From: Thermopolyspora flexuosa | GTDB taxonomy: Bacteria > Actinomycetota > Actinomycetes > Streptosporangiales > Streptosporangiaceae | Length of the DNA: 64,000 nt | Assembly: GCF_006716785.1 (NCBI RefSeq) | Contig: NZ_VFPQ01000001.1 | Span: 124,001 to 188,000 of the forward strand | Direction: 5' to 3' | Shown here: positions 1-64,000 of the stretch, piece after piece | Layout of the letters: the number at the start of each line of letters is the position of its first letter | Position numbering within the stretch: position 1 is the first letter of the stretch | The notes under the pieces: generated by a model | What the model saw: only the letters and a program-made list of their open reading frames with translations | Told to the model about the DNA's origin: nothing | The model's database searches: none | Program-made: the position numbers and the translations under genes

Positions 1-46
1 CAACGGCAACTGGACCTGGCCGACGGTCACCTGTACCGCGAACTGA
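1..46 (+). CDS. 3' end of an unidentified, probably secreted protein
   Basis: Only the last 14 codons are in the window, reading NGNWTWPTVTCTAN and then TGA. The Trp/Thr-rich, Cys-containing tail resembles C-termini of exported actinomycete proteins, but that is only an impression. A strong hairpin follows within 20 bases and supports this being a real gene end. No function can be assigned from this fragment. Confidence 0.45.
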   Translation, partial: NGNWTWPTVTCTAN

Positions 47-62
47 GTTCCCGCCCCCCAAA

Positions 63-95
63 GGTGGCGCGGCGGCTCCCGGCCGCCGCGCCACC
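63..95. terminator. Perfect 14-bp stem-loop between convergent genes
   Basis: The arm GGTGGCGCGGCGGC (63-76) is followed by a 5-base loop and the exact reverse complement at 82-95, with a short T run just after it (GCGCTTT). It lies between the end of the plus-strand gene at 46 and the end of the minus-strand beta-lactamase gene at 161, so it probably terminates the upstream gene. Confidence 0.8.
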
Positions 96-112
96 GCGCT
101 TTGCCGTGCCGT

Positions 113-150
113 CTCCGCTCGCCGGGAGCGCCCGTTTCCGGCGAGCGGAG
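113..150. terminator. Perfect 13-bp stem-loop ending the beta-lactamase gene
   Basis: CTCCGCTCGCCGG (113-125) pairs exactly with 138-150 across a 12-base loop. It starts 11 bases beyond the minus-strand beta-lactamase stop and is separate from the 63-95 hairpin, so each convergent gene has its own terminator. Confidence 0.75.
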
Positions 151-160
151 CGCCTCGACG

Positions 161-1057
161 TCAGGACGCGGGCAGCACGCCGAGGCGGGTCAGCAGCTTC
201 CGGGCGACCGGGATGCGCTTCTCGGCGTCGGCGTCCTTGACGACGTCGATGTTGAGGGCGAACGCGTACACCCTCCCGTCACGCTCCACCCAGCCGACCC
301 ACCAGCCGATGCCCGGCTCGGTCGCCGAGCCCCAGCCGGTCTTGGCGTAGAGCGTGTACTTCTTGGTCTGCTCGACCTTCACCAGCTCGCGCACGGTCCG
401 CTGGTGCTTCTTCGCGGCCGGGAGCCGCAGCCGGGCGAGCCGGGACAGGAACCGGGTCTGCTCCACCGCCGAGATCTTCAGCGGCCCGTCGAGCCAGAAC
501 CGGTCCACCTTCGTGCCGACCTGGCGGTTGCCGTAGCCGAGGCGGTTGAGCCACTGCCGCTCCCGCTTGATGCCGATCCGGCGGGCGAGCGTCTGGAACA
601 CCGGGACGTTCGACACCTTGATCGCATCCCGCAGGTTCATGTCCCGCTCCCACTCGGGGATCGGCTGCGGCTGCCCGCCGTACGGGATCACCTCGTTCTC
701 GTCGGCGACGGCGCCGGTCTCCAGCGCGATGAGGGCGTGCGGGATCTTGAAGGTCGAGGCCGGGATCAGCCGCCGGTTCGCCCGCGCCTGGTCGACCACG
801 ACGGTCCGGTTCCGCGCCACGTCGAGCAGCGCGAACGTGCCGGTCACGCCGGCCTCCCGGAAGACCTTCCGCAGATCGTCGCGGACGACCACCCGGCCGC
901 CCTCGGCCGCGTGCCCCACGGCCGCCGCGGTCGCGGCCGTACCCGCCCCGGCGTACGCGACACCGCCCGCGAGCGGCACGGACGCCACGGCCAGTACGGC
1001 GGCGCCCAGCATGGCGCGCAGCCGCAGGCCGCGCAGCGGAGGTCGGCGATGACCCAT
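161..1057 (-). CDS. Class D (OXA-type) serine beta-lactamase
   Basis: A 298-aa secreted serine hydrolase of the class D beta-lactamase family, predicted to open the beta-lactam ring outside the membrane. After an Arg-rich signal sequence with a hydrophobic core at about 16-36, all class D landmarks are present in order: the nucleophile motif STFK (101-104), SNV (149-151), YGN (175-177), a WLDGPLK segment near 189 that matches the OXA omega region, KTGW (239-242) and a WWVGW stretch near 252. The start was chosen at ATG 1057, behind AAGGGGGA, over an in-frame upstream ATG at 1132 that lacks a binding site. The family also includes sensor domains of BlaR/MecR receptors, but no receptor domain is fused here, so an enzyme is more likely. 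The gene stands alone with its own terminator. Confidence 0.9.
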   Translation of the reverse strand: MGHRRPPLRGLRLRAMLGAAVLAVASVPLAGGVAYAGAGTAATAAAVGHAAEGGRVVVRDDLRKVFREAGVTGTFALLDVARNRTVVVDQARANRRLIPASTFKIPHALIALETGAVADENEVIPYGGQPQPIPEWERDMNLRDAIKVSNVPVFQTLARRIGIKRERQWLNRLGYGNRQVGTKVDRFWLDGPLKISAVEQTRFLSRLARLRLPAAKKHQRTVRELVKVEQTKKYTLYAKTGWGSATEPGIGWWVGWVERDGRVYAFALNIDVVKDADAEKRIPVARKLLTRLGVLPAS

Positions 1058-1190
1058 CGATGGTCCCCCTTGCTCTTGATCACAAACGAACCCGTCGATC
1101 AGAGCAGGCGGAGGGGCCACTTGTCCACCCAATATGAAGATTCGTCATGTTTGGTGTGGATATGGCGACCCCGTGCGGCCGTTCCGGGCG

Positions 1191-1439
1191 TCAGGGGCGG
1201 CCCTGGTCGGTACGGCACTGCCGCAGCCAGGCGAAGACCACCTTGCCGAAGTTCACCATCATCGTGTGCGGCCGCTGGCCGGACGTCTGGGTGACCTGCA
1301 GCCCGACCACCCTGCCGTCCTGCATCCAACCGGCCAGGTCGCCCTCGCTCGGCGGCTCGCCGTGGCACCGCAGCGTGAGATCGTGGGGCTGCCCGGCCAC
1401 CCGCAGGTGCAGCTCGTACGTCGGATCCAATCCCGCCAT
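1191..1439 (-). CDS. Small hypothetical protein, 82 aa
   Basis: A compact ORF starting at ATG 1439 behind a clear GGAGG at the right spacing. The product is soluble, without membrane segment or signal, and reads like a small beta-rich protein (alternating hydrophobics in the first 25 residues, then a Gly/Asp turn region and a hydrophobic C-terminal helix around 60-72). I do not recognise a family. It is transcribed in the same direction as the beta-lactamase gene, from about 130 bases beyond that gene's start, so co-expression is possible but the gap could hold a separate promoter. The frame stays open upstream to 1596, but that extension is Arg/Ala-rich low-complexity sequence and was left out. 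Confidence 0.55.
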   Translation of the reverse strand: MAGLDPTYELHLRVAGQPHDLTLRCHGEPPSEGDLAGWMQDGRVVGLQVTQTSGQRPHTMMVNFGKVVFAWLRQCRTDQGRP

Positions 1440-1766
1440 CGTCCGCCTCCAGGGCGTGGTCGCCACGACGAAGGGCGCACGCCGGCTCCGAGCCGGAGCC
1501 CGCCGCCTTCCCGCCCGACCCGACGCCCGGGGGCCGGTGTCGCCGTCCTCGACGAGGCGGGCTGCCCCGTTACCGAGGAAGTATTCGAAGGTCATCCAAC
1601 CCGGGACGAACCGGCCCGGGGGAGCGGGCGCCGGAGATTGATGCGACCGGCGAGGGGGCATACGGATCACCGGGCACACGCCGGGCCGGCCCGGCACGCC
1701 CGTGCCGCCCGCGTTCCCGTGGTGATCACGCGCCCGGACCGGCTCCTGTCGGAGGGGAGGACACGA
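1440..1766. other. Divergent intergenic region of 327 bases
   Basis: It separates the minus-strand 82-aa gene from the plus-strand lactonase gene and must hold both promoters. Apart from the GGAGGGGAGG ribosome binding site at 1751-1760 I see no convincing hexamers, repeats or ORF with coding character. Confidence 0.5.
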
Positions 1767-2645
1767 ATGACGGACACGATCACGGTCGCCGAGGGCTTCC
1801 ACTTCCTTGAGGCGCCGCGGTGGCGCGACGGGCGGCTGTGGTTCTCCGACTTCTACGGCCACCAGGTGTACTCGATGCGCGAGGACGGGTCGGACCTGCG
1901 CACCGAGGCCCACGTGCCCGGACAGCCGTCCGGCCTCGGCTGGCTGCCCGACGGGCGCCTGCTGGTGGTGTCGATGCGGGACCACAAGGTGCTGCGCCGC
2001 GAGCACGACGGCACCCTCGCCGTCCACGGCGACCTCGGCGATCTCCCCGGGCACGCCAACGACATGGTGGTGGACGCCCAGGGCCGCGCGTACGTCGGGG
2101 ACTTCGGCTTCGACCTCATGGCCGGGGAGCCGATACGGCCGACCTCGCTGCACCGGGTGGACCCGGACGGCCGGGTGACCGAGGTCGCCGACGAGCTGTG
2201 GTTCCCCAACGGCTGCGCGATCACCCCGGACAACGTGCTGCTCGTCGCCGAGACCTTCGGCAACCGGGTCACCGCGTTCGACATCGCCCCGGACGGCTCG
2301 CTGGTGAACCGGCGCGTGTGGGCCGAGTTCGGCCCGCTCCCGTCCGAGCGCACGCTCGACAAGGTGCTCGGCTCGCTGCGCGTCGCGGGCGACGGCGCCT
2401 GCCTGGACGCCGAGGGCGGCCTGTGGATCGCCGACGCGCTCGGCAACCGGCTGGTCCGCGCGGTCGAGGGCGGCACGATCACCGACGAGATCAAGCCCGA
2501 CACCCCGGTGTACGCCTGCGCCCTCGGCGGCGCCGCGGGCACCACCCTGTTCGCCTGCGCCGCGCCCGACTTCTTCGAGGAGCCCCGCAAGGCGGCCCGC
2601 GAGGCGCGCATGATCGCGATCGAGGTCACGATCCCCGCGGCCTGA
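1767..2645 (+). CDS. SMP-30/gluconolactonase/LRE family protein
   Basis: A 292-aa six-bladed beta-propeller of the SMP-30 family, enzymes that hydrolyse lactones or phosphotriesters with one divalent metal. Family features are visible: the opening EGFHFLEAPRW with the metal-ligand Glu near residue 13, the repeated blade motif DGRLWFSD-like and AYVGDFGF-like strands, the ligand region LWFPNGCAITPDN around 143-155, and the late D(A)EGGLWIADALGNR motif. It has no signal peptide and is cytosolic. ATG 1767 is preceded by GGAGGGGAGG with 6 bases spacing. A long in-frame upstream extension exists but is non-coding in character. It is a single gene ended by a hairpin, and the real substrate cannot be told. 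Confidence 0.88.
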   Translation: MTDTITVAEGFHFLEAPRWRDGRLWFSDFYGHQVYSMREDGSDLRTEAHVPGQPSGLGWLPDGRLLVVSMRDHKVLRREHDGTLAVHGDLGDLPGHANDMVVDAQGRAYVGDFGFDLMAGEPIRPTSLHRVDPDGRVTEVADELWFPNGCAITPDNVLLVAETFGNRVTAFDIAPDGSLVNRRVWAEFGPLPSERTLDKVLGSLRVAGDGACLDAEGGLWIADALGNRLVRAVEGGTITDEIKPDTPVYACALGGAAGTTLFACAAPDFFEEPRKAAREARMIAIEVTIPAA

Positions 2646-2648
2646 CGA

Positions 2649-2680
2649 CCTGACGGGACGAGCGCCGCCGCGCCGTCAGG
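2649..2680. terminator. Stem-loop between convergent genes
   Basis: CCTGACGG (2649-2656) pairs with CCGTCAGG (2673-2680) across a 16-base GC-rich loop. It sits between the lactonase stop (2645) and the minus-strand membrane protein stop (2697), so it could serve both. Confidence 0.55.
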
Positions 2681-2696
2681 CCGGGGAGCCACCGGA

Positions 2697-5188
<2,492 letters not shown>

Positions 5189-5223
5189 CCCCTCCCGGCG
5201 GGTCCGCCGCGCGACCACCCCGG

Positions 5224-5249
5224 CGAAGTGGCCACTTGATGCCACTTCG
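5224..5249 (+). terminator. Stem-loop downstream of dgdA
   Basis: CGAAGTGGC (5224-5232) and its exact complement GCCACTTCG (5241-5249) flank an 8-base loop 35 bases after the dgdA stop. No T run follows, so termination would be intrinsic-like without a U tract, as is common in high-GC actinomycetes. Confidence 0.5.
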
Positions 5250-5294
5250 TGCAACTTTCAACGGCTTTATTGCTGCCGTCCCCGCCAAGAGATA

Positions 5295-5335
5295 ACAAGT
5301 TTTCCATCCTGACACGTTCAGGTCAGAAAACTTGT
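5295..5335. repeat. 41-bp nested perfect palindrome before the monooxygenase gene
   Basis: The outer arms ACAAGTTTTC (5295-5304) and GAAAACTTGT (5326-5335) enclose inner arms CCTGA (5308-5312) and TCAGG (5318-5322) with symmetric 3-base spacers and a 5-base centre. The element is AT-rich compared with everything around it. It ends 84 bases before the monooxygenase start, where an operator, a leader hairpin or a terminator would all fit. A short ACGGC...GCCGT stem (5261-5279) lies just upstream. Confidence 0.7.
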
Positions 5336-5419
5336 CACCGGCGATAGAGGGGTGTTCATGCTGCGTGACACGCACCTGCCGTACGGCCTGCCCGGGCCGG
5401 CGGTGGCGAGGGAGGGCGA

Positions 5420-6739
5420 ATGTCAGCGGCATCCGAGGGCGGTGCGGTCATGCGGGTGCTGATCGCAGGGGCCGGGATCGCGGGCCTCACCACCGCGCTC
5501 AGCCTGCACGCGGCCGGCATCCGGTGCACCGTGGTGGACCGTGCCCGGCGGCTCACCACGGCCGGGGTGGGCATCAACCTCCAGCCGCACGCGGTACGCG
5601 AGCTCACCGAGCTAGGCCTGGGGGACGACCTCGCCGCGATCGGCGTCTCCATCGCGGAGATGGCCCACTTCGACCGGTTCGGCAACCGCATCTGGGACGA
5701 GCCGCGCGGCGTCGCGGCCGGGTACCGCTGGCCGCAGTACGCCGTGCACCGCGGCGAGCTGCACGCGCTGCTGCTGCGCGCGGCGCACGACCGGCTCGGC
5801 CCCGGCGCGGTGGTCACCGGCCTCGCCGTCGAGGACTTCGCGGAGGTGCCCGGCGGCGTCCGGGTACGGCTGCGCGACCGGACGACCGGCGAGCCCGTGG
5901 AGCGGGAGGCCGACGTGCTCGTCGGGGCCGACGGCCTGCACTCGGCCGTGCGCGCCCGGCTGCATCCGGCCGAGGGGCCGCCGATCGGCAGCGGCATCCT
6001 CATGTGGCGCGGCACCGCGCGGCGCGAGCCGTTCCTCACCGGGCACACCATGATCGTGGCCGGGACGAACTCGGCCGCGAAGTTCGTCGCGTACCCGATC
6101 TCGCCGACCGTGGCGGGCCGGGCCGTGATCAACTGGGTGGCCGAGGTATGGCTGCCGGGCCACCGGATCGCCGCGGACTGGACCGCGCGCGGCCGCCTCG
6201 AGGACGTGCTGCCGCACTTCGGCGACTGGCGGTTCGGCTGGCTCGACGTGGGCGGGCTGATCCGGGCGAGCGAGCAGATCCTCGTGTACCCGATGGTCGA
6301 CCGGGACCCGCTGCCGTTCTGGAACGCCGGCCGGGTCACGCTCGTCGGCGACGCCGCGCACCCCATGTATCCGATCGGGTCGAACGGCGGCTCCCAGGCC
6401 GTGCTCGACGCCCGGGTGCTCGCCTACCACCTCGCGACCGCCCCCGACCCGGCCGCCGCGCTCGCCGCCTACGAGGAGGCCCGGCGGGAGACGGTGAACG
6501 CGATCGTGCTCGCCAACCGCTCGCTCGGCCCCGAGCGCATTTTGCGAACTGTGGCCGAGCGTGCCCCGAATGGCTTCACCGACATCCGGGACGTGTTGTC
6601 GGAAGACGAGATCGCCGCCATCGGCGCCGCGTACCGTAGCACCACCAGCGTCGACGTGGCGATGCTCAACGAGCGGGAGTCCTGGACCCCGCCCCGCGCC
6701 GCCGAGGTCGGCGCGACCCGAACGGCGACCGGAGGATGA
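5420..6739 (+). CDS. FAD-dependent aromatic-type monooxygenase (PhzS/salicylate hydroxylase-like)
   Basis: A 439-aa group A flavoprotein monooxygenase. It has an N-terminal GAGIAGL dinucleotide-binding motif (about 17-23), the family segment GVGINLQPHAVRELTELGL that is typical of the PhzS-like branch, a second FAD motif with GDAAHPMYPIGSNGGSQA near 313-330, and no membrane segments. Such enzymes hydroxylate or oxidatively decarboxylate aromatic or related substrates using NAD(P)H and O2. The start at ATG 5420 has GGGAGGG directly upstream; ATG 5450 is a weaker alternative. The gene lies downstream of dgdA across a 231-base gap with hairpins and upstream of a secreted protein gene that starts immediately at its stop. 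Substrate unknown; involvement with dialkylglycine-derived products is only a positional guess. Confidence 0.85.
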   Translation: MSAASEGGAVMRVLIAGAGIAGLTTALSLHAAGIRCTVVDRARRLTTAGVGINLQPHAVRELTELGLGDDLAAIGVSIAEMAHFDRFGNRIWDEPRGVAAGYRWPQYAVHRGELHALLLRAAHDRLGPGAVVTGLAVEDFAEVPGGVRVRLRDRTTGEPVEREADVLVGADGLHSAVRARLHPAEGPPIGSGILMWRGTARREPFLTGHTMIVAGTNSAAKFVAYPISPTVAGRAVINWVAEVWLPGHRIAADWTARGRLEDVLPHFGDWRFGWLDVGGLIRASEQILVYPMVDRDPLPFWNAGRVTLVGDAAHPMYPIGSNGGSQAVLDARVLAYHLATAPDPAAALAAYEEARRETVNAIVLANRSLGPERILRTVAERAPNGFTDIRDVLSEDEIAAIGAAYRSTTSVDVAMLNERESWTPPRAAEVGATRTATGG

Positions 6740-6741
6740 CC

Positions 6742-7764
6742 ATGTCCCACCCCCCGACCTCCTCGCGCCGGCGCGGCCCGTTACGCGCCGCCGTACTCGC
6801 CCTCGTGCTGCTCGCGAGCGTGTTCGTGCCGCTGCACCCCGCGTCGGCGGCCGCCCTGGTCACCGTGTGCGAGGTCAGGCCCGCGGCCCCGTGGCACGAG
6901 CGGACCGTGCGCGTGCCCAAGCCCGTCGCCGACCACCTGGTCCGGGACACGCTCTCCTACCTCGGCCCGTGCGCCGCGTACGGCGAGCGCGCCCGGCTCG
7001 GCCGCGGCGAGCTGGTGGCCTACGCCCAGGCCGAGGGCCCGGTGCCGACCGCGATCGGCGTGATCTTCCGGCGCGGCACGCTCGACGGCCTGCCGTACCA
7101 TCCGCCCACGGCCGGGCTGTGGTGCCACGACCGGGACGGCGACGGCACCGTCGACCCGCACGCCGAGTGCGCGGGCGGGTACGAGAACGCGCTGCACCTG
7201 TCCCCGGCGTTCAAGCGGAAGGTGGACACGCCGTTCACGTACGTGCTGGTGAACTGGAACCCGCACGGCCACATCCCGGAGGGCGTCTGGGACACGCCGC
7301 ACTTCGACGTGCACTTCTACCTCAACGCCAACGCCGAGCGGCTCGCGATCCGGCCCGGCCCGTGCCCGGTGCTCACCCACTGCGACGACTACCGGCTCGC
7401 CAAGATCCTGCCGCCCGCCCGGTACATCCCGCCGGGGTACGAGGACGTGGACGCGGTCGAGCCCGCGATGGGCAACCACCTGATCGACCCGAGCAGCCCG
7501 GAGTTCCACGGCTCGCCGTTCACCCACACCTTCCTCTTCGGCGTCTACAACGGGGCGATCACCTTCTACGAGCCGATGGTGAATCTCACGTACTACGAGG
7601 GGCTGCGCGACGGTACGATCGCCGGTCGCTGCTTCCCGATCAAGCAGCCCGCGGCGTGGCAGCGCGGCGGCTGGTACCCGACGAGCTACTGCCTGCGCTA
7701 CCGCGCCAACCGCGGCGAGCTCGTCACGTCGCTGGAGAACTTCGTCTACCGCAAGGCCACCTGA
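6742..7764 (+). CDS. Secreted protein with TTHB210-like domain
   Basis: A 340-aa exported protein. It has a Sec signal (SSRRRGPLR then a hydrophobic stretch, cleavage likely after HPASAAA near 34), then a soluble body with four or more Cys. The stretch WDTPHFDVHFY(L) in the middle and the FYEPMVNL region later resemble the TTHB210/DUF5602-like domain seen in other secreted bacterial proteins whose function is not established. A short acidic DRDGDGTVDPHAEC segment near 132 looks like an EF-hand-style calcium loop. The second ATG (6742) was chosen since GGAGG at 6731-6735 abuts the first one (6736). It is translationally adjacent to the monooxygenase gene, so the two probably share a transcript that ends at the 7785 hairpin. 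Confidence 0.75.
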   Translation: MSHPPTSSRRRGPLRAAVLALVLLASVFVPLHPASAAALVTVCEVRPAAPWHERTVRVPKPVADHLVRDTLSYLGPCAAYGERARLGRGELVAYAQAEGPVPTAIGVIFRRGTLDGLPYHPPTAGLWCHDRDGDGTVDPHAECAGGYENALHLSPAFKRKVDTPFTYVLVNWNPHGHIPEGVWDTPHFDVHFYLNANAERLAIRPGPCPVLTHCDDYRLAKILPPARYIPPGYEDVDAVEPAMGNHLIDPSSPEFHGSPFTHTFLFGVYNGAITFYEPMVNLTYYEGLRDGTIAGRCFPIKQPAAWQRGGWYPTSYCLRYRANRGELVTSLENFVYRKAT

Positions 7765-7784
7765 CCACCCTGGTGGGGGGTGAC

Positions 7785-7831
7785 CGGCCGGGCTCGCGCC
7801 GTGATGGGGATGGGCGGAGCGAGCCCGGCCG
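7785..7831 (+). terminator. Rho-independent terminator with 13-bp stem and T run
   Basis: CGGCCGGGCTCGC (7785-7797) pairs exactly with GCGAGCCCGGCCG (7819-7831), followed by TTTT. It ends the transcript of the secreted protein gene just before the convergent CPBP gene. Confidence 0.85.
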
Positions 7832-7843
7832 TTTTCGTCGTCG

Positions 7844-8683
7844 TCATGCCGAGGCCCGGGCCGGCTCGACCCGCGCGGTACGGCGGGGCATGGTGGCGAT
7901 CGCGACGAGCCCGGCGGCGAGGTAGAGCACCGAGACGAGCACGGTCCGGGTGGGGTTGCCGCCCTCGGTGGCGAACACCGGCACGGTGTTGAACGCGAGG
8001 TTGGCCGAGGCGTGCATGAGCATCATCGCGAACACGCTGCCGCCGGTCGCGGCGAACAGCCGGGCGAAGATCATCGTGGCGCCGATGACCTGGAGCGTGA
8101 ACAGCCAGAACTCCTGGTCGGCCTGCGCGGTCCCGGCCCGGAAGAACATCGGCAGGTGCCACAGCCCCCACAACGCGCCGTGGATCACGCACGCGGTGAC
8201 CGGACGCCACCGGTCGAGCGCCCGGGACAGGGCGTAGCCGCGCCAGCCGAGGTCCTCGCCGATCGCGGCGATCCAGAACGTGGCGAGGGTCTGCGCGGTG
8301 GGCGCGACCAGCCAGGCCGCGGGAGCCGTACCGGACAGCAGGGCGTCGATCGCGACGGCGGTGAGCGGCACGGCGAACGGCACGGCGAGCGCGAGCAGGT
8401 ACCAGCGCGGGCCGAAGCGCACCTTGACCGCCATGCCGAGGAGGCGACGCAGCTCCCGGCGGCCGCCGCGGACCGCGGCGAGCGCGCACGCGGTGAGCGC
8501 GGGGGCGAGGATCGCGGTCAGGCCGAGCAGCCCCTGGGTGTCGAGGTCGATGTCGAGGGTGCCGTTCTGGGCGAGGACCACCGGCACGTAGCAGGCCCAG
8601 GTGACCGCCGTGGCCAGCACGTAGAACCAGATCAGCCCGCGGATGTCGGCGCGTCGGGCGTCCCCTCTCAACACCGCTGTCAT
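7844..8683 (-). CDS. CPBP-family intramembrane metalloprotease
   Basis: A 279-aa polytopic membrane protein of the CPBP/Abi (Rce1-like) family. The first conserved motif appears as GEDLGWRGYALSR near 147 (an ED in place of the usual EE), the second as a WHLPMF-type segment near 179, and the third as a late MMLMHASANLAFN with the conserved His/Asn. About eight hydrophobic segments surround these. Members cleave substrates in the membrane or act in bacteriocin immunity, but the target here is unknown. ATG 8683 is chosen because GGAGG lies five bases upstream; an in-frame GTG at 8686 is too close. It is divergent from a TetR gene across 52 bases that contain a palindrome, so it is the likely regulatory target. 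Confidence 0.85.
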   Translation of the reverse strand: MTAVLRGDARRADIRGLIWFYVLATAVTWACYVPVVLAQNGTLDIDLDTQGLLGLTAILAPALTACALAAVRGGRRELRRLLGMAVKVRFGPRWYLLALAVPFAVPLTAVAIDALLSGTAPAAWLVAPTAQTLATFWIAAIGEDLGWRGYALSRALDRWRPVTACVIHGALWGLWHLPMFFRAGTAQADQEFWLFTLQVIGATMIFARLFAATGGSVFAMMLMHASANLAFNTVPVFATEGGNPTRTVLVSVLYLAAGLVAIATMPRRTARVEPARASA

Positions 8684-8700
8684 CACCGCCTCCTTTTTAT

Positions 8701-8729
8701 TTCGGACGTCCGTCTTAGAACGCTACGAT
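8701..8729. promoter_or_regulatory. TetR operator and promoter between CPBP and tetR
   Basis: The perfect palindrome CGGACGTCCG (8703-8712) lies in the 52-base divergent gap. For the plus-strand regulator a TACGAT -10 (8724-8729) sits 17 bases beyond TTCGGA, and only 6 bases before the ATG, so the tetR transcript may be leaderless. A repressor bound here would block both directions. Confidence 0.6.
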
Positions 8730-8735
8730 AGCGCC

Positions 8736-9338
8736 ATGCCACGAGTGGTCGATCACCGGGCCCGCCGCGCCGAGATCGTCAACGCCGTCATCGAGCTGAT
8801 CGCGACCGAGGGGGCGGAGGCGCTGACCGTGCGCAAGGCCGCCGCGGCCGCGGGCCTGTCGACGGGCGCCCTCGCGCACTACTTCGCCGACAAGGACGCG
8901 CTGCTCGCCGCCGCGTTCGCCGAGGTGGTGGCGCGCAGCGGGTTCCGCATCCGCACCCTGCCCGGCGACGCCGACCCCGCCGACCTGCTCTACCAGGCAC
9001 TGCTCGCCCCGCTGCCGCTCAACGACGCCCGCCGTACCGAGTCGCGGGTCTGGCTCGCGTTCCTCGACCGGGCGCTGGTCCGCGAGGACGCCACCGAGCT
9101 GCTGCGCGAGGTCTACGCCGAGTGGCGCCGCCAGGTGAGCGGGATCATCGTGCGCGGGCAGCGCGAGGGCCGGTTCCGCGCCGACATCGACCCCGAGGCC
9201 ACCGCCCACACCCTCACCGCGCTCGTCGACGGCCTCACCGTGCACGCGGTCTTCGACCCCGCCCGCCTCGACGCCGACGTGCTGCGCCGCCTCATCGACG
9301 CCCAGGTACGCTCCCTGCTCGCCGGCCCCGCTCGATGA
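8736..9338 (+). CDS. TetR-family transcriptional regulator
   Basis: A 200-aa regulator. The N-terminal HTH runs from about 8 to 55 with the typical TVRKAAAAAGLSTGALAHYFADKDALL recognition region split by the helix-turn. The C-terminal ligand domain is all-helical, close to the BetI-like C-terminal type. No strong Shine-Dalgarno precedes ATG 8736, consistent with leaderless expression. It is divergent from the CPBP protease gene and probably represses it and itself through the palindrome in between. Its last 47 bases overlap the 3' end of the convergent ABC permease gene. Confidence 0.88.
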   Translation: MPRVVDHRARRAEIVNAVIELIATEGAEALTVRKAAAAAGLSTGALAHYFADKDALLAAAFAEVVARSGFRIRTLPGDADPADLLYQALLAPLPLNDARRTESRVWLAFLDRALVREDATELLREVYAEWRRQVSGIIVRGQREGRFRADIDPEATAHTLTALVDGLTVHAVFDPARLDADVLRRLIDAQVRSLLAGPAR

Positions 9339-10920
9339 CCGGCACCACGGCGAGCAGGGCCACCGCGAGCCCGGCGATCGCCCCCGACGGCGGCCCGGCC
9401 AGGCCGTCGCCGTCGCGCACGATCCCCATGTAGTCGACGACGGGCACGCCGTTCACCGCCCCGTACCACAGCACCAGGTGGATGATCTGGAAGAGCCGGT
9501 GGGTACGGCTCAGCGTCCCCAGCGCCAGCGCGAACGCGGGGATGAACGGCACGGCGGCGCACCAGGCGGCCACCCCGGCCCGGTCGCCCGCGAGCACCAT
9601 CCGGGCCAGCGGCACCGCCCCGGTCGCGGCGGCGACCGCGGCCCCGGCCGCCCACTCCGCCAGCACGCGGAGCCGCGCCGCCGGGTAGGCCGCGACCAGC
9701 GACTCGACCCCGTACTCGTGCCGCTGCGTGCCGAGCCGCGACCAGACGAGCACCGGCCAGATCCAGGCGACGGGGAGGACGAACCCGGCGACGGCGGGAG
9801 CGGGCGCGACCGCGGCGGCCAAACCGATCGCCAGCGCGCCGAGCCACCATCGCCGCGACACCCCATGCAGGAGGATGCGGAGCTCACCCGCGAAGAGCCG
9901 CCCCGCCGCGACGCCCCGCCGCGCCCCGGCGCCGGCGAGGGCCGGGCGGGGGACCGCCGGCGGCTCCGGGAACGCCGCCGCGGGCTCGGGCGCGGCGGGC
10001 GGCTCGGGGACGGGCGCGGCCCGGCGGGCCGGGTCGAACCGGCCGAACCACAGCGCGGGCAGCAGCGCGAGCAGCACCGCCACCGCGACCAGGGCGACCC
10101 GCCCGAGCACGAACGCGGCGTCCGGGTCGAACCCGCTCCACTCGAACGTGCGCAGCGGCCGGTCGCGGTAGGTGAGGCCGAGGCTGAACTCCTGACCGGA
10201 CGGATCGATCCCCCGCGCGACCATCTCCTCGCGCATCGACACGGCCACCGGGTGCACCCCGATGCCGCCGAGCGGCGCGTGCGGTGACTGGCCGCCGAGC
10301 GCGATCGCCAGCCACACGACGAACCAGACGATGTTGCCCAGCCCGGCCCGCAGCGGCGGGATCGCCTCGAACAGCAGCGCCGCGGCCGCGGTGAGCGCCA
10401 CCATCGGCAGCCCGATCAGCAGGAACGGCGTCACCAGCGCGACCGGGTCGACGGCCGTGGACTCGCCCCGGGCGAGCTGGACGACGAGCGCCGTCCCGGC
10501 GAGCACCCCGAGCATCGAGCCGAGCACGAGCAGGTTGCCGAGGAACTTCGCGGCGAAGTAGGCGGACGTGCGCAGCGGCGTCGCCGCCAGCACCTCGCCG
10601 ACCCCCGACGCGGCGTCCCGGGCGATCGCGTTGCGCACGACGTAGAACCCGCCGAGGGTGAGCCAGATCGCGCCCGCGAGCGCGGTCGCCATGCCGACGT
10701 ACGCGCTGGTGTACAGGCCCCGGTAGTGGCCGAGGTTGAGGACGGCCCAGCGGGAGTCCGCCTCCGGCACGGCGAGGTACCCGAGCCCGACCGCCGCCGC
10801 GAGGATCACCAGGTAGGCCGGTCGCCGTACCCGGTCGCGGAAGTCCCCGGCCGCCAGACCGGCGACCGTCCGCACCGCCCGCGCCGGGCCACGCCGCGCC
10901 ACGGCCCGTTTCGCGGTCAC
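9292..10920 (-). CDS. ABC transporter permease, ABC-2 type, two fused halves
   Basis: A 542-aa membrane subunit of an exporter or lipid/peptide-stress ABC system. It has an N-terminal half with about six hydrophobic segments (residues 25-270), a central Pro/Ala-rich linker near 340-370, and a second hydrophobic half (385-530). The residues IARDAASGVGEVLAATPLR near 90 follow the usual ABC-2 pattern after the first helices. GTG 10920 overlaps the stop of the ATPase gene as GTGA, so the two are translationally coupled. It is third in the run lipoprotein, ATPase, permease. The ORF end overlaps the tetR gene, an unusual convergent 47-base overlap. Confidence 0.82.
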   Translation of the reverse strand: MTAKRAVARRGPARAVRTVAGLAAGDFRDRVRRPAYLVILAAAVGLGYLAVPEADSRWAVLNLGHYRGLYTSAYVGMATALAGAIWLTLGGFYVVRNAIARDAASGVGEVLAATPLRTSAYFAAKFLGNLLVLGSMLGVLAGTALVVQLARGESTAVDPVALVTPFLLIGLPMVALTAAAALLFEAIPPLRAGLGNIVWFVVWLAIALGGQSPHAPLGGIGVHPVAVSMREEMVARGIDPSGQEFSLGLTYRDRPLRTFEWSGFDPDAAFVLGRVALVAVAVLLALLPALWFGRFDPARRAAPVPEPPAAPEPAAAFPEPPAVPRPALAGAGARRGVAAGRLFAGELRILLHGVSRRWWLGALAIGLAAAVAPAPAVAGFVLPVAWIWPVLVWSRLGTQRHEYGVESLVAAYPAARLRVLAEWAAGAAVAAATGAVPLARMVLAGDRAGVAAWCAAVPFIPAFALALGTLSRTHRLFQIIHLVLWYGAVNGVPVVDYMGIVRDGDGLAGPPSGAIAGLAVALLAVVPVIERGRRAGSVPGRR

Positions 10921-11813
10921 CGCCGTACCACCCCCGTGGCCGCCTGCATCCGCGGGTCGACGAGCGCGAGGTAGGCGTCCTCGAGGTCGGGGATCACCGC
11001 GGCCGCCCCCGGGTACGGCCGGGCCGCGGCGAGCAGCCGCACCCGTACGCCGCCGGGCGTGCGGACCAGCCGGGTGACCACGTGCCGCGCCTGCACCTCG
11101 GCCACATCGGCGGGGTCGGCCAGCAGCACCTCCCACACCAGCCCGTCCACCTCGCGCAGCAGATCCTCGGGCGAGCCGCGGCGGCGCAGCCTGCCGCCCG
11201 CCACCACCGCCATGTCCGACGCCACCGACTCGACGTCGGAGACGATGTGCGTGGACAGCAGCACCACCCGGTCCGCCGCCAGCTCGCTCAGCAGGTTGCG
11301 GAACCGCACCCGCTCGGTCGGGTCGAGTCCCGCGGTGGGCTCGTCCACGATGATCACCCGCGGGTCGCCGAGCAGCGCCTGCGCGATGCCGACGCGCCGC
11401 AGCATGCCGCCGGAGTACCCGCCGAGCGGGCGTCTCCCCACGTCGGCGAGGTTGACCAGCTCCAGCAGGTGGTCGATGTGGCGGCGCGCGGTACGGGCCG
11501 GGATCCCCTTCGCCGCGGCGAGGTAGCCCAGGAACTCCCGGGCGCTGAGGTTCGGGTAGACGCCGAAGTCCTGCGGCAGGTAGCCGAGCACGCGGCGCAG
11601 CACGTCCGGCCGGGCCACGACGTCCACCCCGTCGAAGGCGACCGTGCCGGAGGTCGGCCGGGTGACCGTGGCGGCGATCCGCATCAGCGACGACTTGCCC
11701 GCGCCGTTCGGCCCGAGCAGCCCGATCAGGCCGGCCTCCAGCCGCAGCGTGACCCCGTCGACGGCGCGCTTGCCGCCCGGATAGACCTTGGTGACGTCGA
11801 CCAGCTCGAGCAT
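10917..11813 (-). CDS. ABC transporter ATP-binding protein
   Basis: A 298-aa single-domain ATPase for the neighbouring permease. Walker A is GPNGAGKS at 34-41, the Q-loop is LPQDFGVY near 80, the signature is GGYSGGMLRR around 131-140, Walker B is VIIVDEPTAGLDP around 153-165, and the switch His is in LSTHIVSD near 191. A C-terminal extension of roughly 80 residues follows, as in exporters of the CcmA/NatA group. The start ATG 11813 lies three bases after the lipoprotein stop and the end overlaps the permease start, so the three genes form one operon. It probably works with the histidine kinase gene that lies upstream. Confidence 0.9.
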   Translation of the reverse strand: MLELVDVTKVYPGGKRAVDGVTLRLEAGLIGLLGPNGAGKSSLMRIAATVTRPTSGTVAFDGVDVVARPDVLRRVLGYLPQDFGVYPNLSAREFLGYLAAAKGIPARTARRHIDHLLELVNLADVGRRPLGGYSGGMLRRVGIAQALLGDPRVIIVDEPTAGLDPTERVRFRNLLSELAADRVVLLSTHIVSDVESVASDMAVVAGGRLRRRGSPEDLLREVDGLVWEVLLADPADVAEVQARHVVTRLVRTPGGVRVRLLAAARPYPGAAAVIPDLEDAYLALVDPRMQAATGVVRR

Positions 11814-11816
11814 CGC

Positions 11817-12557
11817 CTACCGGTCCCTCCGGATCGTCACGGTGCCGCCGGCCTGGGCGACGATCACCCGGTCGCTGCGGGGATCGCTCGGCACGTCCGA
11901 CCCCGGCGCGTCGATCCGGTACGTCTCGGCCCCGGCCGGGAGCGTGATGCCGACCGAGCCCGCGGCCCGCGCCTCGACCCGGGACGGCGCGGCCGCGAAC
12001 GCCAGATCGATGTTCCCGTCCCCCGAGGTCGACGCCTCGACCTGGGCCGAGCGCGCGTCGATCACGGTGATGTGGCCCCCGGTGCTGTGCAGCCGCAGCC
12101 TGCCCGCGGGCCGCACCACCCGGATCGTGCCGTCGTGGCCCAGCCTCGCGGTGACGTCCCCGGTCAGGCCCTCGAGCCGTACGGCACCGCCGACGCCGTT
12201 GACCGTGAGCCCGATTCCCTCGGGGATGCGCACCCGGTGCTCGCTCTCGCAGGAGAGCACGATGCCGCTGCAGTCGACGCGGATGCTGAGCGTGTCGCCG
12301 CGCAACGCCCAGGACGCGTTGCCGTCCGCCGCGGCCGTGCCGCGCAGCTCGCGCTCGGCCGCGATCTCGCCGCGCTCACCGGCCACCACGGTGAGCCCGG
12401 TCTCGTGCGCCTCGATGGTGAGGTTCCGCCCGGCGAACGGGAAACGGCGGCTGTCCCGGCTCGTGGTGGCGCCGCTCGCCGTACAGGCGGGCAGGAAGGC
12501 GAGGAGCACGCAGGCGCCCACCGCCGCGGCCCACGCCCTCGTGGTACGCGATCTCAT
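11817..12557 (-). CDS. Lipoprotein with DUF4097-like adhesin beta-helix
   Basis: A 246-aa exported lipoprotein. It has an Arg-containing n-region, a hydrophobic core and a lipobox LPAC at about 21-24 followed by a Thr/Ser/Gly linker. The mature part is a run of short beta repeats (GDVTARLGHDG, GRLRLHSTGGHITVID, AQVEASTSGDGNIDLAF) of the kind found in DUF4097/DUF2807-type putative auto-transporter adhesin proteins. ATG 12557 is preceded by AGGGGA. It is the first gene of the ABC operon; similar beta-helix proteins often sit with two-component envelope stress systems, which matches the kinase gene upstream. Exact function is unknown. Confidence 0.75.
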   Translation of the reverse strand: MRSRTTRAWAAAVGACVLLAFLPACTASGATTSRDSRRFPFAGRNLTIEAHETGLTVVAGERGEIAAERELRGTAAADGNASWALRGDTLSIRVDCSGIVLSCESEHRVRIPEGIGLTVNGVGGAVRLEGLTGDVTARLGHDGTIRVVRPAGRLRLHSTGGHITVIDARSAQVEASTSGDGNIDLAFAAAPSRVEARAAGSVGITLPAGAETYRIDAPGSDVPSDPRSDRVIVAQAGGTVTIRRDR

Positions 12558-12674
12558 GAGGTCCCCTCTGGTCCCGACGTGGTGCGCCGTCCAGCATCGG
12601 CCGCGGGCCGGGCCCGCCACATCTGCCGTTCGGCAGATTTCGCCGCCGGGGCCGTCGACCGGGAGGACCGCGTT

Positions 12675-13868
12675 TCAGCCGCCGTCGCGGATCGGGATGC
12701 GCGCCCGCACGCGCCAGCCCTTCCCCTGCGGGCCGGCGGTGAGCGTGCCGCCGAGCGCCTCGACGCGGGCGGCCAGCTCGACCAGGCCGGTGCCGCCGCC
12801 GCGCCGCCGGTCGAGGCGGAGCAGCCCGCCCCGGCCGCCGTCGTCGGTGACGGTCACCTCGACCGCGTCCCGGTCCTCGGCGGCCCGCCGTACCGACACC
12901 GTGACCTCGGTGGCCTTGGCGGCGTGCCGCCGTACGTTGGTCAGCGACTCGAGCACCACCCGGTAGACCGTCCGCTGCACCTGACGGGGGAGGAGGTCGG
13001 CGAGCCCGTCCTCCAGCTCGAGTACGGCGTGCTTGGTGGCCGCGCCGCGGAACCGCTCGACCAGCGCGGGCAGCTCGTCGACGCGATCCCGGCGCAGCGT
13101 GGCCGGCTCGTCGGCGTGCGCGTCGGGGTCGCGCAGCGCGCGCAGCGTCTCGTCCATCGACTCCAGGGCGCGGAGGCTCGCCTCCTCCAGCCGGGCGAGC
13201 AGCGCCTTGTTCTCCTCCGGGTCGTACGCCTGCACCTGGGCCGCCTGCACCTCGAGCAGGATGCCGGTGAGCTCGTGGGCCACGAAGTCGTGCAGGTCGC
13301 GGGCGAGCTCGAGCCGCTGCTCCCGGCGGGCCTCGGCCACTGCCCGCTCCCGCTGGGTGTCGAGCGCCCGCAGGTAGAGCCCGACCGCGGCGGCGAGCGT
13401 GACCGGGAACATCGCCGTGACGACGAGGACCAGCGACAGCCGCCAGTCGGGCGGGCCGGCCCACAGCGTGACCCGCAGCGGCACCAGCACCGCGGCCGCC
13501 CCGGTCACGGCCGCGACCACGGCGACCCGCCGGCCCGGCACCCCGCGCACGACCCGCCCGAGCAGGACCGCGAGCCCGCACACCTCGAACGGCAGCCACA
13601 GCAGCGCCGCCTCGCGCATCCCGGTGTAGCCGGCGGTCACGGCGAGCGAGACCGCGCCGAGCCCGAGCCCGGTCCGGGCGAGCGAGACGCGCCCGAGCGG
13701 CCACGGCAGCATCGGGGCGGCCACCGCGAGCGCCGCCGGGACCGCGACGAGGAGCGCGCTCGGCGGGGCGAGCAGGGCGGGCAGCAGGATCGCGACCACC
13801 GTCGCGCCACAGACGAACACGCGGAAACGCGAGACGGGCCGCGAACGGGACACGGATGCGCCGCGCAT
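12675..13868 (-). CDS. NarL-family sensor histidine kinase
   Basis: A 397-aa membrane kinase. Four or five short transmembrane segments occupy residues 16-165, a HisKA_3 dimerisation domain follows with the phospho-acceptor His193 in ARDLHDFVAHEL, and a HATPase domain has the N box (VLESLTNVRRHA), G1 (TDDGGRGG) and GGTGL motifs. It has no large periplasmic sensor loop, like intramembrane-sensing kinases. It lies directly downstream of its response regulator gene (62 bases) and upstream of the lipoprotein/ABC operon. Since that regulator is frameshifted, the phosphorelay may be uncoupled from DNA binding. Confidence 0.9.
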   Translation of the reverse strand: MRGASVSRSRPVSRFRVFVCGATVVAILLPALLAPPSALLVAVPAALAVAAPMLPWPLGRVSLARTGLGLGAVSLAVTAGYTGMREAALLWLPFEVCGLAVLLGRVVRGVPGRRVAVVAAVTGAAAVLVPLRVTLWAGPPDWRLSLVLVVTAMFPVTLAAAVGLYLRALDTQRERAVAEARREQRLELARDLHDFVAHELTGILLEVQAAQVQAYDPEENKALLARLEEASLRALESMDETLRALRDPDAHADEPATLRRDRVDELPALVERFRGAATKHAVLELEDGLADLLPRQVQRTVYRVVLESLTNVRRHAAKATEVTVSVRRAAEDRDAVEVTVTDDGGRGGLLRLDRRRGGGTGLVELAARVEALGGTLTAGPQGKGWRVRARIPIRDGG

Positions 13869-13930
13869 GGCCCGAGCCTACGTAGCGATCGCCGCCGGTG
13901 AGGGTGCCGCGACCTCGGCTCGCGCCGTCG

Positions 13931-14592
13931 TCACTCGGCGAGCCGCCCCGTGGCGTACCCCAGCTCCCACGCCCGTACGGCGATGCCGACCCGGTTGCGC
14001 ACGCCGAGCTTGCGCTGGATGTTCGCCACGTGCGTCTTCACCGTGCCGGGGGAGATGAACAGCTCGGCCGCGATGTCGGCGTTCGTCTTCCCCTCGGCCA
14101 CCTTGGCGGCGATCTCGATCTCCCGCTCGGTCAGCGGCTCGATCAGTCCCTGCCGTTCCCGCCGCCCGCCGGTGACGTGCTTGAGCAGCCGCACCGTGAT
14201 CGACGGGCTGATCAGGCTGCTCCCGCCATCGCCGCACGGACCGCCTCCACGAGCAGCGCCGGCCCCGGCCGCTTGAGCAGGAACCCGGACGCGCCGTACC
14301 GCAGCGCCGGATAGACGTACTCGTCCAGGTCGAACGTGGTCACCACCACGACCCGCACCGGCGGGTCCGCCCCGGGCCCGGCGAGCCGCCGCGTCACCTC
14401 CAGCCCGTCCATCCGCGGCATCCGGATGTCCACCAGCGCCACATCCGGCCGCGTCCGCCGCGCCAGCTCGATCGTGGCCTCGCCGTCCGCCGCCTCGGCG
14501 ACCACCTCCATGTCCGGCTGCCGCTCCAGGATGCGCCGCATCCCCCTGCGGACCATCTCCTGGTCGTCGGCGATCAGCAACCGGATCGTCAT
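13931..14592 (-). pseudogene. NarL/FixJ response regulator split by a one-base frameshift
   Basis: The receiver domain is intact from ATG 14592: acidic DD at 9-10, phospho-acceptor Asp55 in VALVDIRMP, the VVVVTTFD switch strand and the FLLKRPGP lysine. That frame hits TGA at 14212-14214 right after the last receiver helix (AVRAAMAGAA). The expected continuation SLISPSITVRLLK, followed by the LuxR-type HTH (LTEREIEIAAKVAEG and the helix with GTVKTHVANIQ), is in the next frame and ends at 13931. Adding one base near 14215-14223 would join them exactly. No slippery heptamer is visible there, so a mutation or sequencing error is more likely than programmed shifting. The kinase gene follows 62 bases downstream. 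Confidence 0.85.
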
Positions 14593-14731
14593 CGCCGATC
14601 ATTCTCGCACCCGCCCGCCCGCTGTGCCCCGCGTTCGGTACGTACGCCCGGCGTGCCCGGCTCGCCCCTCCCTCGCCTCCGGCGGGCCGAGCTGGGTACC
14701 GTCCCATGCGAAACCGGACGAAAGGGATGCC

Positions 14732-15910
14732 GTGCTGCCACTTACCGGGATCACCGTGGTCGCCCTGGAACACGCGGTGGCCGCCCCGTTCGCGACCCGG
14801 CAGCTCGCCGACCTGGGCGCCCGCGTCATCAAGATCGAGCGCCCGGGCGGCGGCGACTTCGCCCGCCGGTACGACGAGTCGATCAAGGGCCAGTCGAGCT
14901 ACTTCGTCTGGCTCAACCGCTCGAAGGAGTCGGTGACCCTCGACGTGAAGTCCGAGCCCGGCCGCGCGATCCTCCACGAACTGGTCGGCCGCGCCGACGT
15001 CCTGGTCCAGAACCTCGGCCCCGGCGCCGCCGCACGCCTCGGCCTCTCGCCCGAGGCCGTGCTCGCCCGCGACCCCAGCAAGATCGTGGTCGGCATCACC
15101 GGCTGGGGCGGCGACGGCCCCTGGGCCCACCGCAAGGCGTACGACCTGCTCGTCCAGTGCGAGACCGGCCTCGTCTCCCTCACCGGCTCGCCCGACGAGC
15201 CGGCCCGCGTCGGCATCTCGGTCGCCGACATCGCCGCGGGCATGTACGCCTTCAGCGCCGTCCTCGCCGCGCTCTACCGGCGGCGGCTCACCGGCGAGGG
15301 CGCGGCCCTGGAGATCTCCCTGCTCGACGCCCTCGGCGAATGGATGGGCCAGCCCGCCCACTACACCGAGGGCACCGGCACGCAGCAGCCCCGGGCGGGT
15401 GCCCGGCACGCCACCATCGCCCCGTACGGCCCGTACACCACCCGCGACGGCCGCACCATCCTGATCTCCATCCAGAACGAACCCGAGTGGACCCGCTTCT
15501 GCGCCGACTTCCTCGCGCAGCCCGACCTCGCCACCGACCCCCGCTTCGCCACCAACCCCCTGCGCGTCGCCAACCGCGACGCCCTGGAGGAGATCGTCGC
15601 CGCCCGGTTCGCCGAACTCGACGCGTCCGAGGCCACCTCCCTGCTCGACCAGGCCGGAATCGCGAACGCCGGGGTCAACACCGTCGCCGACTTCCTCGAC
15701 CACCCGGTCCTCCGCGCCCGCGACCGCTGGCGCGAGGTCGCCACGCCCAACGGCCCGATCCGCGCCCTGCTCCCGCCGATCACGTTCGCCGGCCTGGAGC
15801 CGCGCATGGACCCCATCCCCGCCGTCGGCGAGCACACCGCCGCCGTCCTCGCCGAGCTCGGCCGTACCCCCGAGGAGATCGCCGACCTCGCCCGGCGCAA
15901 GGTCATCTGA
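14732..15910 (+). CDS. CaiB/BaiF-family (family III) CoA-transferase
   Basis: A 392-aa protein that moves CoA between carboxylic acids, forming an aspartyl-CoA anhydride. Visible family features are the start LPLTGITVVALEHAVAAPFATRQLADLGARVIKIE (split here by its turns), the loop RSKESVTLDVK, and the catalytic region AYDLLVQCETGLVSLTG with the family Asp near residue 140. The late IPAVGEHTAAVLAELG C-terminus is also typical. GTG 14732 is used, with AAAGGGA upstream. It has no pathway partners next to it, being flanked by the response regulator remnant and a TPR membrane protein, so its substrate cannot be inferred. It is distinct in position from the second CaiB gene at 38968. Confidence 0.88.
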   Translation: MLPLTGITVVALEHAVAAPFATRQLADLGARVIKIERPGGGDFARRYDESIKGQSSYFVWLNRSKESVTLDVKSEPGRAILHELVGRADVLVQNLGPGAAARLGLSPEAVLARDPSKIVVGITGWGGDGPWAHRKAYDLLVQCETGLVSLTGSPDEPARVGISVADIAAGMYAFSAVLAALYRRRLTGEGAALEISLLDALGEWMGQPAHYTEGTGTQQPRAGARHATIAPYGPYTTRDGRTILISIQNEPEWTRFCADFLAQPDLATDPRFATNPLRVANRDALEEIVAARFAELDASEATSLLDQAGIANAGVNTVADFLDHPVLRARDRWREVATPNGPIRALLPPITFAGLEPRMDPIPAVGEHTAAVLAELGRTPEEIADLARRKVI

Positions 15911-15919
15911 CCGGTCCGC

Positions 15920-15939
15920 CCGCCGGTGGCCCACGGCGG
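15920..15939 (+). terminator. Possible hairpin after the CoA-transferase gene
   Basis: CCGCC pairs with GGCGG and GTG with CAC around a GGCC-like loop, 10 bases after the stop. It is small and imperfect with no T run. Confidence 0.35.
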
Positions 15940-16081
15940 CCGGTCCTTCCGCGGGGGCCGGGTACGGCCGGGCCGCTCGCCGCGCCCTGCGTGACCTGGC
16001 CGCGCCGCTGCGGGGTCGATCGGTCACCGGTCGCGGCCTTGCCCTGGAGCGTCCGCCGACGGCCGTCGGGTCACGGTGTGG

Positions 16082-17716
16082 TCATGACCCTCTGATCAAC
16101 GCCGTCGGTGACCGATTGATCACCGTGGCGTACGCGGCGCGGATATCCCCGTTGGAGGGATTCACCAATCTGCTGTCCTCGGTCTCGTAATCGGAATAAT
16201 GATCGAAGTAAAGCAGCCAAGGACACGATTTCCCGCTGATCTGCAGGTTGATTTTCGCGACGAGCGCCCCGGTTCGCAGCTCATAGATCCGGACCGGAAC
16301 CTTTTCCTTGTGGAAACTCACCTTGATCGTGCCGGTCAGATGGCTCGGCCTCGCTTTATAGCTGCAGGTTTGGACTTTGGTCCCGAGCCGGGACTCCCCG
16401 GCGCAGATCACCAGAGCGGCGTCGGCGGGATCCTTGGCCAGCCACGAGCGGGGCAGCGCCGCTCTGTGCTCGTTCTGGCCGAGGAACAGCGTGCGGTGCG
16501 GTCCGCTTCCCCGATAGCGGGGAGCGCCTTCGTACCGGGCCGGCTTCGAGCAGTAGGCGGGTAGCCCTGATTTCCGCGGCTTGATGAGTTTCTTGACGTT
16601 CGCGAGCTGGATCGCCAGGGTTGCTTTCCTTATCCCGCGCTCGGCGGTGGCGACGAGCTTGTGGTCGGGATAGTCGGCGACCAGCGCCCGGTACGCCTTG
16701 CGCGCCTCCTTCCAGCGTTTGTCCGCGGCGAGAGCGTGGCCGCATTCGACGAGCGCCGCGGGCGCGAGCTTCGCCGCGCCGCTCCTGGCCCGGTCGAGCA
16801 CGTCCTCGCGCTTGGACCGGGCGCGGAGCCAGTCGGCGATGGCCCTGGTGTCGCAGGCGTTCTTCACCGGCAGCCGGTCGAGCAGCCGGTCGACGACCTT
16901 CCCGGCGTCCTGCTCCCGGCCGGGGAACTCCTTGAGCACGCCGTCCAGCCGCTCGTAGCCCGTCTGCAGGGCCTTGACGTCACCGGTGAGTGCGGTGTCG
17001 AACTCGGCGGCGGCCTGGGCGAGGAGCACCGTGGCCCGGTGGTCGCTCGCGCCCTTCCACAGCGCCGCCGGGTGGGCGGCGTACCGCTGCAGCGTCCTGA
17101 CGGCTTGCAGCCGGTCGCTCCGTTCCTGCCGCTTCGCCTGCACCAGCAGGCGGCAGGCCTCGGCATCGGCATCGGTCCGGACGGTGAGCGGACCGTTGGC
17201 CACGCGATGGCGGATGCTCAGCTCGTCCAGGATCGACAGTGCCCGCTCGCAGTCGCCGTTCCGGTGGGCCTCGGCGGCTCTCCGCCGGATGTCCTCGGCG
17301 CCGCTGCGATGGAGGCCCACCGCCACCAGCACCGGAATCGTGACGAGGGCGGCCATCACCCGCTGCGCGCCCGCCGTGGGCGCCGGCGCGGGCTGCGACG
17401 CCGTACCGGGGGACGCCTGGCCAGCCGCCTCCGACTTGGTACGCCGGCTGTGGCTGCGCGCCAGGTACCAGCCGTGCCCGATGACGAACACCCACCACAG
17501 CAGCACGACGCGTTCGACGCCGACCTGCCGCACGGTGGCGAGGAGGACGGCGAGCGCGATCGTGACGAACACGCTGAATTTGGCGAGCCGTCGCCGTCCC
17601 AGCAACAGGTATCCGATTCCGAGCAGAGAGGCGTTTCCCAGGGCGGCGGCGAGCGGATCACAGGCCCGCTCCTCGACACCGCGCGTCTCTTGTTGCGCAG
17701 GGACAGGATTGTTCAT
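16082..17716 (-). CDS. Membrane protein with helical TPR-like repeats, unknown
   Basis: A 544-aa protein. Three hydrophobic segments lie in the first 130 residues (near 30-45, 47-65 and 110-130), with a Pro/Ala/Thr linker near 95-110. A long helical region at about 140-360 then has repeated AExxRxGDCERAL and ALAADKRWKEARKAYRALVADYP motifs, i.e. tetratricopeptide-like repeats. The C-terminal 150 residues contain four Cys and a beta-rich domain with SWLAKDPADAALVICA. The repeat part probably faces outside the cell. ATG 17716 was chosen; GTG 17725 is an in-frame alternative and neither has a strong binding site. I do not recognise the family; the design (short TM block, TPR, Cys-rich tail) suggests an envelope scaffold. 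Confidence 0.75.
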   Translation of the reverse strand: MNNPVPAQQETRGVEERACDPLAAALGNASLLGIGYLLLGRRRLAKFSVFVTIALAVLLATVRQVGVERVVLLWWVFVIGHGWYLARSHSRRTKSEAAGQASPGTASQPAPAPTAGAQRVMAALVTIPVLVAVGLHRSGAEDIRRRAAEAHRNGDCERALSILDELSIRHRVANGPLTVRTDADAEACRLLVQAKRQERSDRLQAVRTLQRYAAHPAALWKGASDHRATVLLAQAAAEFDTALTGDVKALQTGYERLDGVLKEFPGREQDAGKVVDRLLDRLPVKNACDTRAIADWLRARSKREDVLDRARSGAAKLAPAALVECGHALAADKRWKEARKAYRALVADYPDHKLVATAERGIRKATLAIQLANVKKLIKPRKSGLPAYCSKPARYEGAPRYRGSGPHRTLFLGQNEHRAALPRSWLAKDPADAALVICAGESRLGTKVQTCSYKARPSHLTGTIKVSFHKEKVPVRIYELRTGALVAKINLQISGKSCPWLLYFDHYSDYETEDSRLVNPSNGDIRAAYATVINRSPTALIRGS

Positions 17717-18350
17717 CGCGTTCACCGGGCTTGTGTCCGTACGCGAACCGCTTGGTACGACTGCTCCGTCTTTCCGATCACCGACGTGGGGTCGACCGAA
17801 TTCTTTTCGGGCGACGCGCTGATCTCGACGTCGGCGTCGCGTGCTCTCATGTCACAAGTAGGCTTCATGCGACTTCATGGCACGGCGAGAGGAATCGCCG
17901 TGGCCATGGACCGGCGACAGGTCAAGGCGAGTGACTGATTTCATTACACTACGGATTCGCCGGTTAACCACATCTTGTTTTCTGCCATCGCCGGGTCGGC
18001 GCCGTGTCCGGTTGGCGGCGGCCGCACGAGGTATCGGGCGTCGTACTCCCGTAACCGGGCCGTCACGCGAGTTCAGGAATCGGCGGAGGTGTGGACGGCG
18101 GCAGGCTGTCGGCGCACCGCGCGGCCGACGGGGGGACCGAGTTCTCGGCCGACCATCGGCGGAGTCTCGTGAAATTTTCAGTGCGTGCCGGTTCCGTGGC
18201 GGTCAGGAAGCGCAGCGCCGGGGAAGCGCCTTGATCTTGACCGGGTTCGTGTGGCTCGCCGGGTGATCGGCCTGTGTTTCTCGACTCGCCGTGCCACGGA
18301 ATGCGACGTGCCGGGGCGGCGGCGCGGGTGCTCGGCGGGCCTCAAGAACC
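17717..18350. other. Intergenic region of about 630 bases, no firm gene
   Basis: Several short ORFs exist, but they are Arg/Gly-rich and show no codon-position bias I trust. The stretch around 17730-17960 is clearly less GC-rich than its surroundings and likely holds the promoter of the TPR membrane gene. A plus-strand fragment near 18400-18470 reads VAGLLAEQGHTEVV, which might be a remnant of something larger, but it overlaps the 54-aa ORF on the other strand and I could not decide between them. Confidence 0.45.
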
Positions 18351-18515
18351 TCAAGGAGGAGACGGCCCATCCAGTGCGGATTTCAAAGCTGGGGGACCGA
18401 GCCGGTCGCGGGCCTGCTGGCCGAGCAGGGGCACACGGAGGTGGTGTGCGCCGGCGAGGACAAGCCATCCCCGTTGGGGCAACGCGATAGCCGAGGATGC
18501 GGCTTCGACCGTCAT
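18351..18515 (-). CDS. Possible 54-aa protein downstream of the XRE regulator
   Basis: A short ORF starting at ATG 18515 with GGGGA six bases upstream, 24 bases after the stop of the XRE-TPR regulator gene. The peptide has an Ala-rich start, then a hydrophobic QRGWLVLAGAHHLRVPLLG core and a Pro/Asp tail. It does not match the BldB/DUF397 proteins that often follow such regulators (no SSYS or CVEVA motif). Support is position, ribosome binding site and GC-rich third positions only. Confidence 0.35.
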   Translation of the reverse strand: MTVEAASSAIALPQRGWLVLAGAHHLRVPLLGQQARDRLGPPALKSALDGPSPP

Positions 18516-18539
18516 CGGATCCCCTGACGTGGCCTGCCC

Positions 18540-19856
18540 TCACCTGGGGGCGGGGACGCCCGCCAGAGTCTCGCGCCACTCCTGAGCGGCGGCGGCCTTC
18601 CGCGGCACCAACGCGTCGAGCTCGCGTGCCCGCACCATCACCGCGAAGGCGGGGACCGGCCGAGATGTGACAGCCATTGTGGCGAGGCGGCATGCCTCCT
18701 CGACCTCGCCCGCCTTCGCCAGCGCCGTGGCGTAGGCAAGGCGCGTCAAGGCGGCGTTGATGGCTGTGGGCGAATCGAAGTCCGCGAGCGCTCGGCATGC
18801 CGCTTCCTTGGCACCCTCTACGTCACCGAGCTCCGCGTACCCGCGAGCCTCGTAGAACGCCTGCTTACGAGGTAGGAACGAAAAGACGCTGGGAGTGAGG
18901 CTGTCGGGTGAGCAGCGGGCCAAGGTGTTGCGGGCCATGGTGTTCGCTCGTTCGAACGCGTTGCGGTCGCCGAGAGTCGCGTGGGCCATGGCTGCCAGTC
19001 CCCACATCCAGGCGATGGCGGGGGTGGCCTTGGTCGCCTGTTCCAGGCGCGGGGTGACGTGCGCGAGCACGGCCTGCGGGTCACCGAAGTAGGTGGGAAG
19101 GTAGGCGCATGCCGCGTAGGCGTGATCGGCGAAGTGTCGGTCTCCCGCTTCCTCGGCTGCGTAAATCGCGGTCCGCCACCACCGGCGAGCCAGTTCGGGC
19201 TGGTGCAGGGTGAACAGGTGCTCGCCCACGATGAAGGCCAGCCGGGCGCCGACCCGTGCGAGCCGTTGCTGGATCGCGCTGGGCTGATGGTTTTCCAGCA
19301 ATGCTCGGACGCTCGACAGGTGCAGCATCGATTGCTGGATCAGGGTTTCCGGGGGAACGATGCCGCCGCGCAGGCCGAGTTGCTCGGCTTCCGATTCGAG
19401 GAAGGCCAGTTTGGCCTCGCTGACGGTGGTGGAGTGGAGCGCCTGCTCAAACTGGTCGGGGCCGTGGATCACGTTGTCCAGCAGCCCGGCCGTCACCGTC
19501 ATGGCACCGATCTGGAATACCTGTCGCCGGTCCGTGGCTGCCTCCTCCAATTCGGAGGTTATGGGAGAAATATCCCGGTTGCCCTTTCCAGGATCGTATG
19601 GTGCGAGCAATTCGGCAACGGTGTAGCCGGGGAACATGTGCTCCAGCACCCGGCAGCGGTCGGCCGACGGTTTGGTCTTGATCTTGCCGGCGAGCCAGCG
19701 GGCGTACTGTTCGCGGCCCGGTGCCCTCGTGATCAGATTGCGGTCCAGCTTCCGGGCGACTTTGTCGTATTCGCGGCAAAAGGCGCGGTGTGTCACCAAG
19801 TGTCGCTTGGCGAGCAACACCTTCAACAGGGTTTCCCGGCGCTCCGGCCCCGCCAT
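18540..19856 (-). CDS. XRE-type regulator with C-terminal TPR domain (WhiJ-like module)
   Basis: A 438-aa protein. An N-terminal region of about 70 residues resembles a degenerate helix-turn-helix (RAFCREYDKVARKLD then REQYARWLAGK and CRVLEHMFPGYTVAELL), typical of actinomycete regulators that pick a partner kinase. From about 130 the protein is a row of helical repeats with ALxxLAxxxxxxGxxxxA spacing. It is divergent from an RsbW-like ATP-binding protein gene across 308 bases, the arrangement seen in WhiJ/AbaA-type developmental clusters of Streptomyces. An interrupted dyad lies 29 bases upstream of the start, suggesting autoregulation. ATG 19856 is preferred over the in-frame GTG at 19865. 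Confidence 0.8.
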   Translation of the reverse strand: MAGPERRETLLKVLLAKRHLVTHRAFCREYDKVARKLDRNLITRAPGREQYARWLAGKIKTKPSADRCRVLEHMFPGYTVAELLAPYDPGKGNRDISPITSELEEAATDRRQVFQIGAMTVTAGLLDNVIHGPDQFEQALHSTTVSEAKLAFLESEAEQLGLRGGIVPPETLIQQSMLHLSSVRALLENHQPSAIQQRLARVGARLAFIVGEHLFTLHQPELARRWWRTAIYAAEEAGDRHFADHAYAACAYLPTYFGDPQAVLAHVTPRLEQATKATPAIAWMWGLAAMAHATLGDRNAFERANTMARNTLARCSPDSLTPSVFSFLPRKQAFYEARGYAELGDVEGAKEAACRALADFDSPTAINAALTRLAYATALAKAGEVEEACRLATMAVTSRPVPAFAVMVRARELDALVPRKAAAAQEWRETLAGVPAPR

Positions 19857-20164
19857 CGCCCTCACCTACTTTCCGAGTTCGTTACGTTACGGAGAGTGAT
19901 GGTGATGGTGGTCACTGTAACGCCAAAGCGCGAGTAAAGCGCGCGTTTTCGCGGGTGCGGTAAGGCGCGGGCCGACGGGTGGGCGTCCGTGCCACGATGA
20001 CGCCACAGTCATGCCGCACCCGCGTCCGCGACGACTCCCTACGGTCGCCGTCCGTACCTGGCCCAACCGCCATACGTGACCCGGCCTGTCGCCGGGAGGT
20101 TTCCGTACGGCCCGCCGTCCGCCGGGCGACGGCGAACGACCGACAGGGGGAGGCAACGACGACG
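19857..20164. other. Divergent regulatory region of 308 bases
   Basis: It separates the XRE-TPR gene from the kinase gene and includes the dyad described separately. The rest is ordinary GC-rich sequence with a GGGGGAGG binding site near 20146-20153 that lies a little far (about 11 bases) from the kinase ATG. Confidence 0.45.
19885..19922. promoter_or_regulatory. Interrupted dyad, probable operator of the XRE-TPR gene
   Basis: CGTTAC (19885-19890) and AGTGA (19895-19899) are mirrored by TCACT and GTAACG (19912-19922) around a TGGTGATGGTGG centre. It is 29 bases upstream of the regulator start, where an operator would be expected. Confidence 0.5.
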
Positions 20165-20599
20165 ATGCCCGACATCCCGTACTACCGGCTGCTCGACCGG
20201 GCCGCGTTCGCGTCGGCGAAGGCGTCCGTCGGCGAGGCGCGGCGCTGGTTGAGCAAGGTTCTCGATCGCCACCCGCGCCGGAACGACGCGGTGATCCTCC
20301 TGTCGGAGGCGGTGACGAACTCGGTGGTGCACACCCGTTCCGCGGCGATCGAGGTCACCGTGCACGCCGACGTCGACGGGCGACTGCTCGTCACCGTCAC
20401 CGACGAGGGCGCGGACACCGTGCCCGGCATCCCCGCACAGCCGGTCGACGACCTCTCCGAGTCCGGCCGCGGGGTTCACCTGATCCGTGCGTTGTCCGCC
20501 CGCTGGGGCTTCACCGAGGAACGGTCCCGCTGCTCTCTCTGGTTTGTCCTCAAACCTGTTGCCCCGTCCTGCTTCCGAAATGGTGACCTGACGGCCTGA
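20165..20599 (+). CDS. RsbW-like ATP-binding protein (anti-sigma-type kinase)
   Basis: A 144-aa single GHKL ATPase domain. The N box is LLSEAVTNSVVHTRS near 50-62 and G1 is VTDEGAD near 79-85; the late region has SGRGVHLIRALSARWG, which is the G2-type lid of the family. No transmembrane part is present. Such proteins bind sigma or anti-anti-sigma factors or act with XRE/WhiJ-type regulators. The divergent XRE-TPR gene supports the second role. ATG 20165 is the first plausible start after a non-coding-looking upstream extension. A second member of this family sits at 60793-61215 in the same arrangement. Confidence 0.82.
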   Translation: MPDIPYYRLLDRAAFASAKASVGEARRWLSKVLDRHPRRNDAVILLSEAVTNSVVHTRSAAIEVTVHADVDGRLLVTVTDEGADTVPGIPAQPVDDLSESGRGVHLIRALSARWGFTEERSRCSLWFVLKPVAPSCFRNGDLTA

Positions 20600-20642
20600 G
20601 CGACCGCGCCCCGCATCGACCACGCCGCGCTCGTCGCCGACG

Positions 20643-20837
20643 ACGCCTGTCACCGCCGCCTACACCGGCGTCTTCCACCGGCTCGCCGAGATGGGCGGCC
20701 TGGCCGAGACCTCAGGGGAGACGAAATTCCCCGCGGACTTCGAGGTCGGCTACGTGCGGGTCTGGCAGCGCCGACATTGCGGGAAGGCCGTGCGCGCGGG
20801 CCCGACCCTCCTGCCTACCGGCCGACCTTCGCCCTGA
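20643..20837 (+). pseudogene. 3' remnant of a GH16-type glycoside hydrolase
   Basis: An open frame without a start encodes a fragment whose core, FPADFEVGYVRVWQ, matches the C-terminal closing strand of family 16 glucanases (usually xxFxVDYVRVxQ). Only about 60 codons remain and nothing upstream restores a catalytic ExDxE motif, so this is a truncated relic. It is flanked by a second decayed gene on the opposite strand. Confidence 0.5.
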
Positions 20838-20871
20838 GATCCCGAGGGCTCATGGGACGGGTGGGGTCACC

Positions 20872-21629
20872 TCACCACTTCGCGCCGAAGCGGACGTCGA
20901 GGGTCGGCGGGTACCACCACGGGGTGGGGCGCGGATCGTCCAGGTCGAAACGGGTGATCGCGCCGCTGCTCGCGTCGTGAGAGGACGCGTTCGGCGCCCG
21001 CCGGCCGGGAGCCGAGGCCGTCACCCGCAGGCCGGGGCCCGACGGTGACGGCCCGGCCGAACTGGGCACCGGCACCCCTGCGGTTCGACGATCCGCGGGG
21101 ACGGCGCGCCCGGGTCCAGCAGATGGATGCTCACGTTGCCGCGCGACCCGTCGGCGCGTGGGGCGCCCACGACGGCGCGGCCGTCGGCCAGGGCGAGGCT
21201 GTGGCCGAACCCTGCGCCCCGCTTCGGGAAGGTCAGTGTGTTGGAGGGCCGCGGGTCGCCGTTCAGCGAGACGACCTCGACGGCGTCCGCGCCGGGAGCG
21301 CCGGCCTGCAGGTAGCGCTCGTCGTCCCGGTTGCCCACGGCCAACGAGTGGCCGAACCGCGCTCCCGCCGTACGGCCCTCCGCGTGCACGATCTTGGTGC
21401 TGCACGGGCGGGCGGTCAGCGGGTCGAACAGCACGGTCACCGCCCCGGCGTTCGGGACGCCGGGGGCAGGCCCGGTGTCCTCGGTCGTGGCCGGGGAGGT
21501 CCCGGAACCGTCGGTGCTCTCACCCGGCGCGCCCACCACTTTTTCCAGCCATCCTGACCGATTCGCGCCCCGGCCGTACGGCCGGCGCTTGTCGCGCCGG
21601 CCGAGGCTTTTCGGCGGTGCAGCGTGCAT
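20872..21629 (-). pseudogene. FG-GAP (integrin-like propeller) protein, frameshifted and 5'-truncated
   Basis: One frame (from 21629 down to 21021) encodes typical FG-GAP blades: VVGAPGEST, then GARFGHSLAVGNRDDERYLQAGAPGAD, then GAGFGHSLALADGRAVVGAPRADGS (each broken by loops). The frame then turns into Arg/Pro-rich sequence and ends. The adjacent frame supplies a convincing C-terminus (ITRFDLDDP, PTLDVRFGAKW) ending at 20872. The shift lies near 21050-21090. The N-terminus lacks a signal peptide and begins in the middle of a blade motif, so the 5' end is missing as well. FG-GAP proteins are normally exported. Confidence 0.65.
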
Positions 21630-21712
21630 GTGCCTGCGGTTTCCCGGATTTGTCGGACGCGGTTGCTACCTATACGGCCAGTCGATGTCGATCTTCCGTT
21701 GGGAGGCCGCCG

Positions 21713-22105
21713 ATGGCCACGGTCACGTTCCGAGATGAAACGGTGCTGGGCAAGCCGCTTGAGGAGTTCACGCTGCCCGGGCTGCCCACGCGGATCACCG
21801 CGCGGGAGCTGGTGCGCACGCGGGTGCGGGAGGAGGTCGCCCGCTACAACGCCGCACCCCGGCCGAGATTCAACGGACTGGTCCAGCCGGTGGAAGAGGA
21901 GATCGAGCGGAACGGGTACCGGCAGGCCCCCAGGCGGCGGATCGACTGGGAACGGCAGGCCGACGCGGCCGAGCGGGCGTTCCTGCGCAACGGGTTCCTG
22001 CTGCTGGTCGGTGACCGGCAGATCGAGGACCTCGACGAGGAGATCGACCTGTCCGGGGACCCGGTCGTGTCGTTCATCAAGCTGGTCCCCCTGGTCGGAG
22101 GCTGA
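21713..22105 (+). CDS. MoaD/ubiquitin-like small protein with C-terminal Gly-Gly, DUF4132 partner
   Basis: A 130-aa protein. Its first 45 residues read like the start of a beta-grasp protein: a strand TVTFRDETV, a second strand EEFTLPGLP, then ITARELVRTRVREEV as the helix that follows in MoaD and ThiS. After a helical insertion (45-95) come a strand-turn LLVGDRQIEDLDEEI and a last strand VVSFIKLVPLVGG that ends the protein in Gly-Gly, as in MoaD, ThiS and ubiquitin. This fold call is inference from pattern only. ATG 21713 follows a GGGAGG. The next gene begins two bases after the stop, so the pair is clearly a unit. Confidence 0.75.
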   Translation: MATVTFRDETVLGKPLEEFTLPGLPTRITARELVRTRVREEVARYNAAPRPRFNGLVQPVEEEIERNGYRQAPRRRIDWERQADAAERAFLRNGFLLLVGDRQIEDLDEEIDLSGDPVVSFIKLVPLVGG

Positions 22106-22106
22106 T

Positions 22107-24575
22107 GTGGGCGTCAAGGGACGGCTGCCGCGGACGTTCCCGTACACGGAGTACGGCCTGTCGGAGGGCGAGAAGGATGTCATCGCCCGTTTCGAGCACC
22201 TCTTCGGGCCTCCGCCGTGGGAGACCCCGCTGACCTCGTTCGTCGACCGTTTCGACGAGGACGAGCTCCGGGCGTTCGGGCGGTGGGTGCAGATGCGGCT
22301 CTGGCTCGGGCCTTTGGGCGGGCACGACTACGACCGGACGCTGCTCGATGCCGTCGACTTCGTGGCCGGCGTGGACATGGGGTGGACCGCCACGGACGTC
22401 CGGCGGCTCTGGGGTTTCGCGGACATCCTGATGAGGGCGCAGCACACCAACTTCGAGGTGCTGTACCGGATTCCCCTGGCCGCGGCCGCTGAGCTGAGCC
22501 ACTTCGACCGGCGGCGCGTCCTCGGCAACTGGGAGTCGTGGACCCGGAGCTACTGGAAAGAGGTCTGGAACGCCATCGGCGATGACGTCAAGGCGCTGCT
22601 CACCGAGCCCGAGAAGGCCGATCCCGCCGCCCGGGTGCGGAACCTTGTCTGGGATTTCGACCCGTTCGCCTGCCTGCTCGCCGATGAGTTCGGCGAACGG
22701 CTCGGCGAGGAGCCGGTGCTGTCCCTGCTGCGGCACTGGGCCACGGCCACCTCGGCCAAGCCGAGCGAACGCTGGCTCGGTACGGCTCGGCGGCTGTATG
22801 TACCTGAGGCGGCCGGGCTGATGCGCGACATCCTGACGCGGCTGGCCGCGCACCGCGAACGGCCCTTCCTCAACGAGTGGTACCACGAGGACACGATCTT
22901 CCTGCACCAGCGAACCGCCCGCATGCTGCGCGGCCTGGTGTGGACGTGTGAGCTCGTCGACGAGCCGTGGGTCGCCCCGCTGCTCGGCGACGTGGCGGTC
23001 ACCTGCGGGGTCGGCATGGGCGGCAGCGGGGCGAACTGCCGCAGCGAGCTGCTGGCGAACGCGGCCGTGCTCACCCTGGGCCGCCGCGGCGGTCTCGACG
23101 CCGCCGCCGCGCTCGCGAAGGTCCCGGTGAAGGTGCGCAAGAAGACCGTGCTGGCGAACGCGACGCGCGCCCTCGACACGATCGCCGAGCAGCTGGGCCT
23201 CAGCCGGGAGCGGCTGCTCGACCGCACCGTGCCCGACTTCGGTCTCGACGCCGACGGCGTGCGCGAGGAGAAGATCGGTGACTATCGGGTACGGCTGTGC
23301 GTGGACGGCCCGGCCCTGCGGTTCGTCAACCCGGCCGGCCGTACCGTGAAGTCGGCGCCGCAGGCGATCCGTAAGCATCCGGTGGTGGCCGAGCTGAAGG
23401 CCACGCTGAAGGAGCTCAAGCAGACGCTGGCGGCCGAGCGGTTCCGGCTGGAGCGGGCGCTGGTCGAGGAACGCGTCTGGCGCTGGCACGAGGTGACCGA
23501 ATACTTCCTCGACCACCCGGTCACCGGCCGGTACGCACGGGACCTCATCTGGCAGATCCTGCAGGGCCCGGCCGGGATTCCGGTGCGCGCCGGTGACGGC
23601 TGGGAGCTGACCGATCCGCAGGGCCGTCGCATCCAGCCGTTCCCGGACACGCCGGTCCTGTTGTGGCATCCGATCCGGGCGTCCGCCGAGGAGGTGCGGG
23701 CCTGGCGGGACTTCCTGCTCGACCGTGGGGTGCGGCAGCCGTACAAGCAGGCGTTCCGCGAGGTGTACCTGCTCACGCCCGCCGAGCGGGAGACCGGCAC
23801 GTACTCGCGGCGGTTCAGCGGGCACGTGCTGCGGTACGGCCAGGCGAAGGCGCTGCTCAACCAGCGCGGCTGGACCGGCCTGGCGATCGGCCACTGGGAC
23901 TACGAGTGCGGCAGCGATCACGGCGCGGCGGTCAAGGAGCTGCAGGGCATGCAGGCACGGTGGAGCATGCACGTCGCCGGCGATCCGGAGGACGACGGCT
24001 GGGGTACCGCCTCGTACTGCCTCGCCGAGGAGGTCCACTTCTGCCGCGAGGGGGAGGTCCACCGCGGGGACGCCTACTGGGCGCCGGGCCGTTGTGACGC
24101 GGTGCCGCTCACCGAGGTGCCGCCGCTGGTGCTGTCGGAGGTGATGCGCGACGCCGACCTGGCGGTGGGCGTGGCCTCGGTCGGGCTCGACCAGGAGGCG
24201 GTCGCCGGGCACGAGGACTACTGGCGGGAGTACGGCTTCGGCGAGCTCGGCGAGACCGCCAAGACCCGGCGGGACGTGCTGGCCCGGCTGCTGCCCCGGT
24301 TGAAGATCGCCGACCGGGTGGAGCTCACCGACCGGTTCCTGCGGGTGCGGGGCGACCTCCGCACGTACAAGATCCACCTGGGCTCGGGCAACGTGCTGAT
24401 GGAGCCGAACGACGCCTACCTGTGCATCGTCCCCGATCACGGCCGGGGCGCCGACCAGGTGTTCCTGCCGTTCGAGGAGGACGGCGGCATGCTGTCGATC
24501 ATCCTGTCGAAGGCGTTCCTGCTCGCCGCCGACGCCGCGATCACCGACCCGTCGATCACCCGCCAGCTACGGTGA
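22107..24575 (+). CDS. DUF4132 family protein (MolR/YehI-like), large
   Basis: An 822-aa cytosolic protein. The N-terminal 300 residues are helical and HEAT-like. A central part (about 380-500) has GVGMGGSGANCRSELL, and a coiled stretch (VVAELKATLKELKQTLAAERF, broken here by repeats) lies near 430-450. The C-terminal third carries the DUF4132 hallmark region (WTGLAIGHWDYECGSD, then ADLAVGVASVGLD) and a last domain with RVRGDLRTYKIHLGSGN and YLCIVPD. E. coli MolR and YehI belong to this family; their function is not settled. GTG 22107 has GGAGG five bases upstream. It is coupled to the Gly-Gly small protein gene, and a terminator follows 6 bases after the stop, so this is a two-gene operon. 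Confidence 0.85.
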   Translation: MGVKGRLPRTFPYTEYGLSEGEKDVIARFEHLFGPPPWETPLTSFVDRFDEDELRAFGRWVQMRLWLGPLGGHDYDRTLLDAVDFVAGVDMGWTATDVRRLWGFADILMRAQHTNFEVLYRIPLAAAAELSHFDRRRVLGNWESWTRSYWKEVWNAIGDDVKALLTEPEKADPAARVRNLVWDFDPFACLLADEFGERLGEEPVLSLLRHWATATSAKPSERWLGTARRLYVPEAAGLMRDILTRLAAHRERPFLNEWYHEDTIFLHQRTARMLRGLVWTCELVDEPWVAPLLGDVAVTCGVGMGGSGANCRSELLANAAVLTLGRRGGLDAAAALAKVPVKVRKKTVLANATRALDTIAEQLGLSRERLLDRTVPDFGLDADGVREEKIGDYRVRLCVDGPALRFVNPAGRTVKSAPQAIRKHPVVAELKATLKELKQTLAAERFRLERALVEERVWRWHEVTEYFLDHPVTGRYARDLIWQILQGPAGIPVRAGDGWELTDPQGRRIQPFPDTPVLLWHPIRASAEEVRAWRDFLLDRGVRQPYKQAFREVYLLTPAERETGTYSRRFSGHVLRYGQAKALLNQRGWTGLAIGHWDYECGSDHGAAVKELQGMQARWSMHVAGDPEDDGWGTASYCLAEEVHFCREGEVHRGDAYWAPGRCDAVPLTEVPPLVLSEVMRDADLAVGVASVGLDQEAVAGHEDYWREYGFGELGETAKTRRDVLARLLPRLKIADRVELTDRFLRVRGDLRTYKIHLGSGNVLMEPNDAYLCIVPDHGRGADQVFLPFEEDGGMLSIILSKAFLLAADAAITDPSITRQLR

Positions 24576-24581
24576 GGCACA

Positions 24582-24609
24582 GCCGTGGCCGCGGTGGCGC
24601 GGCCACGGC
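24582..24609. terminator. Perfect 12-bp stem-loop ending the DUF4132 operon
   Basis: GCCGTGGCCGCG (24582-24593) and CGCGGCCACGGC (24598-24609) surround a GTGG loop. It starts 6 bases after the DUF4132 stop and 4 bases from the convergent PPOX stop, so it can serve both. Confidence 0.8.
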
Positions 24610-24613
24610 ACGG

Positions 24614-25090
24614 TCAGTACTGGTTCGTGGCCGCGTCGAGGGCGAGGTTCCGGTCGAGCTCCTCGGCGGTGACGCTGAGCTTCATCTGGTCCTTGACGAT
24701 CTGGCCGAAGGTGGGCAGGGTGCTGCGGTCCGGCCAGGTCTCCGGGTTCCAGAGGCCGGAGCGGAGGAAGGCCTTACCGCAGTGCATGTACAGCTCCTCG
24801 ACCTCGACGAGGAGGGCGAGGCGGGGGCGCTTGCCCTTCACCACGAGGTCGTCGAAGAACGGGGCGTCCGACACGATCACGGCGCGGCCGTTCACCCGCA
24901 GGGTCTCGGTCATGCCGGGCACGACGAACAGCAGGCCGACGTGCGGGTTGCGCAGCACGTTGCGGAAGCTGTCGGCCCGGTGGTTGCCGGGGCGGTCGGC
25001 GATCACGAGGTGGTGGTCGTCGAGGACGAGCACCGAGCCGGCGGGGTCGCCACGCGGGGAGACGTCGCAGGTCCCGTCCGAGTTCGCCAC
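24614..25090 (-). pseudogene. PPOX-class flavin protein, N-terminally truncated
   Basis: The 158 codons match the FMN-binding pyridoxamine-phosphate-oxidase-like family: DGTCDVSPRGDPAGSVLVLDD, then RPGNHRADSFRNVLRNPHVGLLF and the late CGKAFLRSGLWNPETWP (each given in part). In this family about 45-60 more residues, with the first beta strands (an SPFxVLATxG-type stretch), should precede DGTCDVS. Here the frame upstream is a Gly/Arg/Pro run with no such strand. A GTG at 25090 could still start a shortened protein, but a split-barrel lacking its first strands is unlikely to fold. The break falls next to another truncated gene, suggesting a deletion joined the two. Confidence 0.65.
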
Positions 25091-25122
25091 GCGACCTGAG
25101 CCGCCGCGCCCGGGGGTGCGGG

Positions 25123-25440
25123 TCAGGCGGCGGCCTTGACCGTGAACAGGTCGTCGCCCTCGCCCTGCCCCGGCCGCATCACCCGGTGGAGCACCCCGCC
25201 GACCAGCGGGAGCTGGAAGGCGCGGGCCGCCACCGGCCGGAGCGCGATCTGCATCCGGCTGCCCGGGGTGAAGAAGAACCGCCGCTGCACGCCCATCTTC
25301 TGGATCTTGGCGACGAGCGGCCGCAGGTGGTCCTCCCAGGCGCGCAGCGCGGCGCCGACGTCGCCGCGGTGGTGCTCCAGCATGGTGCCGAGCAGCTCGG
25401 TCCCGACCAGGCCGGACGAGGCGCCCGGGGAGGGCGATCG
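25123..25440 (-). pseudogene. 3' fragment of an FAD-dependent aromatic-ring-type oxidoreductase
   Basis: The frame reads SSGLVGTELLGTMLEHH, then AALRAWEDHLRPLV and QRRFFFTPGSRMQ. This corresponds to the helix after the second FAD motif and the C-terminus of FAD-dependent monooxygenases (usually GASLALTGAxxLAxxL followed by AYExxLRPxV). Everything before it, including both nucleotide-binding motifs, is gone. The surviving 3' end is oriented divergently from the marR gene, as a MarR-controlled oxidoreductase gene would be, so the target gene of this MarR has probably been lost. Confidence 0.6.
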
Positions 25441-25528
25441 CAGGAGTGTGGACGGCGTTGCCGCAGGGTGTGGCGGCGGGCCGTCACCCTTGGCCGGGAG
25501 TGACGGCAGCGCCGACTAGCATGGCCGC

Positions 25529-25996
25529 ATGACGCCCGACGCCCACCCGGACGGATCGACGGAGGCGCTGGAGGACGCCCTCATCCGCATCGCCTACTAC
25601 GTGGTGGGCATCCTCACCCGGCTCGGCGCGGAGCACGACCTGTCGCTCACCCAGCTGCGGGTGCTCGGCATCCTGCGCGACCGCCGCGGCCGGATGACCG
25701 ACCTCGCCGCCTACCTCGGCCTCGACAAGTCGACCATGTCCGGCCTCGTGGACCGTGCCGAGCGGCGCGGGCTGCTGGCGCGCGGCAAGAACCCCGAGGA
25801 CGGCCGGGTCGTCGACGTGTTCGCCACCCCGGCGGGCCTCGAGCTCTTCGAGCGGCTCTACCGGGAGTTCCGCAGCGCCCTCGCCCCGGCGACCGGCCGG
25901 CTCACGCCGGAGCAGCGCGAGCAGCTCACCCGGCTGCTCGCGCCCATCCTCGACGAGGCCGAGCAGGCGACCATCCGGCCCATGCGCGCCCGCTGA
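25529..25996 (+). CDS. MarR-family transcriptional regulator
   Basis: A 155-aa winged-helix regulator: dimerisation helices at the ends, HTH around residues 50-82 (MTDLAAYLGLDKSTMSGLVDRAERRG), wing with ARGKNPEDGRVVDVFATP. MarR proteins commonly repress a divergent redox enzyme gene and respond to aromatic ligands. Here the divergent gene is only a truncated FAD oxidoreductase, so the regulator may be orphaned. ATG 25529 is the first start in frame with no strong Shine-Dalgarno. The stop is 6 bases from the convergent gene's stop. Confidence 0.88.
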   Translation: MTPDAHPDGSTEALEDALIRIAYYVVGILTRLGAEHDLSLTQLRVLGILRDRRGRMTDLAAYLGLDKSTMSGLVDRAERRGLLARGKNPEDGRVVDVFATPAGLELFERLYREFRSALAPATGRLTPEQREQLTRLLAPILDEAEQATIRPMRAR

Positions 25997-26002
25997 CCGG
26001 CG

Positions 26003-26845
26003 CTAGTTCGCCGCCGCGGAGGCCGGCTCCGGGTCGGGTACGGCCGGGCCGTACAGGTCGTCCTGAGCGATCGTCTCGGCGGCGGGCGGGGCGGTGATCG
26101 TCACGCGGCGGCCCCAGGCGGAGTAGCGGGTGTCCACCCGCATGACCACGGCGGATTTCCCCGAGCCCTGGGTGTTGGTGGTGACCAGCCGCGTGGGCAG
26201 GCCGTCCCGGCCGGTGAACAGCCGCCAGGTGATCCTCCCCTTGCTCGTGGCGGTGACGCGGGCGTTCGTCGCGGGATTGCGGTAGGACTTCGGGACGATC
26301 TTGCTCAGCTCCCGGTACGTCAGCGCGCCCTGGTAGCGGTGGCCGCCGCGCACCGCCGTCCGGGTGGAGCGGCGCAGCACGGCCCGCAGCATGGCCGGGT
26401 CGTACACGTCGATCGGCTGCAGGCCGGCGCGCTGCGCCATTGTCCAGCAGAACCCGGCCCGCCGGGTCTGCGCCACCCACCGCCTGCCGTCCGGCACGGG
26501 TATCGGGTACTGCCCGGCGTCGCAGTACACGACGTTGCCGATGCGGATCGCCGAGTGGGCCGGGTCGCGGCCGGGGACATCCCGCCAGGTGACCGCGACC
26601 GCCGCCGGGCCGGTGCGCGCGAGCCGTACCCGGCCGGTGGACCGGTACCCGGACGCGGTGGTCGTGCCGCCGAAGGAGATGCGCACGGTCTCGGAGGTAC
26701 GCACGCCCTGACCGGCGGCAAGCCGCCGCTTGACCGCGTGCGCCGGGTCCGGAACGGCCGCGGCCGCGGGCCGGGCGACGGCCGTGACCGAGGCGAGCAG
26801 TACGGTGCCCAATACCGTGGCCGCGGTGACGAACCCTCTTGTCAT
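26003..26845 (-). CDS. Secreted hypothetical protein
   Basis: A 280-aa exported protein: MTRGF, a hydrophobic core and an Ala-rich cleavage region near 28-32. The mature part is beta-rich and resembles in outline the LolA/LppX-like half-barrel folds (SETVRISFGGTTTASGYRSTG, IRIGNVVYC and RRWVAQTRRAG in sequence), with two Cys that could pair. The late RLVTTNTQGSGKSAVVMRVDTRYSAWG fits the last strands of such folds, but this is only a resemblance. No lipobox is present. It is a monocistronic gene with about 190 bases upstream before the divergent protease gene. Confidence 0.65.
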   Translation of the reverse strand: MTRGFVTAATVLGTVLLASVTAVARPAAAAVPDPAHAVKRRLAAGQGVRTSETVRISFGGTTTASGYRSTGRVRLARTGPAAVAVTWRDVPGRDPAHSAIRIGNVVYCDAGQYPIPVPDGRRWVAQTRRAGFCWTMAQRAGLQPIDVYDPAMLRAVLRRSTRTAVRGGHRYQGALTYRELSKIVPKSYRNPATNARVTATSKGRITWRLFTGRDGLPTRLVTTNTQGSGKSAVVMRVDTRYSAWGRRVTITAPPAAETIAQDDLYGPAVPDPEPASAAAN

Positions 26846-27032
26846 GGCGCGTTCACCCCGTCACCCTCTCCATGGAGGAAGGTTCGCGTAACCCCGGACG
26901 GGGCTGCGGTGGAAACCCGCGGGATCCTCGCGCCACGCGCGTGACCTGCGGATATTTCGACTGGCGACGAATCGCGGCCGGCGCTGATCGGAGCACTCCT
27001 CGGGTTTTTCAGATTTTTCTCAGGTGAATTTT

Positions 27033-27863
27033 ATGGCGCTTTACCCCCGTTCCAATGACGATGGGGCGGTGCAGCAAGAGCCGCAGACAGCAGTTGCGGC
27101 CGAGAATCGGGGAACCGTGGCCAGGAGGGCTCGGTGGTTTGTCGTCGGGGGCGCCGTGCTCGTCGTGGTGGCGATCCTGGCTTACTGGCTGGGTGCCGCA
27201 CACGGGGGCGACGCCACGGCCGCGCCCGCGCCGAGTCCCACACCCACGCCGACGCCCACCGCGACCGGGCTCGACGCGACCGAGATCTACCAGCGGGTCT
27301 CGCCGTCGGTGGTGGTCGTCCGGGCCGGGGAGTCGCTCGGCACCGGAGTGATCGCGGCGGAGGACGGCAGCATCCTCACCGCGCACCACGTGGTCAGGAA
27401 CGCGGAGGAGATCACCCTCACCTTCGCGGACGGCACGCGGGCGAGGGCGACCGTCGTGGAGTCGGACCCGCGGCGCGACATCGCCACCCTCCGGCCGGCG
27501 CGTCTCCCGGAGGTCGTCGTTCCCGCGACGATCGGCGGCGCCGCCGAGATCGGCGCGCCCGTCGTGGCGATCGGCAACCCGCTCGGCCTCACCCACAGTG
27601 TGTCGACCGGTGTGATCTCCGGCCTCAACCGGACCTCCACGGACGGCCGGCTCACCGGGCTCATCCAGTTCGACGCCGCGGTCAACCCGGGCAGCTCGGG
27701 CGGCCCGCTCCTGGACGCCCAGGGCGCCGTCATCGGGATCGTGGTCTCGATCGCCGACCCCGGGGGCGACGAGGCGTTCGCCGGGATCGCGTTCGCGGTG
27801 CCGATCGGCGAGGCCCTCGGCGGCCAGGGCGACGGCCCCTCGGGCGGTGGCCCGCAGATCTGA
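27033..27863 (+). CDS. Membrane-anchored trypsin-like serine protease (HtrA/DegP type, no PDZ)
   Basis: A 276-aa protein with one transmembrane helix at about 35-53, a Pro/Thr-repeat linker (about 64-78) and a chymotrypsin-fold domain outside the cell. The catalytic triad is visible as His119 in TAHHVV, Asp149 in DPRRDIATL and Ser222 in NPGSSGGPLL. It ends right after the protease domain, with a Gly/Ser tail in place of the PDZ domain usual in HtrA. ATG 27033 is chosen with AGGTGA upstream; GTG 27024 is in frame but poorly placed. It lies 63 bases before the MoxR gene and may be the first gene of that operon. Confidence 0.85.
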   Translation: MALYPRSNDDGAVQQEPQTAVAAENRGTVARRARWFVVGGAVLVVVAILAYWLGAAHGGDATAAPAPSPTPTPTPTATGLDATEIYQRVSPSVVVVRAGESLGTGVIAAEDGSILTAHHVVRNAEEITLTFADGTRARATVVESDPRRDIATLRPARLPEVVVPATIGGAAEIGAPVVAIGNPLGLTHSVSTGVISGLNRTSTDGRLTGLIQFDAAVNPGSSGGPLLDAQGAVIGIVVSIADPGGDEAFAGIAFAVPIGEALGGQGDGPSGGGPQI

Positions 27864-27926
27864 CCCCGGCTTCGGCCGCAGCGCCGTACCGCATTTCACC
27901 GCACTGACGTCACACGAAGGAACCCC

Positions 27927-28916
27927 ATGACCGCGTCTCACCCCGCACAGTCGACCCAGCCGCTGGAGCGCGTGCTGTTCGAGGTCAAGCGGGTCATCGT
28001 CGGGCAGGACCTGCTGCTGGAGCGCATGGCCGTCGCGCTCATCGCCGACGGTCACCTCCTCGTCGAGGGCGTGCCCGGCCTGGCGAAGACCCTCGCGGTG
28101 CGCTCGCTCGCCGCCGCGATCGACGGCACCTTCCAGCGCATCCAGTTCACCCCCGACCTGGTGCCGGCCGACCTGGTCGGCACCCGGGTCTACAACCAGC
28201 GCACCGGCGAGTTCACCACCGAGCTCGGCCCGGTCTTCGCCAACCTGCTGCTCGCCGACGAGATCAACCGGGCGCCCGCCAAGGTGCAGAGCGCCCTGCT
28301 CGAGGTGATGCAGGAGCACCAGGTCACGATCGGCCGCGAGACCTTCCCGGTGCCCGAGCCGTTCCTCGTCATGGCGACGGAGAACCCGATCGAGTCCGAG
28401 GGCACCTACCCGCTGCCCGAGGCCCAGGTCGACCGCTTCATGATGAAGGTGCTCGTCGACTACCCGTCGCAGCCCGAGGAGCAGGCGATCGTCGCCCGGG
28501 CGCTGCACGAGCCGGTACGGCCGCGCCCGATCGTCACCACCGAGGACCTGATGCGCATGCGCGAGCAGGCCCGGAAGGTGTACGTCGACCCGGCGATCAT
28601 CGACTACGCGGTGCGCATCGTCGGCGCGACCCGGTCGCCCGGCATGGCCGGGCTCGGCGAGCTCGAGCGCTACGTCACCCACGGGGCGAGCCCGCGGGCC
28701 TCGATCGCGCTGGTCACCGGCGCCCGGGCGCTGGCGTTCCTGCGCGGCCGCCACTACGTGCTGCCGCACGACGTGTCCGAGCTCGCGCTCGACGTGCTGC
28801 GCCACCGCCTCGTGCTGTCGTACGAGGCCCTCGCGGACGACATCGACCCGGACACGATCATCAACCGGGTGCTCGGCGCCGTCCGCGCCCCCGAGGTCGT
28901 GCTGCAGAACCGCTGA
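27927..28916 (+). CDS. MoxR-family AAA+ ATPase
   Basis: A 329-aa chaperone-type AAA+ ATPase that works with vWA-domain proteins on metal insertion or protein maturation. Walker A is GVPGLAKT near 48-55, Walker B is LLLADEINRAP near 108-118, sensor I is MATENP near 149 and the C-terminal lid has the typical SPRASIALVTGARALAF region. It is followed four bases later by a DUF58 gene and then by two vWA genes, the standard MoxR-DUF58-BatA arrangement. The AAGGAA binding site precedes ATG 27927. Confidence 0.93.
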   Translation: MTASHPAQSTQPLERVLFEVKRVIVGQDLLLERMAVALIADGHLLVEGVPGLAKTLAVRSLAAAIDGTFQRIQFTPDLVPADLVGTRVYNQRTGEFTTELGPVFANLLLADEINRAPAKVQSALLEVMQEHQVTIGRETFPVPEPFLVMATENPIESEGTYPLPEAQVDRFMMKVLVDYPSQPEEQAIVARALHEPVRPRPIVTTEDLMRMREQARKVYVDPAIIDYAVRIVGATRSPGMAGLGELERYVTHGASPRASIALVTGARALAFLRGRHYVLPHDVSELALDVLRHRLVLSYEALADDIDPDTIINRVLGAVRAPEVVLQNR

Positions 28917-28919
28917 GCC

Positions 28920-29804
28920 ATGGCGACCGCTCCCGAGAAGCTGCTGCTCCGCCTGGAGTGGCGGATCGTCCGCAGGCTCGACGGCCGGCTCCAGGGCGCG
29001 TACCGCACGGTCCACCGGGGCACCGGCATCGACTTCACCGGGCTGCGCGCGTACGTCGAGGGCGACGACGCGCGGCAGATCGACTGGAACGTCACGGCCC
29101 GGCTGGACGAGCCGTACCTGCGGGTGTTCACCGAGGACCGCGAGGTCACGGTGTGGCTCGTGCTCGACCGGTCGGCGTCGATGACCGCCGGGCGGCCGGG
29201 GCGCGGCAAGCACGAGGTGCTCGCCGAGCTGGCGATCGTGCTCGCCCGCATGTTCACCCGGGCCGGGAACCGTGTCGGGGCCCTGTTCTTCGACACCGGG
29301 ATCCTGCGCGTGGTGCCGCCCGGCACGAGCCGCCGGCACGTGCTGCGGATCGCCGCCGAGCTGGGCCGTACCGCCCGGGCGCGCGGCGGCGCCACCACCG
29401 ACCTGGGGGAGATGCTCGACGCGGCCGGGCGGCTCGCCCGCCGCCGGTCGCTCATCCTCGTGCTGTCCGACTTCATCGGCGAAGGCGACTGGGAGCGCGC
29501 GCTGCAGCGGCTCGCCCGGCGGCACGAGGTGGTCGCGCTCCGCATCGTCGACACCGCGGACGACATGCTGCCCGAGGCCGGGCTCATCGTCATCGAGGAC
29601 GCCGAGACCGGCGAGCAGCTCATCGTCGACTCCGCCGACCCACTGCTCCGCGCCGGCCTGCGCACCGCGGTCGACGCCCGGGAGGAACGGCTCGCCGCCG
29701 GCATGCGCCGCGCCCGGGTGCCGCTGCACCGCATCGACACCGACCGGGACCTCACCCAGGCCCTGGTCGAGGTGGTCGCCCGGACCCGGAGCCGCGCGCG
29801 ATGA
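28920..29804 (+). CDS. DUF58 domain protein (MoxR partner)
   Basis: A 294-aa protein with the DUF58 signature GTGIDFTGLRAYVEGDDARQIDW (here in two parts around residue 40) followed by a vWA-like fold with an incomplete MIDAS (DRSASM) near 84. It is a standard partner of MoxR ATPases. It lacks the N-terminal transmembrane helices many DUF58 proteins have and looks soluble. The stop TGA overlaps the ATG of a 51-aa ORF (ATGA), so translation may continue by coupling. Confidence 0.9.
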   Translation: MATAPEKLLLRLEWRIVRRLDGRLQGAYRTVHRGTGIDFTGLRAYVEGDDARQIDWNVTARLDEPYLRVFTEDREVTVWLVLDRSASMTAGRPGRGKHEVLAELAIVLARMFTRAGNRVGALFFDTGILRVVPPGTSRRHVLRIAAELGRTARARGGATTDLGEMLDAAGRLARRRSLILVLSDFIGEGDWERALQRLARRHEVVALRIVDTADDMLPEAGLIVIEDAETGEQLIVDSADPLLRAGLRTAVDAREERLAAGMRRARVPLHRIDTDRDLTQALVEVVARTRSRAR

Positions 29805-29956
29805 GCAGGCACATCCCGGCCCGGCAGGGACGTCACCGCAACCCCACGTCCCGGAGGGGACGTGATCGAAACCCCACGTCCCGGAGGGGGCGTAATCAAG
29901 AAGCGTCCCGGCCGGGCGTCACCGCACCGCATCCGACGGGGGGAGGGATGCCATGA
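29801..29956 (+). CDS. Possible 51-aa arginine-rich protein coupled to both neighbours
   Basis: The ORF starts inside the DUF58 stop (ATGA at 29801) and ends in TGA at 29954-29956, inside the first codons of the next vWA gene (ATG 29953). It encodes a basic peptide with a 10-residue period: RHRNPTSRRG, RDRNPTSRRG and a degenerate third copy. In related clusters this position is usually held by a small membrane protein; this peptide has no hydrophobic segment. It might be a remnant or a linker that keeps ribosomes moving through the gap. Low confidence as a functional protein. Confidence 0.35.
   Translation: MSRHIPARQGRHRNPTSRRGRDRNPTSRRGRNQEASRPGVTAPHPTGGGMP
29828..29915 (+). repeat. 30-bp tandem repeats with internal hairpins
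   Basis: Two near-identical 30-base units (29828-29857 and 29858-29887, differing at a few positions) and a third degenerate one follow each other without spacers. Each has the palindromic core CACGTCCC-GGAG-GGGACGTG or a variant, so the RNA can form a row of hairpins. The repeats lie between the DUF58 and vWA genes. Confidence 0.75.
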
Positions 29957-30912
29957 CGCTGTCATCCCCGCTGTTGCTCGTCATCGGGCTGCTGCTCACC
30001 GCGGCCCTGATCGCCGCCGCGGTCACCACGGCGCGCCGCCGTACCGCGGCGCTCGTCGCGGCGGGCGTCGCCGTACCCGGCAGGCGGCGCGGCGGCGCCG
30101 GCTTCGGCACCGGCCTGACCATCGCGGGCGTGGCCGTGCTCGCGGTCGCCGCCGCCGGGCCGACGGCGATGGTGCCGGTGCCACGGGCCTCGGGCACCGT
30201 GATGCTCGCCGTCGACGTCTCCAACAGCATGGCCGCGGACGACGTCAGGCCGAACCGGCTCGCCGCGGCGCAGCGGGCGGCCAGGGCGTTCGTCCAGGCC
30301 CAGCCGGAGAGCGTCGACATCGGGCTCGTCGCGTTCGAGCAGGGGGCGCTCGTCACCGCGCGGCCCGACAAGGACCACAACGTCGTGCTCCAGGCGATCG
30401 ACCGGCTGCGGATCACCGGCGGCACCTCGCTCGGCTCGGCGATCCTCGCCTCGCTGTCGGCGATCAGCGGCCGGCAGGTGGCCCTCGGTCCCGACGGCTC
30501 CGTGCCCGACATCGGCTACTGGCCGTCCGCCACCATCGTGATCTTCTCGGACGGCCAGAACCAGGGCGGCGCCGACGTGGAGCGGGCCGCCGAGGTGGCC
30601 CAGCGGGCGGGGGTGCGCGTCCACACGGTGGGCGTCGGCACCACCGCCGGGACGACGGTGCAGGTCGACGGCTACCGCGTGCGGACCGCGCTCGACGAGC
30701 AGGCCCTCACGATGATCGCGCGGACCACCGGCGGCGCCTACCACCCGGCCGCCGACGCCGCGCAGCTCGACGGGATCGCCGACTCGATCGATCTGCGGCT
30801 CACCGTCTCCGACGAGCCGCTTCCCCTCGCCGGCGCGTTCATCGCGTTCGCCCTCGTGCTGCTCACCGGGGGAGCGGTGCTCACCGTGCTTCGCACCGGG
30901 CGGGTGATCTAG
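29953..30912 (+). CDS. vWA-domain membrane protein (BatA-like), first copy
   Basis: A 319-aa protein with two N-terminal transmembrane helices (about 5-25 and 52-70), a vWA domain with intact MIDAS start DVSNS (88-92), a threonine in GGTSLG near 160 and a later FSDGQNQ motif near 199, and a C-terminal helix at about 290-310. Members of this family bind divalent metals and act with MoxR ATPases at the membrane. It starts inside the stop of the 51-aa ORF and ends directly before the second vWA gene. Confidence 0.9.
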   Translation: MTLSSPLLLVIGLLLTAALIAAAVTTARRRTAALVAAGVAVPGRRRGGAGFGTGLTIAGVAVLAVAAAGPTAMVPVPRASGTVMLAVDVSNSMAADDVRPNRLAAAQRAARAFVQAQPESVDIGLVAFEQGALVTARPDKDHNVVLQAIDRLRITGGTSLGSAILASLSAISGRQVALGPDGSVPDIGYWPSATIVIFSDGQNQGGADVERAAEVAQRAGVRVHTVGVGTTAGTTVQVDGYRVRTALDEQALTMIARTTGGAYHPAADAAQLDGIADSIDLRLTVSDEPLPLAGAFIAFALVLLTGGAVLTVLRTGRVI

Positions 30913-32010
30913 ATGTCACTGTCATGGCCTTGGGCGCTGCTGTCCATCCTGGTCATTCCACTGATCTTCGGCGTGTGGTGGCTGACCCGCCGTCGCCGGC
31001 GACGGGCCGCCGTCCGCGTCACCTCGATCGCGCTCGTCCGCGCCGCGCTGCCGAAGCGCGGCCGGTGGACGAGGAGGATCCCGGCGGCGCTGTTCGTGGC
31101 CGGGCTCGTGCTGCTCGCGCTGGGCGCCGCCCGGCCGCAGGCGACCATGCCGGTGCCGCGCACCTCGGCGACGATCATGCTCGCGCTCGACACGTCCGGG
31201 TCGATGTGCACCACGGACGTCGACCCCAACCGCATCACCGCCGCCAAGCAGGCCGCCGCCGAGTTCATCGAGTCCCAGCGCGGCGGCCCGCGCATCGGCC
31301 TGGTCACGTTCGCGGGCACCGCGGGCGTGCTCGTGCCGCCCACCGACGACACCGACGAGCTCATCGAGGCGCTCGACGCCATCACCGTCGGCCGCGGCAC
31401 CGCGATCGGCCAGGCGATGCTCACCTCGATCGACGCGATCGCCGAGGTGGACCCGGACGTCGCGCCCACCGGCGTGAGCCCGACCCCGGGCCAGGGAGGG
31501 TCGGACCAGGGCGGCTCGAACGAGGGCGAGTACGCGAACTCGGTGATCGTCCTGCTCACCGACGGCGCGAACACCCAGGGCGTGGAGCCGGACACCGCGG
31601 CCGAGGAGGCGGCGGCGCGCCGGGTCCGGGTGTTCACCATCGGCTTCGGCACCACCAACCCGGCCCCGATGGTGTGTGAGAACTCCGAGTTCGACGGTTT
31701 CGGCCCGTTCGGCGGCGGGTTCGGCGGGGGCTTCGGCGGCCGTGGCGGGTTCGACCGGGGCCGCAACATGCTCGACATCGACGAGCCCACGCTGCAGCGG
31801 GTCGCCGAGATGACCGGCGGCTCCTACCACCGCGCCGAGAACGTCGGCGAGCTGCAGGACGCGCTCGGCTCGCTGTCCGGCACCTTCACCGTCGTGTACG
31901 AGCGCCGCGACGTCGCCGCCGCGTTCGCCGCCGGTGGCGCGCTGCTCGTCGCCGGGGCGCTGGGCCTCTCCCTCTGGTTCAGCCGGCCCCGGACGCTTGT
32001 CCGCAGGTAA
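30913..32010 (+). CDS. vWA-domain membrane protein (BatA/BatB-like), second copy
   Basis: A 365-aa paralogue of the preceding protein: helices at about 6-25 and 56-72, MIDAS DTSGS at 93-97, RGTAIGQ near 165 and LLTDGANTQG near 215, and a C-terminal helix near 335-355. A Gly/Phe-rich insertion (FGGGFGGGFGGRGG) near 260-275 lies before the last part of the domain and is unlike the first copy. ATG 30913 follows the TAG of the upstream gene without a gap. This is the last clear member of the MoxR operon. Confidence 0.9.
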   Translation: MSLSWPWALLSILVIPLIFGVWWLTRRRRRRAAVRVTSIALVRAALPKRGRWTRRIPAALFVAGLVLLALGAARPQATMPVPRTSATIMLALDTSGSMCTTDVDPNRITAAKQAAAEFIESQRGGPRIGLVTFAGTAGVLVPPTDDTDELIEALDAITVGRGTAIGQAMLTSIDAIAEVDPDVAPTGVSPTPGQGGSDQGGSNEGEYANSVIVLLTDGANTQGVEPDTAAEEAAARRVRVFTIGFGTTNPAPMVCENSEFDGFGPFGGGFGGGFGGRGGFDRGRNMLDIDEPTLQRVAEMTGGSYHRAENVGELQDALGSLSGTFTVVYERRDVAAAFAAGGALLVAGALGLSLWFSRPRTLVRR

Positions 32011-32049
32011 GGGGCTGTTATAGGGAATCCCCACATGTAATATGGGTTT

Positions 32050-33414
32050 ATGTCCCGGCCGTCGATCGCGATCGTCGGGGGTGGCGCGAGCGGCACCCTT
32101 GCCGCGATCCACCTGCTGCGCCTCGCCCGCGCGTCCGGGACGCCGGTCGCGGTCACCATCGTCGACCGGTACGGCAGGCACGCCGCGGGCCAGGCGTACG
32201 CCACCACGGACCCCTGCCACCTGCTCAACACCCGGGCCGCGCAGATGAGCGCGATCGACGGCGAGCCCGGGCACCTGGTGGACTGGGCGCGGGCGCAGGG
32301 CCTCGACCCGGGCGGCTTCCTGCCCCGCGCGGTCTACGGCCGCTACCTGCGCGAGACCCTCGCCGCCGCGGAGGACCCGCCCGACCGCACGGTGCACCGC
32401 GTGACCGCCACCGCCGTCGCGCTCGACGCGGAACCCGGCACGGCCCCCGCGGTACGGCTCGCCGACGGGCGGCGGGTCGCCGCGGACGCCGTGGTGCTCG
32501 CCCTCGGCAACCGCGGCCCGGCCCCGCTGCCCGGAGTGCCCGCCCACCCCCGGCACGTCGCCGACCCGTGGGCGGGCGACGCGCTCGCCGCGATCGACGA
32601 CGGCGCGCCCGTGCTCGTGGTCGGCACCGGGCTCACCATGGTCGACGTCGCGCTCACCGTGACCCGCGCCCACCCCGGCGCCGTGGTGTACGCGCTGTCC
32701 CGGCACGCCCTGCTGCCCCGCCCGCACCGCGCCGTCCCGGCGGCACCGTTCCCCGTCCGGCTGCCGGACGACGGGCCGCTGCGGGTGGCCGGCCTGCTCG
32801 CCGCGGTGCGCCGTGCCGTACGGGAGAACGGCGGCGAGTGGCACGGCGTGGTGGACGGGCTGCGCCCGCAGGTCCCGGCGCTGTGGCGGCGGCTCGACCT
32901 CGACCAGCGGCGGCTGTTCCTGCGGCGGGTGGCCCGCTACTGGGAGATCCACCGGCACCGCATGCCGCCCGCCGCCGCGGCCGCCATCGCCGACCTGCGC
33001 GAACAGGGCAGGCTGCGGCTGCTGCGCGGCCGCCTGCTCGCCGCCGAGCCGGTCGCGGGCGGCCTGCGGGCGCGCGCCGAGATCGACGGCGCGGTGACCG
33101 AGCTCGACGTCGGCTGGATCGTCAACGCCACCGGCCCGGGCTGCGACGTGGCCGCCGACCCGTTCGTCGCGGGCCTGATCGACGCCGGTACGGCACGGCC
33201 CGACCCGCTGCGGCTCGGCCTCGACGTGGCCCCGGACGGCGCCGTGCTCGACGCGGCCGGGCGCCCAAGCGACCGGTTGTTCGCGCTCGGCCCGCTGCTG
33301 CGCGGCGTCCACTACGAGACGACGGCCGTGCCGGAGATCCGCGCCCAGGCCGCCGCGCTCGCTCCCCGGCTGCTCGCGATCGCCCGGTCCCGCGCGGCCC
33401 AACCGGCGGCGTGA
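32050..33414 (+). CDS. FAD/NAD(P)-binding protein of the NAD_binding_9 type
   Basis: A 454-aa flavoprotein: GGGASGTLAAIHLLR at 10-24 binds the dinucleotide, then the family motif GQAYATTDPCHLLNTRA near 50-66 that characterises this group of single-domain FAD/NAD(P)-binding proteins, and a second Rossmann GTGLTMVDVAL near 196-206. Related proteins are amino-acid or ornithine N-oxygenase-like, or of unknown use. It has no good ribosome binding site. A TAATAT -10-like hexamer (32038-32043) six bases before ATG 32050 suggests leaderless transcription separate from the MoxR operon. It is convergent with the methyltransferase gene with one base between stops. Confidence 0.82.
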   Translation: MSRPSIAIVGGGASGTLAAIHLLRLARASGTPVAVTIVDRYGRHAAGQAYATTDPCHLLNTRAAQMSAIDGEPGHLVDWARAQGLDPGGFLPRAVYGRYLRETLAAAEDPPDRTVHRVTATAVALDAEPGTAPAVRLADGRRVAADAVVLALGNRGPAPLPGVPAHPRHVADPWAGDALAAIDDGAPVLVVGTGLTMVDVALTVTRAHPGAVVYALSRHALLPRPHRAVPAAPFPVRLPDDGPLRVAGLLAAVRRAVRENGGEWHGVVDGLRPQVPALWRRLDLDQRRLFLRRVARYWEIHRHRMPPAAAAAIADLREQGRLRLLRGRLLAAEPVAGGLRARAEIDGAVTELDVGWIVNATGPGCDVAADPFVAGLIDAGTARPDPLRLGLDVAPDGAVLDAAGRPSDRLFALGPLLRGVHYETTAVPEIRAQAAALAPRLLAIARSRAAQPAA

Positions 33415-33415
33415 G

Positions 33416-34126
33416 CTAGGGCCGCCGTGCCAGCACCAGCGCGCAGCGCGGGCCGCCGTCCTGGCGGCGACCCAGCGGCTCCAGCGGGGCCACGGTCACC
33501 GTGAACCCGGTCGCGGCGAGCTCCTCACGGATCGCGGCCAACCGGCAGGTGCGGTAGTACATGACGAACCTCGGCCGCCATACCGCGTTCCGCACCCGCA
33601 TGGCGAGGTCGAACCCGAGCGTCCACCAGTAGCCGGCCGAGCCGACCCGCGGCGGCGCGGCGAGCGGGAACGCCAGCAGCCCGCCCGGCCGCAGCGCCCG
33701 GTACACCCCGGCGAACAGCGCGGGCCGCTCCTCAGGCAGGAAGTGACCGAGCGCCCCGAAGGTCACCGCGAGATCGAATCCGCCGGTGAACGGCAGCCTC
33801 CGGGCGTCCGCCCGCACCCAGGTGGCGTCCGGGTGGGCGAGCCGCGCCCGGGCGAGCATGCCCGCGCTGAAGTCCACCCCCACGACCCGCTCCCGGCACA
33901 CCGGGCGGAGCGCCCGCACGCCCGCGCCGGTGCCGCAGCACACGTCGAGCCCGCGCGCGAACGGCCCGAGCGGGCGCAGCGCCTCGGCGGTCGCGTCGAG
34001 CACGGCGTCGCCCGTGCGGAACGGCGTGTGGTCGAACTTCGGGGCGAGCAGGTCGTAGCCGCGCTCCACCGAGGACAGCGCCTGCACCACCAGCTCGCCC
34101 AGCGACGGACCCTGCGGCGAGAACAC
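33416..34126 (-). CDS. SAM-dependent methyltransferase (class I)
   Basis: A 236-aa protein with the class I motif I in LDVCCGTGAGVRAL near 70, motif II VVGVDFSAGML, an acidic RADARRLPF loop and a late GGLLAFPLAAPP strand; the Methyltransf_11/25 type. Its substrate is not predictable. GTG 34126 is the best available start but its ribosome binding site is weak, and the frame stays open far upstream through low-complexity sequence. It is transcribed in the same direction as the large catabolic cluster but separated from it by a palindrome, so it may not belong. Confidence 0.75.
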   Translation of the reverse strand: MFSPQGPSLGELVVQALSSVERGYDLLAPKFDHTPFRTGDAVLDATAEALRPLGPFARGLDVCCGTGAGVRALRPVCRERVVGVDFSAGMLARARLAHPDATWVRADARRLPFTGGFDLAVTFGALGHFLPEERPALFAGVYRALRPGGLLAFPLAAPPRVGSAGYWWTLGFDLAMRVRNAVWRPRFVMYYRTCRLAAIREELAATGFTVTVAPLEPLGRRQDGGPRCALVLARRP

Positions 34127-34196
34127 CCGCCCAGCGTACGGCCACGGCCTGCCCCACGGCACCGGGCCGGCGGCAGGCGATCGGCGCCGCGGACCG

Positions 34197-34216
34197 CCCC
34201 CGGTGGCCACCGGGGG
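34197..34216. terminator. 20-bp perfect palindrome after the catabolic cluster
   Basis: CCCCCGGTGG is followed directly by CCACCGGGGG, 35 bases after the stop of the CitE-type lyase gene. As RNA it forms an 8-bp stem with a GGCC loop, so it could terminate the long minus-strand operon. It might also be a protein-binding site. Confidence 0.5.
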
Positions 34217-34251
34217 ACCGGATGGCGGTGGGGCCGGGCGCGCACCGGGGG

Positions 34252-35121
34252 TCAGCGCGCCCGGCCCAGCACCTCCCGGGCGCTGCGGGCGACCGCCGGG
34301 TCGATGAGCCGGCCCGCGCGGTCGACCGCCACGCCCCGGCCGTTCCGCTCCGCCTCGGCGAGACGGTCGAGCAGGTCGCGGGCGGCCTCGACCTCCTCCG
34401 GGGCGGGGGTGAACACCTCGTTGATCGTCGGGATCTGGCGAGGGGAGATGGCGGTGCGCGCCCGGAAGCCCTGCCGCAGCAGGATCTCGGTGGTCTCCCT
34501 CAGCGGACCGGTGTCGCGCACCGCCGTGTCCGTCGGCCCGACGGGGGCGAGCAGCCCCGCCGCCGCGGACGCCAGCACGATCCGGGACCGGATCGGCCAC
34601 AGCTCCTCGCGGGCCGGCCCCGGCCGGATGGCCAGCTCCCCGGCGAGGTCCGCCTCGCCGAGGCCGAGCCGTACCACGCGGGGGGCGAGCGCGACCTCCT
34701 CGGCGCGCAGCACCCCGACGGCGGACTCGATGAGCGCGAGGATCGCGAACGTGCCCGCGGGCAGGCCGTGCGCCTGCTCGCTCGCGCCGAGCGCGGCGTC
34801 CGCCCGGGCGAGCAGGGCGGGCTCGGCCTTGGGGACCATCACGCCGCGCAGGCCGGGCACGGCCACCGCGCCCACGTCCTCCTCGAGCGTGTCCGCGTTC
34901 ACCCGCACCCACAGCTGCGGCCCCTGCCCCGCCTCGGCGGAGACGAGGAACGTGCGGGCCTGCTCCCGCGCCGCCGCCTTCGCCGCCGCGGCCACCGCGT
35001 CCTCCAGGTCGAGGATGAGCGCGTCGGCGCCGCTCCGCGGGGCCTTGGCGAGCTTGTCCGGCTGGTCCGCCGGGACGTACAGGTAGCTGCGCGGGACGGG
35101 CTCGTCCGGCCGTGCCGCCAT
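34252..35121 (-). CDS. HpcH/HpaI aldolase / citrate-lyase beta (CitE)-family lyase
   Basis: A 289-aa TIM-barrel lyase of the CitE type. The N-terminus has RSYLYVPADQPDKLAKAPRSGADALILDLEDAV (split), with the metal/CoA-binding Asp/Glu pair LDLEDAV near 38-44. VRVNA near 74 and MVPKAE near 96 follow, and the LGLGEADLAGEL segment near 155 carries the second acidic ligand. Relatives split malyl-, citramalyl- or methylmalyl-CoA into two acyl products. Together with the CaiB CoA-transferase gene of the same operon this suggests that the pathway ends in a CoA-thioester cleavage. ATG 35121 overlaps the stop of the amidohydrolase gene by one base. Last gene of the operon. Confidence 0.85.
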   Translation of the reverse strand: MAARPDEPVPRSYLYVPADQPDKLAKAPRSGADALILDLEDAVAAAAKAAAREQARTFLVSAEAGQGPQLWVRVNADTLEEDVGAVAVPGLRGVMVPKAEPALLARADAALGASEQAHGLPAGTFAILALIESAVGVLRAEEVALAPRVVRLGLGEADLAGELAIRPGPAREELWPIRSRIVLASAAAGLLAPVGPTDTAVRDTGPLRETTEILLRQGFRARTAISPRQIPTINEVFTPAPEEVEAARDLLDRLAEAERNGRGVAVDRAGRLIDPAVARSAREVLGRAR

Positions 35122-36587
35122 CAGGCGGTGACCGGACGGCGCAGGTACACGCCCTGCGGGGTGCCCACGACCTTGCCGTTCTCCAGCACGTGGTGGCCGC
35201 GCACGAAGGTGTCGGTCACCTTGGCGGTGAGCTCGAAGCCCTCGAACGGGGTGTACTCCTGGGTGGACTCGGAGTCCTCGGCCCGCACCACCCAGGTCCG
35301 GTTCGGGTCGACCAGGGCGAAATCCGCGTCGAGGCCCTCGGCGATCGCGCCCTTGGTGCGCAGGCCGTACCGCCTGGCCGGGTTGTACGCGGTGAGCCGG
35401 GCGATCGCGTCGTACCCGAGGCCGCGCCTGCGGCCCTCGGAGATCAGGCCGGGCAGCAGGTACTCGGCGCCGCCGAACCCGGACTTGGCGAGGAACACGT
35501 CGTCGCGCGGGTCGCCGAACTTCTGCTCGTCGCGGCAGCAGGCGTGGTCGCTCACCACCCAGTCGACCTCGCCGGCGAGCACGTGCTCCCACAGCGCCTC
35601 GACGTCCTCGCGCGGCCGGATCGGCGGGTTCACCTTGCCGCCGATGCCGCTCGCGGTGTCGATGTCGGCGAGCAGGTGGCCGATCGTCACCTCGCGGCGG
35701 AAGTCGATGTGCGGGAACGCCTTCGCCATGCGCAGCGCCGCGTCCAGCGCCTTCGCCGAGGACAGGTGGAGCAGGTTGATCGTGGGCAGGCCGGTCTCGT
35801 GCGCCAGGTACGACGCGATGCTGACCGCCAGGCCCTCCGAGTGCGGCGGCCGGGAGGCGCTGTACGCGGCGAGTCCGGTCAGCCTGCCCTCCTGCTCCAC
35901 CATCTCGGTGTACGCGGCCATGATCTCGGCGGTCTCGCAGTGCAGCGAGAGCGAGATCTCGTCGGCGATCTCCGGGAATTGCTCGCGAGCCGCCTGGATG
36001 CCGCGCATCACGAACTCGAAGTGCGCGTAGTCGTACCGCTCGCCCTTCGGGGTCATGAGGAAGGAGCTCTGGTCGCTCGACCGGCCGTGCAGCCCGTGGC
36101 CCCCGTAGAACATGAAGATCTTGAACGAGGTGACCCCGTGCTCGCTGATCAGCGAGGGGATCTCCGCAATGTGCCGGCGGGACATCGGCGCGAGGTGGAA
36201 GGCGTAGTCGACGTACGCCCGGCCGTTCGACAGCGCCAGCGCCTCGGGGAACACCTCGGCGTAGTCCCCGCCCTTGTTGAGGTAGTACCTGCCGGTGCGG
36301 ATGTAGTTGAGCGCGGTGGTCACGCCGCCCTGGGCGCACGCCCGGCTCTCGGTCTCGGTGTCCACCTCGAGCGGGTTGTAGATCCCCCAGTGCTGGTGGG
36401 CGTCGACCACGCCGGGGAAGGCGAGCTTGCCCTCGCCGTCCACCACGGTCCTCGCCGTGGTGGCGTCGAGCCCCGGCGCCACCTGGGCGATCCGCCCGTC
36501 GCGCACGGCGATGTCCGCCTCGAACGGCTCGCTCCGGTCGTGCCGGACGACCCGGACGTTCTTAACGATCAACTCGAACTCTGACAC
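35121..36587 (-). CDS. Cyclic amidohydrolase (dihydropyrimidinase/allantoinase-like)
   Basis: A 488-aa cyclic amidohydrolase predicted to hydrolyse a ring amide. All metal ligands of the binuclear type are recognisable: His64 and His66 in DAHQHWG, the lysine that becomes carbamylated Lys156 in TSFKIFMF, His216 in LHCETAE, His274 in LLHLSSAKAL and Asp347 in VVSDHACC. It has no signal peptide. GTG 36587 is chosen because GGAGA lies at ideal spacing; the upstream ATG 36632 has none. Family members act on dihydropyrimidines, hydantoins, allantoin or dihydroorotate, and the actual ring is unknown here. Its place beside a Mo-hydroxylase, reductases and CoA-ester enzymes suggests a hydrolytic ring-opening step. 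Confidence 0.87.
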   Translation of the reverse strand: MSEFELIVKNVRVVRHDRSEPFEADIAVRDGRIAQVAPGLDATTARTVVDGEGKLAFPGVVDAHQHWGIYNPLEVDTETESRACAQGGVTTALNYIRTGRYYLNKGGDYAEVFPEALALSNGRAYVDYAFHLAPMSRRHIAEIPSLISEHGVTSFKIFMFYGGHGLHGRSSDQSSFLMTPKGERYDYAHFEFVMRGIQAAREQFPEIADEISLSLHCETAEIMAAYTEMVEQEGRLTGLAAYSASRPPHSEGLAVSIASYLAHETGLPTINLLHLSSAKALDAALRMAKAFPHIDFRREVTIGHLLADIDTASGIGGKVNPPIRPREDVEALWEHVLAGEVDWVVSDHACCRDEQKFGDPRDDVFLAKSGFGGAEYLLPGLISEGRRRGLGYDAIARLTAYNPARRYGLRTKGAIAEGLDADFALVDPNRTWVVRAEDSESTQEYTPFEGFELTAKVTDTFVRGHHVLENGKVVGTPQGVYLRRPVTA

Positions 36588-36648
36588 TGGAGTCTCCTTC
36601 TGGGGGCGCCGGTAGGCAGGGTCGGCCGTCATGCGGGTGCGGCGGCCG

Positions 36649-38079
36649 TCAGGGACGGGGGGTGGGGTCGGTGAGCGTGCCGAGGAGGCGCATGACGTCC
36701 CCCACGCCGGGGAGGGTGTCGAGCCGGGCGACCAGGTCGTACACCGCGCGGGCGGTCTCCTCCGGCAGCCGTCCGGCCACGTTCGCGTGGAACTTGGTGG
36801 CGAGCTCGGCGTCGGACAACGGGCGCTTCGAGCCGCCGCGGTTGGCGAGCACCTCCTCGGTCCACTCCCGGCCGTCGTCGGTCCACAGCCGGACGATGGC
36901 GGGGAACTGGTACGGGAAGATCGCGTCGCAGCGCTCGTCGGGGACCACGTCCACCTTCGCCATGAGCGCGCGGCGCACCGGGTCGCGGGCGAGCTCGTCG
37001 GTGAAGTCGTCGAGGCCCACGCCGAGCCCGCCGCCGCCGAGCAGGCCCGCCACCACCGCGTACGGCCCGCTGAACTGGGCCTGGTACCCGGTCTCCGGGG
37101 CGCGCTTGGTCTCGATCGGCTGGCCGATGGTGCGGATCACCGCGCTCGGCACGCGCAGCTCGATGCGCTCGATCCGGTTCGGGTCGACGCCGCGGGCGCG
37201 CAGCGCCATGCCCGCGTCGATCGCGGTGTGGGTGAAGTGGTTCGCCGGATACGGCTTGAAGAAGATGCCCGGGACCTCCCAGGTCTCGCCGAGGCCCTCG
37301 ACCACCTGCGCGTGGTCGGCCTCGCCGCGCAGGAACGCCTCGAAGAACCCGAACCGGCCCTCGAGCACGGTGGGCGGGCCGGTGAAGCCGCGCGCCACCA
37401 GCGCCGCGGCGGTGACCGCGGAGTGCGCGGCCCAGCCGCAGTGCAGCCGCTTCACCGTGCCGCCGGTGCGGTTCGCCTCGATGATGCCGGAGGCGAACGA
37501 GGCGGTGATGCCGAGCGCGTGCAGCACGCCCTGCTCGCCGAGGCCCATGAGCATCGCCGCGGCGGCGGCGCCGCCCATCGCGCCGCAGATCGACGTGGCG
37601 TGCTGGCCGTGCTCGAAGAACACCGAGTTGCCCAGCTCGGTGTCGTAGCCGGCCATGCCGAGCCGTACCGCGATCTCCAGGCCGACCGCGATCGCCGCAC
37701 AGGCCGCGGCCCCGTCCGCGCCGGCGGCCTGGGCGGCGGCGAGCGCGGCCGGGACCACCGCGGCGCTCGGGTGCAGCACCGAGGGCAGGTGGGTGTCGTC
37801 GTAGTCCAGCGAGTGGGCGAGCACGCCGTTGGCGAACGCGGCCTGGGCGGCGGGCAGCGCGTCCGGCACGCCGACCGCGTTCGCCTCGGGACGGCCGCCC
37901 TGCTCGGCGACGTACCCGACGGCGGCGGCGCTGGTCGGCAGCCGGTACGCGGCGACGCACAGGCCGAGCACGTCGAGCACCCGCTGCCGGACGCTGCGCG
38001 CCACGTCCTCCGGGAGCGGCTTGGCCGCGGTCTCGGCCGCGAACCGGGCGAGGGCGGCGGCGAGGGTCGTCTCAGCCAC
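36649..38079 (-). CDS. MmgE/PrpD family protein, first copy
   Basis: A 476-aa member of the 2-methylcitrate dehydratase / cis-aconitate decarboxylase superfamily. The all-helical part covers residues 1-260 and about 395-470, with the lid domain in between. Typical motifs are ANGVLAHSLDYDDTH near 84-97, HPSAAVVPAALA near 102, the GITASFASGIIEANRTGG loop near 187 and KPYPANHFTHTAIDA near 272. It dehydrates, decarboxylates or epimerises small di- and tricarboxylates. GTG 38079 overlaps the stop of the cyclase gene by 8 bases. A second copy with limited similarity is encoded at 49497, so two different steps are likely. Confidence 0.87.
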   Translation of the reverse strand: MAETTLAAALARFAAETAAKPLPEDVARSVRQRVLDVLGLCVAAYRLPTSAAAVGYVAEQGGRPEANAVGVPDALPAAQAAFANGVLAHSLDYDDTHLPSVLHPSAAVVPAALAAAQAAGADGAAACAAIAVGLEIAVRLGMAGYDTELGNSVFFEHGQHATSICGAMGGAAAAAMLMGLGEQGVLHALGITASFASGIIEANRTGGTVKRLHCGWAAHSAVTAAALVARGFTGPPTVLEGRFGFFEAFLRGEADHAQVVEGLGETWEVPGIFFKPYPANHFTHTAIDAGMALRARGVDPNRIERIELRVPSAVIRTIGQPIETKRAPETGYQAQFSGPYAVVAGLLGGGGLGVGLDDFTDELARDPVRRALMAKVDVVPDERCDAIFPYQFPAIVRLWTDDGREWTEEVLANRGGSKRPLSDAELATKFHANVAGRLPEETARAVYDLVARLDTLPGVGDVMRLLGTLTDPTPRP

Positions 38080-38971
38080 GGCCGACCACCGCCAGCGGGC
38101 GGACCGGGGAGCCGGTGGCGCCGAAGATGGGCAGCGGGGAGAGCACGAAGGTGAACTCGTGCACCCCGTCGGCGGCGAGCTCCTCGAGGTTGAGCGTCTC
38201 GATGATGTACACGCCGCGCTCCACGAGCAGCACGCGGTGGGCGGGCAGGACCGAGTGGCCCTTGCCGGGCTTGAGGCACTCGAACGCGATCGTGTCCGCG
38301 CCGGCCGCGTGCGGCCTCTGGTCGGCGAGCCAGACCGCGCCCGCCTCGCCCACGCCCGGGACGCCGGACTCGTGGCCGATGTAGACGTTGCGGTCGGGGT
38401 TGGCGAAGTGCCGCCCCCAGCCGCTGCGCACGAGCACCACGTCGCCGGGGGCGATCGGGGTGCCCTGCCGTTCGACGGTCTTCTCCAGGTCCTCGGGGGT
38501 GATCTCGTAGCCGGGCTCGCAGCCCTCCGGGGTGCCGAGCGCGGCGGGCACGTCGAGCAGCACGCCGCGGCGGAGCATCGGGGCGATGGTGTGCGCGCCG
38601 AGCTCGGCGAACCGGCCGCCCCGGGACGCCTCGTCCGCGGCCGCGCCGCCGAGCAGCCGGCCCTCGTGGGAGACGTGGGCGAAGGCGTCGATGTGGGTGC
38701 CGACGTGGGTGCCCATCACGATGATGTCGTTGGCGGCCGAGCCGCCGTCCGGCCGCACCATGTCGCCGTGCCGCCGCGGCAGCGAATGCCAGAACGGGGG
38801 GTGGTTGGGGGACTGCGGCATGCCGATGGTGAGCGGCCGTCCCAGGTCGTAGATCCGGACCCCCTCGCGGACCGCCCGCAGCAGCGGGTCGGCGGTGCCC
38901 GCACCGGTCACTTTCCCTCGCCCTTCCGTGTCGAAATGGGTGTCGCTCTGGGTGTCGATGCGGGTGGTCAT
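38072..38971 (-). CDS. Cyclase family protein (kynurenine formamidase-like hydrolase)
   Basis: A 299-aa metal-dependent hydrolase of the cyclase family, identified by HVGTHIDAFAHV near 88-99 (the HxGTHxD metal site), by the RSGW near 182 and by the SVLPAHRVLLVERGVYIIETLNLEEL C-terminal strands (in part). Members hydrolyse N-formylkynurenine, or cleave isatin and other cyclic amides, so it may perform a second amide hydrolysis beside the amidohydrolase. ATG 38971 overlaps the CoA-transferase stop as ATGA. Confidence 0.85.
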   Translation of the reverse strand: MTTRIDTQSDTHFDTEGRGKVTGAGTADPLLRAVREGVRIYDLGRPLTIGMPQSPNHPPFWHSLPRRHGDMVRPDGGSAANDIIVMGTHVGTHIDAFAHVSHEGRLLGGAAADEASRGGRFAELGAHTIAPMLRRGVLLDVPAALGTPEGCEPGYEITPEDLEKTVERQGTPIAPGDVVLVRSGWGRHFANPDRNVYIGHESGVPGVGEAGAVWLADQRPHAAGADTIAFECLKPGKGHSVLPAHRVLLVERGVYIIETLNLEELAADGVHEFTFVLSPLPIFGATGSPVRPLAVVGRG

Positions 38972-40164
38972 GCGATCACCCGCTTCTCGCGCAGCTCGGC
39001 CACGGTTTCCGCGTCGATGCCGAGCTCGTTGCGGAGGATGTCGTCGGTGTCCGCGCCGAGCGGCCGGCCGGGGAACCGGATGCGGCCGGGGGTGTTCGAC
39101 ATCCGCCACATCACGTTGTGCATGAGCACCGACCCGAGCTCGGCGTCCTCGACCCGGGTGAGCATCCCGGTCTCCCGGACGTGCGGGTCCTCGACGATGT
39201 CGCGGGCGTCGTAGACGGGGGCGACCGCGGCGCCGACGCGCTCGAACTCCTCGATCACCTCGGCCCGGGTGCGCTCGGCGATCCAGTCGCCGACGTACCT
39301 GTCGAGCAGGTCGGCGTGCCTGGCACGTTCCCGGCCGGTGGCGAACCAGGGCTCGTCGATCACCTCGGGGTGGCCGACCAGCCGCATCACCCGCTCGGCG
39401 ATGCTCTGCGCGCTGGTGGACACGGCCACCCACTTGCCGTCCTTGCACCGGTAGGTGTTGCGCGGGGAGTTGTTCGTGGAGCGGTTGCCCTGCCGCTGCC
39501 CGATGACGCCGAGCGCGTCGTAGACCATCGGGCCGGGGCCGACCGCCGTCATGATCGGCTCGAGCAGGCTCATGTCGACGATCTCGCCGCGGCCGGTGCG
39601 CTCCCGGGCCCACAGCGCCATCATCGTCGCGGCCGACGCGGCGATCCCGCAGATGCTGTCGGCGAGGCCGAACGCGGGGAGCGTCGGCGGCCCGTCCGGC
39701 TGCCCGGTGAGGTGGGCGAAGCCGCTCATCGCCTCGGCGAGGGTGCCGAACCCGGGACGCGCCGCGTACGGCCCGCGCTGCCCGAACCCGGTGATCCGGA
39801 CGATGACCAGCCGCGGGTTCGCCTCGTGCAGCACGTCCGGGCCGAGCCCCCAGCGCTCCAGCGTGCCCGGCCGGAAGTTCTCCACCAGGACGTCGGCGGT
39901 CCGGGCCAGGCGGAGCAGGATGTCGGCGCCCTCCGGCGCGGACAGGTTGAGGCCGAGCGTGCGCTTGTTCCGGGAGATCTCCTTCCACCAGAGCGGAACG
40001 CCGTTCTTCGCGGGGCCGTGCCCCCGCATGCCGTCCCCGGCGACCGGGTGCTCGATTTTGATCACGTCGGCGCCCTGATCACCGAGGATCTGGCAGCACA
40101 GCGGTCCGGCGAGGATGGTGGACACGTCCAGCACCCGCAGTCCCGTCAGTGGCCCGTCTTTCAC
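38968..40164 (-). CDS. CaiB/BaiF-family CoA-transferase, operon member
   Basis: A 398-aa family III CoA-transferase. It opens with GPLTGLRVLDVSTILAGP, then DQGADVIKIEHPVAGD, the loop NKRTLGLNLS near 87 and the catalytic-Asp region ADSICGIAASAATMMALWARE near 165, with a GRKPLGAD-like end. GTG 40164 is preferred, with AGGAGA six bases upstream; an ATG 21 bases further upstream has no binding site. In this operon it most likely activates a dicarboxylate (for example an itaconate- or citramalate-type acid) before cleavage by the CitE-type lyase; that role is inference from the pairing. Confidence 0.9.
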   Translation of the reverse strand: MKDGPLTGLRVLDVSTILAGPLCCQILGDQGADVIKIEHPVAGDGMRGHGPAKNGVPLWWKEISRNKRTLGLNLSAPEGADILLRLARTADVLVENFRPGTLERWGLGPDVLHEANPRLVIVRITGFGQRGPYAARPGFGTLAEAMSGFAHLTGQPDGPPTLPAFGLADSICGIAASAATMMALWARERTGRGEIVDMSLLEPIMTAVGPGPMVYDALGVIGQRQGNRSTNNSPRNTYRCKDGKWVAVSTSAQSIAERVMRLVGHPEVIDEPWFATGRERARHADLLDRYVGDWIAERTRAEVIEEFERVGAAVAPVYDARDIVEDPHVRETGMLTRVEDAELGSVLMHNVMWRMSNTPGRIRFPGRPLGADTDDILRNELGIDAETVAELREKRVIA

Positions 40165-40232
40165 TGAGTTCTCCTGTTCCGCCATAGTGGACGCCGTTCC
40201 GCTCAGAGGTTAAGCCTTCGGTCGTTGCAGGG

Positions 40233-41552
40233 TCAACTCGGTGCCTGACGCCCCGAGCCGTCCCCGGAAAAGGCCTGCTGACCTGCGATTTCCCGGTTCC
40301 CGGCCGATGCGGCCCCGCCGTTCCAGGCCGCGCGGGCGAACAGCACCGCGAACGCGGCACCGCCGCAGCAGGCCGCGGTCAGCGCCCAGCCGGCCGGGTA
40401 CGACGCGTACTCGGCCACCGTGCCGACGAGCAGCGGCCCGGCGATCCCGCCGACCGCGCCGCCCGCCTGGACCACGCCCGAGGCCCGGCCCGCCTGGGCC
40501 GGATAGGTCTCGGCGAGGGCGAGCGCGGCCACGCTCGTCCACCCCCAGCCCGCGCCGGACGCGATGAGCACGCCGGGCAGCACCAGCGCCGGGTCGCCCG
40601 GAATCAGCAGCGCGAAGCCCGCCGCCCCGAGCACCATCAGCCCCGCCACGGTGAACCGGCCGTGCCGCCGCCCCCGGCCGAGGCCGAGCGCGAGCCGTAC
40701 CGCGATGATCGTCAGGCTGCCCAGGGCGAGCAGCCCGCCCGCCGCGCTCTGCGACATCCCGAGCCGCGCCCCGTAGTCGACGATCAGCCCGCTCAGCGCG
40801 GTCGCCGCCGCCGAGCACAGCAGGTACGCCAGGGTGAGCAGCACCAGCGGCGCCACCGGGGTGAGCCGGGTGCGCGGCGGCGCCGGATCCCCGCGGCCGG
40901 GCCGCGGCCCGCCCTCGTCGGGCACCCGTAACACGAGCAGTGCCACCACCGCCGCGGCGTCGAGCAGGAACACCAGCCGCCACGGCAGGCCGAGCGTGAG
41001 CAGGGACGGCGCCAGCCCGGCGAGCAGCGTGGAGGCCGGCAGCGAGGAACGTTCCAGGCCGAACACGAGCGGCCGCCACGCCGGGCGCACGTTGCGGACG
41101 ATGAGCAGCGTGCCGAGCGGCGCGCCGATCGCCGAGCCGACCCCGCCGACCGCCATCGCCACGAGCAGCCCCGGCCAGGAGCCGCCGAACAGCGCCACGG
41201 CGACGAGGCACGCCCCGGTCAGCGCCGCGGTGAGGCGCAGCGCCCGCCGCGGGCCGAGCCGGTCCGCCGCCAGGCCGCCGAGCGGCATCGCGGCCGCGCC
41301 CACCGCGAAGAACACGCTGATCGTCAGGCCGAGCGAGGCGCTGTCCAGGCCCAGGTCGGTGCGGACCGCCACGCCGAACGCCCCCACCAGGTAGGCGGGG
41401 TGGATGTACAGCATGCCGACGAGCACGGCGAGCACGATCGCCCGCCGCGAGGCCCACGCCGGCGACGCGCCGGCGGTGCCCGACCGGCTCGCCCCGCGCC
41501 CCCGATCCGCGCCGCCGTACCGTGGCCGCCGCCACAGCCCGGGGCGCGTCAC
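40233..41552 (-). CDS. Major facilitator superfamily transporter
   Basis: A 439-aa transporter with about 12 hydrophobic segments. The N-terminal half has the MFS loop GGLAADRLGPRRALR near 90 and the central loop is long and charged (near 205-230, VPDEGGPRPGRGD). It has an Arg-rich N-terminal tail of about 35 residues. GTG 41552 overlaps the stop of the small HapK-like gene (GTGA). Lying inside the operon it may import or export the substrate or an acid intermediate, in parallel with the ABC system at 50930-55973. Confidence 0.85.
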   Translation of the reverse strand: MTRPGLWRRPRYGGADRGRGASRSGTAGASPAWASRRAIVLAVLVGMLYIHPAYLVGAFGVAVRTDLGLDSASLGLTISVFFAVGAAAMPLGGLAADRLGPRRALRLTAALTGACLVAVALFGGSWPGLLVAMAVGGVGSAIGAPLGTLLIVRNVRPAWRPLVFGLERSSLPASTLLAGLAPSLLTLGLPWRLVFLLDAAAVVALLVLRVPDEGGPRPGRGDPAPPRTRLTPVAPLVLLTLAYLLCSAAATALSGLIVDYGARLGMSQSAAGGLLALGSLTIIAVRLALGLGRGRRHGRFTVAGLMVLGAAGFALLIPGDPALVLPGVLIASGAGWGWTSVAALALAETYPAQAGRASGVVQAGGAVGGIAGPLLVGTVAEYASYPAGWALTAACCGGAAFAVLFARAAWNGGAASAGNREIAGQQAFSGDGSGRQAPS

Positions 41553-41902
41553 CCCCAGATCTCATCCGCGTAGAGGATGTTGACCGGGGTACGCCAGCCG
41601 GTCGCCTCGTCCCGGCCCCAGCGGCGGCGCCACTCGGCCGCGTGCTCGAGGATCACCGGGTCGCCGAAGTGCAGCCTGCCGTCCGCGTGGAACGCCTCGA
41701 AGTCGTCGACGAACAGCAGGTCGAAGTGCTTGAACCACTCCTCGCCCCGCACGTTCCGCCGGACCACGAAGTTCGCGTACGACTGGATTCCGGGGTTCTG
41801 CCGGAAGACGGGGTAGTCCACGGTGCGGGTGAACTCCTCGTACTCCTTCAGGTCCACGCCCGGTTTGATGTTGTAGGTGAGCAGCACCAGCTTGCGCGCC
41901 AT
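41549..41902 (-). CDS. Small HapK/RedY-like protein (dimeric alpha-beta barrel type)
   Basis: A 117-aa cytosolic protein: KLVLLTYNIKPGVDLKEYEEF forms the first strand and helix (given in part), then VDYPVFRQNPGIQSY and a strand FDLLFVDDFEAFH. The pattern matches the REDY-like/HapK family of small ferredoxin-like fold proteins related to ABM and EthD-type proteins. They act in small-molecule biosynthesis or degradation without a common mechanism. A strong AAGGAG lies before ATG 41902. It sits between the OYE reductase and MFS genes. Confidence 0.7.
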   Translation of the reverse strand: MARKLVLLTYNIKPGVDLKEYEEFTRTVDYPVFRQNPGIQSYANFVVRRNVRGEEWFKHFDLLFVDDFEAFHADGRLHFGDPVILEHAAEWRRRWGRDEATGWRTPVNILYADEIWG

Positions 41903-41940
41903 GGCGGACAACTCCTTCTGAATCGGAAACCTCGGATGGT

Positions 41941-43902
41941 TCACAGGGCGCGGCCGAGGGCGTGGCCCTCGAACATCGCCTCCAGCAGCGAGCGCGGGGC
42001 CACCGCGTCGCCCACGACGTGGACGTCGAGTCCCGCGCCGGCCAGCTCGGCCGCGAGCCGGTCGGCGGCGTCCGGCGGCTCGGCCACCACCACGTCGGTG
42101 ACCCCCTCGATGACCTGCGTGGCCGAGACCAGCGACGAGGTCAGCTCCGCCCGGTCGCCGCGGAACGTGGCCTGCACGCCGGTCCACAGGTTCACGCCGA
42201 GGTCGCGGAGCCGTTCCACGGTGGTCATCCGGCTGTAGTAGCTCACCCCCCACAGCGGCGAGCCGGCCCGGGTGACCACGTGCACGGTGGCGCCGCCGCG
42301 CGCCGCGGTCTCCGCGACGGACGCGGTCGTCCAGCTCCCCTCACCGTCGAGGATCACCAGGGTGCGGCCCGCCCAGGACCGCCCGTCGAGCGCCTGCTCG
42401 GGGGTGAGCGGCCGCGCCCAGCCGGGCGCCTTCGGCCGGCGGCGGGCCGAGCCGGTGGCGATCACCACGGCGTCGGGCCCGGCGGCGAGCACGTCGGCCG
42501 CGGTGACCGGCGTGCCGGTGCGGATCTCCACGCCGAGCCGCCGGAGCTGGTTCTCCTCGTAGCGGCGCAGCAGGTCGAGCTCGTGCCGCCCCACGCCGCG
42601 CCGCCCGGTGCGGATCTGCCCGCCGAGCTCGGCCGCCTGCTCCCACAGCCGCACCCGGTGCCCGCGCTCGGCGGCCACCCGGGCGGCCTCCATGCCCGCC
42701 GGGCCGCCGCCGACGACGAGCACCGACCGGGGCGGGTCGGCGTCCCGGGTCGGCTCCGGCCACTCGGCCTCCCGGCCCACGCGGGGGTTCATCATGCAGG
42801 TGATCGGCCGGTGCCCGGCGATCTCGCCGATGCAGAAGTTGCACGACACGCAGGGCCGTACCTCTTCCTCCCGGCCCTCGGCGACCTTGGCCAGCAGGAA
42901 CGGGTCGGCCATGTGCGCCCGGGTCATCGCGACCAGCGCGATCTTCCCCGTGGCGAGCGCCTTCTCCGCGTCCGCGACCTCGGCGAACCGGCAGGCGGTG
43001 AGGATCGGCACGTCCCCGGCGACCTCGGCGATCGCCAGCGTCTTGTCGAGGTACGGCGCCCGCCCCTCGCTCATGTCGGCGACGTGGTGGCCGATCGACG
43101 GCTCGGTGTAGGAGGCGACCGACACGTTGAGGAACGCGATCGGCCGGGTACGGCACAGCGTCTCGGCGATCCGCCGGCCCTGCGCGAGGTCCTGGCCGCC
43201 GGGCAGCAGCTCGTCCGCGCTCATCCGCACGCCCACCAGCAGCTCGGAGCCGACCGCCTCCAGCACGTCGTCGAGCACCTCGAGGGGGAACCGCAGCCGG
43301 TTCTCCTCCGAGCCGCCGTAGGCGTCGGTGCGGGTGTTGGAGGCCGGGGAGATGAACTGGTGGAGCAGGTGCCCGTGGCCGAAGTGGACCTCCAGGCCCT
43401 GGAAGCCCGCCTTGACCGCGAGCCGGGCCGCGTCCACGTAGGCCCGCCGTACCTCGCGCATGTCGGCGAGCGTCATCACGTGCGGCACCGGGCCGGTGAC
43501 GTGCCAGCGCACCGTGCTCGGCCCCCACGAGGCGGTGCGGCGGAACACGTTCTCGCTGTGCCGCCCGGTGTGGGTGATCTGCACGAAGACCGCGGCGCCC
43601 GCGGCGCGGACCGCCTCGACGATCCGGGTCAGCCCGGGCAGGGCCTCGGGCGCGGAGCTGAGCCCGCCCGCCCGGCCGAGGCTGGTGTCGTGCACCCGCA
43701 GCGGCTCGACGATGATCAGCCCGGCGCCGCCCTGCGCCCGTTCCCGGAAGTAGGCGACATGCCGGTCGGTGGGCAGGAAGTCGACGGCGAAGTTCGTGGT
43801 GTGCGCCGACACGAAGATCCGGTTGCGCAGGGTCAGGCCGCCGAGCCGCAGCGGCCGGAACACGTGGGGGTAGGCGGCGGCCCCCGGGTACGGCTCAGGC
43901 AT
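41941..43902 (-). CDS. OYE-type NADH:flavin oxidoreductase with Fe-S cluster and FAD domain
   Basis: A 653-aa three-domain reductase like 2,4-dienoyl-CoA reductase and trimethylamine dehydrogenase. An FMN TIM barrel occupies residues 10-340, with HFGHGHLLHQFISP near 173 and NTRTDAYGGS near 189. A [4Fe-4S] motif is made of Cys351, Cys354, Cys357 and Cys369. An FAD/NAD domain starts with VVGGGPAGMEAARVA near 396 and has an end motif for flavin near 630. It would reduce an activated C=C bond. The ATG overlaps the stop of the SnoaL-OsmC gene. With the fumarate-reductase-type gene at 52583 this gives the operon two flavin reductases. Confidence 0.9.
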   Translation of the reverse strand: MPEPYPGAAAYPHVFRPLRLGGLTLRNRIFVSAHTTNFAVDFLPTDRHVAYFRERAQGGAGLIIVEPLRVHDTSLGRAGGLSSAPEALPGLTRIVEAVRAAGAAVFVQITHTGRHSENVFRRTASWGPSTVRWHVTGPVPHVMTLADMREVRRAYVDAARLAVKAGFQGLEVHFGHGHLLHQFISPASNTRTDAYGGSEENRLRFPLEVLDDVLEAVGSELLVGVRMSADELLPGGQDLAQGRRIAETLCRTRPIAFLNVSVASYTEPSIGHHVADMSEGRAPYLDKTLAIAEVAGDVPILTACRFAEVADAEKALATGKIALVAMTRAHMADPFLLAKVAEGREEEVRPCVSCNFCIGEIAGHRPITCMMNPRVGREAEWPEPTRDADPPRSVLVVGGGPAGMEAARVAAERGHRVRLWEQAAELGGQIRTGRRGVGRHELDLLRRYEENQLRRLGVEIRTGTPVTAADVLAAGPDAVVIATGSARRRPKAPGWARPLTPEQALDGRSWAGRTLVILDGEGSWTTASVAETAARGGATVHVVTRAGSPLWGVSYYSRMTTVERLRDLGVNLWTGVQATFRGDRAELTSSLVSATQVIEGVTDVVVAEPPDAADRLAAELAGAGLDVHVVGDAVAPRSLLEAMFEGHALGRAL

Positions 43903-44842
43903 CGGTGTCCTCCTCCCGGACGGTGACCGTGACGGTGGCGTTGCCCCTGACCACCGCGGAGATCGCGCAGCGCCGCTCGGCGACCGGCAGCGCGGCGTCG
44001 AGCACGTCGCGCGGCACGCCCCGCGCGGACACCTCCAGGCGGATGGCGTCGATGGTCCAGCCCGAGGCGTCGATGCGCAGCACGCACGTCCCGGTCACCT
44101 CGACCGACTGGCCGTCGGGGGAGGCGTCGGGCCGTGCCGCGTCGAGCGCGCCGCGCAGCGCCATGGCGAAGCAGGCGGCGTGCGCGGCGGCGAGCAGCTC
44201 CTCGGGGGAGGTGGCGGCCGCGTCGCCGGAGCGTTTGCGCGTCTCCAGCGAGATCGGCAGCGGCCCGGCCGCGCCGGAGCCGAACCCGAGGCTGCCCGCA
44301 CCGCCCCGCAGCGCGCCCTGCCAGGTGGCCTGGGCGGTGCGCCGTACCAGCGCGGTGGGCACGGCGGTGGGCACGGTGGGCTTGGCGTCCGCGGGCGGGG
44401 CGTCGGCGGCCCGCCACTGCGGCTCGATCTCCTCGGGGGTGCGGGCCCGCAGCACCCCGCTGATCTCCAGGTCGTTCCAGACCCGCTGCTCGACGATGCG
44501 GCCGTCGCGCAGCCGGAACCGGTCGACGTAGCGCACCCCGTCGTAGCGGACCCCGGCGTTGTTCTCCCCGTAGAGCGTCCCCATCGACCAGACGACCACG
44601 TCGCCGCCGCCGTCGCGGAACGCCTCGTACTCGGTGCGGTGCTTGTCGACCCACCGGTAGCGGCGGGCCGAGGCCGCCGCGAGCTCCTCCAGGGTGGTGT
44701 ACCGCCGCCCACCCGGGAAGATCATCACGACGTCGTCGGCGAGGTGCTTCGCGGCGGCGGCGTGGTCGCCCCGCCCGACCGCCGCCAGGAAGTCCTCGAC
44801 GACCGCGATGGCCGCGTCGGTGTCACCGGATTGGCCGCTCAT
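43895..44842 (-). CDS. SnoaL-like / OsmC fusion protein
   Basis: A 315-aa fusion. Residues 1-125 form a SnoaL/NTF2-like cone domain (AAIAVVEDFLAAVGRGDHAAAAKHLADDV in part, then RYVDRFRLRDGRIVEQRVW). After a Pro/Ala linker of 35-40 residues comes an OsmC/Ohr domain (about 165-310) with its two redox Cys in HAACFAMALRG and ERRCAISA. The two folds are usually separate genes, so this combination is unusual. ATG 44842 has GGGAGA upstream. The OsmC part could remove organic peroxides formed by the flavin enzymes, while the SnoaL part could bind the substrate; both roles are inference. Confidence 0.82.
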   Translation of the reverse strand: MSGQSGDTDAAIAVVEDFLAAVGRGDHAAAAKHLADDVVMIFPGGRRYTTLEELAAASARRYRWVDKHRTEYEAFRDGGGDVVVWSMGTLYGENNAGVRYDGVRYVDRFRLRDGRIVEQRVWNDLEISGVLRARTPEEIEPQWRAADAPPADAKPTVPTAVPTALVRRTAQATWQGALRGGAGSLGFGSGAAGPLPISLETRKRSGDAAATSPEELLAAAHAACFAMALRGALDAARPDASPDGQSVEVTGTCVLRIDASGWTIDAIRLEVSARGVPRDVLDAALPVAERRCAISAVVRGNATVTVTVREEDTDA

Positions 44843-45021
44843 GGGCGTCTCCCTGATCGAAGATCCTGGGCACGGGCCCCGGCCGGGTGGCCGGGGCCGG
44901 CCCGTCGCTGGCGTGTGGTCCGCGCCCGCGCCCGGTGGACGGCCGGGGGAAACGTCGCCCACCGGGGCGCGGGGCGGGAGCCCCGGCACGGGAACCGGGG
45001 CGGACGGTCACCCTCGTGTCC

Positions 45022-45525
45022 TCACCGGTCGGCGGGGGAGGGGGCCGGTTCGGGCCGGTCGGCGGAGATGCGCTCCGCGGCCCGGCGGATCGCGCGCCGG
45101 ATGCCCGCGTATCCGGTGCACCGGCAGAGCGTGCCGTTGATCGCCTCGTCGATCGCGGCGTCGTCCGGGTCCGGGTTCCGCTCCAGCAGCTCGCAGGTGA
45201 CGAGCAGGGTGCCCGGCAGGCAGAACCCGCACTGGAAGCCGAACTCGTCCCAGAACGCCTGCTGCACCGGGTGCAGCTCGCCGTCCTTGGCGAGGCCCTC
45301 GATCGTGGTGATCTCGGCGCCGTCGGCGGACACCGCGAGCACCGAGCAGGACTTCACCGTCTGTCCGTTCACCAGCACGGTGCACGCCCCGCAGTCGCCG
45401 TTCAGGCACCCGACGTGGGTGCCGGTGAGGCCGACCTCCTCGCGGATCGCGTGCACCAGGAGCCGGCTCGTCTCGACGTCGATCTCGCGTTCCTCACCGT
45501 TGACGGTGATCCGGATCCTGGTCAC
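45022..45525 (-). CDS. Mo-hydroxylase small subunit, two [2Fe-2S] clusters (CoxS type)
   Basis: A 167-aa iron-sulfur subunit. The plant-type cluster is bound by Cys40, Cys45, Cys48 and Cys60 (GCLNGDCGACTV), and the second cluster by Cys99, Cys102, Cys134 and Cys136 (QCGFCLPG, CRCTGY). It passes electrons from the molybdenum site to FAD. GTG 45525 overlaps the FAD subunit stop (GTGA). The gene order large, medium, small differs from the coxMSL order. Confidence 0.93.
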   Translation of the reverse strand: MTRIRITVNGEEREIDVETSRLLVHAIREEVGLTGTHVGCLNGDCGACTVLVNGQTVKSCSVLAVSADGAEITTIEGLAKDGELHPVQQAFWDEFGFQCGFCLPGTLLVTCELLERNPDPDDAAIDEAINGTLCRCTGYAGIRRAIRRAAERISADRPEPAPSPADR

Positions 45526-46376
45526 GGTGTTTCCTCTCCGCCGGCCGCGAGGGCCTTGGCGACGCTTCGGGCAACGATCGCGGGGGCCACCCGCATCCGG
45601 TAGGCGCCGTCCGCGAGGAGGTCGCTCCACGGCTCGGGGACCGCCGCCGCCACGGCCCGGCGCACGTGGTCCCGCCACGCCGGGTCGTCGACGCCGGCGG
45701 ACGGCGGCTCGACGTCGATCAGCCGCGGGGTCTCGGCCACCGCGCCGATCGCCACCCGCAGCGAGCCGTCCGGCCGCGACACCACGGCCGCGGTCACGAT
45801 CGGCCAGCTGCTCTCGGCGAGCTTCAGCTTCGTGTAGCCCGCCGTACCGTCCGGCCGGGGGAGCACGATCGCCGCGAGCACCTCGTCCCTGCGGCGCACG
45901 GTGGCGAAGGCGCCCGTGTAGAACTCCTCCGCGGGCACCTCGCGCACGCCCCGCGCCGAGGCCAGCCGCATCCGCGCGCCGAGCGCGACGAGGCACGCCG
46001 GCACGTCGGAGCACGGGTTGGCGTACGCGGCCGACCCGCCGATCGTGCCCTTGTTGCGGATCTGCGGGCCTCCGGTGATCCCGGAGGAGAGCGTGCGCAG
46101 CAGCGGCACGAGCGCGGCGGCCCGGTCGTCGGAGAGCACCTCGGTGTAGGTGGTGGTGGCGCCGACCACCACCTCGTCGCCCTCCTCCCGGATCCCCGAC
46201 AGGCCCGCCCGGGACAGGTCCACCACCACGTCGGCGGAGGCCCGGCCGTGCGTCAGGTCGGGGATGATCATCGTTCCCCCGCCCAGCACGACGACGTCCC
46301 CGCGGGCCTCGGCGAGGGCCGCGACCACGCCGTCGAGGTCGGGCGGGGCGTGGTAGCCGAAGTTGTTGGTGATCAT
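45522..46376 (-). CDS. Mo-hydroxylase medium subunit, FAD-binding (CoxM type)
   Basis: A 284-aa FAD subunit: GGGTMIIPDL near 32-41 and GTIGGSAAYANPCSD near 112-126 are the two FAD motifs of the xanthine dehydrogenase/CO-dehydrogenase medium subunits; the CO-dehydrogenase C-terminal domain follows from about 175. It reoxidises on a quinone, NAD or another acceptor. Its start overlaps the stop of the large subunit gene as ATGA, and its stop overlaps the small subunit start. Confidence 0.92.
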   Translation of the reverse strand: MITNNFGYHAPPDLDGVVAALAEARGDVVVLGGGTMIIPDLTHGRASADVVVDLSRAGLSGIREEGDEVVVGATTTYTEVLSDDRAAALVPLLRTLSSGITGGPQIRNKGTIGGSAAYANPCSDVPACLVALGARMRLASARGVREVPAEEFYTGAFATVRRRDEVLAAIVLPRPDGTAGYTKLKLAESSWPIVTAAVVSRPDGSLRVAIGAVAETPRLIDVEPPSAGVDDPAWRDHVRRAVAAAVPEPWSDLLADGAYRMRVAPAIVARSVAKALAAGGEETP

Positions 46377-48754
46377 GAGCTGCGCGCCTCGTCGATGAGA
46401 GCCAGAACGACCGGAGGGGTGAGCGGCACCTGCCGCACCGTGACGCCGAACGGCGCGAGCGCGTCCTCGATCGCGTTCGCCACCGCGGCCTGCGCGCCGC
46501 CGACCCCGGCCTCGCCCGCGCCCTTGTTGCCGTACATCGTGTACGGGCTCGGCGTGACCTGGTGCTCCAGCCGGGGCACCGGCAGGTCCGCCGGGCGCGG
46601 CAGCATGTACGCCTTGAAGCGGTCGCTGAGCAGCCGCCCGTCCGCGTCGAACACCAGCCGCTCGGTGAGCGCGGCGCCCACGCCCATCGCGATCGCCCCG
46701 TGCGCCTGCCCTTCGACCAGCGCCGGGTTGATCATCACGCCGCAGTCGTGGGCCATCACGAAGTCGAGCAGCCTCGCTTGCCCGGTCTCCGCGTCGACCT
46801 CGACCACGGCCGCGTGCAGCGCGCTCGAGTAGGTCGGGTACGGCTGGATCCGGCCGTGCTCGTCCGGGACGTGGTCGATGTTCCCCGGCTTGAACGCACG
46901 GGTCGCCTCGAGCGTCGGCTCCACGCCGGACGCCTCCGCGAACGCCCGGGTGAGGATCGCCGCCGCGACCTCCGGCACCGGTACGGCACGGCCGTCCCCG
47001 GCCCGTACCTCGCCGTCGGCCACGGTCACCGCGTCCGGGTCGGCCCCGAGCAGCCGCGCGCCCACCGTGGCGATCTTCTTCCGCAGGTCGCGGGCGGCGA
47101 GGGCGGCCGAGCCGCCGCCGGTCACCATGCCGCGCCCGCTGAAGTTGCCGAACCCGTTCGGGCACCGGTCGGTGTCGCCTTGGACCACGGTGATCCACTC
47201 GAGCGGCACGCCCAGCTCGTCGGCGACGATCTGGGCGATCCCGGTGTCGTTGCCGCCGCCCGGGCTCGTCACCCCGGTGAGCACGGTGACCCCGCCGGTC
47301 ATGCTCATCCGCACCGTGGTGACGTCGAACCCGGAGACGAACGTGCCGGGGCTGTCGGCCGACTCGGGGGTGAGCTCGAAGGCGAGCCCGATCCCCAGGT
47401 ACCGGCCCTGCTCGCGCAGCTCCGCCTGCCGCCTGCGCAGCCGCTCGTAGCCGAGCGCCTTGAGCGCCTTGTCGAGCAGCCCGGGGAAGTCCCCGCTGTC
47501 GATGTTCAGCCCGGCCGGGGTCCGGTACGGGAAGCGGTCCGGCGGGACGAAGTTGGCCCGGCGGACCTCCGCCGGGTCGAGCCCCAGGCGGCGGGCCACC
47601 AGGTCCACGACGCGCTCCATCACGAAGTGCGCCGAGTCCTTGCCGAACCCGCGGGCGGCGGAGAGCGGCGGCTTGTTCGTCACCACGACGTGCAGCTCCA
47701 CCTGTACGGCGGGCACGAGGTAGCCGGAGGAGAGCGTGGTCGCCGTCATGTTCGGCATCGCCCAGCCCGCCTGCGCGGTCATCGTGCCCGCGTCGGCGAT
47801 CACGCGGTCCCGGAGCGCCGTGATGCGCCCGTCCCGCGTCACCCCGACCTCGACGTGGTGCACCTGCTCGCGGGCGCCCAGGAGGAGGGACTCGTGGCGG
47901 TCCTCGATCCACTTCACCGGCGCGCCGGCGAGCCGGCTGAGGACGCAGACGAGCACCTCCTCCGGGTGGCCCTGCATCTTGAGCCCGAAGGCGCCGCCGA
48001 CTCGGGCGGTGACCACGCGGATCCGCGTCTCGTCGATGCCGAGACTCCTGGCGACCATCCACCGCAGCTGGTGCGGGTTCTGCAGCGACCCGTAGACGGT
48101 GAGCGTGCCGTCCATCCGGTCCCAGGACGCGAGGTATCCCCGCGGCTCCATCGGGGCTGTCGAGGTGCGCCCGGTCCGGATCGTCTCGGTGATGACGAGG
48201 TCGGCCCCGGCGAGCGCGGCGTCCACGTCGCCGGTGCCGTACCACCGGTGCAGGACCACGTTGTCCGGCCACTCGTCGTAAACGCGCGGCGCGTCCGGCG
48301 CGAGCGCCGCCTCGGCGTCGAGCACGTGCGGCAGCCGCTCGTACTCCACCCGGACCAGCCGGGCGGCCGCCTCGGCCTCCCGGCGGGTCCGGGCGACCAC
48401 GGCGGCGACCGGCTGGCCCGCGTACACCACGGTCCCGTGGGCGAGGCAGCGGATGTCGACGCCCCGCGCGCCCCGCACCACCGGGTCGATGAAGTACGGG
48501 ATCGGGCCCGCGTGCTCGGCCGCCTGCTCGCCGGTGAGCACGAGGACCACGCCCGGGCTGCGCTCCGCCTCGGTGACGTCGATGCGCCGGATGCGCGCGT
48601 GCGCCACCTCGCTGCGCACCACCACCGCGTGGAGCATGCCCGGCAGGGTGATGTCGTCGACGAAACGGCCGCGGCCGGTGAGCAGGACGTCGCCGTCCGC
48701 CTTGCGGACCGACGAGCCGATGGCCGGGCCGCGCCGGGTGGCGGCCTGGCTCAT
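46373..48754 (-). CDS. Mo-hydroxylase large subunit, molybdopterin-binding (xanthine dehydrogenase/CoxL type)
   Basis: A 793-aa subunit with the aldehyde oxidase a/b hammerhead domain (about 15-130) and Mo-cofactor domains. Motifs are GGAFGLKMQGHPEE near 255, PPLSAARGFGKDSAH near 355 and NGFGNFSGRGMVTGGG near 535 (the Mo-cofactor loop). The base Glu is in NKGAGEAGVGG near the C-terminus, where the family usually has GVGE. It lacks the CO-dehydrogenase AYRCSFR signature, so the substrate is an organic molecule, most likely an N-heterocycle or aldehyde. It overlaps the AllA-like gene upstream (ATGA). It needs MCD-type Mo-cofactor and an XdhC-like maturase that are not encoded in this window. 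Confidence 0.92.
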   Translation of the reverse strand: MSQAATRRGPAIGSSVRKADGDVLLTGRGRFVDDITLPGMLHAVVVRSEVAHARIRRIDVTEAERSPGVVLVLTGEQAAEHAGPIPYFIDPVVRGARGVDIRCLAHGTVVYAGQPVAAVVARTRREAEAAARLVRVEYERLPHVLDAEAALAPDAPRVYDEWPDNVVLHRWYGTGDVDAALAGADLVITETIRTGRTSTAPMEPRGYLASWDRMDGTLTVYGSLQNPHQLRWMVARSLGIDETRIRVVTARVGGAFGLKMQGHPEEVLVCVLSRLAGAPVKWIEDRHESLLLGAREQVHHVEVGVTRDGRITALRDRVIADAGTMTAQAGWAMPNMTATTLSSGYLVPAVQVELHVVVTNKPPLSAARGFGKDSAHFVMERVVDLVARRLGLDPAEVRRANFVPPDRFPYRTPAGLNIDSGDFPGLLDKALKALGYERLRRRQAELREQGRYLGIGLAFELTPESADSPGTFVSGFDVTTVRMSMTGGVTVLTGVTSPGGGNDTGIAQIVADELGVPLEWITVVQGDTDRCPNGFGNFSGRGMVTGGGSAALAARDLRKKIATVGARLLGADPDAVTVADGEVRAGDGRAVPVPEVAAAILTRAFAEASGVEPTLEATRAFKPGNIDHVPDEHGRIQPYPTYSSALHAAVVEVDAETGQARLLDFVMAHDCGVMINPALVEGQAHGAIAMGVGAALTERLVFDADGRLLSDRFKAYMLPRPADLPVPRLEHQVTPSPYTMYGNKGAGEAGVGGAQAAVANAIEDALAPFGVTVRQVPLTPPVVLALIDEARSS

Positions 48755-49326
48755 GGCAACTTGACCCGGATCCGCTGGCCGACCCGGTAGACGGGGTTGC
48801 GCTTCTCGACGTCGTACATGTCGAGCTCGCCGTTCTCGTCGAGCCGCTGCTGCAGGCCCTTGGTGAGCCGCTCGTGGCTGGTGATGAGGAACATCTGGCC
48901 GTCGATCGAGGGGAACGGGGGCTCGTGCCAGGTGCCGCGGTGCAGGTTGATGCACACGTCACCCGGGATGATGAACGCCCGGACCGTCTCCAGCGGGGGG
49001 AAGCCGTTCACCAGCGGCACGTCCGGCGGCGCCACCACGGCCACGTACGGCTGCCCGCCGAGCGGGATCATCGTCTGGGTCATCTCGACGTGGCGCTCCA
49101 GGTTCTTCACGGTGTCACCGCGAAGGCCGACCCGGAACACCAGGAACTCCGGCGGGGTGTCGGAGTCGAGCTTCACCGGGCCGTGGACCCGGTTCTTGCC
49201 CTGGTAGAAGTCGATGGGCAGCCGCGGGGTGGCGTCGAGCGACATCACCTCGCCGAACGGGGCGAAGTCCTCCGCGGTCACCTCTTGCGGGGTGAGCAGG
49301 TGCTCTGGGATCTCGAGGCTGGACAA
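48751..49326 (-). CDS. Ureidoglycolate lyase (AllA)-family protein
   Basis: A 191-aa protein of the AllA cupin-like family: HVEMTQTMIPLGGQPYVAVVAPP near 90 (given in part), a RAFIIPGDVCINLHRGTWHEPPFP motif near 128 and an FLITS strand. AllA releases urea and glyoxylate from ureidoglycolate, but other members act on unknown substrates, so the annotation is a family call. A TTG start at 49326 is chosen with GGAGGA four bases upstream; no ATG or GTG fits. The C-terminal 35 residues (NGELDMYDVEKRNPVYRVGQ) are extra compared with the usual 160-170 aa length. It ends inside the Mo large subunit start. Confidence 0.75.
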   Translation of the reverse strand: MSSLEIPEHLLTPQEVTAEDFAPFGEVMSLDATPRLPIDFYQGKNRVHGPVKLDSDTPPEFLVFRVGLRGDTVKNLERHVEMTQTMIPLGGQPYVAVVAPPDVPLVNGFPPLETVRAFIIPGDVCINLHRGTWHEPPFPSIDGQMFLITSHERLTKGLQQRLDENGELDMYDVEKRNPVYRVGQRIRVKLP

Positions 49327-49496
49327 TGCGTCCTCCGATGATCGTTGCTGGGCGGGATGGTCGCGGGGGCGTGGCGTGGGGACGGCCCGGCGACGCGGGC
49401 CGGGGTGGGCGGCCCACCCCGCGGTGGCCGTACGGCCGAGCGGGGCGGACCGCCGCCTGCCGGTCGATCGGTCGGTCGGGGGATCGCGGGGGCTGA

Positions 49497-50930
49497 TCAA
49501 CCGGCCGGCCGTGCCACGGGCTCACCCGGTGGTGGTGAGGCGCTTGGGGAGCCCGGGAGCTCGGGGGTGAGGAGGGCGAGCAGGTCGGCGACGGCCGCGT
49601 CCGCGGGCGGGTCGAGCAGCAGCCCGGCCGCCCGGTCCGCGTTGCCCTCCCCGGCCACGGGCGCGACGTACCGCAGGAACTTGCCGACCAGCTCGTCCCG
49701 GGTGAGCGGGGCGCGCCGGTCGCCCGCGGGCAGGTCGACGAAGCGCTCGTACCGCTCGCCGGACCGCGTGGTGACGGTCACCCGGGTGGCGGTGTACTCC
49801 GGGTAGCGGGCGTTCATCCGGTCCGAGGCGTGGATCCGGACGACGGCCGCCACCCGGTGCACCAGCGGGTCGGCGATCCGGTCCGGCGCGTACTGCGCGC
49901 CGGTCACGTCCCGGTCGACCAGCGCCGCGGCCGCCACGTACGGCAGGCTCAGCGTGCACGGGATCGCCGAGCCGCCCGGCTCGACGGTGCGGTCGACGAG
50001 CACGCGGGCGACGTCGTAGGTCTCCACGTCGACGTCGGCGATCTCCGCCGGGTCGAGGTCGTGCTCGGTGGCGATGGCCACGCACGCCTGGGCCGCGCCG
50101 TGGGTGTGCCGGCAGCCCGCGAACCGCTTCTGGTGCACCTCGAGGATCGTCCACTCCTCGCCGAGCCCGGCGGTCAGCGCCGGGTCGCCGGGCGCGCCGC
50201 GGAACAGCGCGACCAGGCCCTTGGGGTGCTCGAGCACCTGCGGCCAGCCGGTGAGCCCGGCCTTGGCGTGCAGCGCGCCCTCGGCCCCGGCCCGCGCGAT
50301 CTGCCCGGCGAACGCGGGCTTCGCGGTGGGCCCGGCGAAGATCGACTCGATCATGATCGCGGGGACGAAGAACGCCGCGGCGCCCATCGCCGAGACGATC
50401 CCGCCGGCGTCGAGGCCGAGCAGCCGGGCGCACCCGGCGGCCGCGCCGTACCCGGCCGCGATCGGGAACCAGCCCGCCGCGGTGGCGCCCGGGTGCAGCA
50501 CCCGGCCGATCCGGTTCGCCACCTCGTACGCCGCGACCGCCGCGACGGTGAGGTCGCGCAGGCCCGCGCCGGTGGCCTCGGCCACGGCGAGCAGCGCGGG
50601 CAGCGCGTGCGACGGGTGGAAGCCGCCGAACCGGTAGCCGTCCTGGTGCTCGAGCACGTCGGCGGCGCAGCCGTTGAGGTACGCGGCGTCGGTGACCGGC
50701 GCGGCGAAGCCCGCGCCCAGCACCGTGGCCTCCGGCCTCCCGCCGCGGGCCCGTACCAGCTCGGTGATCGCCCTGACCTCGGGCACCCGGCCGCCCGCGA
50801 GGGCGGTGCCGAAGAAGTCGAGCAGCAGCGCCCGCGCCTTCGCGACCACCTCGTCCGGCAGGTCCTCGTAACGGAGGCCGGCCGCGAAGCGGGCGAGGGC
50901 GGCGGTCGCCCCGGTGTCCGGTTCGCTCAT
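49497..50930 (-). CDS. MmgE/PrpD family protein, second copy
   Basis: A 477-aa member of the PrpD superfamily: LNGCAADVLEHQDGYRFGGFHPSHALPALLA near 85-115 (in part), the KAGLTGWPQVLEHPKGLVALF region near 223 and QKRFAGCRHTHGAAQA near 265. The active-site segments differ from the first copy (HQDG in place of DYDDTH), so they probably catalyse different dehydration, isomerisation or decarboxylation steps. ATG 50930 overlaps the stop of the ABC ATPase gene by one base. A 170-base gap then separates it from the AllA-like gene, the longest in this half of the operon. Confidence 0.85.
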   Translation of the reverse strand: MSEPDTGATAALARFAAGLRYEDLPDEVVAKARALLLDFFGTALAGGRVPEVRAITELVRARGGRPEATVLGAGFAAPVTDAAYLNGCAADVLEHQDGYRFGGFHPSHALPALLAVAEATGAGLRDLTVAAVAAYEVANRIGRVLHPGATAAGWFPIAAGYGAAAGCARLLGLDAGGIVSAMGAAAFFVPAIMIESIFAGPTAKPAFAGQIARAGAEGALHAKAGLTGWPQVLEHPKGLVALFRGAPGDPALTAGLGEEWTILEVHQKRFAGCRHTHGAAQACVAIATEHDLDPAEIADVDVETYDVARVLVDRTVEPGGSAIPCTLSLPYVAAAALVDRDVTGAQYAPDRIADPLVHRVAAVVRIHASDRMNARYPEYTATRVTVTTRSGERYERFVDLPAGDRRAPLTRDELVGKFLRYVAPVAGEGNADRAAGLLLDPPADAAVADLLALLTPELPGSPSASPPPGEPVARPAG

Positions 50931-51769
50931 CACGCCTCGCCGAGCTGCTCGCGCAGGTGGTGGGCGATCTCGCCGAACCGCGGCGCCTTGGTGATCTCCA
51001 GGGGCCGCGGCCGGGGGAAGTCGACCTCGACGATGTCCTGGATCCGGCCGGGCCGCTGGGAGAGCAGCACGATCCGGTCCGCCAGGTACACCGCCTCGGA
51101 GATCGAGTGGGTGACGAGCACGACCGTCTTGCCGGTCTCCAGCCACAGCTCCTGGAGCATCACGTTCATGCGGTCGCGCGTCATCGCGTCGAGCGCGCCG
51201 AACGGCTCGTCCATGAGCAGGATGGACGGGTTGTGGATGAGCGCCCGCGCGATCGCCACCCGCTGCTGCATGCCGCCGGACAGCGCCCGCGGGTAGTGGT
51301 CGAGGAAGGCGGCGAGGCCCACCATCTCGGCGAGCTCCGCGGCCCGGCGGCGCCGCTCCTTGCGGCTCACCCGCTTGACCTCGAGCGGGAGGGCGATGTT
51401 CTTCCAGATCCGCCGCCAGGGCAGCAGCGTGGCCTGCTGGAAGACGAACCCGAGCGAGCCGAGCGCGTCCCGGGAGGGCTCGGTGTCCCCCTCGGCGAAC
51501 AGCGGCCGGTCGCCGATCACGATCGAGCCCTCGGTCGGGGTGATGAGGCCGCCCAGCATGCGCAGCAGGGTGGTCTTGCCGCAGCCCGACGGGCCGAGCA
51601 GGACGACGAACTCGCCCGGCCTGATCTCCAGGTCGGTCGGGAGCAGGGCGCGTACCCGCCCGCCGTCGCCGACGTACTCCTTCCCGACCCCGCGGATGGA
51701 GATCGCCGCGCCGCTGCCCGCGCCGGACCTGTCCTTCTCCGGCCGTCCGCCGGGGGCGGGTTGCTGCAT
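50930..51769 (-). CDS. ABC importer ATP-binding protein (SsuB/TauB type)
   Basis: A 279-aa ATPase: Walker A LGPSGCGKT near 58-66, Q-loop FVFQQATLLPWRR near 110, signature ALSGGMQQRVAIARAL near 160-175, Walker B ILLMDEPFGALD near 184-195, switch VTHSISEAVYLADR near 216-229. This pattern is the nitrate/sulfonate/taurine importer group. ATG 51769 is chosen with GGAGCGACG upstream; the frame is open to ATG 51823, which overlaps the cupin stop. Its permease and binding protein are encoded at 55137 and 54058, with cupin and flavoprotein genes between, which shows enzymes and transporter evolved as one unit. Confidence 0.9.
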   Translation of the reverse strand: MQQPAPGGRPEKDRSGAGSGAAISIRGVGKEYVGDGGRVRALLPTDLEIRPGEFVVLLGPSGCGKTTLLRMLGGLITPTEGSIVIGDRPLFAEGDTEPSRDALGSLGFVFQQATLLPWRRIWKNIALPLEVKRVSRKERRRRAAELAEMVGLAAFLDHYPRALSGGMQQRVAIARALIHNPSILLMDEPFGALDAMTRDRMNVMLQELWLETGKTVVLVTHSISEAVYLADRIVLLSQRPGRIQDIVEVDFPRPRPLEITKAPRFGEIAHHLREQLGEA

Positions 51770-51812
51770 CGTCGCTCCAGGGGTGGTGGGGATGGTGCTC
51801 ACGTGGCCGTGT

Positions 51813-52583
51813 TCAGTCGGCATAGGCGCTCTCTGACAACTCGTCCCAGCGCCCGCCCGGGCCGGGAGTGCGGTACTCGGTGGTGGGGGCGGCGTCGGAA
51901 CGGATGAACGACATCGTTCCGCCGCGCGAGTAGAGGGGGCCGTGGAAGACGTCGGGAGAGCGGAAGAAGTAGCCCCCGGCGCGCATCACGCCGAGCGGGC
52001 CCATGAGGACGTCCCCGTAGATCTTGAAGGACTCCTCGTAGACCGGGTGCGCCTCCTCCATCGGCGACTTCCAGCCGGGGAGCATCGCCGCGAGATAGAT
52101 ATAAGCGGTGTCGTCGTGGCGCAGCACCTTCGACATCGCGCCCGGCTCGAGCTGCACCTCACCGCTCCACCCGGCCGGCACCCACGGGATGCGCTCGGTG
52201 GCGATGCGGAGCAGCGGCTCGCCGGAGCCGGTGCCGGAGGCGAAGCCGGGCGCGCCCCAGAACCCGCAGTAGAGCACGAGGCCGCGCGGCGAGGCGGTGA
52301 GGTCGATCTCCGTGCCCGCCTTGGCGTAGACGTAGTCGTTCACCTTGAGCGGCTCGCCGTCGAGCACGCCCTCGCCGGAGAGCACGTAGATGTCGACGGC
52401 GCTCGCCAGCACGCCCCTGTGCCGGCCGGTGAGGCGGACGAGCGTGGTCTCCGCGCCGTCGGTCGCGTCCCGGCTGAGCACCTTCTTCAGCCCGCCCTGG
52501 GCGAAGCCGAACTCACCCTCGGGGACCGGCTGCCAGGGCAGGTCCTGGCTCTGGATGAAGTCGACGTCGGGCCGGTTCCACAT
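51813..52583 (-). CDS. Bicupin protein (DUF4437-like)
   Basis: A 256-aa cytosolic protein with two cupin halves. The first carries LKKVLSRDATDGAETTLVRL and VDIYVLSGEGVLDGEPLKVNDYVYAKAGTEIDL around 25-110 (in part), the second GAMSKVLRHDDTAYIYLAAMLPG, HPVYEESFKIYGDV and FRSPDVFHGPLYS around 150-230. Metal-ligand His/Glu are evident in the second half (HPVYEE, FHGP) but not in the first. It looks like the DUF4437 group and resembles ureidoglycine aminohydrolase (AllE) in overall plan. TGATG overlap links it to the flavoprotein gene. Confidence 0.75.
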   Translation of the reverse strand: MWNRPDVDFIQSQDLPWQPVPEGEFGFAQGGLKKVLSRDATDGAETTLVRLTGRHRGVLASAVDIYVLSGEGVLDGEPLKVNDYVYAKAGTEIDLTASPRGLVLYCGFWGAPGFASGTGSGEPLLRIATERIPWVPAGWSGEVQLEPGAMSKVLRHDDTAYIYLAAMLPGWKSPMEEAHPVYEESFKIYGDVLMGPLGVMRAGGYFFRSPDVFHGPLYSRGGTMSFIRSDAAPTTEYRTPGPGGRWDELSESAYAD

Positions 52584-54013
52584 CACATGCTCCCGGGGTC
52601 GTGCGGGGCGCCGGCCGCGCGGCGGCCGAGCAGCCGCCCGAAGCTCAGCGCCGGGGTGACGCTCATGCCGCTCACGAACGCCTTGCCGGAGAGCGTGCTG
52701 CCGCCGATCACCTCGCCCGCGGCCCACAGGTTCTGGAACGCTCCACCGGAGGTGACCACGCGCAGCTCGTTGTCGACGACGACGCCGGCCGGGCTCTTGA
52801 GCACGGTGCCGTGGTTGAGCACCGCGTAGAACGGCGGCTTGGCGATCGGGGCCGGCAGGTGGGTACGGCCGAGCGGGTCTTGGCCGGTGGCGACGGCCGC
52901 GTTGTACTCGGCCACGGTGCGGGCGAGCCCCTCCGGGTCGATGCCCGCGGCCTTGGCGAGCTCGCGCAGGTCGTCGGCCTTGGTGAAGGACGGGTGGCTC
53001 GCGAACGCGCGCTCCAGCTCCTCGGCGCTCCAGGTGGGGAACAGCGCGGGGGCGGTCTCCCGGATCGCCTCGTCGTACACCACCCAGAACTTCAGCTCGG
53101 GCTGCTCGACCAGGTGGCGTTCCCGCAGGTCGACGCTTGGCGCGTCCTCGGCGACGAACCGCTCGCCGTGCACGTTGACGTGGATCTCCCAGGGCTGCCG
53201 GGACTGCGGGGTGAGCACCGGGAAGTCGTCGAGGTGCACGGTCTCCCAGGTGCTGCCGGGCTTGAGCACGCCGCCGTAGGTGGGGAGGAACCGGTCCTGG
53301 CCGCGCACCCGGCCGCCCGCCTCGACCACCGCGAGGATGCCCGAGCCGTCGCAGTTCGGGTCGGCCGGGCCGGCGAGCGGGGCGCCCTCGGTGAGCTTGG
53401 GGAACAGCTCGGGGTTGCCCGCGTAGCCGCCGGTGGTGACGATGACCACCTGCGCGTCGATGTCCTGGAGCGTTCCATCCGGTTTGCGCACCGTCACCCC
53501 GGCGACCCGGTCCGGGCCGTCCACGCGGATCGCGACGAGCTCGGTGTTGAGCTCGAGCGTCGCCGAGCCCGCGCACGCCTTCTCGAACTCGCGGGCGAGC
53601 ACGTCGAGGATCGACCTGCCCGCGTTGCGGCCCCAGTAGGTGCGGGGCAGCAGGTACGCCTCGTGGAAGTGGAGGACCGTCGGGCAGTCCGGGTCCATGT
53701 CGAAGTCGTGCGCCATCAGCCACTCGACGGTGCGGGGCGCGTGGTCCACCGCGAGCCGGACCAGGCCGGGGTCCGCGGTGTTCTTGCTGATCCGCATGAC
53801 GTCCTCGAAGTGCAGGTCCGGGCTGTCGAGGATGCCCTTGCGCCGCTGCAGGGACGTCCCGCCCGCGGAGAGCTGGCCCCACGAGCGCCACAGCGTGCCG
53901 CCGATGCGGTCGGCCTTGTCGATGACCGTGACCCGCAGCCCCTGGGCCGCCGCCTCGATGGCCGCGGGAAGGCCGGCCGTACCGGCGCCGACCACCACGA
54001 CGTCCGTCGTCAT
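52583..54013 (-). CDS. FAD-binding dehydrogenase/fumarate reductase-type flavoprotein
   Basis: A 476-aa flavoprotein of the FAD_binding_2 family (fumarate reductase, urocanate reductase, ketosteroid dehydrogenase). FAD motifs are VVVVGAGTAGLPAAIEAA near 5-22, GGTLWRSWGQLSAGGT near 38-53, VIVTTGGYAGNPELF near 195-209 and LWAAGEVIGGSTLSGKAFVSGMSVTPALSFGR near 430-460 (in part). The capping domain holds a PPFYAVLNHGTVLKSPAG segment near 382-400. It would add or remove two hydrogens next to a carboxylate or carbonyl. ATG 54013 has GGAGA upstream. Its 3' end overlaps the bicupin start. Confidence 0.87.
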   Translation of the reverse strand: MTTDVVVVGAGTAGLPAAIEAAAQGLRVTVIDKADRIGGTLWRSWGQLSAGGTSLQRRKGILDSPDLHFEDVMRISKNTADPGLVRLAVDHAPRTVEWLMAHDFDMDPDCPTVLHFHEAYLLPRTYWGRNAGRSILDVLAREFEKACAGSATLELNTELVAIRVDGPDRVAGVTVRKPDGTLQDIDAQVVIVTTGGYAGNPELFPKLTEGAPLAGPADPNCDGSGILAVVEAGGRVRGQDRFLPTYGGVLKPGSTWETVHLDDFPVLTPQSRQPWEIHVNVHGERFVAEDAPSVDLRERHLVEQPELKFWVVYDEAIRETAPALFPTWSAEELERAFASHPSFTKADDLRELAKAAGIDPEGLARTVAEYNAAVATGQDPLGRTHLPAPIAKPPFYAVLNHGTVLKSPAGVVVDNELRVVTSGGAFQNLWAAGEVIGGSTLSGKAFVSGMSVTPALSFGRLLGRRAAGAPHDPGSM

Positions 54014-54057
54014 ACGCTCTCCTCGGGGGCCGAGTAGTGCGACATGTGCCTGACCTC

Positions 54058-55113
54058 TCAGATCGCGTCGAGGAACTCGGTGGTGACGAAGTCGCTGACC
54101 GGCCGGGACGTGTCCTTGATGATCCCGGACTTGCGCATCAGGTCGATGCCCTTCTCCCAGGCGGCCAAGTCGATGGAGAGGAAGTCGCCGTTGGCGGGCT
54201 TGGACACCTTGAGCTCGGCCTCGAGCTTGGCCTTGGCGAGCGCCTTGTCGGAGACCTCGATCTCGTTGTACTTGCCGACCGCCTCGAGCACCTTGTCGTG
54301 GTTGGCCGGGTCGGCCATGAAGTTCCAGGCCTTGCGGCAGGCGCGCAGGAAGCCGGTGATCGCCTCCTTCTCCTTCTGCGCCACCTCCTTGGTGACGAAG
54401 TAGGAGTCGCCCGGCATCGGCGCGAACTGGTCGGTGTTGAGGTAGTGGAGCTCGATGTTCTTCTGCCGGAACGCGGTCTCCGAGCCGATGTAGGTGATGA
54501 ACCCGTCCACCTCGCCGCGGGTGAGGAACTCCAGCGAGCTGACGTCCGCGCCGGTGACGACCTTCTTCACCTTGGTCGGGTCGAGGCCGACGGCGACCGA
54601 CATCGCGTCGAGCAGCAGCTCGGTGGACCCGCCCTTGGAGATGACGCCGATCGTCTTGCCCTGCCACTGCTCGGGGTGGGTGAGCGGCTTGTCGGGCGCG
54701 GACGCGACGCTGTACTGGCTGACCTGGTCCTTCTGCCCGATCGTGACGATCTCGGTGTTCTGGTCCGCGATGAGCGGGCAGGTGATGATCGACGCGGCCT
54801 TGCCGAACATCGCCTGGCCGGCGGCGACCTGTGAGACGGAACTCGCGGTGCCGGTACCGCCGATGGCGGTGATGTACAGGCCCTCCTCGGCGAAGTAGCC
54901 CTCGTGCTGCGCCACGTAGACGTCGGCGTGGGCGATGATGTGCTGGAACGGGGTGACGTAGACGAGGTTGCGGAGGTTGTCGGCGGCGGAGCCGGGGGAG
55001 CCCGCCGACTCGGTGCCGGACGAGCCGCCGGCACCGCAGGCCACGAGGAACTGGCTACCGGCCAGGGTGGTGACGAGGAACCCGGCACCGGTGAGGAACT
55101 TGCGGCGATCCAT
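54058..55113 (-). CDS. ABC importer substrate-binding lipoprotein (NMT1/THI5-like)
   Basis: A 351-aa binding protein: MDRRKFLTGAGF is a TAT-like RRKF signal, and LVAC near 23-26 is a lipobox, followed by a Gly/Ser linker. The mature domain has the NMT1 pattern (YVAQHEGYFAEEGL, GQAMFGKAAS, then GKTIGVISKGGSTELLLDAM, VVTGAD and EVDGFITYIG). The family transports pyrimidine precursors, riboflavin, taurine, sulfonates or aromatic acids. The pocket residues cannot be assigned, so the ligand remains open. It lies between permease (24 bases) and flavoprotein genes. Confidence 0.9.
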   Translation of the reverse strand: MDRRKFLTGAGFLVTTLAGSQFLVACGAGGSSGTESAGSPGSAADNLRNLVYVTPFQHIIAHADVYVAQHEGYFAEEGLYITAIGGTGTASSVSQVAAGQAMFGKAASIITCPLIADQNTEIVTIGQKDQVSQYSVASAPDKPLTHPEQWQGKTIGVISKGGSTELLLDAMSVAVGLDPTKVKKVVTGADVSSLEFLTRGEVDGFITYIGSETAFRQKNIELHYLNTDQFAPMPGDSYFVTKEVAQKEKEAITGFLRACRKAWNFMADPANHDKVLEAVGKYNEIEVSDKALAKAKLEAELKVSKPANGDFLSIDLAAWEKGIDLMRKSGIIKDTSRPVSDFVTTEFLDAI

Positions 55114-55136
55114 GGTGTGTTCCTGTTCTCACAGTT

Positions 55137-55973
55137 TCAGAGCGAGGTGGGGCGACCGGACGACTCGTGCCAGGGGATGGCGAAGCGCCGGATGGCCGCC
55201 GTGATGGCGTAGAGGAGGAAGCCGAGCACGGTCATCACGATCACGACCGCGAAGAGCATGTCGGTACGGAGACCGGAGAGCATGGTCACGGCGAGCGCGC
55301 CCAGACCCTCGTCGCCGCCGAGGTACTCGCCGACCACGGCACCGGTGATGGCGAAGACGATGCCGAGCTCGATGCCGGTGAGCACGTACGGCAGCGCGGA
55401 CGGGATGTCCAGCGAGATCACCCGCTTCCACCACGGGGCCTGGATCACCCGCATGAGGTCGCGGTGCCCGGGGTCGATGGAGCGGATGCCGAGGATCGTG
55501 TTCTGCATCATCACGAAGAACGCGATGATCGCCGCCATGACCACCTTTGAGGTGGAGCCGAAGCCGAACCACAGCAGGAACAGCGGGACGATGGCCACCT
55601 TCGGCACGACCTGCGTGGCCACGAGGAACGGGGAGAGGACCTTCTCCAGGTTCCGGGCCTTGCCGAAGATGATGCCGAGGGCGATGCCGACGACCGCGGC
55701 GAGGAGGAAGCCGGCGATCGTCTCGTACAGCGTCACCTTCATCGCGTCGTAGATGACCTGGCCCTGCAGCAGCTGCACCATCGCCTCGCCGACCTGCTCG
55801 GGCGGGGGAAGCATGAGGGGCCCGACGTTGAACACCACCGTGTAGGCCTTCCACGCGCCGAGGAAGGCGAGGAAGAGCAGCGGGGTGGTGATCCACAGCG
55901 TCAGCGTGGAGACACCCTTCCTCCGGCGTCCCGCACGACTGGTTTCGGACGACTTCGGCTGGGGATCGGACAT
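55137..55973 (-). CDS. ABC importer permease (SsuC/TauC type)
   Basis: A 278-aa permease with six hydrophobic helices and the EAA loop seen as DIPSALPYVLTGIELGIVFAITGAVVGEYLGGDEGLG (about 185-225, in part). It is the first gene of the operon: ATG 55973 follows GGAGG (ACACACGGAGGCGGCT) and lies 64 bases after a well-formed promoter. The gene for its binding protein is 24 bases downstream. Confidence 0.9.
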   Translation of the reverse strand: MSDPQPKSSETSRAGRRRKGVSTLTLWITTPLLFLAFLGAWKAYTVVFNVGPLMLPPPEQVGEAMVQLLQGQVIYDAMKVTLYETIAGFLLAAVVGIALGIIFGKARNLEKVLSPFLVATQVVPKVAIVPLFLLWFGFGSTSKVVMAAIIAFFVMMQNTILGIRSIDPGHRDLMRVIQAPWWKRVISLDIPSALPYVLTGIELGIVFAITGAVVGEYLGGDEGLGALAVTMLSGLRTDMLFAVVIVMTVLGFLLYAITAAIRRFAIPWHESSGRPTSL

Positions 55974-56036
55974 AGCCGCCTCCGTGTGTGTTGGCCCGCT
56001 GAGCGGAACGCCGTACCGGATAGGAGGATGCTGACG

Positions 56037-56065
56037 ATGCTAAAGGCGGCCCCAGGGGTGGTCAA
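56037..56065 (-). promoter_or_regulatory. Sigma-70-type promoter of the catabolic operon
   Basis: On the minus strand TTGACC (56065-56060) and TAGCAT (56042-56037) are separated by exactly 17 bases. The start of transcription would fall near 56029, about 55 bases before the permease ATG. An AT-rich stretch (TGTAAAACGTACATTTCA) lies just upstream of the -35 and could bind IclR. Confidence 0.75.
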
Positions 56066-56203
56066 GGTATGAAATGTACGTTTTACAGCTAACTGAGGGT
56101 GGTGGGATTGTTACTGAAGTCGCACGGTTTGGGGTGTCGTCGCCAGCGAGGTATGGGGGATTTTTCCTGTTTGATGGCTATATATGCGCGACTGGGGGGA
56201 TGC

Positions 56204-56230
56204 TAACGTCACAATGTGATGCGGACGTTA
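56204..56230. promoter_or_regulatory. Nested inverted repeat after the IclR gene
   Basis: TAACGTC (56204-56210) and GACGTTA (56224-56230) form the outer dyad; TCACAATGTGA (56209-56219) is an odd-centred palindrome inside it. It lies 3 bases after the IclR stop and about 140 bases upstream of the operon promoter, so it could be a terminator for iclR or an operator. Confidence 0.55.
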
Positions 56231-56232
56231 CG

Positions 56233-57075
56233 CTAAGCGCGAACGTTCCTGTCACCGGAACGGTGGCCAAGCTGGCGTGACACCTCGGCCGCGGCCTCGC
56301 GGACGAGCGCGCCGTACTCCTCGACCTTGCCGACACCCAGCCGGCCGACCGGCCCGCACACCGAGATGGACCCGTACACCCGGCCGGTCGCCTCGTACAC
56401 CGGCGCGGCCACCGACGCCGCACCCTGCTGGCGCTCGCCGAGGCTCACCGCGTACCCGCGGGAGCGGATGACCTCGAGCTCCTCGCGCAGCCGCTCCGGA
56501 TCCTGGATCGTGATCGGGGTCAGCGGCGCCAGCGGCTGCTTGGCGAGGTAGTCGCGGATCTCCTCGTCGTCCAGCGCGGCGAGGATCGCCTTCGACGAGG
56601 CGCCCGCGTACAGCGGGTAGAGCCGCCCGAGCTGGACGGACATGTGGATCTCCTGCGGCGACAGCACCTGCGTCAGGTACATGCGCTGCATGCCGTACCG
56701 GACCGAGAGCGTCGCGGTCTCCCGGGTGCTCGCCACCAGCCGCTCCAGGTACGGCTGCGCGATCCGCGGCACCTCCATCTGGGCCATCGCCGCGAGGCCG
56801 ACGCTCACCGCCCCCGGGCCGAGGCGGTAGCGGCGGGTGCGTTCGTCGAACGAGAAGAAGTCGGCGGCGGCGAGCGTGCGCACCACCCGGTGCACGACGG
56901 TCTTGCTCATGCCGAGCGTGCGCGCCAGCTCCGAGACGCCCACGTCGGGCCCTTTCGCCTCCGCGACGGCGAAGATCACCTGAAGGGCACGCTCGATTCC
57001 GCTGCTCGTCTGCCCTTCCTCGGAAGACGAGCCGTTCCGAGATCTGGAAGACGTCGTCTTCTTCTCCGCCCGCAC
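56233..57075 (-). CDS. IclR-family transcriptional regulator
   Basis: A 280-aa regulator. A charged N-terminal tail of about 25 residues precedes a winged HTH (IERALQVIFAVAEAKGPDVGVSELARTLGMSKTVVHRVVRTLAAADF, around 27-73, in part). The effector domain has TATLSVRYGMQ, SVQLGRLYPLYAGASSKAILAAL near 145-167, and the late GAASVAAPVYEATGRVYGSISVCGP. IclR proteins control degradation operons and respond to small acids. It is placed just before the operon and is its likely regulator. GTG 57075 is taken as start: a TATGCT -10 (57088-57083) lies 7 bases before it, so the mRNA may be leaderless. An ATG at 57138 would overlap the SDR start on the other strand. Confidence 0.87.
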   Translation of the reverse strand: MRAEKKTTSSRSRNGSSSEEGQTSSGIERALQVIFAVAEAKGPDVGVSELARTLGMSKTVVHRVVRTLAAADFFSFDERTRRYRLGPGAVSVGLAAMAQMEVPRIAQPYLERLVASTRETATLSVRYGMQRMYLTQVLSPQEIHMSVQLGRLYPLYAGASSKAILAALDDEEIRDYLAKQPLAPLTPITIQDPERLREELEVIRSRGYAVSLGERQQGAASVAAPVYEATGRVYGSISVCGPVGRLGVGKVEEYGALVREAAAEVSRQLGHRSGDRNVRA

Positions 57076-57137
57076 ACTGCGAGCATAGCGGGATCCCGCG
57101 GAACGGCGTTCCGGCGCGGATTTGCTACAACTGTCCA

Positions 57138-57800
57138 ATGGCCACGAAGACCCTGGTGGTCGGCGGTGCGGGCGGCATCGGCCGCGCCTGCGCCGACCGC
57201 TTCCGTGCCCTCGGCGGCGATGTCGTCGTCCTCGACCGGGCGTTCGGACACGACGCCTGCGACCCCGAATCGGTACGGCAGGCCCTCCGCGACGTCGATT
57301 CGCTCACCAACGTCATCCACGCCGCGGGCTCGGTGGGCGCGGGCGGCATCGAGGACCTCACCCTCGACGAGTGGCGGCGCGTCCTCGACGACAACCTGAC
57401 CTCCGCGGTGGTGGTGATCCAGGCCGCCCTGCCGCTGATGCGCGACGGCGGCTCGATCGTCCTGTTCAGCTCGGTCAACGGCCGCCACGGCGGCAACCGC
57501 CTGTCCGGTCCCGCCTACGCCACCGCCAAGGCCGGCCTCATCGGCCTCACCCGCCACCTCGCCAAGGACCAGGCCGCCCGCGGCATCCGCGTCAACGCCG
57601 TCGCCCCCGGCCCGGTCGCCACCCCCATGCTCGCCCGTCTCTCCGAACCCGAGCTCGACGCCCTCCGCGCCCAGATCCCCCTCGGCCGCATCACCCATCC
57701 CGACGAGATCGCCGCCACCGTCGAATGGCTCTGCTCCCCGGCCGCCGCCTCCATCACCGGCGCCGTCATCGACGTCAACGGCGGCATGTGGATGGGCTGA
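57138..57800 (+). CDS. Short-chain dehydrogenase/reductase
   Basis: A 220-aa SDR. The cofactor motif is GGAGGIGRA (9-17), HAAGS near 61 is the NAAG-type motif, the catalytic Ser lies in LFSSVNG (111-112) and Tyr127/Lys131 form YATAK. PGPVATPML near 157 is the usual loop. It is short for the family; the early part between strands 1 and 3 is compressed (VLDRAFGHDACDPESV). It is divergent from the IclR gene with 62 bases between the chosen starts; ATG 57138 has no ribosome binding site but a TACAAC -10-like hexamer seven bases before it. It may be co-regulated with the catabolic operon. Confidence 0.85.
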   Translation: MATKTLVVGGAGGIGRACADRFRALGGDVVVLDRAFGHDACDPESVRQALRDVDSLTNVIHAAGSVGAGGIEDLTLDEWRRVLDDNLTSAVVVIQAALPLMRDGGSIVLFSSVNGRHGGNRLSGPAYATAKAGLIGLTRHLAKDQAARGIRVNAVAPGPVATPMLARLSEPELDALRAQIPLGRITHPDEIAATVEWLCSPAAASITGAVIDVNGGMWMG

Positions 57801-58059
57801 CCTCCCGCGCTTGCAGCCGAAGCGTGACCCGGGTGCGACGGGGCGCGAAACCGACGCGCGATTCGGGGCGCGCCGCGGGAGGAGGTGCGGCGACCTGGGA
57901 CCGCGCGTGGCGGGTTGGCCGCGTGTCCGCGGCGTCAGGGCGGGTTCGACCTCGGCGCGGCCCGGGCGGCGGCGGTCGGCGGAAGAACCGGGCGGGCGGG
58001 CATCGGTCCGGTCGGCCTCGCCGATCGGTTGCCGGATACCGGGCCGTGGTCCTGGCCCA

Positions 58060-58809
58060 TCACCCCTGTTTGGCCGGGGAGCCGCCGCTCGGCGGCTCGT
58101 ACTCCAAGGCGAACATGCCGCAGATCTCGCGCAGGCACTCCTCGAAGACCGGCTCCAGATCGCGGTAGGCGAAGTCGAGCTGCTTCATGACCTCCATGCA
58201 GAGCAGGCCGTACAGCCGGATCCACGCGTTGAGGAACACATGAAGGGCCTCCGGCGGCAACAGCCCGCCGACCCTGGCGGCGTAGTCACACACCTGGGCG
58301 CGGAGGGACGGATCCAGCTCGTCGAGGTCCGGAACGGGGAAGCCCTGCCCCTCCCAGACCTTTGCGATCTCCTCCATGAAGACCCGCCCGAACTCGTACC
58401 CGGCCTGGTAGCGGGGTGAGTCGGCGTCGGCCTCCCCGGGCACCCCACGCGGGCTGGCGAACATCCACCCGAACTCGGCGGGATGCGCGATCGACCAGCC
58501 CCGCAGCGCCCGGCACATGGCGAGGATCCGCCGGTTGGCCGGTGCCGCCGCCCACGCCGCCCGCGTCTCCTCGAGCACCGTGGTGAGCTCGCGATAGAAG
58601 CCCGCCGTCACGGCCTCGACGAGCTCGTCCCGGCTCGCGTAGTAGCGGTACAACGCGGGACCGCTCATGCCGAGCTCCCGCGCGAGCGCGTTGATCGTCA
58701 CCGCCGAGGAGCCCTCGCTCACCAGCAGCCTTCGCGCGGCCGCATGGATCTGGCGCACCGTCGCCTCCCGCAGCCGCTCCCTGCGACTCGCGGTGTTGCG
58801 TGCAGTCAT
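58060..58809 (-). CDS. TetR-family regulator
   Basis: A 249-aa regulator. The HTH occupies about 15-62 (IHAAARRLLVSEGSSAVTINALARELGMSGPALYRYYASRDELV, in part). The C-terminal domain (TetR_C_13/WHG-type) has FGWMFASPRG near 122 and the late FVLNAWIRLYGLL-like helix. The ATG was chosen behind GAGAGGGG. It is divergent from the siderophore-interacting protein gene and separated by a perfect 33-bp dyad, so it very probably represses it. It has an unusually long C-terminal tail (LEYEPPSGGSPAKQG). Confidence 0.88.
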   Translation of the reverse strand: MTARNTASRRERLREATVRQIHAAARRLLVSEGSSAVTINALARELGMSGPALYRYYASRDELVEAVTAGFYRELTTVLEETRAAWAAAPANRRILAMCRALRGWSIAHPAEFGWMFASPRGVPGEADADSPRYQAGYEFGRVFMEEIAKVWEGQGFPVPDLDELDPSLRAQVCDYAARVGGLLPPEALHVFLNAWIRLYGLLCMEVMKQLDFAYRDLEPVFEECLREICGMFALEYEPPSGGSPAKQG

Positions 58810-58831
58810 CGAGCCCCTCTCGCACGTGCCG

Positions 58832-58854
58832 TTGACACGGCCAAGTATCGCAGT
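58832..58854 (+). promoter_or_regulatory. -35 and spacer of the SIP gene promoter
   Basis: TTGACA (58832-58837), a perfect -35, is followed by a 17-base spacer, and the -10-like GTTAGA then falls in the left arm of the TetR dyad (from 58855). A repressor on the dyad would cover the -10 and start site. Confidence 0.65.
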
Positions 58855-58887
58855 GTTAGAGTCATTAACCAAGTTAATACCTCTAAC
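58855..58887. promoter_or_regulatory. 33-bp perfect dyad operator for the TetR protein
   Basis: GTTAGAG-tc-ATTAAC-caa-GTTAAT-ac-CTCTAAC is fully symmetric in both arm sets. On the minus strand TTGAGT (58891-58886) overlaps it as a possible -35 of the tetR gene. It is the clearest operator in the window. Confidence 0.85.
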
Positions 58888-58934
58888 TCAACGTATGGCG
58901 ACGCAGCCACACGACGTTATTCGGGGAGCTCCGC

Positions 58935-59720
58935 ATGGAATCCGACAGCCTGACGCCCAGGCGCGGCCGTACGGCGATCAAACCCCTGGAGCGGATCTTC
59001 GCCAAGCACGTGACGGAGGGAACGGTCACCGACGTCGGCCTGGTCACACCGACGCTCAAGCGCATCCGCATCCACTGCGCGACCCTGGACGCCTGGGCCT
59101 ACACCCCGGGTCAGCACGTCAGGGTGGAGATCAACGACCCCCTGTCCCTGTACGGCATCCTCCGCCCCGGAGACACCCTGCGCACGTACACCATCTGGGA
59201 TTTCTCCGTGGCGGACCGCACGTTCGAACTCCGCGCCCACCTCTACAACGGAAACGGCATCGGCCTGAACTGGGCCCGCAACGTCAAACCCGGCGACCCG
59301 GTGAAGTTCTGGGGCCCCATGGGTGATTTCCACCCGAACCCCGAGGCCCTCTACCACGTCTTCATCGGCGAGGAAACGGCCTCGGTCGCATTCGGCCCCA
59401 TGATCCGCGCGCTGGGCCCGACCGCGTCGATCTACGGCGTGCTGGAAAGCGAAACCCCCGACGACGAGGTCCCCATCCCCGGCCCGCACCGCCTGGTCCG
59501 CGTCCACCGCAACGGCGCCTCCGCCGTGGCCTCCCACACCCTGCTCACCGCGGTCTGCAACCTCGACCTCCCCGGCAACGCCGGCATGGCCTACATCGCC
59601 GGCGAGGCCCGCACCTGCCAGCTCATCCGCAACCACCTCGTCCGCGACCGCAACTGGCCCCGCAAGTCCATCAAGGTCAAACCCTTCTGGGCTCCGAACA
59701 AGCGCGGCCTCCACCACTGA
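58935..59720 (+). CDS. Siderophore-interacting protein (flavin reductase)
   Basis: A 261-aa flavoprotein that reduces ferric siderophores. The FAD-binding domain has PGQHVRVEI near 59 and DTLRTYTIWDF near 83-93 (the RxYT motif). The SIP domain has FIGEETASVAFGPMIRAL near 137 and the AYIAGEARTCQLIRNHL near 217. The C-terminal KSIKVKPFWAPNKRG is the usual SIP end (KPYW-like). Start ATG 58935 with GGGGAG upstream. Control by a TetR regulator rather than an iron-box is notable; no DtxR/IdeR-type box was seen. Confidence 0.9.
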   Translation: MESDSLTPRRGRTAIKPLERIFAKHVTEGTVTDVGLVTPTLKRIRIHCATLDAWAYTPGQHVRVEINDPLSLYGILRPGDTLRTYTIWDFSVADRTFELRAHLYNGNGIGLNWARNVKPGDPVKFWGPMGDFHPNPEALYHVFIGEETASVAFGPMIRALGPTASIYGVLESETPDDEVPIPGPHRLVRVHRNGASAVASHTLLTAVCNLDLPGNAGMAYIAGEARTCQLIRNHLVRDRNWPRKSIKVKPFWAPNKRGLHH

Positions 59721-60021
59721 CCGCAGGGCGACAAGGCGACCAGGACGGTCCCGGCCGACGCGACTCGACGTCCTGCAGCGCAAGCCTCTTCGGAGAACAT
59801 CCCCCAGGGGGACACCGAACTTGCCGGGGCGACCGGAGAATCGTCCGATACGTGAGAGCGCGAATCGTTGCCGTGACGTGCCGATATACCCTTCCGGCAT
59901 GTTCATATTCCCGATAAGTGTTTGCCTCACCTGATAGGCGCTTCGCAGACTTCAGGCGTCGATTCGCGCGGCCGCGCGCACCCACATCCCGCGCTCACCC
60001 TCTTTGGAGGCTGTCCTCCCC
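59721..60021. other. Intergenic region of 301 bases
   Basis: No ORF with coding character. The stretch 59880-59940 is less GC-rich and probably holds the promoter of the following gene. A short GGAGG-CTGT-CCTCC stem (60006-60019) covers the ribosome binding site of that gene and could reduce its translation. Confidence 0.45.
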
Positions 60022-60480
60022 ATGTCGCCGCTGGACAAGGCGATCCGGCTGTATCGGATCGACGCGATAATCGCCTTCGGACTGGCCGCGATCGTCGTCG
60101 GCATCGGGCTCTATACGAGGAACGTCCTCGGCATCATCCTCTGCCTCGTGGTCGCGGCCGTTCCCGCCATGCCGGGCTTCGCCGCCCTGATGGTGGTCAA
60201 GGGCTTGCAGACCGGGAACGCGGACAAGGTCTTCCGAGGCGTTCAGGCCCTTCGGAAGTTGCTCTACTTCACCTTCCTGGGCATCGGCGGTGGCCTCGCC
60301 GCCGCGGTCCGGCTGCTGCTCGATGAGTTCAAGCCGACCACGCTGATCGGCGCGCTCATCCCGGTGGGCCTGCTGACCGGCGTCGCCGTCCTGCTCCGCT
60401 ACTCGTTCCGCGTGCTGGACCACCCGCAGATCCAGGAGCGCCTCGTTCCCCGTCCACAGCAGGAAACGCACCCAAGCTGA
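60022..60480 (+). CDS. Small membrane protein, unknown
   Basis: A 152-aa protein with four hydrophobic segments (about 13-30, 34-55, 78-98 and 108-128) and a basic C-terminal tail. A short amphipathic region with TGNADKVFRGVQALRKLLYF links the halves. No family motif recognised. ATG 60022 is used; GGAGG lies 11 bases upstream and can pair with CCTCC in the spacer, so translation may be damped. It is flanked by about 300-base gaps on both sides. Confidence 0.65.
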   Translation: MSPLDKAIRLYRIDAIIAFGLAAIVVGIGLYTRNVLGIILCLVVAAVPAMPGFAALMVVKGLQTGNADKVFRGVQALRKLLYFTFLGIGGGLAAAVRLLLDEFKPTTLIGALIPVGLLTGVAVLLRYSFRVLDHPQIQERLVPRPQQETHPS

Positions 60481-60792
60481 GGCTCCTCGCCCAGGCCGAA
60501 TCCGGCTTCCGCCTTAGTCTCCAGTACTCCTCGCAGGCGGACGGAGGGCAAGCGAGGTCAAGATCCGGAAACCGTCGGCGCTGCGCATCCGTGGAACCGC
60601 GATCATGGCTGCGGTCTCGCTCGCACGGGCGTTTCGCCTCGTGGCCGAATCAGCGCCAGTTCGTGTGTTCGCCAGGCGGTTGGGTCTCTGCGGGCGGAGG
60701 AGAGACACTGCGCGCCGCTACGTGCCCTGGTCAGTGGCGGTGTTGAGGGGTGATCGCAGGTGGTGCCGAAATAGGACGGTACGGACGCTGAA
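60481..60792. other. Intergenic region of 312 bases
   Basis: It lies between the ends of convergent genes. Only Arg/Ala-rich short frames are present. I saw no hairpin of terminator quality and nothing that looks like an RNA gene. Confidence 0.4.
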
Positions 60793-61215
60793 CTAAGAGG
60801 TGGGGGCGAGCTGGATAAGGGCCCAGACCGTGCGCCCGTGCGGGTCTCCGTAGACGCCCCAAAGGGTCGCCATGTCCTCTACCAGGTAGAGGCCCCGCCC
60901 GCCGGTGGCGTCGACCCCGACGTGGCGAACCTGTGGCGGGTCGGCCGGCCCACCCTGGTCGGTAACGCCGATGACGAGGAGGTCATCGCGGTTGTCCAGA
61001 GTCAGCCGAAAGCGGCCTTCGGGTAGCCCGCTCCGAGTGTGCCGCAGCGCGTTGGTGACCAGTTCGGAGGCGACGAACTGCGCGACCTCGGCACTGGGTC
61101 CGTTGCCGAGGTAGTCGGCGATCATCTGGCGGACCACACCCACCTGCCGGTTCGTACCGGGGAAGCTGCGCCACAACCGGCGGACCGGTTGTCTGTCGCT
61201 CAGCGCTCGGGTCAT
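60793..61215 (-). CDS. RsbW-like ATP-binding protein, second copy
   Basis: A 140-aa GHKL ATPase with N box FVASELVTNALRHTRSG near 44-60, G1 VTDQGGP near 85-91 and the GGRGLYLVEDMATLWG lid near 105-120. The start ATG 61215 follows AGGGAGA. It is divergent from the monooxygenase/XRE-TPR gene pair, with promoters overlapping in the gap. Compared with the first copy (20165) it lacks a similar C-terminal extension and shows only family-level similarity. Confidence 0.85.
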   Translation of the reverse strand: MTRALSDRQPVRRLWRSFPGTNRQVGVVRQMIADYLGNGPSAEVAQFVASELVTNALRHTRSGLPEGRFRLTLDNRDDLLVIGVTDQGGPADPPQVRHVGVDATGGRGLYLVEDMATLWGVYGDPHGRTVWALIQLAPTS

Positions 61216-61252
61216 TGCGCTCTCCCTGTGTTTGTCCAGGTCAACCCTGAGA

Positions 61253-61323
61253 TTGATATTGAAAGTACTAGTGCTGTACTGTAAGTACAAGCACTTTGAG
61301 TACTTGCATGTAACTCCTGGTAC
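61253..61323. promoter_or_regulatory. Overlapping divergent promoters with five GTAC motifs
   Basis: Plus strand: TTGATA (61253-61258), 18 bases, TACTGT (61277-61282). Minus strand: TTGTAC (61290-61285), 17 bases, TACTTT (61267-61262). Five GTAC cores (61265, 61276, 61285, 61300, 61320) lie in and just beyond these, and AAGTACT/AGTACTT with GTGCT/AGCAC make an imperfect dyad (61264-61304). A regulator such as the encoded XRE protein could bind here and switch both directions. Confidence 0.65.
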
Positions 61324-61380
61324 TGCTCAGGTATGGAGGAGTGATCCCGCGCGAGGCCGGGTGACCCGAGGAGGGCGCAC

Positions 61381-61689
61381 ATGTTCGGACTCGTGGTCCG
61401 ATTCACCTGCAAGGACGAAGCCAGCGCCGAGGCGTTCGACCGCCTCGTCGCCGAGACCATCGAACAGATCCGCCGACACGAGCCCGGCACGATCGTCTAC
61501 GCCTCCCATCGCGTGGAAGGCCGCCCGCTCGAGCGGATCTTCTACGAGCTGTACCGGGACCGGGACGCTTTCGAGGCCCACGAGCGGACCGAGCACACCC
61601 GCCGTTTCCTGGCCGCCCGCGACGAGTATCTGGCCTCGGTCGAGGTCGACTGGCTGCACCTACAGGACGGGAAGGGCGTCACCCCGTGA
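61381..61689 (+). CDS. Antibiotic biosynthesis monooxygenase (ABM) domain protein
   Basis: A 102-aa ferredoxin-like fold protein: VVRFTCKDEASAEAFDRLV, then RRHEPGTIVYASHR and IFYELYRDRDAFEAHERTEH (parts), the standard ABM pattern with its conserved H in EH(T)xRF. Such proteins oxidise small molecules without a bound cofactor or act as heme/quinone-related enzymes. It is followed directly by the XRE-TPR gene (GTGA overlap), so the two are coupled. ATG 61381 has GGAGG upstream. Confidence 0.83.
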   Translation: MFGLVVRFTCKDEASAEAFDRLVAETIEQIRRHEPGTIVYASHRVEGRPLERIFYELYRDRDAFEAHERTEHTRRFLAARDEYLASVEVDWLHLQDGKGVTP

Positions 61690-62888
61690 GCACCGAGTAC
61701 CAGCGCGCCCTGGGCCGCCGCATCGCCCAGGAACGCCGACGCCGCGGGCTCTCCCAAACGGAGCTGGCCCGTCTGGTCGACCGATCGGTGGCCTGGATCT
61801 CCCAGGTCGAGCGCGGCGTACGCAGGATCGACCGCATGTCGGTCCTGGAGAGACTCGCCGAGGCACTCGACGTGCCGCTGGCGGAGCTGGCCGCCGAAGC
61901 GCCGCTGATCGCGGCGGCCGACGAAGAGATGCCGGGGACCGCAAAGCTACGTCTGGTGCTGTCGGGTGTCCACGCCCTTCATGCGATGCTCCACCCCGCT
62001 CCCGCCCCACCCGTGAGCGAGCTTCGCTCGCAGGTCGAGCGCGCGTGGGAACTGACCCACGAAAGCCGGTACACCGAGCTGGCCGACCTGCTGCGCGGCC
62101 TGATCCCCGAATTGGAGGGCGCCGCCCGCTCGGCCGAGGCCGACCGTCGGCCCGAACTGTTCGAGCTGCTGGCCACCACGTACCAGACCTGCTCGGCATC
62201 ATTGGCCAAGCTTGGCGAGCCGGAAGCAGCGTGGATCGCCGCCGACCGTGCCATCGCCGCGGCCGAACGTACGGGCAATCCGCTCCTGATGGCGGCCGGA
62301 GCCTACCGCCTCGGCTTCGTCTTCCTCGGCGCCCGCCACTTCGACCAGGCCGAGGAGGTGGCCCGCACCGCCGCGGATGCCCTGTCGAATCTGGCCGACG
62401 AGGGAAATCCTGAGGCGATGTCGCTATGGGGCGCCCTGACCTTGCAGCGCGCCATGGCCGCCGCCCACCTCAACCAGGCCGACCCCGCCTATCACCACCT
62501 CGCCCGCGCCCGCGAAATGGCCGAACGACTCGGCGAAGGCCGCAACGACTTCAACACCGAATTCGGCCCGGCGAACGTCGCCCTGTACGAGGTCGCGGTG
62601 GCCGTCGAACTCGGCGACGCCGGCCGCGCCATCCGAATCGGCACAACCGTGGACACCTCCGTTCTCTCCAGCGAACGCCGAGCCCGCCTCCACATCGACC
62701 TCGCCCGCGCCCACGCCCAGCGCCGCCAGGTCGACGATGCCGTCGCCGCCCTGCGAACGGCCGAATCCATCACCCCAGAGCAGGTGCACAACCACCGAGT
62801 CGTCCGTCGCCTCGTCGCCGACCTTCTCACCATGCAGAGTCCCCCGTCCGCGGAGTTGCGCGAGCTGGCCGAACGGGTTGGCGCGTAG
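61686..62888 (+). CDS. XRE-family HTH regulator with TPR-like C-terminus
   Basis: A 400-aa regulator: a classic HTH_XRE at 8-62 (ALGRRIAQERRRRGLSQTELARLVDRSVAWISQVERG, in part), then helical repeats from about 100 to 390 in TPR spacing (AYRLGFVFLGARHFDQAEEVARTAADAL and ARAHAQRRQVDDAVAALRTAES). GTG 61686 overlaps the ABM stop. The DNA-binding domain is canonical, unlike that of the regulator at 18540. Together with the divergent kinase gene this is a second copy of the XRE-TPR plus RsbW-like unit. Confidence 0.87.
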   Translation: MSTEYQRALGRRIAQERRRRGLSQTELARLVDRSVAWISQVERGVRRIDRMSVLERLAEALDVPLAELAAEAPLIAAADEEMPGTAKLRLVLSGVHALHAMLHPAPAPPVSELRSQVERAWELTHESRYTELADLLRGLIPELEGAARSAEADRRPELFELLATTYQTCSASLAKLGEPEAAWIAADRAIAAAERTGNPLLMAAGAYRLGFVFLGARHFDQAEEVARTAADALSNLADEGNPEAMSLWGALTLQRAMAAAHLNQADPAYHHLARAREMAERLGEGRNDFNTEFGPANVALYEVAVAVELGDAGRAIRIGTTVDTSVLSSERRARLHIDLARAHAQRRQVDDAVAALRTAESITPEQVHNHRVVRRLVADLLTMQSPPSAELRELAERVGA

Positions 62889-63154
62889 GAAGCGCAGCTC
62901 GATATGGCCGTATCAGGGGCCACCGTTCCTGGTGGCGAAAGGCTCGGCACCCAATCACGACCGAGCTGGGCAACGCGACTTGATAAGCAACTGATTCAAC
63001 TGGTTGATCACGGCGAATCTGATGCATTTGGTAATAGAAATGATTCGTGTGTCGATGTTGCTTACAGGTCTCTGCTAAATGGATGGGAAGAGTTTCTTGC
63101 CTGTCCGTAGAGATCGCTGGCGCCGGATGGTTAGGGTATTGTTGCTGGTCGGTT
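62889..63154. other. Lower-GC intergenic region of 266 bases
   Basis: The base composition falls noticeably from about 62990 onward. No ORF I trust is present, and a promoter for the following membrane protein gene may lie here (for instance around the AT-rich 63000-63060). Confidence 0.4.
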
Positions 63155-63592
63155 ATGTTGTGGGTCCGCTACGTTGCTGGTGTGGCCCGGAGGAGGAAGA
63201 GTTTCTTAGAAAAATACTGGGGTTACGGCGTACTTGTGGCCATTATCCTCGGCTGGTGGTTTGCGGAGGACAAAGGCAAGATCGCCCCCTTGCTGATTGT
63301 GGGTAGCCTGCTGGCGATCTTTTATTTTCTCTTCAGAGTCCCCAGGACGTGCGGTGCCGAAGGTCGCGAGGGTCCGTGCCGAAACAACGCCCAAGGCCTT
63401 CTCTTCGGATGTAACCAGGTCCGCCAACACAAGCGGCAGAATTTCGCGAGACGGCTGGGTAGAGAGCGATGGCGCAGACTGAACAGAGGACTCTGGACCT
63501 CACCTAAGGATGCCGTGGCGACACTCTCATGTCTCGGTACGGTGGTCTCGGCCATAGCGGCAACAATGGCGGTCATTCTGGACCGAGGTTAG
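63155..63592 (+). CDS. Membrane protein with possible zinc-binding Cys/His motif
   Basis: A 145-aa ORF of lower GC content than its neighbours. Two hydrophobic segments (about 25-40 and 48-62) are followed by a Cys/His stretch CGAEGREGPC...GCNQVRQHK (residues about 65-92), similar to short CGAxTRxGxPC-type zinc motifs in actinomycete proteins. The basic RRLGRERWRRLNRG region follows, and a third hydrophobic segment ends the protein. ATG 63155 and GTG 63182 are both possible starts, neither with a good binding site. The family is unknown, and composition suggests later acquisition. Confidence 0.5.
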   Translation: MLWVRYVAGVARRRKSFLEKYWGYGVLVAIILGWWFAEDKGKIAPLLIVGSLLAIFYFLFRVPRTCGAEGREGPCRNNAQGLLFGCNQVRQHKRQNFARRLGRERWRRLNRGLWTSPKDAVATLSCLGTVVSAIAATMAVILDRG

Positions 63593-63750
63593 ACCGCTGG
63601 CGTCCTTTCCGGCTAGAGGAAACTCCGGAAACTAAGCTCACCTTTCCCTGGCTAGTGGTGAGACTCGATGGTTATGCCTTTATCGGTGTCTCACAGTGGA
63701 CTGGGAATGGCGAAATACTTGGCGGTTCTCTCGCCTGCCGACACTGAGAT

Positions 63751-64000
63751 TCACTTGGTCTCGAGGTCGCGGTGGCGGAAGCCGTACAGGCCAAGGGCGA
63801 CCAAGGCGGCTGCGATGGCGGTCAGGGCCAGCAGCGGGGTCCAGGTGAGGTCCTCGACCGGGAGGCGGGGGATGTGGCTGAACGGGGACAGGCTCGTCAG
63901 CCAGGTGGGGAGCCGGAGGATCATGCCCAGGTAGCCGGTGACGGCGATGTAGCCGACATAGACCCAGGCCAGGGCGGTCGCCCGGGGGAGCCAGCCGACC
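63751..64000 (-). CDS. ABC-2 type permease, C-terminal part (cut by window end)
   Basis: The last 82 codons of a membrane protein that begins beyond the window. Three hydrophobic stretches are visible, with the segment LSPFSHIPRLPVEDLTWTPLLALTAIAAAL (in part) and the ending GLYGFRHRDLETK. This C-terminus is typical of the large permeases of antibiotic-type ABC exporters, whose last cytosolic residues read xFRRRDL. It is not a full gene in this window. Confidence 0.75.
   Translation of the reverse strand, partial: VGWLPRATALAWVYVGYIAVTGYLGMILRLPTWLTSLSPFSHIPRLPVEDLTWTPLLALTAIAAALVALGLYGFRHRDLETK

Follow-up and report, generated by a model that had tools for sequence, protein, structure and literature searches.

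We have found that two adjacent genes of Thermopolyspora flexuosa form a real, widely conserved bacterial pair. They lie in a 64,000-nucleotide stretch of contig NZ_VFPQ01000001.1 (hereafter the window) and encode a small protein ending in Gly-Gly and a large partner that carries the domains DUF4132 and DUF7737. The locus is more than a chance arrangement, because the small protein has homologues in many genera, Gly-Gly stands exactly at the stop codon in 126 of 131 distinct full-length copies, and the two genes are adjacent in 56 of 72 places. It is hypothesized, as the most likely reading and with about an even chance of being correct, that the two proteins make up a stress-induced ubiquitin-like system of two components, in which the Gly-Gly tail acts at DUF7737.

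Results

The locus comprises the following features, all on the forward strand and numbered by window position.

21650..21672, forward strand: candidate promoter element TTGTCGGACGCGGTTGCTACCTA, a PafBC/RecA-NDp variant matching 9 of 12 consensus positions
21713..22105, forward strand: 130-aa small-protein ORF, predicted beta-grasp (ubiquitin/MoaD-like) with a Gly-Gly end; no Pfam or NCBIfam model
22091..22102, forward strand: tail codons Leu-Val-Gly-Gly; the GGAGG inside is also the ribosome-binding site of the partner gene
22107..24575, forward strand: partner gene, 822 aa, GTG start; solenoid, DUF4132 and DUF7737
24258..24569, forward strand: DUF7737-coding part of the partner gene, which tracks the small protein; Cys773 codon at 24423-24425
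24583..24608 (arms 24583-24593 and 24598-24608), forward strand: perfect 11-bp inverted repeat with a 4-nt loop and no T-run, found by sequence inspection

Inspection of the sequence and its ORFs bore out the claim of an earlier note on this DNA that a small ORF ending in LVPLVGG is followed by a DUF4132 gene; its TGA stop codon comes directly after ...FIKLVPLVGG. The gap between the two genes is one base, not the two bases first reported. A GGAGG does precede the DUF4132 start, as had been described, but it is not separate from the small gene and consists of the codons of Gly129 and Gly130. Of the terminator proposed to close the operon, the inverted repeat is present and the T-run absent; a convergent gene ends at 24614, just past the repeat.

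Co-occurrence was assessed in a sample of 201 family genomes with a Fisher test. DUF7737 was also present in 69 of the 70 genomes with the small protein, and the small protein occurred in 0 of 32 genomes that have DUF4132 without DUF7737 (small protein with DUF7737, p ~1e-41). Two DUF7737 genomes in which the small gene was seemingly missing proved to carry it next door. Both gene orders occur among adjacent pairs, and the pair is known from several phyla, those beyond Actinomycetota having been sampled through plasmid-collection records. For the other 16 of 72 small-gene copies, no same-strand DUF7737 lies within 3.5 kb. Solitary DUF4132 proteins are common, as in E. coli and among many actinobacterial paralogues, and occur with no small protein. 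After the genome-wide co-occurrence analysis, DUF4132 as the general partner was replaced by DUF4132-DUF7737. The tie that the earlier note drew between the small gene and its neighbour thus survives as a non-random link, specifically with DUF4132-DUF7737 proteins and not with DUF4132 in general; likewise, frequent occurrence of each gene without the other is seen for DUF4132 in general and not for DUF4132-DUF7737. Among neighbours within ~6 kb only DUF4132 recurs, and no E1, E2 or JAMM gene was seen beside the pair. E1-like proteins are encoded elsewhere in the T. flexuosa genome, where a MoeZ-like protein combining ThiF and rhodanese parts is found. PADLOC matches to the locus were weak only, and assignment to a known defence system was rejected. 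No viral copies were found in scans of viral_contigs.

The proposed invariance of the Gly-Gly end was checked across the distinct full-length homologues, in which it is nearly complete. Gly129 and Gly130 are invariant in a 52-member actinobacterial alignment, and copies ending in Gly-Gly include those of Deinococcus and Novosphingobium at ~20-30% identity, which rules out a within-genus accident. The tail is also not merely a ribosome-binding site, because Gly-Gly persists, mostly as GGCGGC codons, in copies that no partner gene follows; an origin as a by-product of that site was ruled out on these grounds. Copies lacking the motif include four orphans (L159-L162), whose genomes are absent among the DUF7737 hits, and the Bacteroides protein, which ends in SGRLW and is the only copy without Gly-Gly that still has a DUF7737 partner.

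The AlphaFold2 model of the small protein places strands 2-9, 15-24, 95-99, 102-104 and 118-123 around helix 30-47, a beta-beta-alpha-beta-beta core with a mixed sheet around the helix; residues 126-130, the Gly-Gly tail, are disordered in the model. Foldseek returned hundreds of ubiquitin-fold matches (ubiquitin, NEDD8, SUMO and MoaD-like), none with E <0.001, and the best VIA-align match was 5mpo_A (human MOCS2A) with a Z score of 8.2, most rows falling at 7.1-7.8. The Z scores are moderate and the fold consistent, and a beta-grasp fold is predicted; the three methods agree with the fold claimed at the outset. The small protein had no Pfam match at E<=10, nor did any of 52 homologues, and no NCBIfam family was found. 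A whole-genome PF02597 search did not recover its locus, hhalign of its profile against actinobacterial MoaD gave a probability of 0.4% with no profile-profile signal, and a sequence search for solved-structure relatives returned nothing meaningful. Membership of MoaD/ThiS (PF02597) is unsupported by the Pfam and hhalign results, and judging from these searches the protein belongs to a new family for which neither Pfam nor NCBIfam has a model.

In the partner, Pfam identifies DUF4132 (PF13569) at residues 411-589 (E 1.2e-49; 169.1 bits against a cut-off of 27) and DUF7737 (PF24879) at residues 718-821 (E 1.7e-42; 144.1 bits against a cut-off of 27). Residues ~19-372 form a helical HEAT/ARM-like solenoid according to the AlphaFold2 model (pLDDT 86, pTM 0.74) and its solved-structure matches, which cover mainly this region. 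A match of residues 564-691 to a YugN-like protein (2r5x; Z 8.0) was too weak for use, and a sequence search for solved-structure relatives of the partner gave nothing meaningful. Nothing marks DUF7737 as an enzyme, since its region had no clear solved-structure match in the structural comparison of the partner model. Cys773 is near-invariant: of 44 aligned partners, 43 have it and only that of Bacteroides does not. At each of the 95 loci where a Gly-Gly copy occurs together with DUF7737, one or more DUF7737 copies have the Cys. In two genomes (G125 and G194) the DUF7737 cysteine is kept and the small protein was undetected. Acetobacter has a DUF7737 without the cysteine, and the small gene upstream of its DUF4132 gene was rejected as a homologue of the small protein. 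Joint loss of the cysteine and of Gly-Gly is essentially limited to one lineage and a few unpaired partners.

Promoter regions were scored against the 12 positions of the PafBC (RecA-NDp) consensus, TTGTCRGTG-N8-TAnnnT; shuffled sequences reach a score of >=10/12 in ~0.5%. Streptomyces copies have perfect 12/12 sites at -29 to -31 (6/6). The element of the window copy is a variant site with a putative promoter role and, at 9/12, is not claimed as a canonical RecA-NDp site. Most Streptosporangiaceae copies conserve it at around -60, and the variant YTGTCGG-N7-TGNTA occurs once genome-wide, at the window locus. In the same genome, RecA-NDp sites also lie upstream of recA and of an AlkZ-like glycosylase gene. 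The PafBC genes sit at the proteasome locus (PMC6789036). In Deinococcus, DdrO-type palindromes lie upstream of three pairs.

The D. radiodurans pair, DR_A0165 (SEP068184) and DR_A0166, is directly homologous to the window pair and has the same gene order. DR_A0165 ends in ...RLTALAGG, and its gene is followed after two bases by one for a DUF5724-DUF4132-DUF7737 protein; the pair adjoins a thioredoxin gene and is near thiS. Both genes are described as stress-induced (PMC9650054, PMC8533742), and the pair as a DdrO/IrrE-controlled target; mitomycin C induction of the DRA0166 protein is reported to depend on IrrE (PMC8533742). The consulted passages of the two papers leave the Gly-Gly tail and a joint system with DUF4132 undiscussed. 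DR_A0165 is likened to MoaD/SAMP1 and regarded as Deinococcus-specific in PMC9650054, whereas we found homologues in other genera. The fold is not wholly new, because the Deinococcus homologue is already called MoaD/SAMP-like in that paper; what appears to be new is the small-protein family, together with the Gly-Gly rule and the link to the partner. In D. radiodurans, the pull-downs with DR_A0165 tagged at its N terminus and at its C terminus shared 157 proteins (PMC9650054). Because Gly-Gly chemistry would be expected to fail when the C terminus carries a tag, this result fits non-covalent binding or background.

Discussion

MoaD, ThiS and CysO resemble the small protein in their beta-grasp fold and free C-terminal Gly-Gly, and each works with one dedicated larger partner. 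The small protein is ~45 residues longer, with a helical insert; its partner is a DUF4132-DUF7737 protein rather than MoaE, ThiG or CysM, and DNA-damage promoters set pairs of the window type apart. Four ordinary ThiS-family genes were found elsewhere in the window's genome by the PF02597 search. Ubiquitin, NEDD8, SUMO, archaeal SAMP and bacterial Bil/BUB-type proteins would share the predicted fold and the exposed Gly-Gly tail; relative to ubiquitin, SAMP and Bil/BUB-type systems, the conserved locus here holds the partner alone. Pup and UBact are also small bacterial modifiers, and Pup occurs, as the small protein does, in actinobacterial hosts. Pup is disordered and ends in GGQ or GGE, unlike the small protein, which is predicted to be folded and ends in GG. 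DUF4132 proteins that lack DUF7737, E. coli MolR/YehI among them, share the DUF4132 core with the partner. The actinobacterial ones stop before the DUF7737 region, and a search of the E. coli control genome gave no DUF7737.

In the ubiquitin-like system that we favor, the Gly-Gly tail would be the working end of the small protein, activated either by the partner or by one of the cell's general E1-type enzymes, for example MoeZ. The tail would dock at DUF7737, where Cys773 may handle it by thioester or sulfur transfer, and the helical solenoid would bind the target. After DNA damage or oxidative stress, the small protein would then probably be attached to targets, or the partner would be switched in a way that depends on the tail. 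In favor of this reading are the predicted fold with its flexible, conserved tail, the tie to DUF7737, the near-invariant Cys773 and the DNA-damage promoters of several operons. Tail activation, formation of a conjugate or thiocarboxylate, and what Cys773 does are our inferences. Weighing against the reading are the absence of E1, E2 or JAMM genes beside the pair, the want of a clear solved-structure match for DUF7737, the near-restriction of joint Cys and Gly-Gly loss to one lineage, the two genomes with the cysteine but no detected small protein, the shared pull-downs of DR_A0165 tagged at either end, and the 9/12 site of the window copy. A bolder and doubtful extension is an overlooked bacterial ubiquitin-like DNA-damage-response system of Actinomycetota, Deinococcota and Pseudomonadota, in which one protein with a solenoid, DUF4132 and DUF7737 might replace the E2-E3 steps and even E1, Cys773 being a new Gly-Gly transferase site.

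The strongest competitor, itself somewhat unlikely, is non-covalent binding: the beta-grasp protein would serve the DUF4132-DUF7737 protein as a subunit, fixed or regulatory, with its tail lying in a narrow channel that only glycines fit and never being activated. The lack of an E1 gene linked to the pair, the near-obligate pairing with DUF7737, the Bacteroides pair retained without Gly-Gly or the cysteine, and the use of the Deinococcus protein as bait tagged at either end (PMC9650054) are in keeping with such a subunit. A structural tail should tolerate some extension or substitution, yet 126/131 copies end at the second glycine, and a non-covalent role by itself leaves the near-invariant DUF7737 cysteine unexplained.

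Less probable still is a sulfur carrier whose tail becomes a thiocarboxylate, for example via MoeZ, with the DUF4132-DUF7737 protein as a synthase that moves sulfur to a nucleic acid or metabolite. The nearest solved fold is a MoaD-type subunit, a MoeZ-like protein is encoded in the genome, and the D. radiodurans pair lies beside a thioredoxin gene and near thiS. MoaD-MoaE, a small Gly-Gly protein with one dedicated large partner, also resembles the window pair. Against these points, the small protein has no sequence-profile link to the MoaD family and no Pfam ThiS match, the conserved neighbourhood lacks biosynthetic genes, cofactor pathways are not usually under DNA-damage control, and a large helical solenoid is atypical of sulfur-transfer enzymes. 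That an ordinary small protein and an unrelated DUF4132 gene are chance neighbours in this genus, as the 16 of 72 copies without a nearby DUF7737 and the frequent solitary DUF4132 genes might suggest, is refuted by the two gene orders, the several phyla and the co-occurrence and has virtually no probability left.

Conclusions

DUF4132 and DUF7737 are families of no known function, and our literature search found the former named and neither DUF7737 nor DUF5724. Their pairing with the small protein leads to the hypothesis that both domains recognise or make use of the Gly-Gly tail of a dedicated protein with a ubiquitin fold, and the places to look are one cysteine and two glycines. If true, the DNA-damage response of bacteria would gain a ubiquitin-like branch, and the hypothesis would account for two uncharacterised stress-induced genes of the radioresistant model D. 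radiodurans.

Results

Structure of the gene pair

The window (G000:C1:124001-188000) lies within a 5.77-Mb genome and contains the following features.

21650-21672, upstream of the small gene: variant RecA-NDp candidate, 9/12 by consensus scoring
21713-22105, + strand: small-protein ORF, C-terminus ...VVSFIKLVPLVGG
22107-24575, + strand: partner gene, 822 aa; Pfam domains DUF4132 (residues 411-589) and DUF7737 (718-821)

The two genes are separated by one base; an earlier note had the DUF4132 gene beginning two bases after the small one. The terminator it placed after the operon is represented by an 11-bp inverted repeat 3' of the partner stop codon, read directly from the sequence, but the T-run is absent.

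The small protein had zero matches in Pfam and NCBIfam, even at E 10, and no family recurred in a Pfam scan of 52 homologues. An AlphaFold2 model built with 52 homologues (pLDDT 78, pTM 0.70) has strands at 2-9, 15-24, 95-99, 102-104, 110-112 and 118-123, a helix at 30-47, a helical insert (61-67, 79-91) and a disordered tail at 126-130. Ubiquitin, NEDD8, SUMO and the molybdopterin synthase MoaD-like subunit prevailed among Foldseek matches, none with E < 0.001, and the top VIA-align match was 5mpo_A (Z 8.2 over 78 residues); Z values were moderate, with the same fold throughout. The model and these matches bear out the MoaD/ThiS-like beta-grasp fold proposed earlier. The likeness to MoaD lies in predicted fold and not in sequence (hhalign probability 0.4%), and the small protein is therefore a predicted beta-grasp family that is new by sequence. 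The 822-aa partner model (pLDDT 86, pTM 0.74) begins with a helical solenoid, where structure matches cover residues 19-372. Its C-terminal half is alpha/beta and had no clear counterpart among solved structures; the model does not identify an enzyme.

Conservation of the Gly-Gly tail

L-x-G-G directly abuts the stop codon in 110/110 copies of the initial collection, and 126 of 131 distinct full-length copies across all loci end in GG. The tail is thus near-invariant, a point that the earlier note had asked to check. The exceptions are the Bacteroides finegoldii copy (...LAMLSGRLW) and four orphan copies from one family in another class (L159-L162), whose ends read ...VVASGS or much the same and which have no adjoining DUF4132. 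An orphan subfamily without the Gly-Gly tail (L166-L169; genomes G516, G538, G568 and G676) ends in VVASGS, VVASAS or VVAAEA, likewise has no DUF4132 neighbour and constitutes a natural control group. In a mixed alignment whose members included copies with 20-31% identity to the protein of the window, V38, A86, L124, L127 and G129 were kept in every row, and G130 in every row except Bacteroides. When the partner lies immediately 3', the Gly codons are commonly GGAGGC or GGGGGC; when it does not, GGCGGC is common. Since the codons differ among copies, conservation acts at the protein level.

Association with DUF4132-DUF7737

DUF4132 is the sole widely recurring neighbour family (69/80 genome_contigs loci). 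Its gene is mostly downstream of the small gene in Streptosporangiaceae, and upstream, at times as two or three paralogues, in Streptomyces and Actinomadura. Among 201 Streptosporangiaceae genomes, 79 had DUF7737 (PF24879) and 109 had DUF4132 (PF13569); 74 matched the small protein, or 70 once four weak or degenerate matches were dropped. DUF7737 is present in 69 of these 70, and the small protein in 0/32 genomes having DUF4132 without DUF7737. The link to DUF4132 proposed earlier thus narrows to DUF4132 proteins that carry DUF7737. DUF4132 proteins from genomes or loci lacking the small gene stop where DUF7737 would start, and DUF7737 lies within 3.5 kb on the same strand at 56/72 small-gene places.

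Ten DUF7737 genomes without the small gene by first search were inspected. G136 has a divergent copy that this search had missed, and several have a broken or cut DUF7737; in G025, G125 and G194, DUF7737 is intact and the small gene was not found on inspection. In G819, found through DUF7737 in a phylum-wide search, the small gene (C-terminus VRLVALAGG) is directly upstream.

At L068, L072, L022 and L066, a decayed or truncated DUF4132 sits beside an intact small gene whose GG tail is retained; the small protein there may be served by DUF7737 copies from elsewhere. In G198 and other Streptosporangiaceae genomes, DUF4132 paralogues number up to 16 (in G198), and neither a small GG protein nor a DUF7737 match accompanies them; this is a separate expansion.

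Cys773, a near-invariant DUF7737 cysteine (window numbering), is present in 43/44 aligned partners from four phyla, absent only from Bacteroides, where the small protein does not end in GG either. Among all available DUF7737 stretches, 126/137 have Cys at this column; the others belong to Bacteroides, Acetobacter (no adjoining homologue), G025 and G192 (no small gene) and an Actinomadura accessory paralogue whose operons also contain Cys copies. These Actinomadura operons (L065, L074, L077, L081, L101, L104 and L108) have up to three DUF4132 paralogues, and R, L or H replaces the Cys in the shorter middle one. Every one of the 95 loci that combine a GG-ending small protein with a DUF7737 stretch has at least one Cys copy, a count that includes near-duplicate loci. 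The association of Gly-Gly with Cys773 is suggestive, not proof, because few losses are independent and because Cys is retained in G125 and G194 without a detected small protein.

Homologues in other phyla

The family extends beyond Deinococcus to Actinomycetota, Pseudomonadota and Bacteroidota. In the alphaproteobacterium Novosphingobium humi, the small gene (...LTPLKGG) extends into the 5' end of the gene for an 843-aa DUF4132-DUF7737 protein. Deinococcus ficus, D. radiodurans and D. psychrotolerans have 134-aa copies (...RLTALAGG), followed two bases 3' by a giant DUF5724 + DUF4132 + DUF7737 gene (1626-1635 aa where measured). The arrangement in Bacteroides finegoldii is the same, but without GG; genes for a rhomboid protease and a GAF-domain protein flank that pair (L203:130-1884 and 7417-7887).

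The D. radiodurans pair (L201) is identified with DR_A0165/DR_A0166 from the order of the genes, with trxC/Trx1 upstream, and from the descriptions of their products. In PMC9650054, DR_A0165, under the name SEP068184, is cytoplasmic, rises after irradiation and H2O2, co-purifies with 157 proteins, binds thioredoxin Trx1 and has a predicted fold resembling MOCS2 and SAMP1; its knockout raises H2O2 resistance. The same paper describes it as Deinococcus-only, a distribution ruled out by the homologues in the three other phyla.

Promoters and regulation

The PafBC/RecA-NDp DNA-damage promoter has the consensus TTGTCRGTG-N8-TAnnnT. It is enriched among upstream sequences of the pair (motif name and PafBC role, PMC6789036); shuffled controls reached at least 10 of 12 positions in about 0.4-0.5%. 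A perfect 12/12 site lies at -29 to -31 in 6/6 Streptomyces-type copies examined, and DUF4132-first operons have sites of mostly 10-11/12 at -29. The window's genome has 23 sites with at most one mismatch, versus 5 for the reversed pattern, and the genes 3' of them include recA and those for an AlkZ-like DNA glycosylase and an exonuclease-domain protein. The 9/12 variant in the window is common to many Streptosporangiaceae copies and occurs once only in this genome; PafBC control of the window copy would be a lead only, because the site is such a variant and unique.

In Deinococcus, a DdrO-type palindrome precedes the copies, at roughly -72 to -92. PMC8533742 counts DRA0165, which putatively shares an operon with drA0166, among the DdrO targets, places its motif at -83, and shows that mitomycin C induces DRA0166 in an IrrE-dependent manner; PMC9650054 reports finding no such motif. 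The upstream sequence itself agrees with the former paper.

Discussion

We consider it an evenly balanced proposition that the Gly-Gly tail undergoes a putative C-terminal chemistry at DUF7737. The tail may be conjugated, may carry sulfur or may only dock. It is possible, with a lower probability, that the small protein is a non-covalent subunit. A sulfur carrier is unlikely. The window's genome encodes a MoeZ-like E1 and two further ThiF-like proteins (peptide-modification-related in look, judged by eye), none of them linked to the pair in that genome. A ThiF-like gene (L192, G000:C1:85162-85869), ~60 kb from the window locus, overlaps a putative M50-type membrane protein gene, and the two are probably a peptide-modification cluster. 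On the strongest reading, the small protein is ubiquitin-like, is induced by stress and would act at DUF7737 through its Gly-Gly tail.
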